Assembly: GCA_947378555.1 (NCBI GenBank)
Contig: CANCKM010000001.1
Coordinates: forward strand, 1 to 55,371
DNA length: 55,371 nucleotides
DNA from: Microbacteriaceae bacterium
Lineage (GTDB): Bacteria; Actinomycetota; Actinomycetes; Actinomycetales; Microbacteriaceae
Direction of reading: 5' to 3'
A model generated the notes under the pieces. That model had not been told where the DNA came from. It did no database searches and saw nothing but the letters and a program-made list of their open reading frames with translations. Position numbers and translations under genes: made by a program. Positions 1 to 55,371 of the stretch are shown here, piece by piece; the first letter of the stretch is position 1; each line of letters opens with the position of its first letter.

Positions 1-398
1 CCCATGACCCCAACCAAGCCAGAGGTGAGAGGTGGCGTCCCTGGGATAGGCTCGCTGCTCCAGGCGGCTTGGATAGCCGACACGGCGTCAAGAGCAGACG
101 CAGGAAGTGAGCCCTCGTGTCCCGCCGGAAAGGGACTGTGTCCCCTAGCCGAGGTCCACTTACTGGCACCCGAGCTCTTTGTCAGACTGCCTCGATTATT
201 TACTCCGATAAAGCTGTAGCGGGCCCAGACGCCCTGCTCGGCTGATTCTAGGAGAAAGCTGCCTGGTTTACCCGCAGCCAGCTTCTCGAAAATGGCCAGC
301 GGGGTCTCGCTCCCAGAGAACAGCGTCTCAATAACCGGAATTACGCGGTGATCACCGGCAAGTTCGCTCGCCTCTTCAAGATTCAGGTTAATTGGCAT
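1..398 (-). CDS. trpE: Anthranilate synthase component I, N-terminal part (runs off the window)
   Basis: The first 132 residues of TrpE are present; the gene continues beyond position 1. TrpE converts chorismate to anthranilate with ammonia supplied by TrpG, the first step of tryptophan synthesis. The N-terminal domain is recognisable by FEKLAAGKPGSFLLESAE followed by RYSF. The LLES element (residues 49-52) is the family's tryptophan feedback-binding motif and its Ser is kept, so feedback inhibition by tryptophan is likely. The ATG overlaps the hisI stop by one base (TGATG), so the two are probably translationally coupled. The chorismate-binding catalytic domain lies outside the window, so whether the gene is intact cannot be judged. 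A p-aminobenzoate synthase (PabB) is less likely given the his-trp context. Confidence 0.88.
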   Translation of the reverse strand, partial: MPINLNLEEASELAGDHRVIPVIETLFSGSETPLAIFEKLAAGKPGSFLLESAEQGVWARYSFIGVNNRGSLTKSSGASKWTSARGHSPFPAGHEGSLPASALDAVSAIQAAWSSEPIPGTPPLTSGLVGVM

Positions 399-751
399 CA
401 GAGCACGTCCTGGTTTTCGAAAATGAGTGCCGTGTCAAAGCAAGAGTCGGTGCCGTTGTGACAGGCGGGACCCATTTCGATGACCCTGATCAACAAGGCG
501 TCTGAATCACAATCCAGTTCAATGCTCTGAACTTTCTGCCGATTCGAACTGGTCGCACCCTTGTGCCAAAGCTCCTTGCGGCTTCTCGAATAAAAGACCG
601 TTTCACCTATTTCGATGGTTCGATTGAGTGATTCCTCGTTCATCCAAGCCATCATGAGGACCCGCCCTGAAACCGCCGATTGAATAATGGCCGGAATCAG
701 CCCGTTATCGTCCAACTTCAACTGTAATCCAGCCGCTAGAGATGTGCTCAT
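398..751 (-). CDS. hisI: Phosphoribosyl-AMP cyclohydrolase
   Basis: Third step of histidine synthesis: opens the adenine ring of phosphoribosyl-AMP. At 117 residues this is the stand-alone HisI, without the HisE domain to which it is fused in enterobacteria; hisE is separate at 2394-2657. Metal ligands are visible: the DCDSD cluster at residues 80-84 (Mg) and Cys81, Cys97 and Cys104 in the CHNGTDSCF block (Zn). It starts three bases after hisF and its stop overlaps the trpE start, placing it inside a hisE-hisG-hisF-hisI-trpE transcription unit. Length and motifs match the family well. Confidence 0.96.
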
Positions 752-754
752 TGG

Positions 755-1516
755 TTACCTCGTCTCATAGCCTGCATCAAGCAGAGCTCGTTTGGCGCTA
801 GAAATAGACACCGAACCCTCGTGAAAAATTGATGCCGCCAGAATAGCATCGGCTCCTGCCAAAGCAGCCTTTGGGAAGTCGGCGGCCGAGCCTGCGCCGC
901 CGGAGGCTATTACGGGCACGCTGGAAATTGCCCGGATTGCGGAAATCATGTCCGTATCAAATCCGGCTCTGGTTCCATCAGCGTCGATGGAATTCACCAG
1001 CAGCTCCCCCGCACCTAAATCAATTGCCGACCGAACCCATTCGAGGGCGTCCAAGTCGGTTTCCACTCGACCTCCGTGGGTGGTCACAACAAAGCCAGAG
1101 GCGGTCAAGGCTGACCTCTTGAGGTCTAGCGAGATGACAAGTACCTGAGATCCAAAACGCGTCGAAATCTCACTCAAGAGTTGCGGGTTGCTGATACCCG
1201 CAGATCCAACACTGACTTTATCGGCCCCGGCCCCAAGCAAACGGGCAACGTCGTCGGTCTGTCTTATGCCACCCCCGACTGTCAGTGGAATAAAAATTTG
1301 CTCGGCCGTGGCGGTGACCAGTTCATACATCGTTGAACGATTATCGACGGTGGCATTTACATCGAGAAAGGTAAGCTCGTCGGCACCCTCGAGGTAATAG
1401 CGACTGGCTAGTTCTATGGGGTCGCCTGCGTCTCTCAGGTTGAGAAAGTTAACGCCCTTGACGACCCTGCCGTCGGCGACGTCAAGGCATGGAATCACTC
1501 GGATCGAAAGCGACAC
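755..1516 (-). CDS. hisF: Imidazole glycerol phosphate synthase, cyclase subunit
   Basis: HisF (253 aa) is the TIM-barrel subunit that uses ammonia from HisH to make imidazole glycerol phosphate and AICAR. The two catalytic aspartates are visible: Asp12 in PCLDVADG and Asp131 in SLDLKRS. Phosphate-binding glycine loops (VGGGIR near residue 80, ASGGAGS near 220) are in place. The partner hisH and the isomerase hisA are not in the window, so they must be encoded elsewhere. The GTG start overlaps the hisG stop by one base (TAGTG), indicating coupled translation. Confidence 0.97.
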
Positions 1517-2355
1517 TAGATTCTCGCGGCGTGTATTGCACTAACCAGGATTGCCCGAGCACCCAGTTCATATAGTTGGTCCATTTTTAGGTTGGTCTCA
1601 GAGGTTTTCACGAGCGCTCGCACTGCAACCCAATCGGCATCTCGAAGTGGCGAGATGGTTGGCGACTCGATTCCAGGCGTAATGCTTGAGGCAAGTTCTA
1701 CCAAATCGGTTGGGCAGTCATAGTCGAATATGACGTACTCGCGGGCAACTAGCACACCCTGTAGGCGGCGCAGAAGTTGCGCGGACAGGTCGCTTTTTCC
1801 CGGTGCCGAAATCAGGTGGGCCGAGCTGTCCAGAATCACCTCACCAAAGATTTCGAGACCAGCCTGACGCAGAGTGTTTCCGGTTGAGACTACATCTGCC
1901 ACCGCATCGGCAACTCCGAGGCGAACAGAGACTTCAACGGCACCATCCAGCTGCACCAAATCTACTTTGATGCCCGCGCGCTTGAGGTAATCCTCAACCA
2001 GGTGGGGGTAAGCAGTGGCGACCCGCTTACCGGAAAGCTCGTCTATGGTTTTGAACACACCGGTTGGGCCAGCAAAGCGAAATGTTGAGGCCCCGAAACC
2101 CAGGTCGGCGACGCTTTCCGCTTGCGATCTGCTGTCGAGCATCAGGTCGAGCCCGGTAAAACCAGCATCTAAGGAACCAGATCCGACATAGGTTGCTATG
2201 TCTCTAGGTCTTAGGTAGAAAAATTCGATGGAGTTTTCCATATCAACGACGTGAAGGTCCTTGGTGTCGCGACGCGTTGCATAGCCGGCTTCCTTCAGCA
2301 TCGCAATAGCGGAATCTGACAGGATGCCCTTGTTGGGAATGGCTACTTTAAGCAC
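1516..2355 (-). CDS. hisG: ATP phosphoribosyltransferase, long form
   Basis: HisG condenses ATP with PRPP, the committed and feedback-inhibited step of histidine synthesis. At 279 residues this is the long form with a C-terminal ACT-like regulatory domain (about residues 205-279), so it should work without HisZ and be inhibited directly by histidine. The N-terminal periplasmic-binding-protein-like catalytic domain shows the PRPP-loop region [10 protein letters not shown] near residue 155. GTG start; 38 nt separate it from hisE upstream. Confidence 0.96.
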
Positions 2356-2393
2356 TTTAAACTTTCGGTTCGTTTGTTGATGGTTTGTCGCCT

Positions 2394-2657
2394 CTACAGC
2401 GACTTGTTCAAATCTTCGATTTTGATACCCAGGGCAATCATCATTACCTGTAGGTGATATATGAGCTGGGAAATCTCCTCAGCGGTACGTTCATTGCCTT
2501 CGTGTTCGGCGGCCATCCAAACCTCGGCAGCCTCCTCAACGATCTTTTTTCCGATGCCGTGGACACCAGAATCCAACCACTTGACCGTCTCAGAGCCCAC
2601 AGGTCGATCGACTGCCTTTAGGCTCAACTCGTCAAAAAGCTCTTCAAATGACTTCAT
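2394..2657 (-). CDS. hisE: Phosphoribosyl-ATP pyrophosphatase
   Basis: HisE (87 aa) hydrolyses phosphoribosyl-ATP to phosphoribosyl-AMP, the second histidine step. It has the all-alpha MazG-like fold signature with the acidic [12 protein letters not shown] helix (residues 39-50) and [11 protein letters not shown] (60-70), which supply the metal ligands. It is the first gene of the his-trp group here. I see no ribosome binding site before the ATG; instead a TAACCT box ends 7 nt before it, so it may begin a leaderless transcript. The hisE, hisG, hisF, hisI order is usual in Actinobacteria. Confidence 0.95.
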
Positions 2658-2664
2658 AACAACT

Positions 2665-2670
2665 AGGTTA
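2665..2670 (-). promoter_or_regulatory. Candidate -10 box for a leaderless hisE transcript
   Basis: TAACCT (TANNNT) lies 7 nt before the hisE ATG in the 30-nt rpe-hisE gap. No Shine-Dalgarno sequence is visible in between. The spacing would put the transcription start on or next to the A of the ATG. No good -35 element is visible. Confidence 0.4.
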
Positions 2671-2687
2671 CCGTCTGAAGCCTGGGC

Positions 2688-3359
2688 TCAGTGGCTATGA
2701 CTAAAGCCCAAATTAGCAAGATCCCGCAACTTGCTTATTTGATGAGCCCTATCCGAGGACTTGAAGACGGCACTCCCCGCGACAAACGTGTCGGCTCCCG
2801 CTTCGGCAACTCTCTCGATGTTGCTTTCATCGATGCCACCATCGACCTGAAGCCAAACGTCAAGTTGTTCGGCATCGATTTTGCGTCTGGTCGCCCTGAC
2901 CTTTTCAAGTGTGTGTTCAATCAGAGCCTGCCCGCCAAACCCAGGCTCAACCGTCATTATTAGAATCTGGTCAAATTCGGGCAACAGCTCAAGGTATTGC
3001 TCAACCGGCGTGCCGGGTTTGAGGGCCAAACCAGCTCTTGAACCGATCGACCTTAAAGTGCGAGCCAGTGCCACGGCATCCTCAGCGGCCTCGGCGTGAA
3101 AAGTCACCGAGTAAGCGCCAATTTCGGCATACCCGGGTGCCCAACGATCGGCCGAATCAATCATGAGATGGATGTCAAGCGGCTTTGGGGTAATCTGCTG
3201 CATTCGCGAAACCATTGGCAAACCGAACGTGAGATTCGGCACGAAATGATTGTCCATAACGTCAATGTGGATTAGGTCGGCAGTCTCAAGGGTGCGAAAT
3301 TCCGACTCGAAATTCACAAAATCGGCACTCAGGATGCTTGGATTTATTCGGCTGGGCAT
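2688..3359 (-). CDS. rpe: Ribulose-phosphate 3-epimerase
   Basis: Interconverts ribulose-5-phosphate and xylulose-5-phosphate in the pentose phosphate pathway. The 223-residue TIM barrel shows PSILSADF (7-14), the metal-binding His31/Asp33 in HIDVMDNHFVPN, DIHLM near residue 63, and VDGGI near 171. An upstream in-frame extension of 23 codons overlaps rsmB and does not resemble the family, so the ATG before PSRINPSILS was chosen. It lies 5 nt after the rsmB stop. Both an AGGA motif and a TAGGCT box 7 nt upstream precede the ATG. Confidence 0.96.
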   Translation of the reverse strand: MPSRINPSILSADFVNFESEFRTLETADLIHIDVMDNHFVPNLTFGLPMVSRMQQITPKPLDIHLMIDSADRWAPGYAEIGAYSVTFHAEAAEDAVALARTLRSIGSRAGLALKPGTPVEQYLELLPEFDQILIMTVEPGFGGQALIEHTLEKVRATRRKIDAEQLDVWLQVDGGIDESNIERVAEAGADTFVAGSAVFKSSDRAHQISKLRDLANLGFSHSH

Positions 3360-3364
3360 GCGTC

Positions 3365-4765
3365 CTAGCCTAGCGATTTGCGCATGATGGCGATGAACAT
3401 TGCATCGGTTCCATTCACGTGAGGCCACAACTGAACCGTTTTACGACTGCGGTTCAAAACTAACCCCGGGTTAATTTTTGCCAGGGCCGCATTGGCGTCA
3501 AGCAGTTCGAGTTGGGTGCCAAAACTCTTCTCGGCCCAATCAACGATTGCTGTGGTCTCGGCCGGGTGCGGTGAGCAAGTTACGTAGGCCAAAAATCCAC
3601 CCGGTTTCAAACCTAGCCAAGCGCTCTCAAAAAGCTCCTGTTGCAACTTAGCCAACTCGGCTACGTCACTCGGGTGCTTGCGCCAGCGCGACTCGGGGCG
3701 GCGCCTAAGGGCACCAAGACCGGTGCAAGGTGCATCGAGGAGGATTCGATCAAAGCTCTCGGGTGCATCCTCACCCAGTTGCCTTCCATCGCCAACCCTG
3801 ACGTAAACATCGGGATTCACCTGACTTAGGGCTTGCTCTACGAGTTTGGCTCGATGCGGCAGTAGTTCGTTGCAAAACAATTTGGAGCCGGTTTGCTTGG
3901 CAACGGCAGCCAGCAGAGCGGCTTTACCGCCAGGCCCTGCACAAAGGTCAAGCCACTCTTCGTTTGGCTGCACCTCGGCTATTTGGACTAGTGCCAAGCC
4001 GGCAAGTTGCGAGCCTTGATCTTGAACTCTGGCCTTGCCAGAGCGAATCAGCGCGAATTCATGAGGGTCGCCAGCCGGAATCTCCCCTCCGATGGGGCTT
4101 GCCGACCCCAGAAGCATTCCCGAATCAAGCAGGTCATCCTGGGTAGCTAAGCCAGGCAGGGCAACGACCGAAACCATGGCGGGGGCGTTATCAGCCGCCA
4201 ACAGTTCGGCAATCTCGGCTTCCCTGCCGTCTGACTTGAGCGCCTGGCGGAGCGCCCGAACCACCCAAACCGGGTGAGAGTATTCGATGGCAAGAGCATC
4301 GTTCTCATCGCTTACGTTCTTTAGTGACAGTTCCAACCAAGTTGGCCGATCCTTCTCAGATACTCGACGCAGCACTCCGTTGACAAAACCTGCGGCGCCG
4401 ACGTTCAAAACTTGTTTCGCAAGTTCAACCGTCTCGCTCAGTGCTGCGTGCGAGGGAACGCGCATGGCCAATAGTTGATGAGTGCCTAATCGCAGCAGCA
4501 CAAGAGCCGCCAAATCAATTTCCGAGGTTGATCTGCCGGCACAACGTTCGATTATTCCGTCATAAAAAAGTTGCCAGCGAATGGTGCCGAACGCCAACTC
4601 CTGTGCAAAAGCGGAATCGCGATCCTCCAGCTTGGCCTCTGTAAGCATTTTTGGTAGCAAGAGGTTTGCGTAGGCATCGTCTTGATAGACCGCCATAAGA
4701 AGCTCAAAGGCTATTGACCGAGAGTTTATCTGCGCGGGTCTCGGTCGTTTGGATCGTTGAGTCAT
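3365..4765 (-). CDS. rsmB: 16S rRNA m5C967 methyltransferase RsmB (Sun/Fmu)
   Basis: Transfers a methyl group from S-adenosylmethionine to C967 of 16S rRNA. The 466-residue protein has an N-terminal NusB-like RNA-binding domain (about 12-150) and a Rossmann-fold methyltransferase domain. The SAM loop is LDLCAGPGGKAALLA near residue 270. The two cysteines of m5C methyltransferases are present: Cys347 in DAPCTG (motif IV) and the catalytic Cys397 in TCSPHPAET (motif VI). It overlaps fmt by 4 nt, and the fmt-rsmB pairing is conserved across bacteria. Confidence 0.96.
   Translation of the reverse strand: MTQRSKRPRPAQINSRSIAFELLMAVYQDDAYANLLLPKMLTEAKLEDRDSAFAQELAFGTIRWQLFYDGIIERCAGRSTSEIDLAALVLLRLGTHQLLAMRVPSHAALSETVELAKQVLNVGAAGFVNGVLRRVSEKDRPTWLELSLKNVSDENDALAIEYSHPVWVVRALRQALKSDGREAEIAELLAADNAPAMVSVVALPGLATQDDLLDSGMLLGSASPIGGEIPAGDPHEFALIRSGKARVQDQGSQLAGLALVQIAEVQPNEEWLDLCAGPGGKAALLAAVAKQTGSKLFCNELLPHRAKLVEQALSQVNPDVYVRVGDGRQLGEDAPESFDRILLDAPCTGLGALRRRPESRWRKHPSDVAELAKLQQELFESAWLGLKPGGFLAYVTCSPHPAETTAIVDWAEKSFGTQLELLDANAALAKINPGLVLNRSRKTVQLWPHVNGTDAMFIAIMRKSLG
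3367..3372 (-). promoter_or_regulatory. Candidate -10 box before rpe
   Basis: TAGGCT overlaps the TAG stop region of rsmB and ends 7 nt before the rpe ATG, the same geometry seen at gmk, metK and hisE. A weak AGGA three bases from the ATG means ordinary translation is equally possible. Confidence 0.3.
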
Positions 4766-5733
4766 TTTGAAAACACGACACTTTCAGTTCTATTTTGACC
4801 ACGTAGCCAATCGGCTGGCTGCATTGGCTTCTTACCAAACGGCTGAACGCTTTTTAATTCCAAGATGGTTTGCTGGCCACAGACAACGAAGACGCGTCGG
4901 TGGCTTTCGAAACAGGCACCTGGCTGGGCTTCGCCCGAGTCATCCAGCAGTGTCAGGGCATCCACTGGGCCGATTGCTCGCGCCTCAATCACCCTAAAGG
5001 ACTGCCCGTTGACCATTGTCCACGCCATAGGTTCCGGGTTCATTCCCCGCACCAACTGCTCGATGGATGTCGAGCTTTGCGACCAATCGACTTGCGCCTG
5101 TTCACGGCTTGGTTTCCTGGCGATCCGAATCTTTTGATTCGCCTCATCACCCGCGCTTTGCATAACTGGTTGCATCAACCCGGACTCAAGAAGCGGAAGG
5201 GTTTCCATCAGAGCAGAGACCCCAATGAGCGCCAATCGGTCTAGCAAATCCCCGGCAGTCTCATCCGGTTCTATGGGTGTCGCCACTCGACTGTAAACCG
5301 GACCGGTGTCAATGCCGTCTTCTAGCCTAAATAGAGTGACACCGGTTTCGCGGTCACCGGCGATCAAAGCCTGTTGGACGGGTGCGGCGCCACGCCAATC
5401 TGGCAGAAGACTGAAATGTATGTTCAACCAGCCAAGTGGGAACATGTGAAGGGCCCGGGAGTTGAAAATGCTTCCATAGGCGACTACCACTCCAAGCTGC
5501 GCCCCGAGGCTCTCGATTGTGTCGGCTAGGGTCGAGTCAATGCTTCTGGTCTTGATTACCTTCAGACCCGCCGCTTGGGCAGTGGCCGCAACCGGTGATT
5601 CAGTTAACTGTTTCTTTCGACCGACCAACGAGTCGGGTCTAGTGATAACAGCCAGAATCTCGTGTTGGCTCTGAAGCAGAGCTTTCAGGGTCAAGGCGGC
5701 AGCGGTGGGGGTGCCTGCAAAAACAATTTTCAA
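4762..5733 (-). CDS. fmt: Methionyl-tRNA formyltransferase
   Basis: Formylates initiator Met-tRNA using 10-formyl-tetrahydrofolate. The catalytic triad is visible: Asn104 and His106 in LNIHFSLLPDWRGAAP and Asp142 in GIDTGPVY. The C-terminal OB-like domain (about 205-323) binds the tRNA. At 323 residues it is of normal length. Start is TTG just before KIVFAGTP; no better ATG exists near the conserved N-terminus. It lies 21 nt after priA and overlaps rsmB by 4 nt. The peptide deformylase gene that often accompanies fmt is absent. Confidence 0.96.
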   Translation of the reverse strand: MKIVFAGTPTAAALTLKALLQSQHEILAVITRPDSLVGRKKQLTESPVAATAQAAGLKVIKTRSIDSTLADTIESLGAQLGVVVAYGSIFNSRALHMFPLGWLNIHFSLLPDWRGAAPVQQALIAGDRETGVTLFRLEDGIDTGPVYSRVATPIEPDETAGDLLDRLALIGVSALMETLPLLESGLMQPVMQSAGDEANQKIRIARKPSREQAQVDWSQSSTSIEQLVRGMNPEPMAWTMVNGQSFRVIEARAIGPVDALTLLDDSGEAQPGACFESHRRVFVVCGQQTILELKSVQPFGKKPMQPADWLRGQNRTESVVFSK

Positions 5734-5754
5734 GTGAACCGCGCTTTCCTTCTA

Positions 5755-7716
5755 CTAGATTACTTCCGGCTCGTCCATCTTGACCCTAATCGGTCTCGAA
5801 TTTCGACCCGATTTCGCACTCACCCGGGTTTGACCGGCACTGGTCAAAGCAACCAGAGCCTTAACCTGGTCGGCAAGTTCGGAACCCAAGGCGTATGGAT
5901 AGCGAATGAGGTAGCGCCACTCCTCGGCAATCGACACCTGATTTTGAATTGGCAAAGGTCCGAGAATCTCGATGCCCGTTTGCTCACGAAGTGGTTCCAG
6001 CACTCGATCCAGCAAGTCAAGCGGACCGGAGAGCGACGCTAACCTCACGGCAGGTGGAAAATGAAGTTCTCTGCGGCTGGCCAGTTCGGCGGCAGCCAAC
6101 TCGGCTTGATTCCAGAGTGCAAAGGACTGCCCGAGAGATCCCGAGAGCCCCACGGCGACCGCTGAACCACCTGGGCCTAACAAGGCCACCGCGTTAGACC
6201 AAACCCTTACCGCTTCCTCGGTAGCCTTCAGCGAATCTCTTGCTAACAGCTCTCCACAGTCAAGAAGGATTACGGCTGCGTACCCACCCGGCACTCGAGG
6301 TTCAGCGCCAGCAGTGGCAATCACGATTCGACGCCCGGGTTCGATATATTCCAGGCGGTTATCACCATTGGACTCAAGCACGAAGGCACCTGGGAAGGCT
6401 CTTCCAAATTCGGCAACGGTTCTGGTTGCGCCGGCTCGGCCCGGGCGCAATGCACTGCTTGCGCAAACCGAGCAACGATGGCCTAGATTGATGGCGTTAC
6501 ACCAACGGCATTTTGGCGTGTTGCTCTCATCAACCCAGAGTGGTCCATTGCAGTGTTTGCATCGTGAGCGTTCCCCGCAGTCCCTGCAGTAGGCAGAAAC
6601 CGATTGACCTCGGGCCGCGACCTGAACCAAAACTGCGCCCTGTTCGATTCCAGTGCGAATGGTCCTCCAGGCCAAACCGTCAACCCTTGCGTCGGTTTCT
6701 GAAATAGCGATTTTTGGCGAGCGGAATGGAGCCGTCGCATCTTGAAAATAATCCAACTCGATGAGTCGCTGAGTCTCGCAACTTCTTGCGTGAGCGGCTA
6801 GAACGAGGACGCAGTCGGAATGTTGTTGCCTGATAAGCGCAACTTCGCGGCTGTGTATGTAGGGGGAAGTCGGTTCAATGTGGCTGGAATCGCCGTCGTC
6901 CCAGATGAGAATGGCTCCCAAGTTGGCTGCTGGAGCGTAAATGGCCGATCTGGTTCCGATGATTATCTTGGGCGTCTGATCCAGGGTTTGCAAAAAGTAT
7001 CCATAGCGGGCTGGCTTGGACTGTTGAGCCGAGAAGTTAGCCATGGCATCTGCGAGCCCGAGTTGTTCGGCGGCGACCAGCAGAAGGTTTAGGTCACGGA
7101 AATCTGGCACGAGAATAATGGCGCTTTTATCGAGGTCAAGTTGTTCTTTAGCCAACCGCAGCAGAGTGAGAACCCAGGAAGGCAACTCAAACCCGCTGTT
7201 GCCAAGGACGGTTCGCGGGGCAACTGTTATTGCGACTCTTTTGGAATCAACTGGAATGAATAAATCGTGTTCGGCAGGGAAAACCTCTTGCAATCCGGCG
7301 TCCTCGTCTGGAGTGCCATCGGCGGTGCCGCTGTCTACTGGGATGGGTTCAACCTCGGTTTTGAGCCATTTCTTTTCGACGGCAACGGCACGCGGCGGAA
7401 CCGCAAGTTTTAGTAGGTCGCCAATCGTTGCCGCCTGCCTATCGGCAACGGCACGGCAGAGTTCATAAACCGAACGGGTTAGAACCGCGATCGGTGAAAC
7501 TACCTCGGCTAAGCTTGCCACCTTGCCTGCAAAATCCGTGGTCTCGGTGACCTCCACAATGAAGCCGCCGAGTAGACTCGCTCCCCTACCAAAGGGCACT
7601 CGAACCCTCACGCCGGCTAATGCCGAGGGCTGAAGGTCGTCTGGAATAAGGTAATCAAAAAGGCGATCTAACTGCGGCAGCGGCGACTCAACGACAACTC
7701 GCGCGTAGCTCGGCAT
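5755..7716 (-). CDS. priA: Primosomal protein N' (PriA), probably helicase-inactive
   Basis: PriA reloads the replisome at stalled forks. The 653-residue protein keeps the N-terminal 3'-DNA-binding domain (about 1-110) and four CxxC pairs (CRDC, CKHC, CRWC, CSVC, about residues 375-415) forming the zinc sites. The helicase motifs are lost: there is no GxxGSGKT Walker A after the linker, and the DEEH position reads WDDGDSSH near residue 275. A non-helicase PriA is the known actinobacterial condition (M. tuberculosis PriA is similarly annotated), so a structural role in primosome assembly is likely. It starts 3 nt after metK; this metK-priA-fmt-rsmB-rpe arrangement is typical of the phylum. Confidence 0.9.
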   Translation of the reverse strand: MPSYARVVVESPLPQLDRLFDYLIPDDLQPSALAGVRVRVPFGRGASLLGGFIVEVTETTDFAGKVASLAEVVSPIAVLTRSVYELCRAVADRQAATIGDLLKLAVPPRAVAVEKKWLKTEVEPIPVDSGTADGTPDEDAGLQEVFPAEHDLFIPVDSKRVAITVAPRTVLGNSGFELPSWVLTLLRLAKEQLDLDKSAIILVPDFRDLNLLLVAAEQLGLADAMANFSAQQSKPARYGYFLQTLDQTPKIIIGTRSAIYAPAANLGAILIWDDGDSSHIEPTSPYIHSREVALIRQQHSDCVLVLAAHARSCETQRLIELDYFQDATAPFRSPKIAISETDARVDGLAWRTIRTGIEQGAVLVQVAARGQSVSAYCRDCGERSRCKHCNGPLWVDESNTPKCRWCNAINLGHRCSVCASSALRPGRAGATRTVAEFGRAFPGAFVLESNGDNRLEYIEPGRRIVIATAGAEPRVPGGYAAVILLDCGELLARDSLKATEEAVRVWSNAVALLGPGGSAVAVGLSGSLGQSFALWNQAELAAAELASRRELHFPPAVRLASLSGPLDLLDRVLEPLREQTGIEILGPLPIQNQVSIAEEWRYLIRYPYALGSELADQVKALVALTSAGQTRVSAKSGRNSRPIRVKMDEPEVI

Positions 7717-7719
7717 GTG

Positions 7720-8913
7720 TTACAGATTTAGAGCAGAGCGAAGCTCGCTCACTCTGTCGGTGCGCTCCCACGTGAACTCGGGAAGTTCACGACCAAAGTG
7801 GCCATAGGTCGCCGTCTTGGAGTAGATGGGACGAAGCAAATCGAGAGCGTCAATGATTGCCTTTGGCCGAAGATCAAAGACCTCTTGAATCGCTGATGTT
7901 ATCAGTGCCTCGTCAACTTTGGCCGTACCGAAGGTTTCGACATAGAGACCAACCGGTTTTGCCACGCCGATTGCGTAGGCAATCTGAATCTCCGCCCGAT
8001 CGGCTAAACCGGCGGCGACAACGTTCTTCGCCACCCACCTCATGGCATAGGCCGCTGAACGGTCTACCTTGGATGGATCTTTCCCGGAGAAGGCCCCACC
8101 ACCGTGCCGGCTTGCTCCGCCATAGGTGTCAACGATAATTTTCCGACCGGTCAGGCCGGCATCCCCCTGTGGACCGCCAATGGTGAAGATTCCGGTCGGG
8201 TTTATTTTGAACTGGGTTGCAGAAATGTCAAGGCCGCTCGCTTCAAGAACCGGTTCGATAACCAGGCTACGAATAGCGTCTTTTAGTTCGGCTTGTGAGA
8301 TTCGAGGGTCGTGCTGTGTCGAGAGCACCACGGTTTCAATAGTTTTTGGAACGGAGCCTTCTAGACCGATTGTGACCTGGGTCTTGCCGTCTGGTCTTAG
8401 GAAGTCAACTAAACCGAGTTTCCTGACTTGGGCGAGACGTTCCGAGAGGCGATGGGCTAGATGGATGGCGGTTGGCATGTAGGTTACGGTCTCGTTGGTC
8501 GCGTAACCAAACATGATGCCCTGATCGCCAGCGCCCTGAGAGTCGTAGGGATCAACCGATCCACCCTCACGCTCCTCAAAGCCCGAGTCGACCCCCTGGG
8601 CAATGTCGGGAGATTGTTGCCCGATAGAAACCGAGATTCCGCAACCGTCACCGTCGAAGCCGATTTCAGATGAAGTGTAGCCAATTTCCTTGATCTTCTC
8701 TCGAACCAACTTTGGGATTTCAACGTAGCTCTCGGTGGTTACCTCGCCAGCTATGTGAACCAGGCCCGTGGTCACCAGCGTCTCGAGAGCCACCCTTGAG
8801 TTTGGGTCCTGCGCAAGCATCGCGTCAAGAATCGTGTCACTTATCTGGTCGCAAATTTTATCCGGGTGACCTTCGGTCACAGATTCTGAGGTGAAGAGTT
8901 TTAAGGAAGTCAT
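7720..8913 (-). CDS. metK: S-adenosylmethionine synthetase
   Basis: Makes S-adenosylmethionine from methionine and ATP. The 397-residue protein shows [16 protein letters not shown] at the N-terminus (catalytic His and Asp), [12 protein letters not shown] near residue 120, and the glycine-rich [16 protein letters not shown] loop near 270. An in-frame GTG three bases upstream gives one more residue. I prefer the ATG at 8913 because a TATACT box ends 7 nt before it and no ribosome binding site is visible. It lies 21 nt after coaBC. No SAM riboswitch could fit in that gap. Confidence 0.97.
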
Positions 8914-8920
8914 CACTAAA

Positions 8921-8926
8921 AGTATA
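8921..8926 (-). promoter_or_regulatory. Candidate -10 box for leaderless metK
   Basis: TATACT (five of six matches to TATAAT) ends 7 nt before the metK ATG at 8913, within the short coaBC-metK gap. This is the best -10 sequence of the leaderless-type set in this window. No clear -35 element is visible inside the coaBC 3' end. Confidence 0.5.
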
Positions 8927-8934
8927 TCCTGCCC

Positions 8935-10158
8935 CTAGGACATAAGCGATGCAAGCGAGTTCAGGATTGCCGAGGAAGCCTCGATCTTGGAACCTGAGAA
9001 CCGGGCAGTCTCGCCGCTGCTGCTCAGGATGACAACGCTGGTGCGGTCACTTCCAAAGACGCCCCCGCCCGAGACGTCGTTGGCCACGAGGATATCGCAC
9101 CCTTTGCGTGCCAACTTGCGAGCGGCTAGATCTTCAAGTTCCTCGGTTGAAGCAGGCGTCTCGGCGGCAAACCCAACGGTTAGGCAGGATAAGCCGGAGT
9201 TGCCAATGCGTTCAACGCTCGTGGCAAGAATATCTGGGTTGGCCACCAGAGTTAGTGTCGTGCGATCCCCCAAGTTTGACTTTTTTAGTTTCAGCGGGGA
9301 ACTATCCTCAACGCGGTAATCCGATACGGCAGCCGCCATGATGAGAGCATCGCAACTGGGAAGTCGTTGGCTAATGATGTCCGCCATTTCTTGGGCGGTA
9401 GCCACGTGGAGGTATTCGCCAACGCCACTCGGTTTCACAGGCAAGTTCGCACCCACCAAGGTCACGATAGCTCCTGCGGAGGCAGCGACCTGTGCCAGAG
9501 CAATGCCTTGCTTACCAGATGACGAATTACCGATGTATCTAACAGCATCAATTGGCTCGTGTGTCCCGCCAGCCGATATCAAAATGCGCTTACCTGAGAG
9601 GCGCTGGAGGTTCTTTAGATTCCGCGACTGAGCCTCCACGGTGGCCAACGCCGTGGCAACAATTGCCTCAGGCTCAGGCAGTCGCCCCGGGCCCGAGTCT
9701 GCTCCGGTGAGCCTTCCGGTGTCGGGTTCTAGAACAACCACACCTCGTTCACGCAAGGTGGCTACGTTTCTGACCGTCGAGGGATGTTGCCACATTTCGG
9801 TGTGCATAGCCGGGGCAACAACAACGGGAGCTTTTGTAGCGAGCAGAGTGGTGCCCAAAAGGTCATCCGCGATTCCAGCAGCGTATCGAGCTAAGAAGTT
9901 AGCCGTTGCCGGGGCAACAATCACAAGATCGGCTTCTTGACCGAGTTGCACGTGTTTGACCTCGGCCACATCCGAGTACAAATCGGGGTCGACCGAGTTA
10001 TGGGAAAGGGCTTCCAGGGTTGCCGCGCCGATAAATCGAAGGGCGTTGCTAGTTGGGATCACCTTGACTTGGTGGCCGGCTTCGGTCAGCGAGCGGATGA
10101 TGCCGGTGGCCTTATATGCAGAAATACCACCGGTGACTCCGAGAACAACTCGCAGCAC
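8935..10158 (-). CDS. coaBC: Bifunctional phosphopantothenoylcysteine decarboxylase / phosphopantothenate-cysteine ligase
   Basis: Catalyses two consecutive steps of coenzyme A synthesis. The N-terminal flavoprotein CoaC domain (about 1-185) shows VTGGISAYK, the catalytic His in VKHVQLG, and APAMHTEMW; many bacteria have PAMN here, but from memory mycobacteria also carry PAMH. The C-terminal CoaB domain (about 190-407) begins ILISAGGTHEPIDAVR and contains NSSSGKQG and the LKLKKS lysine cluster. Length (407 aa) matches the fused enzyme. GTG start, 24 nt after rpoZ; an AAAAGG lies rather far upstream. Confidence 0.95.
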   Translation of the reverse strand: MLRVVLGVTGGISAYKATGIIRSLTEAGHQVKVIPTSNALRFIGAATLEALSHNSVDPDLYSDVAEVKHVQLGQEADLVIVAPATANFLARYAAGIADDLLGTTLLATKAPVVVAPAMHTEMWQHPSTVRNVATLRERGVVVLEPDTGRLTGADSGPGRLPEPEAIVATALATVEAQSRNLKNLQRLSGKRILISAGGTHEPIDAVRYIGNSSSGKQGIALAQVAASAGAIVTLVGANLPVKPSGVGEYLHVATAQEMADIISQRLPSCDALIMAAAVSDYRVEDSSPLKLKKSNLGDRTTLTLVANPDILATSVERIGNSGLSCLTVGFAAETPASTEELEDLAARKLARKGCDILVANDVSGGGVFGSDRTSVVILSSSGETARFSGSKIEASSAILNSLASLMS

Positions 10159-10182
10159 GGTGGTATTTACCTTTTCGCTTTT

Positions 10183-10440
10183 TTACTCGGCAGCGTGCTT
10201 GACCAGTTTGTCCTGGTCAATCTCGTGCAGGGCGATAGTCAGAGGCTTCTCATCGATGGTGGTTTCCACGAGTGGCCCAACATTGTTGAACAGGCTTCCC
10301 TCGTGCAGTGCAGAGTAGTAGTCGTTGATCTGGCGTGCGCGCTTGGATGCAAAAATGACCAGTTCGTACTTCGAGTTCACTTTGCTCATCAAGTTATCGA
10401 TGGCCGGTGAAACGATTCCTTCAAGCTTTTCTACAGACAT
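10183..10440 (-). CDS. rpoZ: RNA polymerase omega subunit
   Basis: Omega (85 aa) helps assemble and stabilise the beta' subunit of RNA polymerase. It shows the family core: [21 protein letters not shown] followed by [11 protein letters not shown]. It lies between gmk and coaBC, the standard actinobacterial order. A GGAAG-type ribosome binding site precedes the ATG. The 69-nt gap upstream is A/T-rich and may carry a promoter, but no convincing -35/-10 pair is visible. Confidence 0.95.
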
Positions 10441-10509
10441 GGTTCAACTTCCTGTTTTGCTGCAGCAAAGTGCATACAGCGAGATTTTTGTTTCAAAAGA
10501 TTTTGGCAA

Positions 10510-11061
10510 CTACGCCTTCATCAAGTCTAAGACTTTTTGGGCGCAAACGGGCACTTCATCGTTGATAACCACGTGATCAAATTCAGTCTGAGCCTTCATT
10601 TCAACCTCGGCGGACTTCAATCTTCGAGCTTGTTCCTCTTTGGATTCGGTGCCGCGACCCTCGAGTCGCCGAACCAGTTCCTCCCAGCTCGGCGGGGCAA
10701 TGAAAATTAGGTCGGCCTCGTTCATGGCCTGCTTGACCTGTCGGGCCCCTTGAATGTCAATCTCGAGTATCACCATTTTGCCATGAGCGAGCGCTTCGAG
10801 CACCGGGCCTTTTGGGGTTCCGTATTTATTGTGACCGTGCACGACCGCGTACTCGAGCATCTCGCCACCCTCTATCATGCGATCGAACTCGTCAGAGGTC
10901 AGGAAGAAATAGTCCCGTCCGTGGATCTCACCCGGCCTTGGATCCCGCGTGGTTGCCGATACCGAAAGAGTTACATCCTCGAAGTGTTCGAGGATGTATT
11001 TGACTACGGTGCCTTTGCCAACGGCGGTCGGCCCGGAGATAACGGTCAGGTGATTGGTCAC
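10510..11061 (-). CDS. gmk: Guanylate kinase
   Basis: Phosphorylates GMP or dGMP to the diphosphate. The P-loop is SGPTAVGKGT at residues 9-18, followed by the GMP-binding SATTRDPRPGE and the YAVVHGHNKYGTP region. At 183 residues it is slightly short but complete. The start is GTG; a TAGGCT box overlapping the pyrF stop ends 6 nt before it with no ribosome binding site, suggesting leaderless initiation. The mihF integration host factor gene normally found between pyrF and gmk in Actinobacteria is absent: only 9 nt separate them. Confidence 0.96.
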   Translation of the reverse strand: MTNHLTVISGPTAVGKGTVVKYILEHFEDVTLSVSATTRDPRPGEIHGRDYFFLTSDEFDRMIEGGEMLEYAVVHGHNKYGTPKGPVLEALAHGKMVILEIDIQGARQVKQAMNEADLIFIAPPSWEELVRRLEGRGTESKEEQARRLKSAEVEMKAQTEFDHVVINDEVPVCAQKVLDLMKA

Positions 11062-11067
11062 AGTCCG

Positions 11068-11073
11068 AGCCTA
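11068..11073 (-). promoter_or_regulatory. Candidate -10 box for leaderless gmk
   Basis: TAGGCT, whose first three bases are the pyrF stop codon, ends 6 nt before the gmk GTG. No Shine-Dalgarno sequence is present in the 9-nt gap. A promoter here would separate gmk-rpoZ-coaBC expression from pyrimidine control. Confidence 0.4.
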
Positions 11074-11917
11074 ATCTGCCAGGCCGATTTGAAGTTCTCG
11101 ATTTGCCTGATCGATTGCTTCGTCCACCAGCTGTGGGCCTCGATCGCTAATGGAACGCGACACCGAGGCAATCACGTTTGCCGCAGACTCACCAAAAAGG
11201 TTTGAAATCGAGTCGAGCTTTGCCCCCTGGGCCCCAAAACCTGGCGCCAAGATCGGGGTTGGTATGGCAGGTTGCTCGGCAAGCACGCTGCCTAGTCCGA
11301 AACTCTTCAACTTCAAAGTTGCACCGATTACCGCGCCGAAGGAACCGACACTACCGGGTACGCCCGTTACCGAGTTGAGTCTGTTCAGACCAGACCAGAC
11401 GGCAGCCGCCACGGTGCTCTCGTCGACGATTGCCCGCTGAAGCGCAGCTCCCTCGATGTTCGATGTGGCAGCTAAAACTATTACGCCCTTGCCACGCTCA
11501 ACCGCTGCCGCAAAAAAGGGCTGCAGCGAATCGAAGCCGAGGTAGGGGCTAACCGTCACGGCATCGCAGATGAAGGGCGCCGATTTACCGAGCCAGGCAT
11601 CAAAGTACGCATCCATAGTCGACCCAATGTCGCCACGTTTGATGTCCATGATCGTTAGCAGCCCGGCGTTGTTTGCCTTTTCGAGCAAACGTTCAAGAAC
11701 CGCGAACCCCGCAGACCCATGACGTTCGAAAAACGAAACCTGGGGTTTTATGACTCCGACGCGCCCGATTGCTGCCTCAAGCACGGTGTTGGCAAACTGT
11801 TCTAGGCCAGCTACCGAATCGGGCAAACCCCAACTGTCCAGTTGGCTTTGGTGCGGGTCAATGCCGACGCAGAGTTGACCCTGCGTGGCAAATACTTTGG
11901 ATAACTTCGTCCCGAAA

Positions 11918-11928
<11 letters not shown>
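11071..11928 (-). CDS. pyrF: Orotidine-5'-phosphate decarboxylase, type 2
   Basis: Last step of UMP synthesis. The actinobacterial (type 2) family is shown by LCVGIDPH near the N-terminus, the catalytic [13 protein letters not shown] near residue 98, and the length of about 285 residues. The open frame extends 30 codons further upstream, but that part lies within carB. I place the start at the TTG giving [10 protein letters not shown], which aligns with the usual family N-terminus and overlaps the carB end by 11 nt. A TTG six bases upstream is an alternative. Translation is probably coupled to carB. Confidence 0.92.
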
Positions 11929-15216
<3,288 letters not shown>

Positions 15217-15217
<1 letters not shown>

Positions 15218-16359
15218 TACGCGCCCTTTACTTTAGATGCTTTGATAACTTCAACGAGGCGGTCGAAGAGGTAGTTCGAATCGTGCGGGCCGGCCGCAGC
15301 CTCCGGATGATATTGAACCGAGAAAGCCGGCAAGTCTAGGCATTCGAGCCCCTCGACAACATCGTCATTGAGCGCAATGTGGCTCACGCGCACTCGGCCA
15401 AACCCCTCGGGTGACTCAACGGCCTCGCCGGTTTCACCACCGGGTACCCGAACCGCGAAACCGTGGTTGTGAGCGGTGACCTCCACCTTGCCGGTGGCTC
15501 GATCCAAGACTGGCTGATTGATGCCGCGGTGCCCAAAGGTCAACTTATAGGTTTCAAAACCAAGTGCGCGTCCAAGAAGCTGGTTTCCAAAACAAATTCC
15601 GAAGAACGGAATCCGTTTTTGCAAGACCTCGCGAAGCAAAGCAACCTGAGCAGCCGAGGCTTCAGGGTCGCCTGGACCATTCGAGAAAAAGACAGCATCC
15701 GGGTTGCTCTCAAGCAGTTCATCCGCTGTCGCCTTGGCTGGATAAACCGAGACCGCTAAGCCTCTGGCAACCATGTGTTCGATGGTTGAACGTTTGATGC
15801 CAAGGTCTAGGATTGCCACACTTCCGACTAACTCACCCTCGGCGGCGACCGAATACATTTCGGTTGTCGAGACCTGATCGCTAAGCGATAGACCCTTCAT
15901 CTGACGAGATCCTCTTACGATGTCAAGTTGCTCTTCTGACGAGAGATCGAGCGACTCCCCCGAAAAGATTCCAGCTCGCATCGAACCAGCAGACCGGAGG
16001 TGACGGGTAAGTGCCCGTGTGTCAACGCCGCTGATTCCAACAATGTCATAGCGTTCAAGTTCGGTGCCGAGTGAGCCCTGGGCCCTGAAGTTAGAAACCA
16101 CACGGCTCGGGTCGCGCAGCACATAGCCCGAGACCCAAACTCGGTCAGACTCTTCATCTCGAGCGTTAACCCCCGTGTTGCCAATGTGTGGGGCGGTCTG
16201 CACCACGATTTGCCCGGCGTAGGAAGGATCCGTAAGGGTCTCTTGGTAGCCCGTCATACCGGTTGCAAAGACAATCTCTCCGAGAGTCTGGCCCAATTTG
16301 CCGTAGCTGTGGCCGGTGAAGACACGGCCGTCCTCCAACATTAGAACTGCTTTAGTCAT
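15217..16359 (-). CDS. carA: Carbamoyl-phosphate synthase small subunit (glutaminase)
   Basis: Class I glutamine amidotransferase subunit that feeds ammonia to CarB. The nucleophile Cys256 is in GICFGNQ and the His351/Glu353 pair in [10 protein letters not shown]. The N-terminal CPSase domain (about 1-180) carries [18 protein letters not shown]. The length is normal at 380 residues. The ATG overlaps the preceding PH-like gene by 8 nt, so it belongs to the pyr operon. Confidence 0.98.
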
Positions 16360-16858
16360 TGGTTTGCCCTTTCGATAGCAAGAGATTTGTCTGCTCGACT
16401 AACTGCGCCTTGTCAGCGTTTGATGTCACCCGAAGGTAGGTCGACAGGTTGTGGCCGTCGCGCGACCACTCGATGCTGATTAGACCATCGGTCTCGACAA
16501 CCCGATCAATCGCGGCGTTTGTTAATCCGACACCACGGATTGCGGATTTTTCTAACGCGATGGATGTTTCACCCTTGCGGTTAATTACCATTCCGTTTTC
16601 GTACACGTTCACATCGCAACTTCCGCGCATTCCCAGACCGTGCGCTGTGATGCGCTCGAGCGGGTCGGCCGTGGTTGTTGTTGCCACGTAGCGAGCGGAT
16701 ACTGGGCCAAATAGCAATCTGGAGGTTTCAAGATTCTCGGCGGGCGCTGTGAATAGTTTTGCCTGACGAGCTGCTCTTGACTTCCAAGCCAGGAAGGCAA
16801 GCACTGCGAGACCGGCGACTATGGCGCTTGCCACTAGGGCGAGGTTGTATTGCCCCAT
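16352..16858 (-). CDS. PH-like-domain membrane protein of the pyrimidine operon
   Basis: This 168-residue protein has one N-terminal membrane segment (about residues 7-26, [19 protein letters not shown]) followed by a predicted cytoplasmic beta-rich domain. Proteins of this type sit between pyrC and carA throughout Actinobacteria (Rv1382 position in M. tuberculosis) and are annotated as PH-like or putative export/membrane proteins. Its role is not known. The one-base overlap with pyrC and the 8-nt overlap with carA show that it is co-translated with the pathway, but no pyrimidine enzyme motif is visible. Confidence 0.82.
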
Positions 16859-18156
16859 TAAATCCGGCCCGCCTCTGCCACTTTGCCGTTGAGTAACGTC
16901 GCGTAGCCTCGATAAATTGTGTGGACCACCTTGCCAGGGAGCTCGAGCCCTTTAAACGGGTTATTTTCGCTCTTGGACTGTGTTTGGCCAACAACTGTGC
17001 TGGCGTTGGGGTCAATAGCAACCAGGTTGGCGACCGACCCAACTCGAATTGATTGACCTTGTTCGGTCAATCTGCCGATCTTCGCTGGGTTGACTGAGAG
17101 CACCTCGGTCAGGCGCTGCCAGTTCGACTTTTCACTCTTTATGAGAACGTCGATTGCCACCGAGGCAGCTGTTTCAAGGCCGATCATTCCGAAGGCGGCA
17201 GACGCCCACTCGCAGTCTTTGGACTCGGTTGGATGTGGGGCATGGTCGGTGGCGATGATGTCGATGGTTCCGTCGATCAAAGCCTCCCGAAGCGCCAAGA
17301 CGTCCGCTTGGGTGCGCAGTGGAGGGTTCACCTTAAAAACCGGATCGTAGGTTCTGGCCAGTTCGTCGGTAAGCAGCAGGTGATGTGGGGTTACCTCTGC
17401 TGTGACTTGCACCCCTCGAGCTTTTGCCCAACGAATAATCTCGACCGATCCGGCGGTGGATAGGTGGCAAATGTGCAGTCGGGATCCGACGTGCTCGGCG
17501 AGCAAAACGTCACGGGCGATGATCGCCTCCTCGGCAACGGCCGGCCAACCGGTGAGCCCGAGATTGGCGGAAACCTCGCCCTCGTGCATCTGGGCACCCT
17601 CGGTTAGTCGTGGCTCTTGCGCATGTTGGGCGACAACCCCATCAAAGGCTTTCACGTATTCGAGGGCGTGTCTCATTAGAACGGGATCAAAAACGCACTT
17701 CCCGTCGTCGCTAAACACTCTGACCTTCGCTTTTGAGTTGGCCATCGCTCCGATCTCGGCTAAGCGCAGTCCTTCCAGACCGACGGTCACGGCACCGATT
17801 GGAACAACATCAACGAAGCCGGCAGCCAGACCAAGAGCCTGGACCTGTTCAACAACGCCGGCGGTGTCGGCAACCGGACTGGTGTTGGCCATAGCGTGAA
17901 CGGCTGTGAAACCGCCGGCCGCTGCCGAACGACTCGCGGTCAGCACCGTCTCACTCTGCTCAAATCCAGGTTCGCGCAAGTGAGTGTGCAAGTCAACAAA
18001 GCCCGGCAGAACGATCAACCCGCTGCAGTCGATCTGCTGAGTCAACTCGCTGGCCGAGAGGTTTGGAGCCATGGCTGTGATTACCTGATCGGTGATTTCG
18101 ATGTCGAACAAGGATCCATCGGCAAGCTGCGCAGATTTGAGCAGTAGAACGGTCAT
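16858..18156 (-). CDS. pyrC: Dihydroorotase, class I
   Basis: Zinc amidohydrolase that cyclises carbamoyl aspartate to dihydroorotate. The HxH metal motif is His57/His59 in GFVDLHTHLREPG. Further ligand regions are VAQHAQEPRL, LHICHLST and IATDHAPH (near residue 305). The 432-residue length and motif pattern match the actinobacterial stand-alone PyrC. It overlaps pyrB by one base and the PH-like gene by one base. pyrD and pyrE are not in the window. Confidence 0.97.
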   Translation of the reverse strand: MTVLLLKSAQLADGSLFDIEITDQVITAMAPNLSASELTQQIDCSGLIVLPGFVDLHTHLREPGFEQSETVLTASRSAAAGGFTAVHAMANTSPVADTAGVVEQVQALGLAAGFVDVVPIGAVTVGLEGLRLAEIGAMANSKAKVRVFSDDGKCVFDPVLMRHALEYVKAFDGVVAQHAQEPRLTEGAQMHEGEVSANLGLTGWPAVAEEAIIARDVLLAEHVGSRLHICHLSTAGSVEIIRWAKARGVQVTAEVTPHHLLLTDELARTYDPVFKVNPPLRTQADVLALREALIDGTIDIIATDHAPHPTESKDCEWASAAFGMIGLETAASVAIDVLIKSEKSNWQRLTEVLSVNPAKIGRLTEQGQSIRVGSVANLVAIDPNASTVVGQTQSKSENNPFKGLELPGKVVHTIYRGYATLLNGKVAEAGRI

Positions 18157-19118
18157 TATTTGGATTCCTTATCGCCAGACAGTAAATGAAAGAGAACCGC
18201 CATGCGAACTGAGACCCCGTTGGCCACCTGCTCGAGGATGGTGGAATTGGGTGAATCGGCTGCCGAGGCGGTAATTTCTAGACCACGGTTCATCGGGCCG
18301 GGATGCATGAGCAGGGCATGGGGCTTTAGCATCGCTAAACGTTCGGAGTTGAAGCCCCAAAGTCTTGAATACTCACGCTCGGACGGGAAGAAGGCGGCAT
18401 TCATTCTCTCGGCCTGAACGCGCAACATCATTACTGAGTCGGGTTGAACTTGCCTCAGGGCCGTATCCAAGTCGAAGTGCACCGAAACTCCCCAGGTCTC
18501 GAGTTTCACGGGCAAGAGGGTCGGTGGCGCAACCAGGTGAACCTCGGCGCCGAGGGTCGCCAGGAGCTTGACATTGGATCTTGCAACTCTGGAATGCAAA
18601 ACATCCCCGACAATCATGACCTTTTGCCCGACTAAGTCTCGCCCCTTCGAATCATCGCCATAGATGCGCTTGCGCATCGTAAAGGCGTCTAGCAGAGCTT
18701 GGGTCGGGTGCTCATGGGTTCCGTCACCGGCATTAATAATCGAACCGTTTATCCAGCCACTGTGCGCCAACACATTTGCCGCCCCGCTGGCCCAGTGTCT
18801 GATGACAACGGCATCTGCGCCCATTGCCTCAAGGGTTTGGGCTGTGTCCTTGAGGCTCTCGCCCTTCGAAACGCTGGAACCCTTAGCGCTGAAGTTAATG
18901 ACATCGGCCGATAAACGTTTTTCAGCGAGCTCGAACGAGATTCTGGTTCGGGTCGAATCCTCGAAAAATAGATTGACAATCGTCTTGCCACGAAGTGTGG
19001 GCAACTTTTTGATATCGCGGTGATTGACACTCGACATTTCCTCTGCGGTGTCGAGGATTGCGATAGCCGATGCGCGGTCTAAATCACCCGCTGAAAGCAA
19101 GTGTCTAAGCTGGCTCAT
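18156..19118 (-). CDS. pyrB: Aspartate carbamoyltransferase catalytic subunit
   Basis: Condenses carbamoyl phosphate and aspartate. The carbamoyl-phosphate loop is Ser55-Thr-Arg-Thr-Arg59 in [13 protein letters not shown]; the [10 protein letters not shown] motif lies near residue 140, and HPGPMNRG near 280. No regulatory pyrI is present, which is normal in Actinobacteria. At 320 residues it is complete. The ATG overlaps the pyrR stop by 4 nt. Confidence 0.98.
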
Positions 19119-19654
19119 CCCTCAATCACCACACATTCATCGCCGTCGGTCTCAAGAAGGTGAACTCGAATTTTTTCATCTCTGGCGGTCGGCAGATTCT
19201 TGCCAACAAAGTCGGCTCGAATGGGAAGTTCGCGATGCCCACGATCAACTAGGACAGCGAGTCGGACGACCCTGGGGCGTCCTAAATCGTTTAGGGCATC
19301 CAGAGCTGCTCGAATGGTTCGCCCACTGAATAGAACATCGTCAACCAAGACGACAACCTTGTCAGCTAGCCCCTGGCTCGGAATGAAAGTTTCGGTCATC
19401 GCCCGAGTTGGATTATTTGAGAGGTCATCGCGATACATCGTGATGTCCAATCTGCCAACGGAAGCCTTTGCATCGAATGAAGGCTCGTTCTTGGCTATTA
19501 CCGCTGCTATTCTTTCGGCGAGTTTTACGCCCCGGGTCGGGATCCCAACCAGTAAAAGATCGGCTGTGCCGTGGTTGGATTCGAGGATTTCGTAAGCAAT
19601 ACGGGTTATCGCCCGATTGATGTCATCGCTGACTAAGACGGTGCGTGTTGACAC
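19115..19654 (-). CDS. pyrR: Pyrimidine operon regulator PyrR / uracil phosphoribosyltransferase
   Basis: PyrR binds pyr mRNA in the presence of UMP and also has uracil phosphoribosyltransferase activity. The PRPP motif [13 protein letters not shown] is at residues 101-113, with Asp105/Asp106. The start was placed at the GTG at 19654 (179 aa) because AAGAAGGAGG ends 5-6 nt upstream; an ATG 33 nt further upstream is in frame but lies inside the RNA hairpin described next. It is the first gene of pyrR-pyrB-pyrC-PH-carA-carB-pyrF, so autoregulation would control the whole operon. Confidence 0.95.
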
Positions 19655-19660
19655 GCCCAC

Positions 19661-19697
19661 CTCCTTCTTCGCCTCACAGGACGACATTTAAAGGATG
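19661..19697 (-). promoter_or_regulatory. PyrR-binding RNA hairpin that can sequester the pyrR ribosome binding site
   Basis: The leader reads GTCCTGTGAGGC at 19682-19671, matching all twelve positions of the PyrR binding-loop core RUCCNGNGAGGY. The flanking pair of the longer consensus (A...U) is C19683/G19670 here, which keeps pairing. CG-U-CC pairs with GG-CG around a TGTGA loop with one bulged U. Below it, TCCTT (19695-19691) can pair with AAGGA (19666-19662), which is part of the AAGGAGG ribosome binding site of the GTG at 19654. This is the arrangement expected for PyrR-dependent translational repression, reported for Mycobacterium smegmatis. No terminator-antiterminator pair is visible. 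Confidence 0.78.
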
Positions 19698-19731
19698 TTT
19701 TACCTAGTTTACGTTAAGAGTGACCCGGAGG

Positions 19732-20151
19732 CTATTTTGCGCTTCGAGTCGCCGAAATCTTTGATAACAGGCCATTGATGAAAGCCGGTGAATCATCGGT
19801 TGAAATTTCCTTGGCAAGTTCGACGGCCTCATTGATGGCCACCGCGTCAGGAACTTCGTCGTTATGAAGAATTTCCCAAACCGCAACTCGCAGAATCGCT
19901 CGGTCGACGGCGGGCATTCGATCAATGCTCCAGTCAAGGGAGTAGGTTTCTAGCAGATCATCGATCTCTTGATTCGACTCAACTACTCCGAGCACCATTC
20001 TTCGTGCATAACCAAAGATTTCATCTTGATTCTGACGATCAGCATAGAGCTCTGCAACTTCATCCAAAAGTTTGATTGGAGAGATTTTTCGCAAGTCGGC
20101 GGCGAAAACCGCATCGACTGCGCGTTTACGCGACTTAGATCTTGAACTCAC
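19732..20151 (-). CDS. nusB: Transcription antitermination factor NusB
   Basis: NusB (139 aa) forms the BoxA-binding heterodimer with ribosomal protein S10 that supports rRNA transcription. The all-helical family pattern is clear, including AVDAVFAADL near the start, YSLDWSIDRMPAVDRAILRVAVWE near the middle, and AINEAVELAKEISTDDSPAFINGLL at the end (each only partly listed here as anchors). The GTG start lies 3 nt after efp. The efp-nusB-pyr order is conserved in Actinobacteria. A 77-nt gap with the PyrR hairpin follows. Confidence 0.96.
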   Translation of the reverse strand: MSSRSKSRKRAVDAVFAADLRKISPIKLLDEVAELYADRQNQDEIFGYARRMVLGVVESNQEIDDLLETYSLDWSIDRMPAVDRAILRVAVWEILHNDEVPDAVAINEAVELAKEISTDDSPAFINGLLSKISATRSAK

Positions 20152-20154
20152 GCG

Positions 20155-20718
20155 TTAGTCGGTTACTCGACCGAGGTAGTCACCGGTGCGGGTGTCTACC
20201 TTGACTCGAGTTCCCTGTTCAACGAAGAGCGGCACCTGAATCTGGAGCCCGGTTTCAACTGTTGCCGGCTTGGTTCCGCCGCTCGAGCGGTCACCCTGCA
20301 GGCCAGGCTCGGTGTAGGTGATTTCCAAAACTACCGAGGCAGGAAGTTCGACATAGATCGGGTTCTCTTCATACATGGCAACCACTGCGTTCTGGTTTTC
20401 CAGCATGTAGTTTGAAGCGTCTCCAACGGTTGCAGTCGAAAGCGAGACCTGGTCGTAGGTACCAAGATCCATGAAAACGTAGCTGTCGCCATCGTTATAG
20501 AGATACTGCATCTCACGCTTGTCTACGTTGGCGGTTTCTACCTTTACGCCTGCGTTGAAGGTTCGGTCAACGACCTTGCCGGTTAGAACGTTCTTCAGCT
20601 TGCTGCGAACGAAGGCGGGACCCTTGCCAGGCTTGACGTGCTGGAACTCAATTACCGTCCAGAGGACATTGTCTATGTTCAATACCAGACCGTTTTTGAG
20701 GTCATTTGATGTTGCCAT
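20155..20718 (-). CDS. efp: Translation elongation factor P
   Basis: EF-P (187 aa) relieves ribosome stalling at polyproline stretches. The three-domain protein begins [15 protein letters not shown]. The functional loop is [12 protein letters not shown], with Lys32 at its tip, the actinobacterial PGKGP type that in this phylum is generally thought to act unmodified. No epmA/epmB-like modification gene is nearby. It is followed 3 nt later by nusB; a 91-nt gap separates it from aroQ. Confidence 0.97.
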
Positions 20719-20809
20719 TTTTTATCTCGCTCATTTTCGTTTACTGCCTAATTTTTCGGCTTATCCCGAAGTCCCCTTGACAATCTTAGGGGGTTCGGGC
20801 CGAGTTAGC

Positions 20810-21241
20810 CTATGCCAGCTGCGCCAGCGCTAGGTGATACGAATCAACCCCGAAGCCGGCAATGACGCCCGTAGCAACGCCTGAAATCACACTCGTGTGA
20901 CGAAATTCCTCGCGAGTGTGTGGGTTGCTCAAATGCACCTCAATCAACGATTGACCAGCCTTGGTAATTAGAACGGCGGCATCGCGCAGAGCATAACTGT
21001 AGTGGGTGAAGGCGGCCGGGTTCATGATCACGTCGAGAGATTCATCAGCCGCCTCATAGATCCAAGAGATCAACTCGGATTCGCTGTTGGTCTGACGAAC
21101 TTCGGCAATTAGGCCAAGCTCCAAAGCCCGCGCTGTGACCGAAACTTGCAAACCGGCATAATCAATGCTCCCGTAGATATCCGGTTCACGAGACCCAAGG
21201 CGTCCAAGATTTGGACCATTCAGCACAAGCACTTTTTTCAT
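20810..21241 (-). CDS. aroQ: 3-Dehydroquinate dehydratase, type II
   Basis: Third step of the shikimate pathway. The type II dodecameric enzyme is recognised by LNGPNLGRLGSREPDIYGS with catalytic Tyr23, His80 in NPAAFTHYSYALRDA, and His103 in EVHLSNPHTREEFR. The length of 143 residues is typical. Expression may start locally: a TAGCCT box overlapping the aroB stop codon ends 6 nt before the ATG and no ribosome binding site is visible. Downstream there are 91 nt before efp. Confidence 0.97.
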   Translation of the reverse strand: MKKVLVLNGPNLGRLGSREPDIYGSIDYAGLQVSVTARALELGLIAEVRQTNSESELISWIYEAADESLDVIMNPAAFTHYSYALRDAAVLITKAGQSLIEVHLSNPHTREEFRHTSVISGVATGVIAGFGVDSYHLALAQLA

Positions 21242-21247
21242 TTAATC

Positions 21248-21253
21248 AGGCTA
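21248..21253 (-). promoter_or_regulatory. Candidate -10 box for leaderless aroQ
   Basis: TAGCCT begins with the aroB TAG stop codon and ends 6 nt before the aroQ ATG. The same GAGTAGCCT string precedes rarA at a 7-nt distance. No Shine-Dalgarno sequence is present. Confidence 0.42.
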
Positions 21254-22330
21254 CTCGCAAATCTCTTGAAAGCTGGCGAACAAAAGGTCAGTCGGTGGGG
21301 CGTTCATGATTGTCGGTTTGGCAACAGCGTCGAGAACGACAAAGCGCAGGTTTCCGGCTCGGGATTTCTTATCACGTTGCATTGCCGCCAAGAGCTGTGG
21401 CCAACGATCGGCGCGGTAGCTAATCGGCAAGCCGAGCAAAGTCAAAACGCTGCGGTGGCGTGCAACAACTTCGTCGCTTAGTCGCCCGGCCAGCCGTCCA
21501 AGCTCGGCCACGAAGACCATCCCGATGGATATCGCCGCACCGTGGCGCCACTTATATCGCTCGGCGAGTTCAATGGCGTGCCCAAGAGTGTGACCATAGT
21601 TGAGGTATTCCCTGACGCCCGATTCCTTAAAGTCCTCGGCAACCACCTTCGCCTTGATTGCAATCGAACGCTCAATGATTTCTGCGAACACCGCACTAGT
21701 CGGATCGGTGGCAAGGGCCACATCCTGCTCAATCAGTTCAAGGATGCGCTCATCGGCAATGAAGCCGTACTTCACGACCTCACCAAAACCGGCGAGAATC
21801 TCGTTGCGAGGAAGGGTTAGGAGGGCATCGAGATCGGTTATGACGGCGCTAGGTGCGTGAAAGACACCAACCAGGTTCTTTCCCTCTGCGGTGTTGATTC
21901 CCGTTTTACCTCCGATAGCGGCGTCGACCATCCCCAAAAGTGTCGTTGGGATCTGAATCAACCTCACGCCTCGCAACCAGGTTCCAGCGACGAATCCTGC
22001 GAGGTCGGTGGTTGCGCCACCACCCAACCCGATTACGGCGTCAGATCGAGTGAAGTCTGTCTTGCCCATAATCCCCCAGCAGAAGGCAGCCACCTCAACA
22101 CGCTTAGCATCTTCGCTCTCGGGGACACCGGCGAGAATTGCCTCGTATCCATCGTTAATTAATTGGTCACGCAGCAACTCGGCGGTAGCAGCTAAACCGA
22201 CCGGGTGAACGATGAGAACTTTGCGGACCGAGCCACCTAGACTCTTTGCAACCTCACCAAGCAAGGCCCTGCCGATGATCACGGGGTAAGGGTTGTCGCC
22301 GCCGACCGTAATGATTTTTGAATCAGACAT
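21251..22330 (-). CDS. aroB: 3-Dehydroquinate synthase
   Basis: Second shikimate step, an NAD-dependent carbaphosphate synthase. The nucleotide-binding GLGGGATTDLAGFVAGTW (near residue 100) and the PTTLLGMVDAAIGGKTGIN block (near 128-147) are intact, and metal-ligand regions follow (GFGEVVKYG; the LNYGHTLGHAIE His cluster near 245). 359 residues, ATG start. It lies in the aroC-aroK-aroB-aroQ cluster. Confidence 0.97.
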   Translation of the reverse strand: MSDSKIITVGGDNPYPVIIGRALLGEVAKSLGGSVRKVLIVHPVGLAATAELLRDQLINDGYEAILAGVPESEDAKRVEVAAFCWGIMGKTDFTRSDAVIGLGGGATTDLAGFVAGTWLRGVRLIQIPTTLLGMVDAAIGGKTGINTAEGKNLVGVFHAPSAVITDLDALLTLPRNEILAGFGEVVKYGFIADERILELIEQDVALATDPTSAVFAEIIERSIAIKAKVVAEDFKESGVREYLNYGHTLGHAIELAERYKWRHGAAISIGMVFVAELGRLAGRLSDEVVARHRSVLTLLGLPISYRADRWPQLLAAMQRDKKSRAGNLRFVVLDAVAKPTIMNAPPTDLLFASFQEICE

Positions 22331-22341
22331 GAGAACCCGAT

Positions 22342-22839
22342 CTACTTGGATTGTATTAGTTCGCGAATTTCAGCCACCGTCGTGGCCAAGGATTTTCCTG
22401 ATGTGTCCACTTCGAAATCGCAGACCATCTGATACACGGGCTTACGCTCTTCGTAAATGCGCCGCCAGGCTTCAACGCCATCCTTTAGCAATGGACGCTT
22501 GCCGCCCTTGAGCCTTGACCCGATGTGACGCCCGTTTGTCGCGAGATAAATAACGGTTGAGTCTCTGAGTAAAACCTGCGATCTTGCACTCAACACGGCT
22601 CCCCCGCCCGTTGCCACAATCCCCGGCGCTCGAAGTGCAAACTCCAACGCCTGCTCTTCGAACTCACGGAACTTCTCTTCACCAAGCTTGGCAAATATTT
22701 CAGGAATCGCTCCGTGCTCAGCGACAACCAGGGAGTCGGTATCTACGAACGGCAGCTTAAGTACCTTGCTTAACTTGCGCCCGATGGTGGTCTTACCGAC
22801 ACCCATTGGGCCGACTAAAACCACAACATCACTCTTCAA
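22342..22839 (-). CDS. aroK: Shikimate kinase
   Basis: Phosphorylates shikimate. The P-loop is GPMGVGKTT (residues 10-18); shikimate-binding Asp35 is in FVDTDSLV, GGGAV is near residue 78, and the lid contains RLKGGKRPLL. 165 residues. The start is TTG with AGGTG five bases upstream. It lies 8 nt after aroC and 11 nt before aroB. Confidence 0.96.
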   Translation of the reverse strand: MKSDVVVLVGPMGVGKTTIGRKLSKVLKLPFVDTDSLVVAEHGAIPEIFAKLGEEKFREFEEQALEFALRAPGIVATGGGAVLSARSQVLLRDSTVIYLATNGRHIGSRLKGGKRPLLKDGVEAWRRIYEERKPVYQMVCDFEVDTSGKSLATTVAEIRELIQSK

Positions 22840-22847
22840 GATGGCAC

Positions 22848-24038
22848 CTAGTCGAATGACCGGAGTACCGCTGGAATATTAGCGAGATAAGATTCCATGT
22901 TCCGCTTCGTCTCGGAAACGGAGTCGCCACCGAACTTCTCGAGTACCGAGTTGGCTAGAACGAGACTCACCATCGCCTCGGCTACAACACCGGCCGCTGG
23001 AACCGCGCAAACGTCTGATCGCTGGTGATGGGCTTTGGCCGCTTCACCGGTTGCTACGTCGATTGTGGCTAGCGCCTTTGGGATTGTGGATATTGGCTTC
23101 ATGGCGACCCGCACGCGCAGGATTTCTCCATTGGTCATGCCACCCTCAATGCCACCGGCACGATCGGTTAGGCGTCTTACGACTCCGTTGGAATCGCGCT
23201 GAATCTCGTCGTGCGCCTGAGAGCCTCGGCGTCGCGCCGTCTCGAACCCGTCGCCAACCTCGACTCCCTTTATGGCTTGAATGCCCATTAGAGCGCCAGC
23301 CAACTGTGAGTCGAGTCGACGATCCCAGTGAACATAGGAACCGAGGCCCGGAGGTAAACCATAAACCAGGGTCTCGGTTACACCACCGAGGGTGTCGCCC
23401 TCCTTGTGACATTCGTCAACCTCATGAATCATGGCTGCCGAAGTCTGAGCGTCGAAGCAGCGAAGCGGGTCGGCGTCAAGAGCTTGCAGGTCACTAGGGC
23501 TAGGCAGTTCGAGGCTAGTGGAACTCACTGTTCCGATAGCGACGGTGTGAGTAACCAACTCGATGCCCAAGGCCGATAAAAACTTTGCAGCGACAGAACC
23601 CAATGCGACCCTTGCGGCTGTCTCGCGGGCACTGGCTCGCTCGAGCACCGGCCGACTGTCAAGAAAACCGTACTTTTGCATGCCGGTAAAGTCCGCGTGC
23701 CCCGGTCTAGGTCGGGTAAGCGGTTCTGAACGGGCGCCGGTAAGCGAATCTGAATCCACCGGATCGGCGGACATGATGTCTTTCCATTTTGGCCATTCGG
23801 TGTTAGCTACCGTTATCGCCAGTGGTCCACCCTGGGTCAGTCCGTGTCGAACTCCGCCACTCAGCGAAACCTCGTCCTGTTCGAACTTCATGCGGGCCCC
23901 TCGGCCATAACCCAGTCGGCGGCGGGCTAGAGCCGTCTGCACCTCGGCGGTGGTTATCTCAATTCCGGCGGGAAGGCCCTCGAGTACGGCAACAAGTTCA
24001 GGGCCGTGTGACTCACCGGCAGTAATCCAACGCAACAT
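22848..24038 (-). CDS. aroC: Chorismate synthase
   Basis: Final step to chorismate, requiring reduced FMN. Family signatures are the N-terminal [38 protein letters not shown], and the [12 protein letters not shown] block near residue 135. At 396 residues it is of normal actinobacterial length. The ATG comes 41 nt after aroE. The aroF/aroG (DAHP synthase) and aroA genes are not here. Confidence 0.97.
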
Positions 24039-24079
24039 ACTCGCAATTCTGCCACAACTGAAAGGCTGTGGGCTTCAGG

Positions 24080-24928
24080 TTATTGAACGTTTAGCTCTAA
24101 GGCGTGACGCATTGCCTCGAGAGAGGCCGATTCTTGGGTGAGCGGGAGCTCTGGGCTGCCGGATACAAAAATCCGTACCTGGGCAATGGCTTGCCAATAA
24201 AGCATTTCTATGCCCGAGACAACAACGTTGCGATTGCGCAACCACAGCTTCGCCAGTTCACTTGGCCACGGTTGGTAGGCGACGTCGAAAAGCGAACCCG
24301 TTGGCTGCCAGGCTCTCTTTGACAATAGTTGCGCAGCAATCGTGTCAAGTGAGTGCGCGGGCAACGTGCTGATGCAAAGATCGGATTTCTTGAGTGCGCG
24401 TGCCAGGTTTGCCGTCACATCAACGCTCAAACCTAAAGACCTGGCGAACCAAAGCAGTTGCGACCGAGTGGCTTCATTTCGAGCATGCAGGGTGATTTTG
24501 GCGTCGGGGGCGAAGTCTCGTACGGCGACAATAGCCGAATAAGCCGTTGCGCCGGACCCAACGATCAGCACTGTCTTTGGTGTGGGAATGCCAGATTTAG
24601 TGATTGCCTGCACAATACCGAAAACATCGGTATTGAACCCCGCCCAGAGATCGCCCTGCCGAACCAGTGTGTTCACCGCACCGGTTAGCTGAGCCACCGG
24701 ATCAAGGACATGTGCAAGTCGAGCAGCCTCTTCCTTCAGTGGCATGGTCACGCTCAAACCCAACCAGCTCTCGTCAAGTGACTCTACAAAGGGCCTGAGG
24801 GCGCCAGGGTTTATTTCGACCCGCTCATAGCTCCAGGGCAAGTTGAGCACTCGGTACGCGGCACTGTGAATCGCGGGTGATTTCGAGTGGTCGATGGGCG
24901 AACCAAGAACTGCGAGGCGCCTATCCAT
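24080..24928 (-). CDS. aroE: Shikimate dehydrogenase
   Basis: Reduces 3-dehydroshikimate with NADPH. The N-terminal substrate domain has SPIDHSKSPAIH with its Ser pair and LSVTMPLKEEA with catalytic Lys65; Asn86 (GAVNT) and Asp101 (GFNTD) complete the site. The cofactor loop reads VGSGATAYSA near residue 122 instead of the usual GAGGA/GSGGAA form, so cofactor preference is less certain. The open frame extends 21 codons into mltG, but the ATG at 24928 matches the family N-terminus and overlaps mltG by 8 nt. 282 aa. Confidence 0.94.
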   Translation of the reverse strand: MDRRLAVLGSPIDHSKSPAIHSAAYRVLNLPWSYERVEINPGALRPFVESLDESWLGLSVTMPLKEEAARLAHVLDPVAQLTGAVNTLVRQGDLWAGFNTDVFGIVQAITKSGIPTPKTVLIVGSGATAYSAIVAVRDFAPDAKITLHARNEATRSQLLWFARSLGLSVDVTANLARALKKSDLCISTLPAHSLDTIAAQLLSKRAWQPTGSLFDVAYQPWPSELAKLWLRNRNVVVSGIEMLYWQAIAQVRIFVSGSPELPLTQESASLEAMRHALELNVQ

Positions 24929-25961
24929 TCCAACCCGGATTCTCTTGGATCCAACGACGGAAAATCTGTACCGCCTGGTCATGCTCGGCAATCGTGTTGC
25001 TGAAGACCGTCTCGCCAGTCGCTAGGTTTACGGCGCAGAAATACAACCAGGAACCCTTTGCGGGTTGAAGCGCCGCGTCGATGGCGGTCGAACCAGGTGC
25101 ACCGATCGCGCCGATTGGAAGGCCAAGGTGAACATAGGTGTTATAGCCGTTGGGATCCGCTCTTTCGGCATCGGTCGTGGTCACGGTTGACCCACCGGAC
25201 CCGTAGCTGACCGTTGCATCCGATTGAAGTGGCATACCAATCTTGAGTCGATTATTAAAAACCGCAGAGACCTTATAGAAATCCGCAGTCAATCTAGCTT
25301 CTTTTTGGATTATGGACGCCAAGGTCAAAACCCGGTGTCGATTGGCAATCGGGACCTTAAAGGAATCCAATTCCTGATAGGTGCGCGAAACCATAACCTT
25401 CAAAATTTCGGTAGCCGAGATTGCCGGGTCGAATGAATAAGTTGCTGGAAACAAGTATCCATCCGCTGAAGGTTCGTTGCTAGGAATGCCCAGGGTCGAC
25501 AGTTGCTTGCTGGCAGCCTCAAAGTCAGACCGAGGCAAGCCGGTAGCCGCGCTGAGCTGCGCCAGGACCACTCCGATGCGAAGGCCCTCTTTGATGGTCA
25601 CGCGATTCACAACCGCATTATTGGCGTCAGCTAATACCTTGAGCACATCCTCGGTGGTCATGTTCAGTTGAAGCCGATAGGTCCCCGGGTAGAAAATCGG
25701 GTTCTTAGCAACCACCTTTTTGTATGAAGAGCTGAAGTTCTTCAACACTCCCTGTGCCACTAGGTCGCGCACAATGGTCTCGCCATCATCACCGGCACTC
25801 ACCACGAACTCGACTTTGCCGACCGACGGGCCAGAAAACTCGCTTGAAAAAAAGGTCTCATAGGTCGCTCGCAAGGCACTTCGATTTGCGAAGGCTAAAC
25901 CTCCCCCAACTAGCAAACCGGTGGCAATGACGGCCACCAATCGCACCATGTTTCTATTCAT
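24921..25961 (-). CDS. mltG: Endolytic murein transglycosylase MltG (YceG-like)
   Basis: Membrane-anchored lytic transglycosylase that cleaves nascent peptidoglycan and limits glycan length. It has one N-terminal membrane segment (about residues 6-26), a LysM-like region (about 48-110) and the YceG catalytic domain. The catalytic Glu is Glu221 in ASIIQKEARL, followed by VSAVFNNRLKIGMPLQSD. At 346 residues it lacks the long disordered N-terminal tail common in larger actinobacterial genomes. It lies in the conserved alaS-ruvX-mltG-aroE string, 7 nt after ruvX. Confidence 0.95.
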   Translation of the reverse strand: MNRNMVRLVAVIATGLLVGGGLAFANRSALRATYETFFSSEFSGPSVGKVEFVVSAGDDGETIVRDLVAQGVLKNFSSSYKKVVAKNPIFYPGTYRLQLNMTTEDVLKVLADANNAVVNRVTIKEGLRIGVVLAQLSAATGLPRSDFEAASKQLSTLGIPSNEPSADGYLFPATYSFDPAISATEILKVMVSRTYQELDSFKVPIANRHRVLTLASIIQKEARLTADFYKVSAVFNNRLKIGMPLQSDATVSYGSGGSTVTTTDAERADPNGYNTYVHLGLPIGAIGAPGSTAIDAALQPAKGSWLYFCAVNLATGETVFSNTIAEHDQAVQIFRRWIQENPGWNG

Positions 25962-25968
25962 TGCGAAT

Positions 25969-26436
25969 CTAATCCTTTTCGAAATCGGTGAGCGGTATTC
26001 CGGGAAGCACCCCGGTTTTTTCGATGTTCAGCGCTTGCTCCAAAATTAACGTTGCCGCTACTTGATCAACAACTTTGCGAGCCTGTTTATTGCCTCTGCC
26101 GGCATTCTTCAGAATCGCATTCGCGCTCACGCTCGTCATGCGCTCGTCAATCAGTCGCACGGGAACGCTAAGTTTCTGCTCGATGGCCTTGGCGAGATTT
26201 ACCGCATCCATAGTTGATGCAGTGTTCGTTGCCCGAAGCGAAAGAGGCAGGCCGACGTAAATCTCTAGAAGCTCGTATTCGGAAACGATGGATGCTAAGG
26301 CCTCGGCGGTTTGCTGATCGTCCGCCAACCTTTTTAGGTTGGAAAGTGGTGATGCCAAGATGCCGTGCGGGTCAGAAATTGCCAAGCCAACACGCACCGT
26401 GCCGGCATCGATTCCAAGTCGCCGACCCAAACGCAT
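25969..26436 (-). CDS. ruvX: Putative pre-16S rRNA nuclease / Holliday junction resolvase-like protein (YqgF/RuvX)
   Basis: RNase H-fold nuclease of the YqgF family, implicated in 16S rRNA 5'-end maturation. Asp10 in LGIDAGTVRVGLA, the DERMTSVSA motif near residue 97, and KVVDQVAATLILEQAL near 123 supply the acidic metal ligands. 155 residues. It lies 2 nt after alaS and 7 nt before mltG, the standard actinobacterial neighbourhood. Confidence 0.94.
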   Translation of the reverse strand: MRLGRRLGIDAGTVRVGLAISDPHGILASPLSNLKRLADDQQTAEALASIVSEYELLEIYVGLPLSLRATNTASTMDAVNLAKAIEQKLSVPVRLIDERMTSVSANAILKNAGRGNKQARKVVDQVAATLILEQALNIEKTGVLPGIPLTDFEKD

Positions 26437-26438
26437 GC

Positions 26439-29096
26439 TTAGGCAACCAGTCCTGATCTAATCGCTTGAATAGCCTGAGGAATGGCTGACACGGAAGTGC
26501 CGCCGCCCTGCGCGATGTCGTCCTTGCCACCACCGCCACCGCCTAGAACAGCACTTGCCAAACGCACTAGCGCACCGGCTTTGGCTCCCGCGGTTTGAGC
26601 GGACTTAGATGTCGCGACCACAACCATCGGCTTGTCACCGACGGTTCCGAAAATTGCTGAGACCAAGCTTTGTTCACCAGCCCGGTCACGAAGCCCGATT
26701 GCCAGAGCACGAAGGTCGTCGACGCTTTCAACAGTCTCAAGATCCAGCGCGACGTACCTGGTTTCACCGATTAGTTCTGCTTCGGCTAATAGCGCGGGCA
26801 CGCGAGACATCAATTGAGCAACCTGTTGTGCGGCCAGCTTGCGTTGAGCTACCTTGAGTTCTTCAATGGCAGAGTTAAGACGCTCTTCAAGTTGGTCTTT
26901 AGGTGCCTTGAGCGATTCGGTGAGTCTAGCCAATAGAGCACGTTCACTCGCAAAAGAGCGGAAAGCCTCCATGCCAACCAAAGCCTCAAGCCGGCGTGAA
27001 CCAGAACCGACCGAGGCCTCACCGATGAGTGAAACTAGACCAATTTGCGAACTTCTCGACACGTGAGTGCCACCACAGAGCTCTCTTGACCAGGGTCCGC
27101 CAACTTCAATGACACGCACCGAGTCGTCGTAGGTTTCACCGAACAACGCCACTGCACCCCATGCCTTGGCTTCGGCAAGCGACATATGCTGTGCGCTGAC
27201 AGCCAAATCCTGTCGAATGGCGAGGTTGGTTACCTCTTCAATTTCCGATTTGGTCTCGGCAGAGAGTGCTTGTGCCCAAGAAAAGTCGAGTCGAAGATAG
27301 CCGGGCTTATTGTACGAACCAGACTGAAGGGCGGTTGGTCCAAGAACTCGCCTAAGCGCAGCGTGCACCACGTGTGTGGCACTGTGCGCCTGACAGGCTC
27401 CCAAGCGCCAGTCGGCGTCAACGACGGTGGTAGCGAGTGAACCCGAACCGAGCTGGCCCTTGCGAACCAAGACCTTGTGACTAACCAAACCCTTGATCGG
27501 TTTTTGCACGTCGAGTACTTCGAGTTCGAAACCGTCGCCCAAGATCAGACCGGAATCTGAATCCTGGCCTCCGGATTCGGCATAGAAACTGGTTTCATCA
27601 AGAAAGACCTCGGCCAAATCGCCAGCCTGAATCGATTGAACCGCTTTACCCTCTTTGAGTAACCCAATAACTTTGGCCTCGGTTTGCAACTCTTCGTAAC
27701 CGGTGAACCTGGTCACACCCATCGCGCGCAGACCGCTGTAGGCAGACAAGTCAGTGCCACCAAGCTTCTTCTCGCGAGCATCCGCTTTTGCACGGTTTTT
27801 CTGCTCATTCATCAGGGCCTTGAAAACATCGCGGTCAACCGAGACTCCGGCTTCCTCTGCAATTTCAAGAGTCAAATCGATTGGAAAGCCGTAAGTGTCG
27901 TGCAACAGGAAGGCTGTGTCGCCCGGAAGCTCATTCCTACCAGCTGACTTTATTGAAGCTACGGCCAAGTCGAGCACGGTGGTTCCCGAAGCCAGAGTTC
28001 TGAGGAAGGCCTCTTCCTCGGCTATCGCGGTGTTTTGAATTCTTGAGAAATCGGTTTCCAACTCTGGATACGAGTGCTTCATCGCATCCTTTGAGGTCAG
28101 AAAAAGTTCGGCGAAGGCGGGAGCGTCGACACCTAGCAATCGCATAGCTCTAACCGAACGGCGCAGAAGTCGTCGCAGGACGTAGCCACGACCTTCATTT
28201 GCGGGAGTCACTCCATCACCAATCAGCATCAGTGAGGATCGCACGTGATCTGCTACCACTCGCATGCGAACGTCATCCTCGACGTTGGCACCGTAGGTCT
28301 TTCCTGATAGCGCTGCTGCTAGATCAAGAACTGGTCTTACCTGGTCGATTTCATAGAGGTTCTCGACTTCTTGAAGCAAGAATGCCAGTCTCTCCAACCC
28401 AAGGCCGGTATCAATGTTCTTCTTTGGCAACTCGCCGAGGATCTCAAAACTGTCTTTGCCGGTACCTGCCCCGCGCTCAAACTGCATGAAGACGAGGTTC
28501 CAGATTTCGATGTAGCGGTCTTCGTCAGCTTCTGGGCCGCCTTCGCGACCATACGCTGGGCCACGGTCGTAATAAATTTCACTGCATGGACCAGCTGGCC
28601 CGGGTTGCCCGGTCGACCAGTAGTTGTCCTTCATTCCCCGACGCTGAATGCGCTCGAATGGAATATCGGCGATTTCGCGCCACAGGGCTATTGACTCATC
28701 GTCGTCCTGATAAACGGTGACCCAGAGCTTTTGCTCATCGATCCCGTAGCCACCGGCTTCTCTTGAACCGGTGAGCAACTCCCAAGCGAAGGTAATCGCC
28801 TCTCGCTTGAAGTAATCTCCAAACGAGAAGTTGCCGTTCATCTGGAAGAACGTTCCGTGGCGAGTGGTCTTACCTACCTCGTCGATGTCAAGGGTTCTGA
28901 CGCACTTCTGAACGCTGGTGGCCCTGGAATACGGGGCAGGTATTAGACCGGTCATGTAAGGAATGAAAGGGACCATTCCGGCGACCGTAAAAAGTAAGGT
29001 GGGGTCTTCGCTGATCAGTGAAGCAGAAGGGACGACGGTGTGTCCCTTAGATTCAAAAAAATCGAGCCAACGACCGCGGATTTCAGCGGTTTGCAA
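26439..29096 (-). CDS. alaS: Alanyl-tRNA synthetase
   Basis: Class II synthetase, 885 residues and complete. The catalytic core begins QTAEIRGRWLDFFESKGH and includes SVQKCVRTLDIDEVGKTTRH. The editing domain has the zinc ligands His571 and His575 (HSATH) and Cys674/His678 (CGGTH). The C-terminal oligomerisation domain ends with GGGGGKDDIAQGGG. The start is TTG just before QTAEIRG with AGGA close upstream; no ATG fits the conserved start. No T-box leader is present: the gene upstream ends 11 nt away. Confidence 0.98.
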   Translation of the reverse strand: MQTAEIRGRWLDFFESKGHTVVPSASLISEDPTLLFTVAGMVPFIPYMTGLIPAPYSRATSVQKCVRTLDIDEVGKTTRHGTFFQMNGNFSFGDYFKREAITFAWELLTGSREAGGYGIDEQKLWVTVYQDDDESIALWREIADIPFERIQRRGMKDNYWSTGQPGPAGPCSEIYYDRGPAYGREGGPEADEDRYIEIWNLVFMQFERGAGTGKDSFEILGELPKKNIDTGLGLERLAFLLQEVENLYEIDQVRPVLDLAAALSGKTYGANVEDDVRMRVVADHVRSSLMLIGDGVTPANEGRGYVLRRLLRRSVRAMRLLGVDAPAFAELFLTSKDAMKHSYPELETDFSRIQNTAIAEEEAFLRTLASGTTVLDLAVASIKSAGRNELPGDTAFLLHDTYGFPIDLTLEIAEEAGVSVDRDVFKALMNEQKNRAKADAREKKLGGTDLSAYSGLRAMGVTRFTGYEELQTEAKVIGLLKEGKAVQSIQAGDLAEVFLDETSFYAESGGQDSDSGLILGDGFELEVLDVQKPIKGLVSHKVLVRKGQLGSGSLATTVVDADWRLGACQAHSATHVVHAALRRVLGPTALQSGSYNKPGYLRLDFSWAQALSAETKSEIEEVTNLAIRQDLAVSAQHMSLAEAKAWGAVALFGETYDDSVRVIEVGGPWSRELCGGTHVSRSSQIGLVSLIGEASVGSGSRRLEALVGMEAFRSFASERALLARLTESLKAPKDQLEERLNSAIEELKVAQRKLAAQQVAQLMSRVPALLAEAELIGETRYVALDLETVESVDDLRALAIGLRDRAGEQSLVSAIFGTVGDKPMVVVATSKSAQTAGAKAGALVRLASAVLGGGGGGKDDIAQGGGTSVSAIPQAIQAIRSGLVA

Positions 29097-29107
29097 TTGT
29101 CCTAGAC

Positions 29108-29350
29108 CTACGCGTCTGTTTTGCTTGAAGTTTGGGGCTTGCGCTTGGCAGCTGTCGTTTTTGCAGCGGCCTCTTCTCGGGCCAACTCGGCCTCGCGCTC
29201 TCGAAAGCCATCGCTAACTGCAGCGCCGAAATCCTTGGCACGATCACGTGCGCCAGAAACCAAGTTCTGGGCCGCTGGGTTCTCTGCTAGCTGCTTGCTG
29301 GCAAACATTCCCAGACCGATTCCAGCTGCAAACCAAAGAATCTTCTTCAT
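29108..29350 (-). CDS. Small single-pass membrane protein of the alaS-rpsD interval
   Basis: An 80-residue protein I cannot assign. It begins MKKILWFAAGIGLGMFAS, a short hydrophobic segment with glycines that is probably a membrane anchor, followed by a charged helical stretch (about 25-60, rich in Arg/Glu/Ala) and a Lys/Thr/Ser tail. Small proteins at this place are common in Microbacteriaceae. It is 7 nt after the DUF948 gene and 11 nt before alaS, so it is co-transcribed with them. Confidence 0.72.
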   Translation of the reverse strand: MKKILWFAAGIGLGMFASKQLAENPAAQNLVSGARDRAKDFGAAVSDGFREREAELAREEAAAKTTAAKRKPQTSSKTDA

Positions 29351-29357
29351 TTGAGAC

Positions 29358-29708
29358 CTACTTCTTTTTTCCGAGAAGTGCTGAACGAAGACCCTTTGTG
29401 AGCCCTGCGATCTTCACGAGCGGTGAACCAATGGCAGCCGAGAAAACCGCAACCATAGAGCTTATGTTTGTTGTTACTTCGGCGACGTTGGAGGTAATCA
29501 CATCAACTTTTGCCAACTGCTTGTTGGTGGCCGAAACGGTCTCGGTCAGTTCGGTGAGAAGTGGAGACATGTCCGCGCTCAAATCCCGAATGGAGTCTCT
29601 AGTTTCATCTAGAACCCCTCCGAATTTGATAAGCGGGACAGCAAGAAAAATCACTAGCAAAACAAAACCGCTTGCCGCGATGATGCCTGCGATGTCTCCA
29701 CCACTCAT
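29358..29708 (-). CDS. DUF948-type membrane protein
   Basis: A 116-residue protein with one N-terminal membrane segment (about residues 6-29) followed by a long amphipathic helix (about 35-90) with repeated Thr/Asn/Val/Leu spacing. It ends in a short Lys-rich tail (GKKK). This is the DUF948 layout. The family's function is unknown; the coiled-coil-like body suggests oligomerisation at the membrane. AGGAG lies 5 nt before the ATG. It is 34 nt after rpsD. Confidence 0.78.
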   Translation of the reverse strand: MSGGDIAGIIAASGFVLLVIFLAVPLIKFGGVLDETRDSIRDLSADMSPLLTELTETVSATNKQLAKVDVITSNVAEVTTNISSMVAVFSAAIGSPLVKIAGLTKGLRSALLGKKK

Positions 29709-29742
29709 TCGAACTCCTAAACCTGGATACTACTTACTACTA

Positions 29743-30372
29743 CTATCGCGCTGCGTAGTACTCAACCACAAGCTGAACTTCACAGGTGACTGGAACTTCG
29801 GCACGCTTTGGGCGGCGAAGTAGGGTTGCGTGTAGCTTGTCTAGCTGAACCTCTAGGTAAGCAGGAACTGCTGGCAACACGGCTACGTGTCCACCGGCGG
29901 CTGCAACCTGGAAAGGTTCGGTTGATTCACTCTTTTCAGCTACGTGAATCAGCTGTCCTGGCTTTACGCGGAAAGAAGGACGGTCAACACGCTCGCCATT
30001 GACCAGAATGTGGCGGTGAACCACCATCTGACGTGCCTGAGCGATGGTGCGGGCGATTCCGGCGCGAAGAACAAGTGCATCGAGACGCATTTCCAAAAGC
30101 TCAACCAGGTTTTCACCGGTTAGACCTTCGGTGCGCTTGGCCTCTTGGAAGGTCTTGCGAAGTTGTGCTTCGCGAATACCGTACTGGGCGCGAAGTCTCT
30201 GCTTCTCGCGAAGGCGAACAGCAAAGTCGCTGTCGGTCTTGCGCTTGGTGCGGCCGTGCTCACCTGGAGCATATGGGCGCTTTTCTAGGTACTTGGCTGC
30301 CTTCGGGGTGAGGGCGAGTCCAAGCGCTCTGGATAAGCGGGTCTTACTGCGAGTACGCGATGTCTTAGACAC
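29743..30372 (-). CDS. rpsD: Ribosomal protein S4 (uS4)
   Basis: Primary 16S-binding protein and a classical autoregulator. The 209-residue protein has the S4 N-terminal domain and the S4 RNA-binding motif (LDALVLRAGIARTIAQARQ to VNGERVDRPSF, residues about 92-140). It has no zinc-binding cysteines, so it is the C-minus paralogue type. The start is GTG with AAAGGA three bases upstream. In Actinobacteria rpsD often stands alone outside the alpha operon, as here. Its leader contains two hairpins (next entry). Confidence 0.97.
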   Translation of the reverse strand: MSKTSRTRSKTRLSRALGLALTPKAAKYLEKRPYAPGEHGRTKRKTDSDFAVRLREKQRLRAQYGIREAQLRKTFQEAKRTEGLTGENLVELLEMRLDALVLRAGIARTIAQARQMVVHRHILVNGERVDRPSFRVKPGQLIHVAEKSESTEPFQVAAAGGHVAVLPAVPAYLEVQLDKLHATLLRRPKRAEVPVTCEVQLVVEYYAAR

Positions 30373-30562
30373 GTATTCCTTTCGTATTTATCTATAGCTG
30401 CTTGTTCACAATGATGACGAGTCTTTCTTCGTCTTTGCATTTGCCACGGACCACCTGGCTATAAGGGTGGTCGCACCGTTGGGTATTCGTACAGCCGCGA
30501 ACGAAATACCCTAGTCGGCAACCTTTACAGTCTAGCAAACTCAGTCCAGTTGGCGCAGTTGT
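30373..30562 (-). promoter_or_regulatory. rpsD leader with two inverted repeats
   Basis: This 190-nt gap between rarA and rpsD holds no gene. On the minus strand the first hairpin spans 30511-30481: GGGTATTTCGT pairs with ACGAATACCC (10 bp with one bulged T). The second spans 30472-30449: GACCACC pairs with GGTGGTC (7 bp) around a 10-nt loop. Neither is followed by a T run, so they do not look like terminators. TTGCTA and TAGGGT elements near 30540 and 30510 may form a promoter with long spacing. An S4 autoregulatory leader is a reasonable guess but not shown. Confidence 0.5.
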
Positions 30563-31909
30563 TCAATGGGATTTCTTGCCTCGAATAATCCGACGCAGTT
30601 TCGACCATCTTTCGGCCAGATCCCGTTCTGCACCAATTTCCTTGGGTCGATAATAGGTTTTGCCGGCGGTGGGGCCGTCAAGGTAGGCCTGCTCCAGTAC
30701 CGCCCTGGCATCATCGTGGGGATACAGATAACCAATACCCGCACCGCTGGCTTTTGCACCAGCGTAGTTGGAACTCCGAAGCGCCTTCGGTATGTCGCCA
30801 AAGTTGCCGGCTCGAACATCATCCAAAGCCTCGTTTATGGCCAGGTAGGCGGTGTTCGACTTGGCCGCCAGCGCTAGGTAGATGGTTGCCTCGGCGAGCG
30901 GAATTCGCCCCTCTGGCATGCCGATCAATGCGACAGCTTCGCCAGCTGCAACGGCGATGGATAGGGCGGTGGGGTCGGCAAGACCAATGTCCTCGGCCGC
31001 CAAAATTATTAGCCGCCTCGCAATGAAACGCGGATCTTCGCCCGCCTCAATCATGCGCGCGAGGTAGTGAACAGCGGCATCGGCGTCCGAACCACGAACC
31101 GATTTAATGAATGCGCTGATTACGTCGTAATGCTGATCGCCGTTTTTGTCGTATCGAACCAATGCACGATCGAGTGCCGCGGCAACGTCATCCGAGGTCA
31201 CTGTGACCTGAAAATCGTCGGTGCTGCCACTCAGAGCGTGAATCGCTGCGGCCTCAAGTATTGTCAGAGCCCTTCGCCCATCCCCCGTCGCCAACGCTGT
31301 GATGTGCTCGACCACGCCATCAGCCAGTTGCACCGCTCCCGCGAGGCCTCGAGGGTCACTCACCGCCCGCTCCAGGAGCAGGTTCAGAGACTCGTTTGCG
31401 AGCGGCTCTAGTCGCAGCACCAGCGACCGGCTGAGCAGGGGTGAAATCACGGCGAAAGACGGGTTCTCGGTGGTGGCTGCCATGAGCACAATCCATCCGG
31501 CCTCAACGGCTGGTAATAAAGCGTCTTGCTGAGCCTTGGAAAAACGGTGAATCTCGTCAAGAAACAAAAGCGAACTTAGCCCGAAACCGGCTTTATCGCT
31601 CCTGGCTTTGGCAATGACATCCCGCACCTCTTTTACACCCGAGGTGATAGCGCTCAGTTCCACGAATCGACGTCCGGAACTGCGAGCTACGAGTTGGGCA
31701 ATCGATGTCTTGCCAGTTCCCGGTGGGCCCCAGAGGATTATCGAGGCGTTGCCGGATGGCTTATTGGTTTCTAGGGGAACCGCTAGAGCTGCCAAGGGTG
31801 ATCCAGGCTTCAGCAGGCTTTCTTGGCCAACCAGTTCAGTCAGTTCACGAGGGCGCATCCGCGCTGCCAATGGTGAATCGTTTGCGAAGCGGTTCGATTG
31901 TTCAGACAT
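30563..31909 (-). CDS. rarA: AAA+ ATPase RarA / MgsA (replication-associated recombination protein A)
   Basis: Clamp-loader-like ATPase that acts at stalled replication forks. The Walker A is GPPGTGKTS (residues 61-69) and Walker B is LFLDEIHR (115-122). The C-terminal MgsA tetramerisation domain (about 290-448) is present. An open frame of 33 additional codons upstream reaches into the divergent gene; the ATG at 31909, giving MSEQSNRF, was chosen because AARMRPREL follows, as in the family. TAGCCT ends 7 nt before this ATG and no ribosome binding site is seen. Confidence 0.94.
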   Translation of the reverse strand: MSEQSNRFANDSPLAARMRPRELTELVGQESLLKPGSPLAALAVPLETNKPSGNASIILWGPPGTGKTSIAQLVARSSGRRFVELSAITSGVKEVRDVIAKARSDKAGFGLSSLLFLDEIHRFSKAQQDALLPAVEAGWIVLMAATTENPSFAVISPLLSRSLVLRLEPLANESLNLLLERAVSDPRGLAGAVQLADGVVEHITALATGDGRRALTILEAAAIHALSGSTDDFQVTVTSDDVAAALDRALVRYDKNGDQHYDVISAFIKSVRGSDADAAVHYLARMIEAGEDPRFIARRLIILAAEDIGLADPTALSIAVAAGEAVALIGMPEGRIPLAEATIYLALAAKSNTAYLAINEALDDVRAGNFGDIPKALRSSNYAGAKASGAGIGYLYPHDDARAVLEQAYLDGPTAGKTYYRPKEIGAERDLAERWSKLRRIIRGKKSH

Positions 31910-31916
31910 TATTTTT

Positions 31917-31922
31917 AGGCTA
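31917..31922 (-). promoter_or_regulatory. Candidate -10 box for leaderless rarA
   Basis: TAGCCT is separated from the rarA ATG by the 7-nt AAAAATA, with no Shine-Dalgarno sequence. The 82-nt interval to the divergent cyclophilin gene is the only place for promoters in both directions. Confidence 0.45.
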
Positions 31923-31991
31923 CTCGAACGATGCCGAGAATTTGAAGAATATTGCGTAATATCCATAGGGACCGTATCTGCAGGAGGAATC

Positions 31992-32789
31992 ATGGCCGAC
32001 AAGGGCAATCAGACTAAAGCACAAGCTCAACAGAGGGCTCGTTTGAAGGCGTATGAGGCCAAGCAACAGCTGCTCGGTAGCAAATCTTCTAGGCGTTCAA
32101 AGGACAATCGCCTGGCACTTGGTGTCGGTGTGCTAGCAGTCTTGATTGCTCTTGGCTCGCAACTCAGCTACTTCGGTTTCGGACCGGGTCAACCGACCGC
32201 CTCTCCGACGTCTTCGACAAATGCCTCACCAACGGCGAATCCTCTAGTGCCGAGCGCAGCAATAGCTGAAAACCGTGACTGGACCGGCTCAATGAATGTG
32301 AATGGAACTTCACTCGACTTGACCTTGGACGGTAAGAACGCGCCTCAAGCCACCGCCAACTTCATTGATCTTGCGCGCAAGGGGTTCTTCACGGGCAACA
32401 GTTGCCACCGTCTAACAACAAATGGCATCTACGTCCTCCAGTGTGGTGACCCAAAGGGTGATGGTACCGGTGGCCCGGGCTACAGCTTTGGTCCAATCGA
32501 GAACGTCCCAGCGGCAGATCTCTATGTGACGGGTGATCTTGCCATGGCTCGCCAAAGCAACAACGCCCAAAGCATGGGCAGTCAGTTCTTCATCGTCTAC
32601 AAGGATTCCAACATCCCATCGGATAGCGTTGGCGGATACACGGTGTTCGGCCACGTTTCCGCCAAGCTCAGCGAGGTCATGAAGCCGGTGTTGGCCGCCG
32701 GAGTTTCCGGACTTGATCAGGCCGGAAAGCCTGCCACCGACGGTAAACCAGTTTTGCCAGTAAAAATTGGCGCAATAACCGTAAAATAG
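31992..32789 (+). CDS. Membrane-anchored cyclophilin-type peptidyl-prolyl isomerase
   Basis: A 265-residue protein with a basic cytoplasmic N-terminus (about 1-40), one membrane segment (41-63) and a Ser/Thr/Pro-rich linker (66-90). A cyclophilin domain (about 95-265) faces outward. Cyclophilin signatures are CHRL at the catalytic Arg position, LQCGDPKGDGTGGPGYSF, and SMGSQFFIVY. Tryptophan at the cyclosporin site is not obvious, as usual for bacterial homologues. It probably assists folding of exported proteins. AGGAGG four bases before the ATG at 31992 fixes the start. In Actinobacteria this gene is commonly found near rel. Confidence 0.93.
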   Translation: MADKGNQTKAQAQQRARLKAYEAKQQLLGSKSSRRSKDNRLALGVGVLAVLIALGSQLSYFGFGPGQPTASPTSSTNASPTANPLVPSAAIAENRDWTGSMNVNGTSLDLTLDGKNAPQATANFIDLARKGFFTGNSCHRLTTNGIYVLQCGDPKGDGTGGPGYSFGPIENVPAADLYVTGDLAMARQSNNAQSMGSQFFIVYKDSNIPSDSVGGYTVFGHVSAKLSEVMKPVLAAGVSGLDQAGKPATDGKPVLPVKIGAITVK

Positions 32790-32801
32790 CAGTTAACCAC
32801 C

Positions 32802-32819
32802 GGTTCGCTCAGGCGAATC
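32802..32819 (+). other. Short stem-loop between the cyclophilin and DUF349 genes
   Basis: GGTTCGC-TCAG-GCGAATC forms a 7-bp stem (one G-T pair) with a 4-nt loop in the 49-nt gap. No T run follows, so it is at best a weak attenuator or RNA-processing element. Confidence 0.3.
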
Positions 32820-32838
32820 TCAATCTCAGGAGTACACC

Positions 32839-34077
32839 TTGACAACCCCAACCTCAGCCTTCGGCCGCGTCGATGACGAGAATCACGTATTTGTTGTCGA
32901 GGAAGGTAACGAGCGTCAGGTTGGTCAGTACCCTGGAGTCTCTCCTGCAGACGCATTAGCCTATTTCGAGCGAAAGTTTGCTGACCTGGAGGCTCAAGTG
33001 AGACTGCTTGAGCAGCGCGTGGCAATCAAGGCTGACCCACAGGGGCTAAAGAAGTCTCTAACTAAGCTCGCTGAGGATCTGGTTGAGCCAGCAGCTGTCG
33101 GCAACCTTGCCGAATTGCGCCGAAGGCTTGCAAACGTGTCTGGCAAAATCGACGAACTCTTCGCGGCAAAGCAAGAGGCCAACAAGGAAGTCGTGCAAGA
33201 AGCGCTTGCCGCTAGAACCAAGATTGCCGAGAAGGCCGAAGAAATCGCGGCCCGAGACGTAAGCAAGGTTCAATGGAAGTCCTCAACTGTCGAACTAACC
33301 GAACTCTTTGACACCTGGCAGGCTGCTCAAAAATCCGGTCCAAAGTTGCCAAAAACCGAAGCCGACGCCATTTGGAAGCGATTCTCGGTCGCTCGCACCA
33401 AGTTCGAATCGGCTAAGCGCCAACACTTCGCCGCTCTCGATGCCGCGAACAAGGCCACCAAGAGCAAGAAAAACGAAATCGTCACACAGGCAGAGTTGCT
33501 CGTTGCCAAGGGTGCGGATGCAATCACCGATTACCGCAAGCTCCTTGATGAGTGGAAGCTTGCCGGCCGATCAAACGGCAAATCGGATGACGAACTTTGG
33601 GCTCGCTTCAAAGCCGCCGGTGATGCTATCTACGAAGCAAAGTCATCGATTGTTGCTGAGGAAAACACCGAGCAGAGCGCCAACCTAGCCGTCAAGCTCG
33701 AGTTGCTCAAAGAGGCGTCAACCATCGATCCAGCAAAGGATTTGGCCGAAGCAAAACGCCTTCTGCTAGCAATTCAGAAGCGCTGGGAAAAAGCCGGACG
33801 CGTTCCGAAAGACAAACTACGAGACACCGAAGACAAGCTTCGCGCAATCGAATCTAAGGTCAAAAAGGCTGAGGAAGACAACTGGCGCAAAACCGATCCA
33901 TCGACGATTGAGCGAACCAACAGCGTGCTCGGTCAGCTAGAAGAGTCGATCACCAAGCTAGAGAATGAACTTGTTGCCGCGAAGGCGTCGAAAGACAAAT
34001 CCAAGGTTGAAGCTGCCGAGTCTGCTCTGGCGGCACGGAAGGCCTGGCTCGAAGTTGTTCGTGCCGCTTCCAACTAA
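32839..34077 (+). CDS. DUF349 domain coiled-coil protein
   Basis: A 412-residue, highly charged, almost entirely helical protein containing repeats of the DUF349 type (aromatic-containing helices such as DELWARFKAAGDAIYEAK and DAIWKRFSVARTKFESAK, about 75 residues apart). Length and composition fit the actinobacterial DUF349 family. Its function is not established. The start is TTG, with CAGGAG about 6 nt upstream. No signal peptide or membrane segment is visible, so it is cytoplasmic. It follows the cyclophilin gene by 49 nt and may be co-transcribed with it. Confidence 0.85.
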   Translation: MTTPTSAFGRVDDENHVFVVEEGNERQVGQYPGVSPADALAYFERKFADLEAQVRLLEQRVAIKADPQGLKKSLTKLAEDLVEPAAVGNLAELRRRLANVSGKIDELFAAKQEANKEVVQEALAARTKIAEKAEEIAARDVSKVQWKSSTVELTELFDTWQAAQKSGPKLPKTEADAIWKRFSVARTKFESAKRQHFAALDAANKATKSKKNEIVTQAELLVAKGADAITDYRKLLDEWKLAGRSNGKSDDELWARFKAAGDAIYEAKSSIVAEENTEQSANLAVKLELLKEASTIDPAKDLAEAKRLLLAIQKRWEKAGRVPKDKLRDTEDKLRAIESKVKKAEEDNWRKTDPSTIERTNSVLGQLEESITKLENELVAAKASKDKSKVEAAESALAARKAWLEVVRAASN

Positions 34078-34093
34078 TTCTCCACAGTAATTT

Positions 34094-34118
34094 GTGCTGA
34101 CGGCTGCAGAGCCGGCAC
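34094..34118 (+). other. Bulged inverted repeat after the DUF349 gene
   Basis: GTGC-(TGA)-CGGCT-GCAG-AGCCG-GCAC folds as a 9-bp stem with a 3-nt bulge. The sequence after it is not T-rich, so it would be a poor intrinsic terminator; it may still mark the end of the DUF349 transcript. Confidence 0.4.
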
Positions 34119-34137
34119 ATGAGGCACTATTGCATGC

Positions 34138-34398
34138 ATGAAGTTAGAGATCTTTAATCGCGATGGATACTGGTCTGAGGCGGAACTTTTCGCTCTCAGA
34201 ATCGATGACGAACTCGTTCCATACGAACGCGCTTTTGTGCCACTGGATTTCTTAGACTCCCCCGGCCTGCGCTCTCAATACCTGAAATTACACTTTAGGT
34301 CCGCAGCTCGCCCAACTGGCAGAACCCTAGATTGGGTGCGCAACGGAGGAAAGTTGGCCTCCGAGATCACGCTTTTGGGGCCAGTCAAGAAGCTCTAG
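34138..34398 (+). CDS. Small conserved-looking protein of unknown function
   Basis: I do not recognise this 86-residue protein. It starts [20 protein letters not shown] and contains a middle block [18 protein letters not shown] and a basic region [19 protein letters not shown]. No membrane segment, Cys or enzymatic motif is visible. Codon use resembles the neighbours. Its stop codon and that of the converging rel gene share the palindrome CTAG. No clear ribosome binding site precedes the ATG. A short regulatory or DNA-associated role is possible but not supported by a motif. Confidence 0.6.
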
Positions 34399-36641
34399 TT
34401 ATTGTTCACTCGATATACGTCGTAGACGTTGTCAATGCGACGAACAGCATTCAACAGGTGGTCAAGCAGGGTCGCGTCGCCCATTTCAAAGACGAAGCGA
34501 CTGAGAGCAACCCGGTCACTGCGTGTGGAAACCGAAGCGGACAGGATATTTACGTGATGCTCAGAAAGAACGCGAGTGACATCAGATAGCAATCCGCCGC
34601 GATCCAACGCCTCAATTTGAATTTGCACTAGGAACAGACTCTTGGAAGTCGGGGCCCAACTAACCTCCATCATTCGCTCTGGCTGCTTGGAGAGAGACTC
34701 AATGTTTTTGCAGTCGGAGCGATGAACGGAAACACCGGATCCTCGGGTCACCCAACCCACGATGTCATCACCAGGCACCGGAGTGCAGCAGCGTGCCAAC
34801 TTCACGAGAACATCGGAATCACCCTTAACCAGAACCCCGGAATCATTCGAACGCAACCGATTGGCGCTTCGCGGTTTCGTAGGAAGCTCGAATGGTTGCT
34901 CAAAAGAATCGTCCTCTTGCACGAGGGCCGCGGTGAGCTTCTCAACGACCGAGGAAGCCGACACTCGAGCATCACCAATCGCTGCGTAAAGACCCGCCAC
35001 ATCGGTGAGGTGAAGATCAAAAGCGATCTTCCCAAGTGATTCCGGCGACATCAATCTTTGAAGTGGGAGGTTCTGTTTGCGCAATACTTTGGCGAGAGCA
35101 TCGCGGCCATGCTCGATGGCTTCATCGCGGCGCCCAACGGCAAACCACTGCTTGATCTTGGCTCTGGCACGCGGTGATTTGACGAAGTTAAGCCAATCCT
35201 GGCTGGGGCCGGCCTCGGGCGATTTAGAGGTGAAAACTTCCACGACGTCACCGGACTGCAGTGCGCTCTCGAGCGGCACAAGCCTTCCATTCACCTTTGC
35301 ACCCATGGTTCTGTGCCCAACCTCGGTGTGAACCGCGTAGGCAAAATCAACCGGAGTTGCACCCGAGGCCAGACCGATTACTCGGCCCTTGGGGGTGAAT
35401 ACATAGACCTCCTTCGCTCCAATTTCGAAGCGAAGTGAATCTAAAAACTCCGATGGATCTTGGGTTTCGGCCTGCCAGTCACTCAGGTGCTTCAACCAGG
35501 CTAGGTCGTCTTCCCCACTGGCACCCTTGCCAACTTGTTCCTTGTACTTCCAGTGAGCCGCCACGCCGTACTCGGCTCGCTGATGCATCTCATGCGTTCG
35601 AATTTGAATCTCAACGGCTCTTCCCTGAGGGCCAACCACGGTCGTGTGGAGTGACTGGTAAAGGTTGAACTTGGGCATGGCAATGTAGTCTTTGAATCTT
35701 CCGGGCACCGGATTCCAGCGCGCATGTATCGCGCCTAGGATCGCGTAGCAGTCACGCACCGTGTTAACCAGAACCCGAACGCCGACAAGATCATAAATGT
35801 CGTCGAACTCACGGCCCCTAACCACCATTTTTTGGTAGATGCTGTAATACTGCTTGGGTCGCCCAGCGACCTTTCCCTTGATTTTGGCTTCACGCAAATC
35901 CGCTTCGATGTTGTCGATAATGCCAGTGATGAATTCCTCACGCTTTGGAGTGCGCTGCCGAACCAAATTGACGATCTCTTCGTAAACCTTGGGATACAGC
36001 ACCTCAAACGAAATGTCTTCAAGTTCCCACTTGATGGTATTTATACCTAGGCGATGTGCCAGCGGGGCGTAAATCTCGAGTGTCTCTTGCGCTTTCCTGC
36101 GGGCGCTTTCTGCCGGTACGAAACCCCAGGTTCTGGCGTTGTGAAGGCGGTCAGCAAGCTTGATGACCAACACCCGGATGTCCTTAGACATTGCAACGAC
36201 CATCTTGCGAACGGTTTCGGCCTGAGCCGCGTCGCCGAACTTGACCTTGTCCAGTTTGGTTACACCGTCTACCAGCATGGCCACTTCAGGGCCAAAATCC
36301 TTCTCCAGATTGCCCAGTTTGTACTCGGTGTCCTCCACCGTGTCATGCAAGAGAGCAGCTGCCAGGGTCACCGGCCCAATGCCCAGATCCGCGAGTATTT
36401 GAGCTACGGCAAGTGGGTGAGTTATGTATGGCTCACCACTTCGGCGCACCTGTTCACGGTGCGCCTCTTCTGCGACTACGAAGGCCCGCTCGATGATGCT
36501 CAAATCGGCTTTTGGGTGATTGGACTTAGCGACTCGAAGAATTTCGGCGAGTTGGGGTGCATATGGTCCAGAACGCGCAAACAACCTCGGCAGCCTGCTT
36601 CGCAGAACGCCCATGCTTCCGGTTGGGGTCACGTCAGACAA
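34395..36641 (-). CDS. relA: Bifunctional (p)ppGpp synthetase/hydrolase (Rel)
   Basis: Controls the stringent response. The 748-residue protein has the HD hydrolase domain (LLHDTVEDT, residues 97-105), the synthetase domain ([10 protein letters not shown], then [15 protein letters not shown]), a TGS domain (about 420-480), a helical/CC-type region with [10 protein letters not shown], and a C-terminal ACT domain (about 670-748). The RxKD form and the intact HD motif indicate a bifunctional actinobacterial Rel. The start is TTG with AGGAAGGG 8 nt upstream; GTG and ATG codons a few residues later are alternatives. It follows secF with a 48-nt gap and converges on the small gene above. Confidence 0.96.
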
Positions 36642-36662
36642 ATCGAAGACCCTTCCTGTCGA

Positions 36663-36679
36663 GGTAGGTCTAGCCTACC
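36663..36679 (-). promoter_or_regulatory. Inverted repeat in the secF-rel gap
   Basis: GGTAGG-TCTAG-CCTACC (plus-strand reading) is a perfect 6-bp inverted repeat with a 5-nt spacer between the secF stop and the rel TTG, 21 nt before the rel start. There is no T run. It could be an operator for rel or a small RNA hairpin; the sequence alone cannot decide. Confidence 0.4.
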
Positions 36680-36689
36680 CCGAGAGCAT

Positions 36690-37661
36690 TTATCGGCTAG
36701 CTAGCACCTTATCGGCTGCTTCTTTGAACTTCTTATCACCCGAGCGGAAAGTCGCGTACAGCGGCGCGGCAATGAAGATCGTCGAATAGGTGCCAACAAT
36801 AATTCCGATGAAGAGGGCAAGTGCAATGTCGCGAAGGGTACCCGCGCCCAATACAACCGCTCCGATAAACAGAATCGAAGCCACGGGAAGCACGGCAACA
36901 ACCGAAGTGTTGATGGAGCGCACCAGCGTTTGGTTGATGGCAAGGTTGACGCGCTCAACAAACGTAGCGCTCTTGCTGAACTCAACCTCGAAGGTGTTTT
37001 CACGAATTTTATCGAACACCACGACTGTGTCGTAGAGCGAGTAACCGAGAATGGTAAGGAATCCGATTACGGCGGCCGGAGTGACCTCGAAACCCAGCGC
37101 TCCGTAAATTCCGGCCGTCAGGATTAGGTCATGCAAGAGAGCCACGACAGCCGCCATCGACATTTTCAAGGTTCTGAAGTAAAGAGCCATCAAAACGGCA
37201 GCCAGAATGATGAAGACAACGAGACCGTTGATGGCCTTACCAGTCACATCGGTACCCCAGTTTGCTCCGATGAATGAGCTGGCGACCGCAGAGGATTCGA
37301 TGTTGTATGCCTTGGCAAGAGCCTGACGAACGTCTTCTGAAACCTGAGCCTCGAGTTGCTTGGTCTGCACTCGCACCGTATCGGCGCCAATAGTCGTGAC
37401 CACTGGGAACTTATCAGCCACCACCGAGTTGACCGCGTCAACGGCGAGGGATGTGCTCTTAGATGCCCCACCAGAGACTAGAAACTCTGAGCCACCGACG
37501 AACTCGATGCCGATGTTAAAGCCACCTCGAGCAATCGGAATGAGTACGGCAAGGATAACCATGATGCCGGCAACACCGAACCAAACCTTGCGACGACCAA
37601 CAAAATCAATCGAGCGGCTACCGCTGTAGAGTGCGTTTCCAAAATCGCTGAAGCGTGACAT
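36690..37661 (-). CDS. secF: Protein translocase subunit SecF
   Basis: Works with SecD to use the proton motive force for the late stage of Sec-dependent export. The 323-residue protein has six membrane segments (first at about 26-46) and a periplasm-side domain between segments 1 and 2 (about 50-135). The family block GYSLYDTVVVFDKIREN lies near residue 210. It overlaps secD by one base. The apt gene that often separates secF and rel in Actinobacteria is not present. Confidence 0.96.
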   Translation of the reverse strand: MSRFSDFGNALYSGSRSIDFVGRRKVWFGVAGIMVILAVLIPIARGGFNIGIEFVGGSEFLVSGGASKSTSLAVDAVNSVVADKFPVVTTIGADTVRVQTKQLEAQVSEDVRQALAKAYNIESSAVASSFIGANWGTDVTGKAINGLVVFIILAAVLMALYFRTLKMSMAAVVALLHDLILTAGIYGALGFEVTPAAVIGFLTILGYSLYDTVVVFDKIRENTFEVEFSKSATFVERVNLAINQTLVRSINTSVVAVLPVASILFIGAVVLGAGTLRDIALALFIGIIVGTYSTIFIAAPLYATFRSGDKKFKEAADKVLASR

Positions 37662-39415
37662 TATTTGTCGTCTCCTGACACATCGCTGTTATTTCCGACC
37701 ACTGAGCTAAGGGCATCTGCTGCCTTGCGCTCGGCAATAGTTTGACGCTTAGAAGCTTCCTTGGAAGCACTTGCCACCTTGGAACCAGGAACGGCCTCTG
37801 CCACTGCAAAGTTGCGGCGACTAACGAAGCTGGTCAGGGCTAGAACCTTAGAATCGAATCCCGACCATGGGTGGCCCGAACTGAAGAACCTTGTTTGTGC
37901 CAACACCTGCAACATCGGGTGCGTGAACAGCGCTACGACTATGAGGTCGATCAGTGTTGTGAGGCCCAGGGTGAATGCAAAGCCCTTGACGTTTCCAACC
38001 GTTAGCAAGAAAAGCACAACGGCTGCCAAAAGGTTAACCGCATCGCTAACGATGATCGTTCTAACGGCACGACGCCACCCTTGCTCGACGGCGGCTGGAA
38101 GTGCACGTCCATCACGAAGTTCGTCACGAACTCGCTCGAAATAAACGATGAACGAGTCGGCCGTAATACCGATGGCAACAATCAGACCGGCGATGCCCGA
38201 TAGGGAAAGACGGTACCCCTGACGCCAAGACAGGATGTCAATAGCGAGGTAGGTGAGCAGAGCGGCAACCGAAAGTGATCCGATGGTTACGATGGCTAGA
38301 CCGCGGTATTGAATCACCGAGTAAACGATAACTAGCAACAGACCGATGAATCCGGCCAGCAGACCGCTGGAGAGTTGAGAAGTACCAAGGGTTGCCGAGA
38401 TGTTTTCTTGACTTTGTACCTCGAAGCTAATCGGCAGTGATCCATACTTCAGCTGATCGGCGAGGTTTCTGGAACTCTCCTTGGTAAAGCTTCCGCTGAT
38501 TTCTGCCGAACCGGTGGTGATTACTGCATTGGTGCTAGGAGCGGTAATCACGTATCCATCGAGAGTGACGGCGAATCGGTTTCGAGGATCAGTTAGCGGG
38601 AAGAGTCTTTCGGTGACCTTGGCGAACGCCTTGGTTCCGACCGGCTTGAAATTGAGGTTGATGACCCACTCGTTCGTGGTTGCGCCGGTGGATGTGGTTT
38701 TTGTGGTCGCCTGAGCATTGTCAATGTCAACGCCCTTAACTTCTACCGGCCCGAGAATGTACTTCTCGGCTCGGGTCGAGCTACAGGTTACAATGGCCTT
38801 CTTTGGGTCATCAATTTGACCCGGTGCGCGGAACTCCTTGGAGCAATCCAGGGCCTCATACTGTGCCTGAAGTTCCTTGCTCACCCAGTTGAGGTCGCTG
38901 CCATCGGTTGGGCTCGCACTCGAAGTAGCCACGGGTGTGGTCGCCGGCTGTGTCGGCGTTGCCGACGGGCTGGCTGAGCCACCAACTGCCGCTGAAGTAC
39001 CTGCCGACGCAAGAATCACTGGTCTGAAGTCCAACGTGGCGCTGCTACGAATCAACTTCAGGGTGTTGTCATCTGGGATACCCGGAATCGAAACCACGAT
39101 CTTGTCATTGCCCTGAGTGTTGATTTGAGCTTCGCTTACACCGGTGCCGTCGACACGTTGGCGAATGATGTTCACGGCCTGACTGAGATTGTCCTGAGTC
39201 AGCTTCTGCCCGGTGGTCAAGAGCGGAGAAAGGATGATTTGGGTTCCACCCTGAAGGTCAAGACCAAGCTTTGGAGTCCAAGCCGCCTTGGTTTCAGGAG
39301 TGGTACCCCCGTAAATCGAACCCAGGCCGACAATGCTCGCGAAAATAGCACTGATAACGCCTAGCCAAACTAGGCGCCTGATTGCGCCTTTTACAACACC
39401 AGATGATTCAGACAA
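37661..39415 (-). CDS. secD: Protein translocase subunit SecD
   Basis: SecD (584 aa) forms the membrane complex with SecF and YajC that assists protein export. It has an N-terminal membrane segment (about 14-34), a long extracytoplasmic P1 domain with LGLDLQGGTQI (near 49-59), and five C-terminal membrane segments from about 345. A Ser/Thr/Pro/Ala-rich stretch at about 138-172 is an actinobacteria-style insert in P1. IGITADSFIVYFERVRDE is the conserved SecD motif. The start is TTG; the gene lies 14 nt after yajC. Confidence 0.96.
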   Translation of the reverse strand: MSESSGVVKGAIRRLVWLGVISAIFASIVGLGSIYGGTTPETKAAWTPKLGLDLQGGTQIILSPLLTTGQKLTQDNLSQAVNIIRQRVDGTGVSEAQINTQGNDKIVVSIPGIPDDNTLKLIRSSATLDFRPVILASAGTSAAVGGSASPSATPTQPATTPVATSSASPTDGSDLNWVSKELQAQYEALDCSKEFRAPGQIDDPKKAIVTCSSTRAEKYILGPVEVKGVDIDNAQATTKTTSTGATTNEWVINLNFKPVGTKAFAKVTERLFPLTDPRNRFAVTLDGYVITAPSTNAVITTGSAEISGSFTKESSRNLADQLKYGSLPISFEVQSQENISATLGTSQLSSGLLAGFIGLLLVIVYSVIQYRGLAIVTIGSLSVAALLTYLAIDILSWRQGYRLSLSGIAGLIVAIGITADSFIVYFERVRDELRDGRALPAAVEQGWRRAVRTIIVSDAVNLLAAVVLFLLTVGNVKGFAFTLGLTTLIDLIVVALFTHPMLQVLAQTRFFSSGHPWSGFDSKVLALTSFVSRRNFAVAEAVPGSKVASASKEASKRQTIAERKAADALSSVVGNNSDVSGDDK

Positions 39416-39429
39416 GACAAATACCCCTG

Positions 39430-39711
39430 TTACTCGGCCGAAGATTCGGCAATAATTTCGGCTGGAGCATCAACAACGCGCACGGCGCCTTTGATTACGG
39501 TCATTTTATTTTTGGGTGCAGTCTCGATGGTCACTCGATCTTCATCGATTGAGGTGATAGTCCCGAAAATTCCAGAGGTCAACATGACCTTCGCGCCAAC
39601 CTGGAGCTTCGACTCTAGGTCTGCGGCCTGCTTCTTGCGCTTGCGCGAACTAAAGAACATCATTGCCAGAAGACCGACAAGCAATATTGGAAGAAGTATG
39701 TCCTGATTCAT
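39430..39711 (-). CDS. yajC: Preprotein translocase subunit YajC
   Basis: Small membrane partner of SecDF (93 aa). One N-terminal membrane segment (about residues 5-21) is followed by the basic FSSRKRKKQ and a KOW-like beta-rich domain including GAKVMLTSGIFGTI. The yajC-secD-secF order is conserved. A TATAAT box lies in the gap upstream. Confidence 0.93.
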   Translation of the reverse strand: MNQDILLPILLVGLLAMMFFSSRKRKKQAADLESKLQVGAKVMLTSGIFGTITSIDEDRVTIETAPKNKMTVIKGAVRVVDAPAEIIAESSAE

Positions 39712-39754
39712 GTGTTCACGCCTTAGGGATGTTGAGTGGCTTTGCGCCTTGTCG

Positions 39755-39760
39755 ATTATA
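39755..39760 (-). promoter_or_regulatory. Candidate -10 box for yajC-secD-secF
   Basis: A perfect TATAAT lies in the 66-nt ruvB-yajC gap, about 44 nt before the yajC ATG. A TTGACT sits immediately upstream, too close to be its -35; no well-spaced -35 is visible. It is likely the promoter for the secretion genes. Confidence 0.5.
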
Positions 39761-39777
39761 AGTCAAAGTTGTAGCGG

Positions 39778-40779
39778 TTACGGTGTATCGAGCGGTTCGC
39801 GCCCCAGATGAAGGTAAGCGGCTCTTGTGGCTTGCCGCCCTCTCGGGGTTCTTGCAATCAGGCCCTTGCGAACCAAGAAGGGTTCCACGACCGATTCAAT
39901 CGTGTCCTGCTCCTCACCGACGGCCACCGCAAGAGTCGATAGTCCAACCGGTTTTCCCTCGAAACGCTCTACCAGGACCCGCAAAATGTCACGGTCAATC
40001 CTGTCCAATCCGAGTTCGTCAACTTCGTAGAGAGCTAAAGCCCCGTGAACCGCCTCCGAGCCAATGACATCAAGTTGGTTAACCAGTGCAAAATCTCGAA
40101 CTCGGCGCAATAGCCGATTAGCGATTCTTGGCGTCCCGCGACTGCGGCTGGCTATTTCCAGCAGAGCTGGCTCACCAATCTCCAACCCGAGTTTTCTGGC
40201 GGCACGCGACAAGACCTCTTGAAGTTCAGGATCTTCATAAAATTCCAAATGTGCGGTGAAGCCAAAACGGTCTCGAAGAGGGTTGGGGAGCATGCCCGAG
40301 CGAGTCGTCGCGCCGACCAGTGTGAATGGAGCAATCTCCAGCGGAATCGAGGTTGCTCCGGCTCCCTTCCCGACCATTACGTCGACACGGAAGTCCTCCA
40401 TGGCTAGGTAAAGCATTTCCTCGGCAGCCCGAGCCATGCGATGAATCTCATCGATAAAGAGCACCTCACCCGGTGCAAGCGAGGAAAGCACGGCGGCCAA
40501 ATCTCCGGCGTGCTGAATCGTGGGACCGCTGGTAAGTCGCAGAGGTCTTCCACTTTCATGCGCGACAATCATCGCAAGTGTGGTTTTACCTAATCCGGGT
40601 GGCCCGGCAAGCAGAATGTGATCCGGTGTTCGCCCTTGAATGGCCGCCGCTTCAATCAGCAGAGACAGTTGATTTCGAACCTTCTGCTGTCCGACGAACT
40701 CGGCCAACGATTTTGGTCGAAGGGCAGACTCAAAAGCCAGTTCGGTATCGCTTGGAGTTGGGTCGCTTAACTCTGTCAA
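39778..40779 (-). CDS. ruvB: Holliday junction branch migration helicase RuvB
   Basis: AAA+ motor (333 aa) that drives branch migration with RuvA. Walker A is GPPGLGKTT (59-67), Walker B LFIDEIHR (near 111-118), and the sensor region [10 protein letters not shown] follows. The C-terminal winged helix ends with [16 protein letters not shown]. The start is TTG and overlaps the ruvA stop by 4 nt. Confidence 0.97.
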
Positions 40780-41384
40780 CGATCCGACCCACTAACCGAT
40801 TTTCCAGCGCCCAGCCGCGTTAGGGTAAAACGCAAAATGGCGTCACGCGTGGCGCCCTGTCCGAGTGAAGAGTTGGCCTCCCGCACGGCCTCCGCGGCAT
40901 TGCGCTCGGGCCAACCAAGCCCGATGAGTGCCTCGATAACACTCGTCAAGTCGGTGCGCCGCGAGGGGGCATCCATAGTCGAAGCGGACTGCAACTTGCC
41001 AGCAAGCGTGACCGTTATTAACTTTGCTGTTTTCGGGCCAATACCGGTCACCGCTCTAAACGCGGCGTCGTCTTCGGTTGCAACGGCAAGCTGAATCTGT
41101 TCGGTGGTGAGGCTCGAGAGAATGCCCAACGCCGATTTAGGTCCGACTCCGGTCACCGACCTAAGGAGGTCAAAAAGAATTTGTTCAAAGGCGTCGGTGA
41201 AACCGTAAAGCGTCATCGCATCCTCACGCACAATCATTGACGTGAAGAGGGAAATTTCGGATCCGAGTTTCAGCAGGCTCGATGTGCCTGGTGTGATGTT
41301 CACTAGGTAGCCAACCCCAGAAACATCAATGATCGCCTGCTGCTGGCTTCGAGTTAGGACTGAGCCTCTAATGGATGCGATCAC
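40776..41384 (-). CDS. ruvA: Holliday junction DNA helicase subunit RuvA
   Basis: Tetrameric Holliday junction binder (202 aa). N-terminal OB fold ([10 protein letters not shown]), two helix-hairpin-helix motifs ([13 protein letters not shown] and [12 protein letters not shown], about 71-125), and a C-terminal domain III (about 145-202) that contacts RuvB. ATG start, 13 nt after ruvC. Confidence 0.97.
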
Positions 41385-41397
41385 CCTCTAAGAATAA

Positions 41398-41967
41398 CTA
41401 ACCCTCGCGTTTAGCGGCCGCAGCCTGAGCCGCGGCGTGCCAAGTCCGTTGAGCCGCGGTCAACTGCCCGGCGGCTGGTTGACTTGCTCCGAAACTCCTC
41501 CAACCATGACAAATGGCTATTGCCAGACTGTCGGCGGCGTCTGCCGGTTTGGGCACCTCAGAAAGTCCGAGAATTCTTGCCACCATATTTCCAACCTGTT
41601 GCTTATCGGCCCGGCCGCTACCGGTCACCGCAGCCTTCACCTCTGTCGGAGTGTGCATGGCGACTGGAATGCCATACTTGTGGGCTAAAAACATCGCTAC
41701 GCCGCTGATTTGGGCCGTGCCCATCACAGATCGAACGTTTGCGTCTGAATAAACCCGCTCAATCGCGATGACCGATGGCTTGTGGGTTTGAATAAGAACC
41801 TCTAGGGCATCGGCGACGATCCCGATTCGATCAACCAGATTGGAAGACGGATCAGATCGAAGAACCGAAACGGACACCAGGGAAACTTTTCGGGACGCCA
41901 AAAGGTCAATAACCCCAACACCGCAGCGCGTCAAACCTGGGTCTATCCCAAGTATTCGCGTTGTCAA
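41398..41967 (-). CDS. ruvC: Crossover junction endodeoxyribonuclease RuvC
   Basis: Holliday junction resolvase (189 aa). Acidic catalytic residues are visible: Asp9 in LGIDPGLT, Glu70 in AIERVYSD, and Asp143/Asp146 in KPADAADSLAIA. The C-terminal tail of about 30 residues is Ala-rich. The TTG start lies 4 nt after yebC. The three ruv genes form one cluster, as usual in Actinobacteria. Confidence 0.97.
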   Translation of the reverse strand: MTTRILGIDPGLTRCGVGVIDLLASRKVSLVSVSVLRSDPSSNLVDRIGIVADALEVLIQTHKPSVIAIERVYSDANVRSVMGTAQISGVAMFLAHKYGIPVAMHTPTEVKAAVTGSGRADKQQVGNMVARILGLSEVPKPADAADSLAIAICHGWRSFGASQPAAGQLTAAQRTWHAAAQAAAAKREG

Positions 41968-41971
41968 GGGT

Positions 41972-42730
41972 TTAGTCCTGCTCTAGCTCGGCCATTACCT
42001 CTGCGGAGATATCAACGTTCGAGTAAACGTTCTGCACTTCGTCGGAATCCTCAAGGGCATCAATGAGCTTGATTACCTTTCGAGCCGCTTCGGCATCAAC
42101 CTGAACCTGCATCGAAGGAATGAACTCAACGTCGGCACCCTCGTAGTCAATTCCCGCTGCCTGAAGGGCGGTGCGAACGGCAACCATTGAACTTGGCTCG
42201 GTGGTGATAACAAACTGGTCACCGCGGTCCTCAACGTCATCGGCCCCGTGGTCGAGCACGACCTCGAGAACTCGATCCTCGGTCAATCCCTCGGTTTTCT
42301 CAACGGTGATAACACCCTTGCGGCTGAAGAGGTACGCGACCGAACCGGGATCAGCCATGGTTCCACCGTTGCGGGTGACCGCCACACGAACATCTGCCGC
42401 GGCGCGATTTTTGTTGTCGGTTAGACATTCGATAAGAATGGCCGTTCCGGCTGGTCCACGACCTTCGTAAATGATTGTGGCGTACTGAACGGCCGAGTCG
42501 TCCAACCCGGCTCCACGCTTGATTGCACGTTCAATGTTGTCATTGGGCAACGAACTCTTACGGCCCTTTTGAACGGCATCGTAGAGTGTTGGATTTCCAT
42601 CCATGTCGGCACCACCCATCCGAGTGGCAACTTCAATGTTCTTGATGAGCTTGGCAAAAAGTTTGGCGCGACGAGAGTCGGTAATCGCTTTTTTATGCTT
42701 GGTGGTTGCCCATTTGGAATGCCCAGACAT
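41972..42730 (-). CDS. yebC: YebC/PmpR-family regulatory or translation-associated protein
   Basis: A 252-residue protein beginning [14 protein letters not shown], the hallmark of the YebC/TACO1 family, with [15 protein letters not shown] and a [13 protein letters not shown] block. Members are annotated as transcription regulators, and recent work links the family to translation of proline-rich stretches; which applies here cannot be told from sequence. Two ATG codons are adjacent; the second (42730) has the better 4-nt distance from AGGAG. It lies 54 nt after pdxT. Confidence 0.94.
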
Positions 42731-42783
42731 CATGCTCCTGTGAAAAGTTGTTGGATTGCCTCACAAGTTTAGAGCAGGCTGGC

Positions 42784-43371
42784 CTAAATTGCTCGCTTGA
42801 CAAGATCGGCAAACAGACGATGGATGCGATGCTCGCCGGTGACCTCTGGGTGGAACGAGATTCCCAGTAGGTTGCCCTGCCCCGCGGCAACGATCCTGCC
42901 ATCTGGCAAGGTTGCCAGGGCGACAGCATTCGGGCCGACGGATTCGATGATTGGAGCTCGGATAAAGGCGGCATGCACCGGTGTGTCGAGACCCGCAAAG
43001 TCAAGATCAATCTCGAAAGAGTCGCTCTGGTGCCCGAAGGCATTTCTGCGAACCGTCACATCCAAACCGCCAAAGGTACTTTGACCTTCGATGCCATCAA
43101 GCAACCTATCGGCAATCAAAATGAGTCCGGCACAGGTGCCAAACACGGGCAACCCGTTCCTAATCTTCTCCGAAATGGGCTCGAATAGACCGAACATTGT
43201 GGCCAGCTTCTGAATGGTCGTTGATTCGCCACCCGGGATTATCAGCCCGGCGACACTCTCCAACTCCTCAACTGTTCTAACCAACCGGTGCTGCACACCA
43301 ATGTGGTCGAGGGTCGCCGCGTGCTCCCTAAAGTCACCCTGCAGTGCAAGGACGCCGATTGGAAGCGCCAA
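42784..43371 (-). CDS. pdxT: Pyridoxal 5'-phosphate synthase glutaminase subunit
   Basis: Glutamine amidotransferase that supplies ammonia to PdxS. The triad is Cys80 in FGTCAGL and His174/Glu176 in SFHPEVTGEHR. The PGGEST motif at 47-52 is intact. 195 residues. The start is TTG immediately after the pdxS stop, with no intervening base, so translation is probably coupled. Confidence 0.96.
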   Translation of the reverse strand: MALPIGVLALQGDFREHAATLDHIGVQHRLVRTVEELESVAGLIIPGGESTTIQKLATMFGLFEPISEKIRNGLPVFGTCAGLILIADRLLDGIEGQSTFGGLDVTVRRNAFGHQSDSFEIDLDFAGLDTPVHAAFIRAPIIESVGPNAVALATLPDGRIVAAGQGNLLGISFHPEVTGEHRIHRLFADLVKRAI

Positions 43372-44277
43372 TTACCAGCCGCGCTCCGAAAGACGGTGTG
43401 GTGCTGGCAGGTCTGAAACGTTGATTCCAACCATTGCCTCGCCCAAACCGCGACTTGCCGCCGCGATCACGCTCGGGTCGTTGTAAAAAGTAGTCGCCTT
43501 CACGATTGCTGCGGCTCGCTGTGCTGGATTGCCAGATTTGAAGATTCCGGAGCCAACGAACACGCCATCGGCGCCCAACTGCATCATCATTGCGGCGTCA
43601 GCAGGAGTTGCTACTCCCCCGGCAACAAAAAGAACGACCGGCAGTTTTCCACTGGCTGCAACTTCGCAAACCAAGTCGTATGGAGCCTGGAGTTCCTTGG
43701 CAGCCACGTAAAGCTCATCTTTGGTCTTGGCAGAAAGTGCCGCGATTTCGGCCCGGATCGTGCGAATGTGCTTGGTTGCCTCAGAAACGTCGCCGGTTCC
43801 CGCCTCTCCCTTTGAGCGAATCATTGCTGCGCCTTCGGTGATGCGGCGAAGCGCTTCACCGAGGTTGGTAGCGCCACACACGAATGGAACACCAAACTTC
43901 CACTTATCGATGTGGTTCACATAGTCGGCCGGGCTGAGAACTTCTGACTCGTCAATGTAGTCAACCTTGAGGGACTCCAAAATTTGGGCCTCGACGAAGT
44001 GACCAATTCGTGACTTTGCCATAACGGGAATCGACACGGTCTTCATGATCTGTTCGATCATGTCTGGATCGCTCATTCGCGCAACCCCACCCTGCGCCCG
44101 AATGTCGGCTGGAACTCGCTCGAGAGCCATAACAGCAACGGCTCCGGCGTCTTCCGCAATTTTTGCCTGCTCGGCGTTCACGACGTCCATGATGACACCG
44201 CCCTTAAGCATTTCGGCTAGGCCGCGCTTGACTAGTGGGCTTGAAGTGGTCTGTCTGCTCTGCTCGTTGAGGGTCAT
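43372..44277 (-). CDS. pdxS: Pyridoxal 5'-phosphate synthase, PdxS subunit
   Basis: Synthase subunit of the deoxyxylulose-independent vitamin B6 pathway, making PLP from ribose 5-phosphate, glyceraldehyde 3-phosphate and ammonia. 301 residues. Asp31 (VIMDVV) and Lys88 (VMAKSRIGH) form the first active site; [16 protein letters not shown] is the phosphate loop near 158. The ATG has no ribosome binding site; TAGACT ends 6 nt upstream, so the mRNA may be leaderless. In mycobacteria several phosphatidylinositol mannoside genes lie between the HIT gene and pdxS; here the gap is 39 nt. Confidence 0.97.
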
Positions 44278-44283
44278 ACTAAA

Positions 44284-44289
44284 AGTCTA
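44284..44289 (-). promoter_or_regulatory. Candidate -10 box for leaderless pdxS
   Basis: TAGACT ends 6 nt before the pdxS ATG. A TTCACC about 18 nt further upstream could serve as -35 (four of six matches). No Shine-Dalgarno sequence is present in the 39-nt gap. Confidence 0.5.
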
Positions 44290-44316
44290 AACGTTGCTTT
44301 GACGCTGGGTGAAATA

Positions 44317-44868
44317 TTAGGAAATCTTCGGCCAAGCAGCCGAAATTTGCTCACGCACTTCTCCGAGAAGTCGCGGAAGCGCCTTGGTTTCCGCGATTAT
44401 TGGAAAGAAATTCGCATCGTTTCGCCAACGCGGAACGATGTGCTGATGAAGGTGTCCAGCGATGCCTGCGCCCGCAACTTCACCCTGATTCATGCCGATG
44501 TTAAAACCGTGAGCGCCCGAGATTTCGCGAAGCACCCGCATTCCGATCTGAGTCATACTTCCGAGCTCTGCAACTTCCTCGGCCGTTGCATCGACATAGT
44601 TTGGGATATGCCGATACGGGCAGACCAAAAGATGACCCGAGTTGTAAGGGTAAAGGTTTAGCAGCACGAAGCCGGTGGCTCCACGGTGAACAATCAGCCC
44701 GGCCTCGTCGGCCAAATCAGGCGCAATGCAAAATGGGCACTCATGATCAGGTGGCTGTTGGCCAGTTTGGATGTAGACCAGGCGATGTGGCGTCCAGAGA
44801 CGTTGAAAAGCGTCGGGAACTCCTGGCAGCTGCCAGTTCGACGTGGTCTCGGGCTCTGGCGTCTGCAA
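44317..44868 (-). CDS. HIT-family nucleotide phosphorylase/hydrolase (AP4A phosphorylase-like)
   Basis: A 183-residue protein with the histidine triad GHLHQHIVP (His139, His141, His143) and a CPFC pair (Cys44/Cys47) that probably binds zinc. This matches the actinobacterial thrS-linked HIT protein, whose M. tuberculosis homologue Rv2613c is a diadenosine tetraphosphate phosphorylase. Co-location with a tRNA synthetase, a source of Ap4A, fits such a role. The TTG start lies 2 nt after the thrS stop. Confidence 0.88.
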   Translation of the reverse strand: MQTPEPETTSNWQLPGVPDAFQRLWTPHRLVYIQTGQQPPDHECPFCIAPDLADEAGLIVHRGATGFVLLNLYPYNSGHLLVCPYRHIPNYVDATAEEVAELGSMTQIGMRVLREISGAHGFNIGMNQGEVAGAGIAGHLHQHIVPRWRNDANFFPIIAETKALPRLLGEVREQISAAWPKIS

Positions 44869-44870
44869 AG

Positions 44871-46877
44871 CTAAACCTGTACCTTGGTTTCGATTGCGGT
44901 CAGAATTCTTTCGATGGCCTCATTCAACGGAACCCCGTTGTCTTGAGTACCATCGCGGTATCTGAAACTCACCGCCGAAGCGTCGCGATCCTCGCCACCG
45001 GCAATGAGTTGGAACGGCACCTTTTGCAGGGTGTGGTTCCTAATTTTTTTCTGCATGCGATCGTCTGAATCGTCCACTTGGATTCGAACACCCTTGGCGC
45101 GCAACTGCTTGGCTAGGTCGTGAAGGTACGGCGAAAATTCATCAGAAACCGGTATGCCGACCACCTGAACCGGGGCCAGCCAAGGAGGGAAGTGACCGGC
45201 GTAGTGCTCGGTTAGCACGCCGAAGAAACGCTCGATCGAACCGAAGAGGGCTCGGTGAATCATCACCGGTCGCTGCTTGGTTCCATCGGCAGCCGTGTAT
45301 TCGAGGTCGAAGCGAATCGGAAGGTTGAAGTCCAACTGAATCGTGGACATCTGCCAGGTGCGTCCAATCGCGTCCCTCGCCTGAACCGAGATTTTAGGAC
45401 CGTAGAAGGCAGCGCCGCCCGGGTCTGGCACCAGCTGAAGTCCCGATGCAACCGCAACTCGTTCAAGAGTCTCGGTGGCGGTCTGCCAAATCTCATCATC
45501 GCCTACGAACTTGGCGTTGCTGGCATCTCTGGTCGAGAGCTCGAGGTAGAAATCGGTAAGACCGTAATCGCGCAATAAACCGAGAACAAAATCAAGAACG
45601 TCGGTTAGTTCGCTCTCCATATTTTCGGGAGTGACGTATAGGTGGGCATCGTCTTGAGTGAAACCACGGGCGCGGGTTAGACCGTGCAACACGCCAGACT
45701 TCTCGTAGCGGTAGACGGTGCCAAACTCAAACAATCTCAGTGGGAGGTCGCGATACGACCTGGCTTGGGATTTGAAAATTAGGTTGTGGAAAGGACAGTT
45801 CATTGGCTTCAGATAGTAATCCTGGCCTTGCTTTCGCACCACACCCGACTCGTCACGTTCCTCGTCAAGTTGAAGTGGAGGAAACATGCCCTCGGCATAC
45901 CAGGCAAGGTGCCCGGAGGTTTCGAAGAGGCTCGACTTCGTGATGTGTGGACTGTAGACGAACTCATACCCGGCACGTTCGTGCTCGGCTCGACTGTAAT
46001 CTTCCATTACCTTGCGAATCGCGCCACCCTTTGGGTGAAAGACCGCTAATCCAGAGCCGATTTCCTCTGGGAACGAGAAGAGGTCAAGTTCGGCACCCAA
46101 GCGACGGTGGTCTCTTTTGGCCGCCTCCTCGATTCGAGTCTGATAAGCCCGTAACTCGTCTTTGCTTGGCCAAGCGGTGCCATAGATTCTCTGCAGTTGC
46201 TTGTTTTTCTCCGAACCACGCCAGTACGCGGCGGCAACGCGAGTCAAAGCAAAACCATTGCCAATCATTCGGGTGTTTGGTAGATGCGGGCCCCGGCATA
46301 GGTCGCGCCAGACGGTTGATGAGTCCTGCGGGTCTACGTTGTCATAGATAGACAACTCCCCCGCCCCAACCTCTACGCTGCCCTCGCCAAGATCCGAGCC
46401 TTTGAGCCCGATGAGCTCTAACTTATATGGCTCGTTCGAAAGTTCAACGGATGCATCGGCCTCTGTGGTTACACGCCTCACAAATCTTTGGCCGGAGCGA
46501 ATAATTCGATCCATGGCCTTGGAGATAGCCTTCAGGTCCTCAGGAGTGAAAGCCTCGGCCACATCAAAGTCGTAGTAAAAACCATCGGTTATCGGTGGAC
46601 CGATTCCCAGTTTCGCCTCTGGGTTTATGCTCTGCACCGCTTGAGCTAAGACGTGTGCGGTTGAGTGGCGAAGAATATTTAGTCCGTCAGGAGAGGAAAT
46701 GAGCACACCCTCTACCTCGTCACCAGATGCGAGGCGGTGGGCAAGATCTCTGAGCTCACCGTTCACTCGTTGGGCGACGATTGCTCGGTCTGTAAAAACC
46801 TCGAATCCGGTTGCCATTGCGGGCACTGACATTGCCACGCCATCGAGCGTGATTTGCATGGTTAAGTCTTCAGACAC
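44871..46877 (-). CDS. thrS: Threonyl-tRNA synthetase
   Basis: Class II synthetase (668 aa from the GTG at 46877). It has a TGS domain (about 1-65), the SAD editing domain with [11 protein letters not shown] (residues about 69-79), and the catalytic domain with zinc Cys in MNCPFHN and motif 2 [17 protein letters not shown]. The C-terminal anticodon-binding domain ends near KVQV. The reading frame is open to a TTG 42 nt upstream; I chose the GTG because GGAG lies 5 nt before it. It is divergent from the VIT transporter. The leader is too short for a T-box. Confidence 0.95.
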
Positions 46878-46923
46878 GAAATCTCCAAAAGGTTTGAGGT
46901 CTTCAACAATCTTAGCCAAGCAG

Positions 46924-46942
46924 TTAGGCGTGCCTTGCTAGA
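46924..46942. promoter_or_regulatory. DtxR/IdeR-like inverted repeat between thrS and the VIT gene
   Basis: TTAGGC-GT-GCCTTGCTA contains the perfect short palindrome AGGC-GT-GCCT (46926-46935). Against the DtxR/IdeR box (TTAGGTTAGSCTAACCTAA) I count about 11 of 19 matches, with a good left half and a poor right half. It lies 33 nt before the VIT start. Its position next to a metal transporter is what makes it worth noting; as a binding site it is weak. Confidence 0.3.
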
Positions 46943-46974
46943 GATTTTAGGTGGGATGGTGTTCATTAGTTGTT

Positions 46975-47715
46975 ATGGAAAAAAGCAAGATTGTGAAATT
47001 GGACGAGGTCATTCTCGCCAACCAAGAGTTTCAAAAATCCACGATGGCAGCCAAGCTGAACTGGTTGCGGGCTGGGGTGCTTGGTGCAAACGACGGAATT
47101 GTTTCCACAGCCGGTTTGGTGTTGGGTGTCGCCGGTGCGGCTGCCGACTCAAAGACCATCCTCATAGCTGGTGTCGCCGCAACCGTTGCCGGTTCAATCT
47201 CGATGGCCGGAGGGGAATACACATCGGTGAGCGCGCAGCGCGACAGCGAGATAGCCGCCCTCGCGAAAGAAAAGCAGGAACTTGCCGACAATCCCGAGGC
47301 GGAACTTCGCGAACTGGCTTGGTTCTACGAGCAAAAGGGCTTGAGCTTAGAGCTTGCCGCGAAGGTGGCTGCCGAGTTGACAGCGATAGACCCCCTAAAG
47401 GCCCATGCTGAAGCCGAACTCGGCATTGAAGTAGGAAACCACGTAAGCCCGGGTCAGGCTGCAATTTCATCGTTTGTTGCTTTTGCCGGAGGATCCCTGT
47501 TGCCGCTATTTGCAGTTAGTGGGCCTTGGACTGCTTACAAAATTCCAGTCACGGTAATAGCCGTAATCATGTCACTCGCGATAACCGGATACGTTGGAGC
47601 GAAAATCGGTGGCGCTCGCTCCGGTCGCGCGATTATTCGCAATGTTCTCGTGAGCATTTTGACAATGGGCATCACCTATGGAATTGGATATCTAGTCGGT
47701 GGGATTGGTCTCTAA
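46975..47715 (+). CDS. VIT1/CCC1-family iron or manganese transporter
   Basis: A 246-residue integral membrane protein. Family signatures are RAGVLGANDGIVSTAGLVLG in the first membrane segment and SMAGGEYTSVSAQRDSE after the second. A cytoplasmic charged helical domain (about 80-150) with many Glu residues is the metal-binding region, and three C-terminal membrane segments (about 152-246) follow. VIT-family proteins move Fe(II) or Mn(II) out of the cytoplasm. The ATG at 46975 gives the usual short N-terminus; an in-frame GTG 24 nt upstream is possible. No good ribosome binding site is visible. Confidence 0.93.
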   Translation: MEKSKIVKLDEVILANQEFQKSTMAAKLNWLRAGVLGANDGIVSTAGLVLGVAGAAADSKTILIAGVAATVAGSISMAGGEYTSVSAQRDSEIAALAKEKQELADNPEAELRELAWFYEQKGLSLELAAKVAAELTAIDPLKAHAEAELGIEVGNHVSPGQAAISSFVAFAGGSLLPLFAVSGPWTAYKIPVTVIAVIMSLAITGYVGAKIGGARSGRAIIRNVLVSILTMGITYGIGYLVGGIGL

Positions 47716-47740
47716 GAACTCGAATCCCGCCTGCTTTGGT

Positions 47741-47746
47741 TAGGGT
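47741..47746 (+). promoter_or_regulatory. Candidate -10 box for leaderless mqo
   Basis: TAGGGT ends 6 nt before the mqo GTG with no ribosome binding site in the 37-nt gap after the VIT gene. No clear -35 is visible. Confidence 0.45.
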
Positions 47747-47752
47747 TAAAGG

Positions 47753-49234
47753 GTGAGTAAAACAGAGAGCTACGACGTTGTCCTAATCGGCGGCGGTGTC
47801 ATGAGCGCAACGCTCGGAACACTTCTAAAGAGCCTTGATCCAAGTTTGTCGATCATCATTTATGAACGACTGCCAGAGGTGGCAGAAGAAAGCACAAACC
47901 CTTGGAACAATGCCGGAACCGGGCACGCTGCTCTCTGTGAACTGAACTACATGCCGGACAACCCAAACGGTGGACTCCCCGACGCATCCAAGGCAATCGG
48001 GATCAATGAGCAATTTCAACTCACCCGCCAATTTTGGAGTCACTTAGTAGACACCGGAGTCATCGCTGACCCGAAATCATTCATCAACCCAGTTCCCCAC
48101 ATGACCTTTGTTCGAGGCGCCAAGGACGTCGACTACCTAAAACGTCGTTTTCAAGCGCTGAAGGATCAACCGCTTTTCGCCGGTATGGAGTTCACCGAGG
48201 ATCGCTCGATTATCGCCGAATGGGCGCCACTCCTCATGCAGGGCCGAACCACTTCCGATGAACCATTTGCAGCAACCAGAATTGCTTCTGGTACCGATGT
48301 GGACTTTGGTTCACTCACGAGGCAACTTCTAAATCACTTGACGAATCAGGGAGTTTCAGTTGCTACATCCCATGAGGTGCGCGGCCTGAAGAAGAACGAT
48401 TCAGGTTGGTCCATTCGCGTTCACGACAACGTTAGCGGTCACAGCCAAACCGTTAGGTCAAAGTTTGTTTTCGTCGGTGCAGGAGGTTGGGCCCTCAAAC
48501 TGCTGCAAAAATCAGGCATTCCAGAAGTCAGCGGCTTCGGAACCTTTCCAATCAGCGGAGAGTTCTTCCGTACAGATAATCCGGTCTTGGTTGCTCAGCA
48601 CAATGCGAAGGTTTACAGCCAGGCTGCAGTTGGCGCCCCTCCGATGTCCGTTCCGCACTTGGATACCCGTGTAGTGGATGGAAAAAAGAGTTTGCTCTTT
48701 GGCCCCTACGCTGGTGCCAACCCTAAGTTCCTGAAGAACGGTTCCATTCTCGATCTTCCGATGTCGATTCGCCCCGGAAACGTCATGCCCTACCTGTCGG
48801 TCGCTGCCAAGAATCTGGGCCTCCTTAAGTACCTGATTGGCGAACTCTTGACCACGAAGGCTGGAAAATTTGAAGCCCTAAAGCAGTTTGTTCCAAGTGC
48901 CAAAGGCGAAGACTGGTACCTAATCACGGCTGGGCAACGAGCACAGGTCATCCGCAGAATCGGTGGACGCGGGCATTTACAGTTCGGAACCGAAGTCATC
49001 TCGGCAGCCGATGGTTCTATTTCAGGTTTATTGGGCGCCTCCCCTGGCGCCTCGACTGCCGTGCCAATCATGCTTGAGGTAATCGAGGCTTGCTTCCCCC
49101 AAAGATTTGATGAGTGGCGGCCAAAAATCCAGAGTATGTTGCCAACCTTTGGCAAAAAGCTGGCTCAGGATGCCGAATTGGTGGCTGCTACGCTCGCGAG
49201 CACAGCCGCCTCGCTGCAGCTGAATCAGAACTGA
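47753..49234 (+). CDS. mqo: Malate:quinone oxidoreductase
   Basis: FAD-dependent peripheral membrane enzyme that oxidises malate to oxaloacetate and reduces quinone, feeding the TCA cycle and respiratory chain. The FAD-binding VVLIGGGVMSATLG is at the N-terminus, followed by the Mqo signature NPWNNAGTGHAALCELNY (residues about 48-65). 493 residues, typical length. The start is GTG. It lies 37 nt after the VIT gene and 19 nt before a glycosyltransferase gene with no obvious functional link. Confidence 0.97.
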   Translation: MSKTESYDVVLIGGGVMSATLGTLLKSLDPSLSIIIYERLPEVAEESTNPWNNAGTGHAALCELNYMPDNPNGGLPDASKAIGINEQFQLTRQFWSHLVDTGVIADPKSFINPVPHMTFVRGAKDVDYLKRRFQALKDQPLFAGMEFTEDRSIIAEWAPLLMQGRTTSDEPFAATRIASGTDVDFGSLTRQLLNHLTNQGVSVATSHEVRGLKKNDSGWSIRVHDNVSGHSQTVRSKFVFVGAGGWALKLLQKSGIPEVSGFGTFPISGEFFRTDNPVLVAQHNAKVYSQAAVGAPPMSVPHLDTRVVDGKKSLLFGPYAGANPKFLKNGSILDLPMSIRPGNVMPYLSVAAKNLGLLKYLIGELLTTKAGKFEALKQFVPSAKGEDWYLITAGQRAQVIRRIGGRGHLQFGTEVISAADGSISGLLGASPGASTAVPIMLEVIEACFPQRFDEWRPKIQSMLPTFGKKLAQDAELVAATLASTAASLQLNQN

Positions 49235-49253
49235 CCTCGCAAAAGCGGACTAG

Positions 49254-50318
49254 ATGACAAAACTGATCGTATTTCCCTATTACCGCGACAATCCATACCT
49301 GAATATGTTGTATCTAATCCCAAGTACCCAGGGATGGCAGATTGCGGAGCCGGAAGTCTTAGATGATTTCCTGTCCCTGCTTCCCGATTTGACCAAGGGT
49401 GACGTAATCAATCTCCACTGGACCGCCAGGATCATGCAACGAGAGCCGACTAGAGAAGCTGCACTTGACTCCCGTTCCAAGTTCATGACTGCACTCACAG
49501 AGGCGAAGCTCAAGGGAATCAAAACTTCTTGGACCGTTCATAATCTTCTGCCACACGAGGGAAACTACCTTGACCTCGAAAGCGAACTGGCAAACTTTAT
49601 AGCCGAAACCGTGGACATTGTGCACGTTATGAATCCCGACACCGCTGCGCTCGTGGCACAGCATTACACGTTGCCCGAGTCCAAAGTGGTGCACGTTGGC
49701 CATTCGAGTTACTGGGGGGTCTATGACCAGAGCAACAATCAGAATTCCGCGAGAGAGCACTTCGGAATCTCCTCTGAAGTTCCCGTTGTGCTCTACTTGG
49801 GGCGCATCAGGCCTTACAAGGGCCTAGCCGCCCTCGTAGCCGCTTACCGCAAACTGCTCAGCACAACGCCTGATACGGTGCTGATGCTTGGTGGCAAAGC
49901 AACAGCGCAAGACATCGAGGATCTAACTGCGCTGCTGCCGGAGGATGCCAAAATAATCGCGAAGTATGACTACATACCCGCCGAGGACCTCCCGCTTTGG
50001 TTCGCCGCCGCTGACGTGGCAGTGTTTCCCTACGAGCAAATCCTGAACTCCGGAAGCATCGAAATGGCCGCCAGTTTTGGATTACCCGTTGTGATACCCA
50101 ATCTGCCGGCACTGCAAGCCGGATATCAGGGTCAGCCGTGGGTTAATTTTTATGACTCGAACGCTGCAGACTCAAACGAGGCAATGGCCGTTTCGGTTCG
50201 GTCAGCACTCGCCAATGACGAGGCCAAAACTTCGGCAAGGGCTTACGCCAAGCTGAACTCGCCACTCCGGATGACACAAAACTTTAGCCAGCGGGTTCTC
50301 GACGAGTTATCGAAGTAA
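49254..50318 (+). CDS. GT4-like (GT-B fold) glycosyltransferase
   Basis: A 354-residue cytoplasmic protein with a GT-B layout. The N-terminal domain contains KTSWTVHNLLPHE and VHVMNPDTAAL; the middle GHSSYWGVY resembles the GH-x-x-Y element of some GT4 enzymes; the C-terminal nucleotide-sugar domain shows LYLGRIRPYKGL and the acceptor-side NSGSIEMAASFGLPVV with the conserved Glu. The substrate cannot be predicted; a cell-surface or extracellular polysaccharide role is likely by context. It converges on, and overlaps by 12 nt, the minus-strand GT2 gene. Confidence 0.85.
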   Translation: MTKLIVFPYYRDNPYLNMLYLIPSTQGWQIAEPEVLDDFLSLLPDLTKGDVINLHWTARIMQREPTREAALDSRSKFMTALTEAKLKGIKTSWTVHNLLPHEGNYLDLESELANFIAETVDIVHVMNPDTAALVAQHYTLPESKVVHVGHSSYWGVYDQSNNQNSAREHFGISSEVPVVLYLGRIRPYKGLAALVAAYRKLLSTTPDTVLMLGGKATAQDIEDLTALLPEDAKIIAKYDYIPAEDLPLWFAAADVAVFPYEQILNSGSIEMAASFGLPVVIPNLPALQAGYQGQPWVNFYDSNAADSNEAMAVSVRSALANDEAKTSARAYAKLNSPLRMTQNFSQRVLDELSK

Positions 50319-52103
50319 GTTGTAAGCCCAACGCTTGGTCTGCCTGAAGCGTTGACCGACAGTTTTGCGAACCAAGCGACGGCGCCTAACCAAGATCGTC
50401 TCGGGCTTGTGCACGGCAGATCCGATGTAGACCGGGTTCTCTGGCAATTTCTCACTCAGGACAGTGGCTGAATCCCCGAAAACGCGTTTTGACATTCGGC
50501 GGTTTAGGCTCTCCATACCCAGAACCAGATACCAAGGCCCACCGCGACGGCGCTTCGGTTCAACGACAGAAAACGTGACCCGTGTTTTGTCGGCCGCGGC
50601 TTCATACCTGACCGACTCAATATGCTGATATGTGTATCGACGCTCGTGACCTTTTTCGACAAGTGACACGCGCAGGTTAGCCCTATCCACAACCCCATCG
50701 AAGGATATTTCACCCCTGACACCTTCAGGTTCGTGCCAAACCTCGCGCAGCAGAGGATTGATGACGAGATTCAACTTGGACCCAAAACGCAGAGCGGTGA
50801 AGTCGCGAGCGAAAATGCACATCGCGACGAATTTCTGTTCCGCCGAAAGCGTTTTGAGGAATCTGGAAATGCTTAGCTTGCCTGCCCCGTACTCCTGCAA
50901 CAGCAAACTTCTAGATAGTTGAACAAAGTCGACAAGTTCATCGGCACTCACCTCTGGGGTGACTCTCTGAAGTGGTCCGAGGATTAGTTGCGAAACGAGA
51001 GAATCGCGAAGACGCACGGGATTATTTGCCCAAAGTTTCAGTTGCGGAATGGTGCTGATCAGCTTTTCAACGGCCGGCTTTGAAATCCCAAGCTGCGCTG
51101 CCTTTCGCGTGTCAGTTGAATAAAAGTATTCAAATAGCCAAAGCTCCTGGCTCGCCAGGATCAAAAATAGATTGAGTCGATAGTCAGTGAGCCTGCGCCT
51201 AACCTTTGGGCCGGTGGCCTGCAGCAATCGACGAATGATGATTGAGCATTCCGCTAAATCAGCGTCAGCTTCTTCGATTCCGGCCACGATAGCTCGGTGG
51301 ATGTGAAACCAGCCATCACGATTGAAGAAGGTAAAGAGAAACTCATCTGCCAGGCGTTTGTCTGCGGAATCACGCACCAGTATCCATCGATGCCATTCTT
51401 GCTGAAGGTTCGACTTTAGCCCTGTCAACGACTTGGCCTTGTTACTCATGGAACTAGTTCCCGGGCGGTCGCGATAGATGTAGACAACCGAGTCGGTCAA
51501 ACCAATTGAGTTCGCGTCCATAAAGGCTCGCAGGCTCGGGACTATGTCGTTAGACCTGACGACATTCGGGAAAGATATGCGATTCTCATTCCAAAAACTA
51601 CGCAGGAATAACTTGTTCCAGACTGAGCGGCTAAGCAGCAGCGCCGGAGTTTCTTTTAGTGTCGTTTTCCGAACACCCGCCCCAAAAACACCCCAATCGG
51701 AGGTGCTTCGAGTAATCTGCTCGCCAGAAAACTTGACGTACTGACCCATAACAACCGGCGAACCCGTCTGCTGCTGTGCGCTGACCAAGGATTCAAGAGC
51801 ATGGGGAGGAAGAATATCGTCTGAGTCAACAAAAGTCAGAAACTTTCCTGTGGCCAGGGCAACCCCTTGGTTTCTGGCGGCACCGGAGCCTTGCCCAGTT
51901 GCATGATGCAGGGAAAATCTCGGATCCTCCGACACGAAGGTTTGGCACAGCGCGACGCTATCATCGTCCGAGCCGTCATCGATCAGGATAACTTCGAAGT
52001 TTGAAAGAGTTTGCGCCTGAATGCTCAGGAGGCAATCGGTGATCCAAGTTGCGACGTTCTTTACCGGGACGATGATTGAGGCAACAGGCTGCTGTTTCGT
52101 CAA
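50307..52103 (-). CDS. GT2-family glycosyltransferase with a long C-terminal extension
   Basis: A 598-residue protein. The N-terminal GT-A domain (about 1-215) shows ASIIVPVKNVATWI, VILIDDGSDDDS, and the metal-binding FVDSDDI (Asp93-Asp96). The remaining part has a helical region (about 215-430) and a beta-rich region (about 440-540) that I cannot assign, followed by a very basic tail (RRRRLVRKT and KRWAYNLLR). No membrane segment is visible. This size and layout resemble polymerising or teichoic-acid-type transferases, but that is inference. The start is TTG with GAGGG close upstream. The gene ends inside the end of the GT4 gene. Confidence 0.8.
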   Translation of the reverse strand: MTKQQPVASIIVPVKNVATWITDCLLSIQAQTLSNFEVILIDDGSDDDSVALCQTFVSEDPRFSLHHATGQGSGAARNQGVALATGKFLTFVDSDDILPPHALESLVSAQQQTGSPVVMGQYVKFSGEQITRSTSDWGVFGAGVRKTTLKETPALLLSRSVWNKLFLRSFWNENRISFPNVVRSNDIVPSLRAFMDANSIGLTDSVVYIYRDRPGTSSMSNKAKSLTGLKSNLQQEWHRWILVRDSADKRLADEFLFTFFNRDGWFHIHRAIVAGIEEADADLAECSIIIRRLLQATGPKVRRRLTDYRLNLFLILASQELWLFEYFYSTDTRKAAQLGISKPAVEKLISTIPQLKLWANNPVRLRDSLVSQLILGPLQRVTPEVSADELVDFVQLSRSLLLQEYGAGKLSISRFLKTLSAEQKFVAMCIFARDFTALRFGSKLNLVINPLLREVWHEPEGVRGEISFDGVVDRANLRVSLVEKGHERRYTYQHIESVRYEAAADKTRVTFSVVEPKRRRGGPWYLVLGMESLNRRMSKRVFGDSATVLSEKLPENPVYIGSAVHKPETILVRRRRLVRKTVGQRFRQTKRWAYNLLR

Positions 52104-52152
52104 TGTCCCTCATCACATTTGCCTAGTTTGCTAAGAGCAATACTCTGGATAC

Positions 52153-52183
52153 TAAAAAACTCCGGTCGTGAGAACCGGAGTTT
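52153..52183 (-). terminator. Intrinsic terminator of the tRNA-Gly-Cys-Val transcript
   Basis: On the minus strand AAACTCCGGT pairs perfectly with ACCGGAGTTT (10 bp, 7-nt loop, 52183-52157) and is followed by TTTTTTAG. It lies directly after tRNA-Val(GAC) and ahead of the GT2 gene. Confidence 0.9.
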
Positions 52184-52186
52184 CCG

Positions 52187-52258
52187 TGGGCGATACTGGG
52201 TTCGAACCAGCGACCTCTTCCGTGTCAGGGAAGCGCGCTACCACTGCGCCAATCGCCC
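52187..52258 (-). tRNA. tRNA-Val (GAC)
   Basis: A 72-nt cloverleaf. Acceptor GGGCGAT pairs with ATCGCCC, the anticodon loop is CTGACAC (GAC) on a TTCC/GGAA stem, and the T loop is TTCGAAC. The discriminator is A. CCA is not encoded. It is the last of three minus-strand tRNA genes and is 63/72 identical to the plus-strand tRNA-Val(CAC). Confidence 0.95.
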
Positions 52259-52287
52259 AAATCAATCCACAATGGACCGTGGTTTGG

Positions 52288-52358
52288 AGGTGAAGACGGG
52301 ATTTGAACCCGTGTAGACGGCTTTGCAGGCCGCTGCCTCGCCTCTCGGCCACTCCACC
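52288..52358 (-). tRNA. tRNA-Cys (GCA)
   Basis: A 71-nt cloverleaf with acceptor GGTGGAG/CTTCACC (one G-T pair), anticodon loop CTGCAAA (GCA) on GCGGC/GCCGT, and T loop TTCAAAT. The discriminator is U, as expected for tRNA-Cys. The 3' CCA is encoded at 52287-52285. Confidence 0.95.
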
Positions 52359-52389
52359 GTGCTTACGCACAGGGCTTACGCCCACTGCG

Positions 52390-52461
52390 AGCGGATGACG
52401 AGATTCGAACTCGCGACCCTCACCTTGGCAAGGTGATGCTCTACCACTGAGCCACATCCGC
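52390..52461 (-). tRNA. tRNA-Gly (GCC)
   Basis: A 72-nt cloverleaf with acceptor GCGGATG/CATCCGC, anticodon loop TTGCCAA (GCC) on TCACC/GGTGA, and T loop TTCGAAT. The discriminator is U; CCA is not encoded. First gene of the minus-strand tRNA cluster; a TTGCGC and TAGAGT pair (about 18 nt apart) just upstream may be its promoter. Confidence 0.95.
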
Positions 52462-52544
52462 GTTGTCTCTTTAACAAGACTTGGATACTCTAACCCACAA
52501 AGGCCTTCCTGCGCAAACCCATCGGCTGCGTGTCGCGCTGGCTG

Positions 52545-52550
52545 TATCCT
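52545..52550 (+). promoter_or_regulatory. Candidate -10 box for tRNA-Val (CAC)
   Basis: TATCCT lies 8 nt before the mature 5' end of the plus-strand tRNA-Val. No good -35 is visible. The 97-nt space between this tRNA and the divergent tRNA-Gly must hold promoters for both directions. Confidence 0.4.
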
Positions 52551-52558
52551 AGACCCAG

Positions 52559-52630
52559 GGGCGTATGGCGTAGTGGTAGCGCGCTTCCTTCACACGGAAG
52601 AGGTCACTGGTTCGATCCCAGTTACGCCCA
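52559..52630 (+). tRNA. tRNA-Val (CAC)
   Basis: A 72-nt cloverleaf with acceptor GGGCGTA/TACGCCC, anticodon loop TTCACAC (CAC) on TTCC/GGAA, T loop TTCGATC, discriminator A. The CCA end is encoded at 52631-52633. Its 3' end lies 12 bp from the end of the converging ammonium transporter gene. Confidence 0.95.
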
Positions 52631-52645
52631 CCAAAAAAACTTTGG

Positions 52646-53917
52646 TTAGGGTCGCCAGCTCCAGCGTGGATCGGTTTGTGCATAAGCCATTTCACCATGC
52701 TGCAAAAGGTCAACACCCGCAATCTCATCCGTAGTCGTCACGCGAAATCCGATAACTTTCTGAATCGCTGCAGCCAGAAGCCAGGAAATTGCGAAGGCGT
52801 AGCACCCAACAATCAACACGCCGAGCGCTTGCTTGCCGAGTTGCTGGAATCCAAACCCGAAGAACAGACCGACCCCATCCCCTGCTAGCCCGATGGCCAG
52901 GGTGCCAATCACGCCACCCACCAAGTGGATGCCGACAACGTCCAATGAATCGTCAAAGCCAAGTAGGTACTTCAGTTCAATCGCCAAGGCGCAGCAGACA
53001 CCCGTCACTAGGCCGAGCACGAGCGACCAGAGCGGGCTCAGCGAGGCGCAGGATGGAGTTATCGCTACCAGACCGGAAATTGCCCCTGACGCCGCTCCTA
53101 TGGCCGTGGATTTACCCTGGGACAACCGCTCGTAGATTGACCAGCTAAGAAGCCCACCAACTCCGGCAACCAGGGTGTTAATGAAAGCCAAAGAGGCCAG
53201 GTTGTTAGCCGCCAACGCCGATCCAGCGTTGAAACCGAACCAACCGAACCAGAGTAGAGCAGCACCGATAAGGGTGAGCGGCACATTATGTGGCGCGTGC
53301 ATACCCTTTGCGAAGCCGAATCTTTTTCCGACGACCAAAGCGACCGCCAACGCAGACGCCCCGGACGCCACCTCGACCACGGTTCCCCCGGCAAAGTCAA
53401 TCAGACCGACGTCCTTCACCAAGAAACCGCCATCCGTCACTTTATCGCCGATGGATGTGAAGTTGAACACCCAACTGGCAACCGGAAAGTACACGGCAGT
53501 CGCCCAAAGACCGGCAAAAAGCAGCCACGATCCGAATTTGGCTCGATCCGCAATCGCTCCCGAAATGAGCGCAACGGTGATGATTGCGAAGGTGCCTTGA
53601 AAACCGGCAAAGGCCAAACCCGATCCATCGCCCTCTCTGGCTAGGTTGGTGAGCCCGGTGAGAAAAAGGTTGTTCAGGTCAATACCAAAGACGCCATCGA
53701 CGCCTACGAATTTGCCCTGCCCCGAGTTTGAGAAGGATATCGCATAGCCGTATGCCACCCACATTATTCCGATGAGCCCCAGGGACCCGAAGCTCATCAT
53801 CATCATGCTGATGACGCTTGAGGCCCGCACCATGCCTCCGTAGAAGAAGGCAAGACCGGGCGTCATTAGCAGCACAAGGGCCGAGCAAACTATAAGAAAG
53901 CCGATGGATTCGTTCAA
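52646..53917 (-). CDS. amt: Ammonium transporter with Glu at the first pore-histidine position
   Basis: An 11-segment Amt/MEP/Rh-family protein of 423 residues. It starts at a TTG giving NESIGFLIVCSALVLL, with AGGGG five bases upstream; the longer in-frame extension crosses the terminator of the preceding gene and is not protein-like. Family motifs include MTPGLAFFYGGMV and GIHLVGG with pore His331. The first pore residue, His in DFAGGTVVH of E. coli AmtB, is Glu182 here (codon GAG at 53374-53372). Yeast Mep1/Mep3 have the same replacement. It follows the canonical amt copy after a terminator. No glnB/glnK is adjacent. amt is used as a generic symbol. Confidence 0.93.
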   Translation of the reverse strand: MNESIGFLIVCSALVLLMTPGLAFFYGGMVRASSVISMMMMSFGSLGLIGIMWVAYGYAISFSNSGQGKFVGVDGVFGIDLNNLFLTGLTNLAREGDGSGLAFAGFQGTFAIITVALISGAIADRAKFGSWLLFAGLWATAVYFPVASWVFNFTSIGDKVTDGGFLVKDVGLIDFAGGTVVEVASGASALAVALVVGKRFGFAKGMHAPHNVPLTLIGAALLWFGWFGFNAGSALAANNLASLAFINTLVAGVGGLLSWSIYERLSQGKSTAIGAASGAISGLVAITPSCASLSPLWSLVLGLVTGVCCALAIELKYLLGFDDSLDVVGIHLVGGVIGTLAIGLAGDGVGLFFGFGFQQLGKQALGVLIVGCYAFAISWLLAAAIQKVIGFRVTTTDEIAGVDLLQHGEMAYAQTDPRWSWRP

Positions 53918-53935
53918 GTTAACCCCTAGGTTAAA

Positions 53936-53971
53936 GGAAAAAGGGAGAACCCCTTTCGGAGCTCTCCCTTT
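53936..53971 (-). terminator. Intrinsic terminator between the two amt genes
   Basis: On the minus strand AAAGGGAGA pairs with TCTCCCTTT, and the stem continues inward through GCTCC/GGGGT (two G-T pairs) to a GAAA tetraloop. TTT and further T residues follow. It should end most transcripts of the upstream amt, so the second copy probably has separate or reduced expression. Confidence 0.88.
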
Positions 53972-53987
53972 GATTATCCCAGACGAA

Positions 53988-55271
53988 CTAGCCGCGTTCC
54001 GCTCCGAAGGCGTAAGCCTCTTCGCCGTGAACAACGGTGTCGATTCCAGCAATTTCGTCTTCAGCCTTGACGCGGAAGCCGATGGTCTTCTCAATAGCAA
54101 AGCCGATGATGAGTGCGAGAACGAAGCTGTAAACCAGCACTGCACCGGCACCGAGGGCCTGCATTGCAAACTGGTGCCAACCGAAACCGAAGGCAGCGCC
54201 AACGCCATTTCCGAAGATACCGATGTACAAGGTTCCAACGATTCCACCAACGAGGTGGATTCCAACTACGTCAAGTGAGTCATCGAAGCCCATGCTGAAC
54301 TTCAAGTCAATCGCCAAGGCACAGACAACACCGGCGATTACACCGAGCAAGATTCCCCAGATTGGGTCAAGCGAGGCACAGGCAGGTGTGATTGCGACTA
54401 GACCGGCTACTGCACCGGAACCGGCACCGATAGAGGTTGCCTTGCCGTGCTTGATCTTTTCGATGGCAATCCAGCCAAGCATCGCGGCGGCCGGAGCTGC
54501 AAGGGTGTTGATGAATGCAATCGAGGCGATGCCATCAGCGGCAATTTCGGAACCGGCGTTAAAACCAAACCACCCGAACCAAAGGAGTGCGACACCAAGC
54601 AAGGTCAGCGGAACGTTGTGTGGCTGTGAGATGCCCTTCGAGAAACCGAAACGCTTTCCGAGCACGATGGCCAGGGCCAAACCTGCGGCACCCGCGTTAA
54701 TGTGAACAGCCGTACCACCGGCGAAGTCGATTACACCGAGGTTGTAGACAATCCAACCGCCGTCAACCATTTTGCCGTCAACCATGGTGAAGTTGAAGAC
54801 CCAGTTGGCGACCGGGAAGTAAACGAGAGTCGCCCATAGGCCAGCGAAGACCATCCATGCACCAAACTTGGCACGGTCGGCGATTGCTCCCGAAATCAAA
54901 GCGACGGTGATGATCGCGAACGTGGCCTGGAAGGCGACGAATGCTAGGTCTGGGTGACCGGCGGTGACTAGCCCTTCTTTGGCCCCTGCAACCTGGGCTG
55001 CAAGACCGAGGGAATCAAGATCGATACCGAACCATCCATCGATACCGACGAAGTTACCGACGCCCGCGTTTGAGAATGAAATCGCATAACCGTAAAGAAC
55101 CCAGAGAACACCGATTAGTCCGAGTGATCCGAAACTCAGCATCATCATGCTTACAACGCTCTTGGCCTTGACCATTCCTCCGTAGAAGAATGCGAGACCA
55201 GGGGTCATCAACAGCACAAGTGCCGAAGAAATGAGAACGAAGGCTGTATTGCCTTGGTCTAGTGGAGTCAT
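53988..55271 (-). CDS. amt: Ammonium transporter, canonical twin-His type
   Basis: A 427-residue Amt/MEP/Rh protein with 11 membrane segments. The pore twin histidines are both present: His190 in DFAGGTAVHINAG and His339 in GIHLVGG. LMTPGLAFFYGGMVKAKS is the family N-terminal motif. The ATG at 55271 is preceded by GAGAGG; an in-frame ATG 63 nt upstream gives a non-family extension. It is the first of two tandem amt genes. It ends near EEAYAFGAERG, a charged C-terminal tail like that which contacts PII proteins, but no PII gene lies downstream. Confidence 0.95.
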   Translation of the reverse strand: MTPLDQGNTAFVLISSALVLLMTPGLAFFYGGMVKAKSVVSMMMLSFGSLGLIGVLWVLYGYAISFSNAGVGNFVGIDGWFGIDLDSLGLAAQVAGAKEGLVTAGHPDLAFVAFQATFAIITVALISGAIADRAKFGAWMVFAGLWATLVYFPVANWVFNFTMVDGKMVDGGWIVYNLGVIDFAGGTAVHINAGAAGLALAIVLGKRFGFSKGISQPHNVPLTLLGVALLWFGWFGFNAGSEIAADGIASIAFINTLAAPAAAMLGWIAIEKIKHGKATSIGAGSGAVAGLVAITPACASLDPIWGILLGVIAGVVCALAIDLKFSMGFDDSLDVVGIHLVGGIVGTLYIGIFGNGVGAAFGFGWHQFAMQALGAGAVLVYSFVLALIIGFAIEKTIGFRVKAEDEIAGIDTVVHGEEAYAFGAERG

Positions 55272-55329
55272 TTGTTTACCTCTCTTTAAATAAACAACAT
55301 CGCCCGTAGTGGCTTGTGACCATTCTGTC

Positions 55330-55354
55330 GGCACCGCGTTTCGAGATTGGTGCC
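55330..55354. promoter_or_regulatory. Inverted repeat upstream of the amt pair
   Basis: GGCACC-N13-GGTGCC is a perfect 6-bp inverted repeat 59 nt upstream of the first amt ATG. GAAAC motifs occur beside and within it, loosely recalling GlnR half-sites, but the spacing does not fit the GlnR consensus. A nitrogen-responsive operator is plausible and unproven. The rest of 55272-55371 is A/T-rich near the gene with no clear promoter. Confidence 0.4.
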
Positions 55355-55371
55355 CTGAATGTTTCCAGTTT

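Follow-up and report, generated by a model that had tools for sequence, protein, structure and literature searches.

Translation of pyrR in the window (the whole 55,371-nt stretch of DNA analysed) is very probably repressed by PyrR, through a hairpin that probably lies at the start of the mRNA and contains the pyrR Shine-Dalgarno sequence. This reading was drawn from comparisons of leader sequences; PyrR binding, the UMP signal and the direction of control are presumed by analogy with the PyrR family. According to the proposed mechanism, the base of the hairpin would be the starting point of the pyrR mRNA. At high UMP, the hairpin would be bound by PyrR-UMP, which would fix AAGGA against UCCUU and so keep the ribosome off; at low UMP, the hairpin would be free and the ribosome could open it. 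If pyrR is no longer translated, expression of at least pyrB, and perhaps of the remaining genes, would fall as well, through the overlaps between them. Control by this hairpin (hairpin 1) would be of a kind known from mycobacteria, and a genus-specific hairpin over the start codon (hairpin 2) would be a variant of it. The features are listed in Table 1.

Table 1. Features of the pyrR leader and of the pyr operon in the window
Feature	Position	Strand	Basis or remark
Putative -10 box TAAACT of the pyrR promoter	19706..19711	-	TANNNT pile-up in leaders
Hairpin 1, predicted PyrR-binding hairpin	19658..19701	-	Model R2, covariation, sub-threshold RF00515
Conserved core GTCCTGTGAGGC (RUCCNGNGAGGY)	19671..19682	-	Full consensus match
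UCCUU, lower-stem 5' strand (anti-Shine-Dalgarno)	19691..19695	-	Faces AAGGA
pyrR Shine-Dalgarno AAGGAGG	19660..19666	-	AAGGA is the lower-stem 3' strand
Likely hairpin 2, GG-GCGUG-UCAA-CACGC-A-CC, start codon in 5' strand	19640..19658	-	Start-region folds, frozen codons
Candidate extended hairpin 2, GAGGUGGGCGUG with CACGC-A-CCGUCUU	19635..19663	-	Freeze boundary at codon 7 UU
pyrR, PyrR regulator / uracil phosphoribosyltransferase, GTG start	19115..19654	-	NF003547, PDB PyrR chains
pyrB	18156..19118	-	Overlaps pyrR by 4 nt
pyrC	16858..18156	-	Overlaps pyrB by 1 nt
PH-like domain protein (bPH_11)	16352..16858	-	Pfam PF25362, 91.9 bits; overlaps pyrC by 1 nt
carA	15217..16359	-	Overlaps PH gene by 8 nt
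carB	11918..15217	-	Overlaps carA by 1 nt
pyrF, start uncertain	11071..11928	-	TIGR02127, 250 bits

The PyrR-type hairpin in the pyrR leader

The leader lies between nusB (stop at 19732) and pyrR and reads, on the minus strand, AACATCCTTTAAATGTCGTCCTGTGAGGCGAAGAAGGAGGTGGGC-GTG. Hairpin 1 is made up of a lower stem, an internal loop containing UUUAA, an upper stem and a loop. The original prediction had claimed a 12/12 match to RUCCNGNGAGGY, closed by a C-G pair where the longer consensus has A-U, and a lower stem pairing TCCTT with the AAGGA of the ribosome binding site, and all three features were found as described. GTCCTGTGAGGC at 19682-19671(-) matches the consensus in full; the core is flanked by C19683-G19670 and then by U19684-A19669; UCCUU 19695-19691 lies opposite AAGGA 19666-19662. 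A C-G closing pair is usual in actinobacteria (162/167 distinct leaders, with UA in 5). The first ribosome binding site is contained in hairpin 1, as this AAGGA belongs to the GTG at 19654; the first A of the Shine-Dalgarno sequence precedes the start codon by 12 nt, the commonest spacing (93 of 220 leaders), and a gap of 3 nt separates the modelled hairpin from the GTG.

The 12-mer motif alone was rejected as evidence, as it occurs 11 times in the genome (4 times for the reversed control); in the window it has two matches against 0.51 expected, a number reached by 8 of 100 shuffles. A second exact match to the loop motif, at 21994-22005(+) and antisense to an aroB-like ORF, was matched by no model and was taken as chance. 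Among Rfam families the best match in 601 nt was RF00515 (PyrR), at 33.1 bits (E 0.01), with a good alignment over the first hairpin, including few non-standard pairs, and a poor one over the 3' part that follows it. The site shares with RF00515 the lower stem CCUUU/AAGG, the internal loop, the upper stem and the NGNGA loop; RF00515 describes an attenuator-type leader, whereas the window has no antiterminator/terminator part, and for this reason the site remains below the gathering score of 54 bits. None of 20 actinobacterial loci reached that score, and pyr control has therefore gone unannotated in the class.

A PyrR covariance model had been named as a check on the original prediction. Model R2 was built from alignment A4, which holds 46 leaders, all from outside the genus (four further non-genus leaders were omitted by oversight). 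When run on the window's own 1.5 Mb genome, R2 returned 19701-19658(-) as its only match, with 55.6 bits and an E of 1.8e-12. The 61.4 bits obtained at the same site with an earlier model, R1, are not independent, because R1 included the window's own leader. Neither R1 nor R2 found another PyrR site in this genome at E up to 10. These data indicate that the PyrR-type hairpin is not a chance structure.

The arrangement was then followed through the family, the genus and the phylum. Of 150 family genomes, 148 yielded a PyrR; one 0.9 Mb family genome, G015, which is 98% complete, showed none at E up to 0.001. The 148 family leaders, 30 of them from loci and 118 added to these, contain the window's leader (one of the 30) and two others of its genus. 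A strict pattern of upper stem, core and AAGG 3' strand was present in 141 of them, and in 220 of 228 leaders after the addition of 80 named loci, the two sets sharing some species; nusB lies upstream of pyrR in 59 of the 80 named loci. Four of the seven family leaders missed by the pattern were recovered by R1, three of them before pyrR (G090, G027 and G119) and one displaced (G040); in G093 and G108 the loop is, by eye, one base shorter, and in G087 no R1 match was found. By eye, the pyrR leader of G087 (L197) is unusual, with two hairpin-like cores. In G119 (L272 / L156) the upper hairpin is tandem-duplicated, with ca. 20 nt inserted, and in the close relatives L040, L042 and L047 the core is changed (GCAC or GCCC for GTCC) and the stem partly kept.

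Within the genus, R2 matched 63 of 67 genomes, and in 62 of the 63 a gap of 2-6 nt lies between the end of the hairpin and the position, downstream of it, of the first PyrR residue; in the 63rd, G473, the site lies at a contig end, with no pyrR match. Two of the four genomes lacking an R2 match have no pyrR match either, and in the other two pyrR stands at a contig end. The genus leader set used below excludes G444, G454 and G485 (pyrR at contig ends) and L319 (no leader). In a comparison of 89 genomes, the position corresponding to the window's first PyrR residue lay 2-4 nt after the hairpin in three genomes of the family. In the remaining 86 it lay farther away, partly, as judged by eye, through longer PyrR N-termini. 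In a sample of the phylum, 161 of 296 genomes matched R1 at E up to 0.01, and these included all 26 genomes sampled from the window's class (the window's own among them). The mycobacterial arrangement is thus general in the class. Extra R1 matches in G381, G228 and G431 were weak and are probably due to chance; no pyr gene was seen by eye among the ORFs around three of them.

Pair counts were made on 211 of the 220 pattern-matching rows (9 were dropped), which reduce to 167 distinct leaders. The second upper-stem pair outside the core (u1) was paired in 165 of these against 138.4 in shuffled data and occurs as all four Watson-Crick types (CG 145, UA 8, AU 5, GC 4). At lower-stem positions 6, 7 and 8 pairing exceeded all 2000 shuffles; at position 4 the observed value was reached by 11 of 2000, and position 5 is mostly unpaired. 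Positions 0-2 are invariant across the 167 leaders, and covariation is uninformative for these inner pairs because they never vary; AAGG would be conserved anyway as a Shine-Dalgarno sequence. In alignment A2, 24 cells were changed on both sides against 8.3 in shuffles. The corresponding figures for A4, which leaves out the genus, were 21 and 8.0, with 90.6% paired against 86.1%; for two of five A4 measures, 40 and 45 of the 500 shuffles did as well. A first MAFFT alignment, in which the lower stem was out of register because the internal loop is variable, had been replaced by equal-length leaders. As judged from these alignments, both stems of hairpin 1 covary. The comparison with close relatives proposed in the original prediction therefore came out in its favour, the loop and the lower stem being kept and covarying. 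The two N positions of the loop (19678 and 19676 in the window) are correlated among the 167 leaders (TT 56, AA 43, CT 26, TA 1).

Folding, which had also been proposed as a check, gave a mixed result. Hairpin 1 was the best fold of stretches of 76, 61 and 49 nt, with weak z-scores (-1.0, -1.6 and -0.2, respectively); in contexts of 121 and 81 nt the window's RNA adopted other folds in silico, and in the 81-nt leader the lower stem had a probability of only 0.11. Single-sequence thermodynamics is equivocal for hairpin 1.

The pyrR start codon and the predicted mRNA 5' end

As indicated by the leader comparison, the start codon of pyrR is the GTG at 19654. The original prediction had favoured it over an in-frame ATG at 19687, within hairpin 1, and this choice was upheld by a constant spacing and by the rarity of the upstream codon. 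Counted from the first A of AAGG, every one of the 60 genus leaders has its assigned start (ATG, GTG or TTG) 11-15 nt downstream. Only two of the 60 (L009, which is the window, and L330) have an open in-frame ATG before the Shine-Dalgarno sequence, as do only five of the 220 in the wider set, of which the window is one. For these two reasons the ATG is most likely a chance codon. It does open the longest in-frame ORF; nevertheless, as the stretch before the Shine-Dalgarno sequence also evolves as paired RNA, a start at 19687 can scarcely be credited.

The putative -10 box of pyrR was recognized by a pile-up of TANNNT in the leaders. Of 208 leaders (12 of the 220 were left out for too little upstream DNA), 184 had the motif between offsets -24 and -12, compared to a mean of 19 and a maximum of 33 in shuffled sequences and to 12-16 of 208 in three control windows of equal width. 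At offsets -26 to -8 the count rose to 199 of 208 (shuffled mean 27, maximum 39), and it is within this wider range only that the window's TAAACT falls, at offset -10. A scan with the sigma-70 consensus found no promoter. With the usual spacing of a -10 box, the mRNA is predicted to start near 19699; its 5' end is thus probably at the base of hairpin 1, a position that we infer from the motif and the spacing.

Such a 5' end leaves no room for an upstream competing arm. One candidate is GCCUC (19732-19728), which would pair with GAGGC and open hairpin 1, and which does so in the best fold of 19740-19620. The arm is upstream of the predicted 5' end, however, and a longer transcript would be needed; moreover, of 59 genus leaders only 5 have GCCTC within the stretch 49-160 nt ahead of the start, and in the four besides the window it stands at a different distance. 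We therefore regard a role for this arm as very improbable.

Mode of control and the pyr operon

A PyrR-type hairpin that directly hides the pyrR ribosome binding site was what the original prediction had described, and the search for terminators agreed with it. No terminator-like site was found at 19600-20200, nor did any of the 109 loci taken from the family and the named collection show one within 126 nt after the hairpin, where shuffled sequences gave 1. Transcription attenuation of the Bacillus type, in which the hairpin would act as an anti-antiterminator before a terminator, would use the same binding loop as RF00515. It also has parallels in the phylum: of 40 leaders from Actinomycetota that do not belong to the class, a strict scan detected a terminator-like site after the same hairpin in 11, against a mean of 0.13 in shuffled sequences; the 40 had been hand-picked, as rows with listed positions, from about 135 R1-matching genomes. 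In the window, with only 3 nt between the modelled hairpin and the start codon and with the terminator counts given above, attenuation is highly unlikely. Within this one phylum, one and the same PyrR site would seem to be used for attenuation in some lineages beyond the class, where terminators are still carried, and, by all signs, for translational control within it. The attenuator-type leaders share with the window the hairpin and its AAGG 3' strand, and differ from it in the terminator-like hairpin that follows. Since half a Shine-Dalgarno sequence is already present in the PyrR site, as its AAGG, the step from attenuation to translational control would be a short one. Several attenuator-type leaders outside the class (among L261, L264, L265, L266 and L344-L383) were seen to carry AAGGAG or AAGGGAG and a start codon before the terminator; perhaps these are leader ORFs under both kinds of control.

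The occurrence of AAGG as the 3' strand of the general PyrR site, even where terminators follow, means that its pairing need not serve the ribosome. An alternative is accordingly that the bulk of bound PyrR alone blocks the ribosome and that the pairing of the Shine-Dalgarno sequence is incidental; the low stability of the hairpin by itself (ca. -10 kcal/mol) would fit this as well. The outer lower-stem pairs covary, however, in leaders that use this strand as a Shine-Dalgarno sequence, and we consider a block by bulk alone doubtful, though deserving of some weight. The preferred reading, as before, is repression in which the paired lower stem itself would hold the Shine-Dalgarno sequence.

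In Mycobacterium smegmatis, a PyrR site reportedly stands at the start of the pyr transcript, with no terminator; the first ribosome binding site is said to be occluded, and an extension of this scheme to other bacteria is said to have been proposed. The window agrees with this arrangement in having the PyrR consensus with both stems before the first pyr gene, the first ribosome binding site in the hairpin, no terminator or antiterminator, and an encoded PyrR protein that scores above the NF003547 cut-off. It differs in that repression is here predicted from sequence and, for the genus, in the addition of hairpin 2 over the start codon. PMC13328217 and PMC10672894 cite Fields & Switzer 2007 (J Bacteriol 189:6236), whose title names PyrR-dependent translational repression for the pyr operon of Mycobacterium smegmatis, and PMC3766115 is a comparative study counting the pyrR motif.

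The PyrR protein encoded in the window is full-length and scored 256.9 bits against NCBIfam NF003547 (cut-off 230). The original prediction had repression passed along the operon by tight overlaps of 4, 1, 1, 8, 1 and 11 nt. The first five of these were recovered; the last, between carB and pyrF, exists only if pyrF starts at TTG 11928, a candidate start with no clear Shine-Dalgarno sequence.

An observation on the first overlap comes from the displaced hairpin of G040 (L267). In this genome pyrR, at 199-744, has no hairpin, and the hairpin (50.5 bits) is found 0.8 kb downstream of pyrR, behind an ORF on the opposite strand. There (L267 1501-1630) it heads a 27-codon ORF that starts with MAVR, as PyrR does, and overlaps pyrB by 4 nt. 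The simplest reading would be that deletion of pyrR spared its start and the coupling to pyrB; what was kept would then be the hairpin and a translated first cistron. Such a rearrangement fits coupling from the first cistron to pyrB; coupling beyond pyrB, and with it an operon-wide spread of repression, we infer from the overlaps. By eye, the opposite-strand ORF of G040 has the look of a small membrane protein.

A likely second hairpin over the start codon

A further element, missed in the original prediction, abuts hairpin 1. In most leaders of the genus the start codon is contained in GG-GCGUG-NNNN-CACGC-A-CC, and this two-hairpin leader belongs to the window's GTDB genus, the named members of which include Rhodoluna sp. 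When positions -6 to +16 were folded, 53 distinct start regions of the genus gave a mean of -9.1 kcal/mol, with 52 of them at -5 or lower; the rest of the family gave a mean of -3.1 kcal/mol, with 21 of 137 at -5 or lower. The hairpin 2 region is also the strongest of 46 start regions of the window (starts chosen by a simple rule). Codons 4-7 are largely fixed in the genus: codons 4, 5 and 6 are CGC in 52/53, ACC in 47/52 and GTC in 45/53, against pooled use of 0.56, 0.36 and 0.25, respectively, and codon 7 begins with TT in 43/52, while codon 8 is mixed again. This synonymous freeze of codons 4-7 ends where an extension of hairpin 2 over GAGGUGG would end. The extended form would compete with hairpin 1 for that part of the Shine-Dalgarno sequence; when the full leader is folded in silico, this form seldom appears (mean probability 0.10).

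Hairpin 2 is likely to be a conserved RNA hairpin. It might instead be no RNA structure at all, and represent a DNA palindrome read by a protein or a sequence conserved by shared descent. Most of the distinct genus start regions do share one stem sequence, and in-register covariation was not significant, with one pair double-changed and shuffles doing as well. Codon 13, outside the hairpin, is also frozen (GAT in 35 of 36), and not all freezing can therefore be due to the hairpin. Against these points stand the run of frozen codons 4-7, the loop of four variable bases and the presence of some G-U pairs, and the relatives with a TTG start, in which the arms are GCGUU/AACGC or GCGUUUU/AAAACGC. 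The pattern GGGCGTGN{3,6}CACGC, moreover, has a single copy in the genome, compared to 2 for the reversed control. For 13 classes of deviant 5' arm, pairing with their own 3' arms gave a mean of -9.87 against -8.18 for permuted arms (sd 0.41; 0 of 20,000 permutations, in statistics that ignore relatedness); the own arm was better than the mean of the foreign arms in 12 of the 13 classes, and better than every foreign arm in 2 of the 13. When codons 2-8 were redrawn synonymously, the null mean was -5.9 kcal/mol (sd 2.7) against the observed -9.1; 12% of single draws reached the observed mean, so that energy alone is only moderate evidence for hairpin 2. On balance, an origin of this element other than as RNA is unlikely, although far from negligible.

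If hairpin 2 is formed, the start codon would be hidden whether PyrR is present or not, and this sits badly with a simple on/off switch. At a guess, hairpin 2 may serve as a clamp, with less initiation in the basal state and tighter repression as the result. A tentative view, which we hold to be possible rather than probable, is that between them the two abutting hairpins occupy every base of the ribosome binding site, that the mRNA is closed by default, and that PyrR shifts the boundary between the hairpins and so sets initiation. We know of no start-codon clamp in PyrR leaders, and there was no such title among the matches listed. Hairpin 2 poses the question of why the start codon of a pyrimidine regulator should be buried in a genus with small genomes. 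Elsewhere in the window, four tRNA genes are clustered at 52187-52630.
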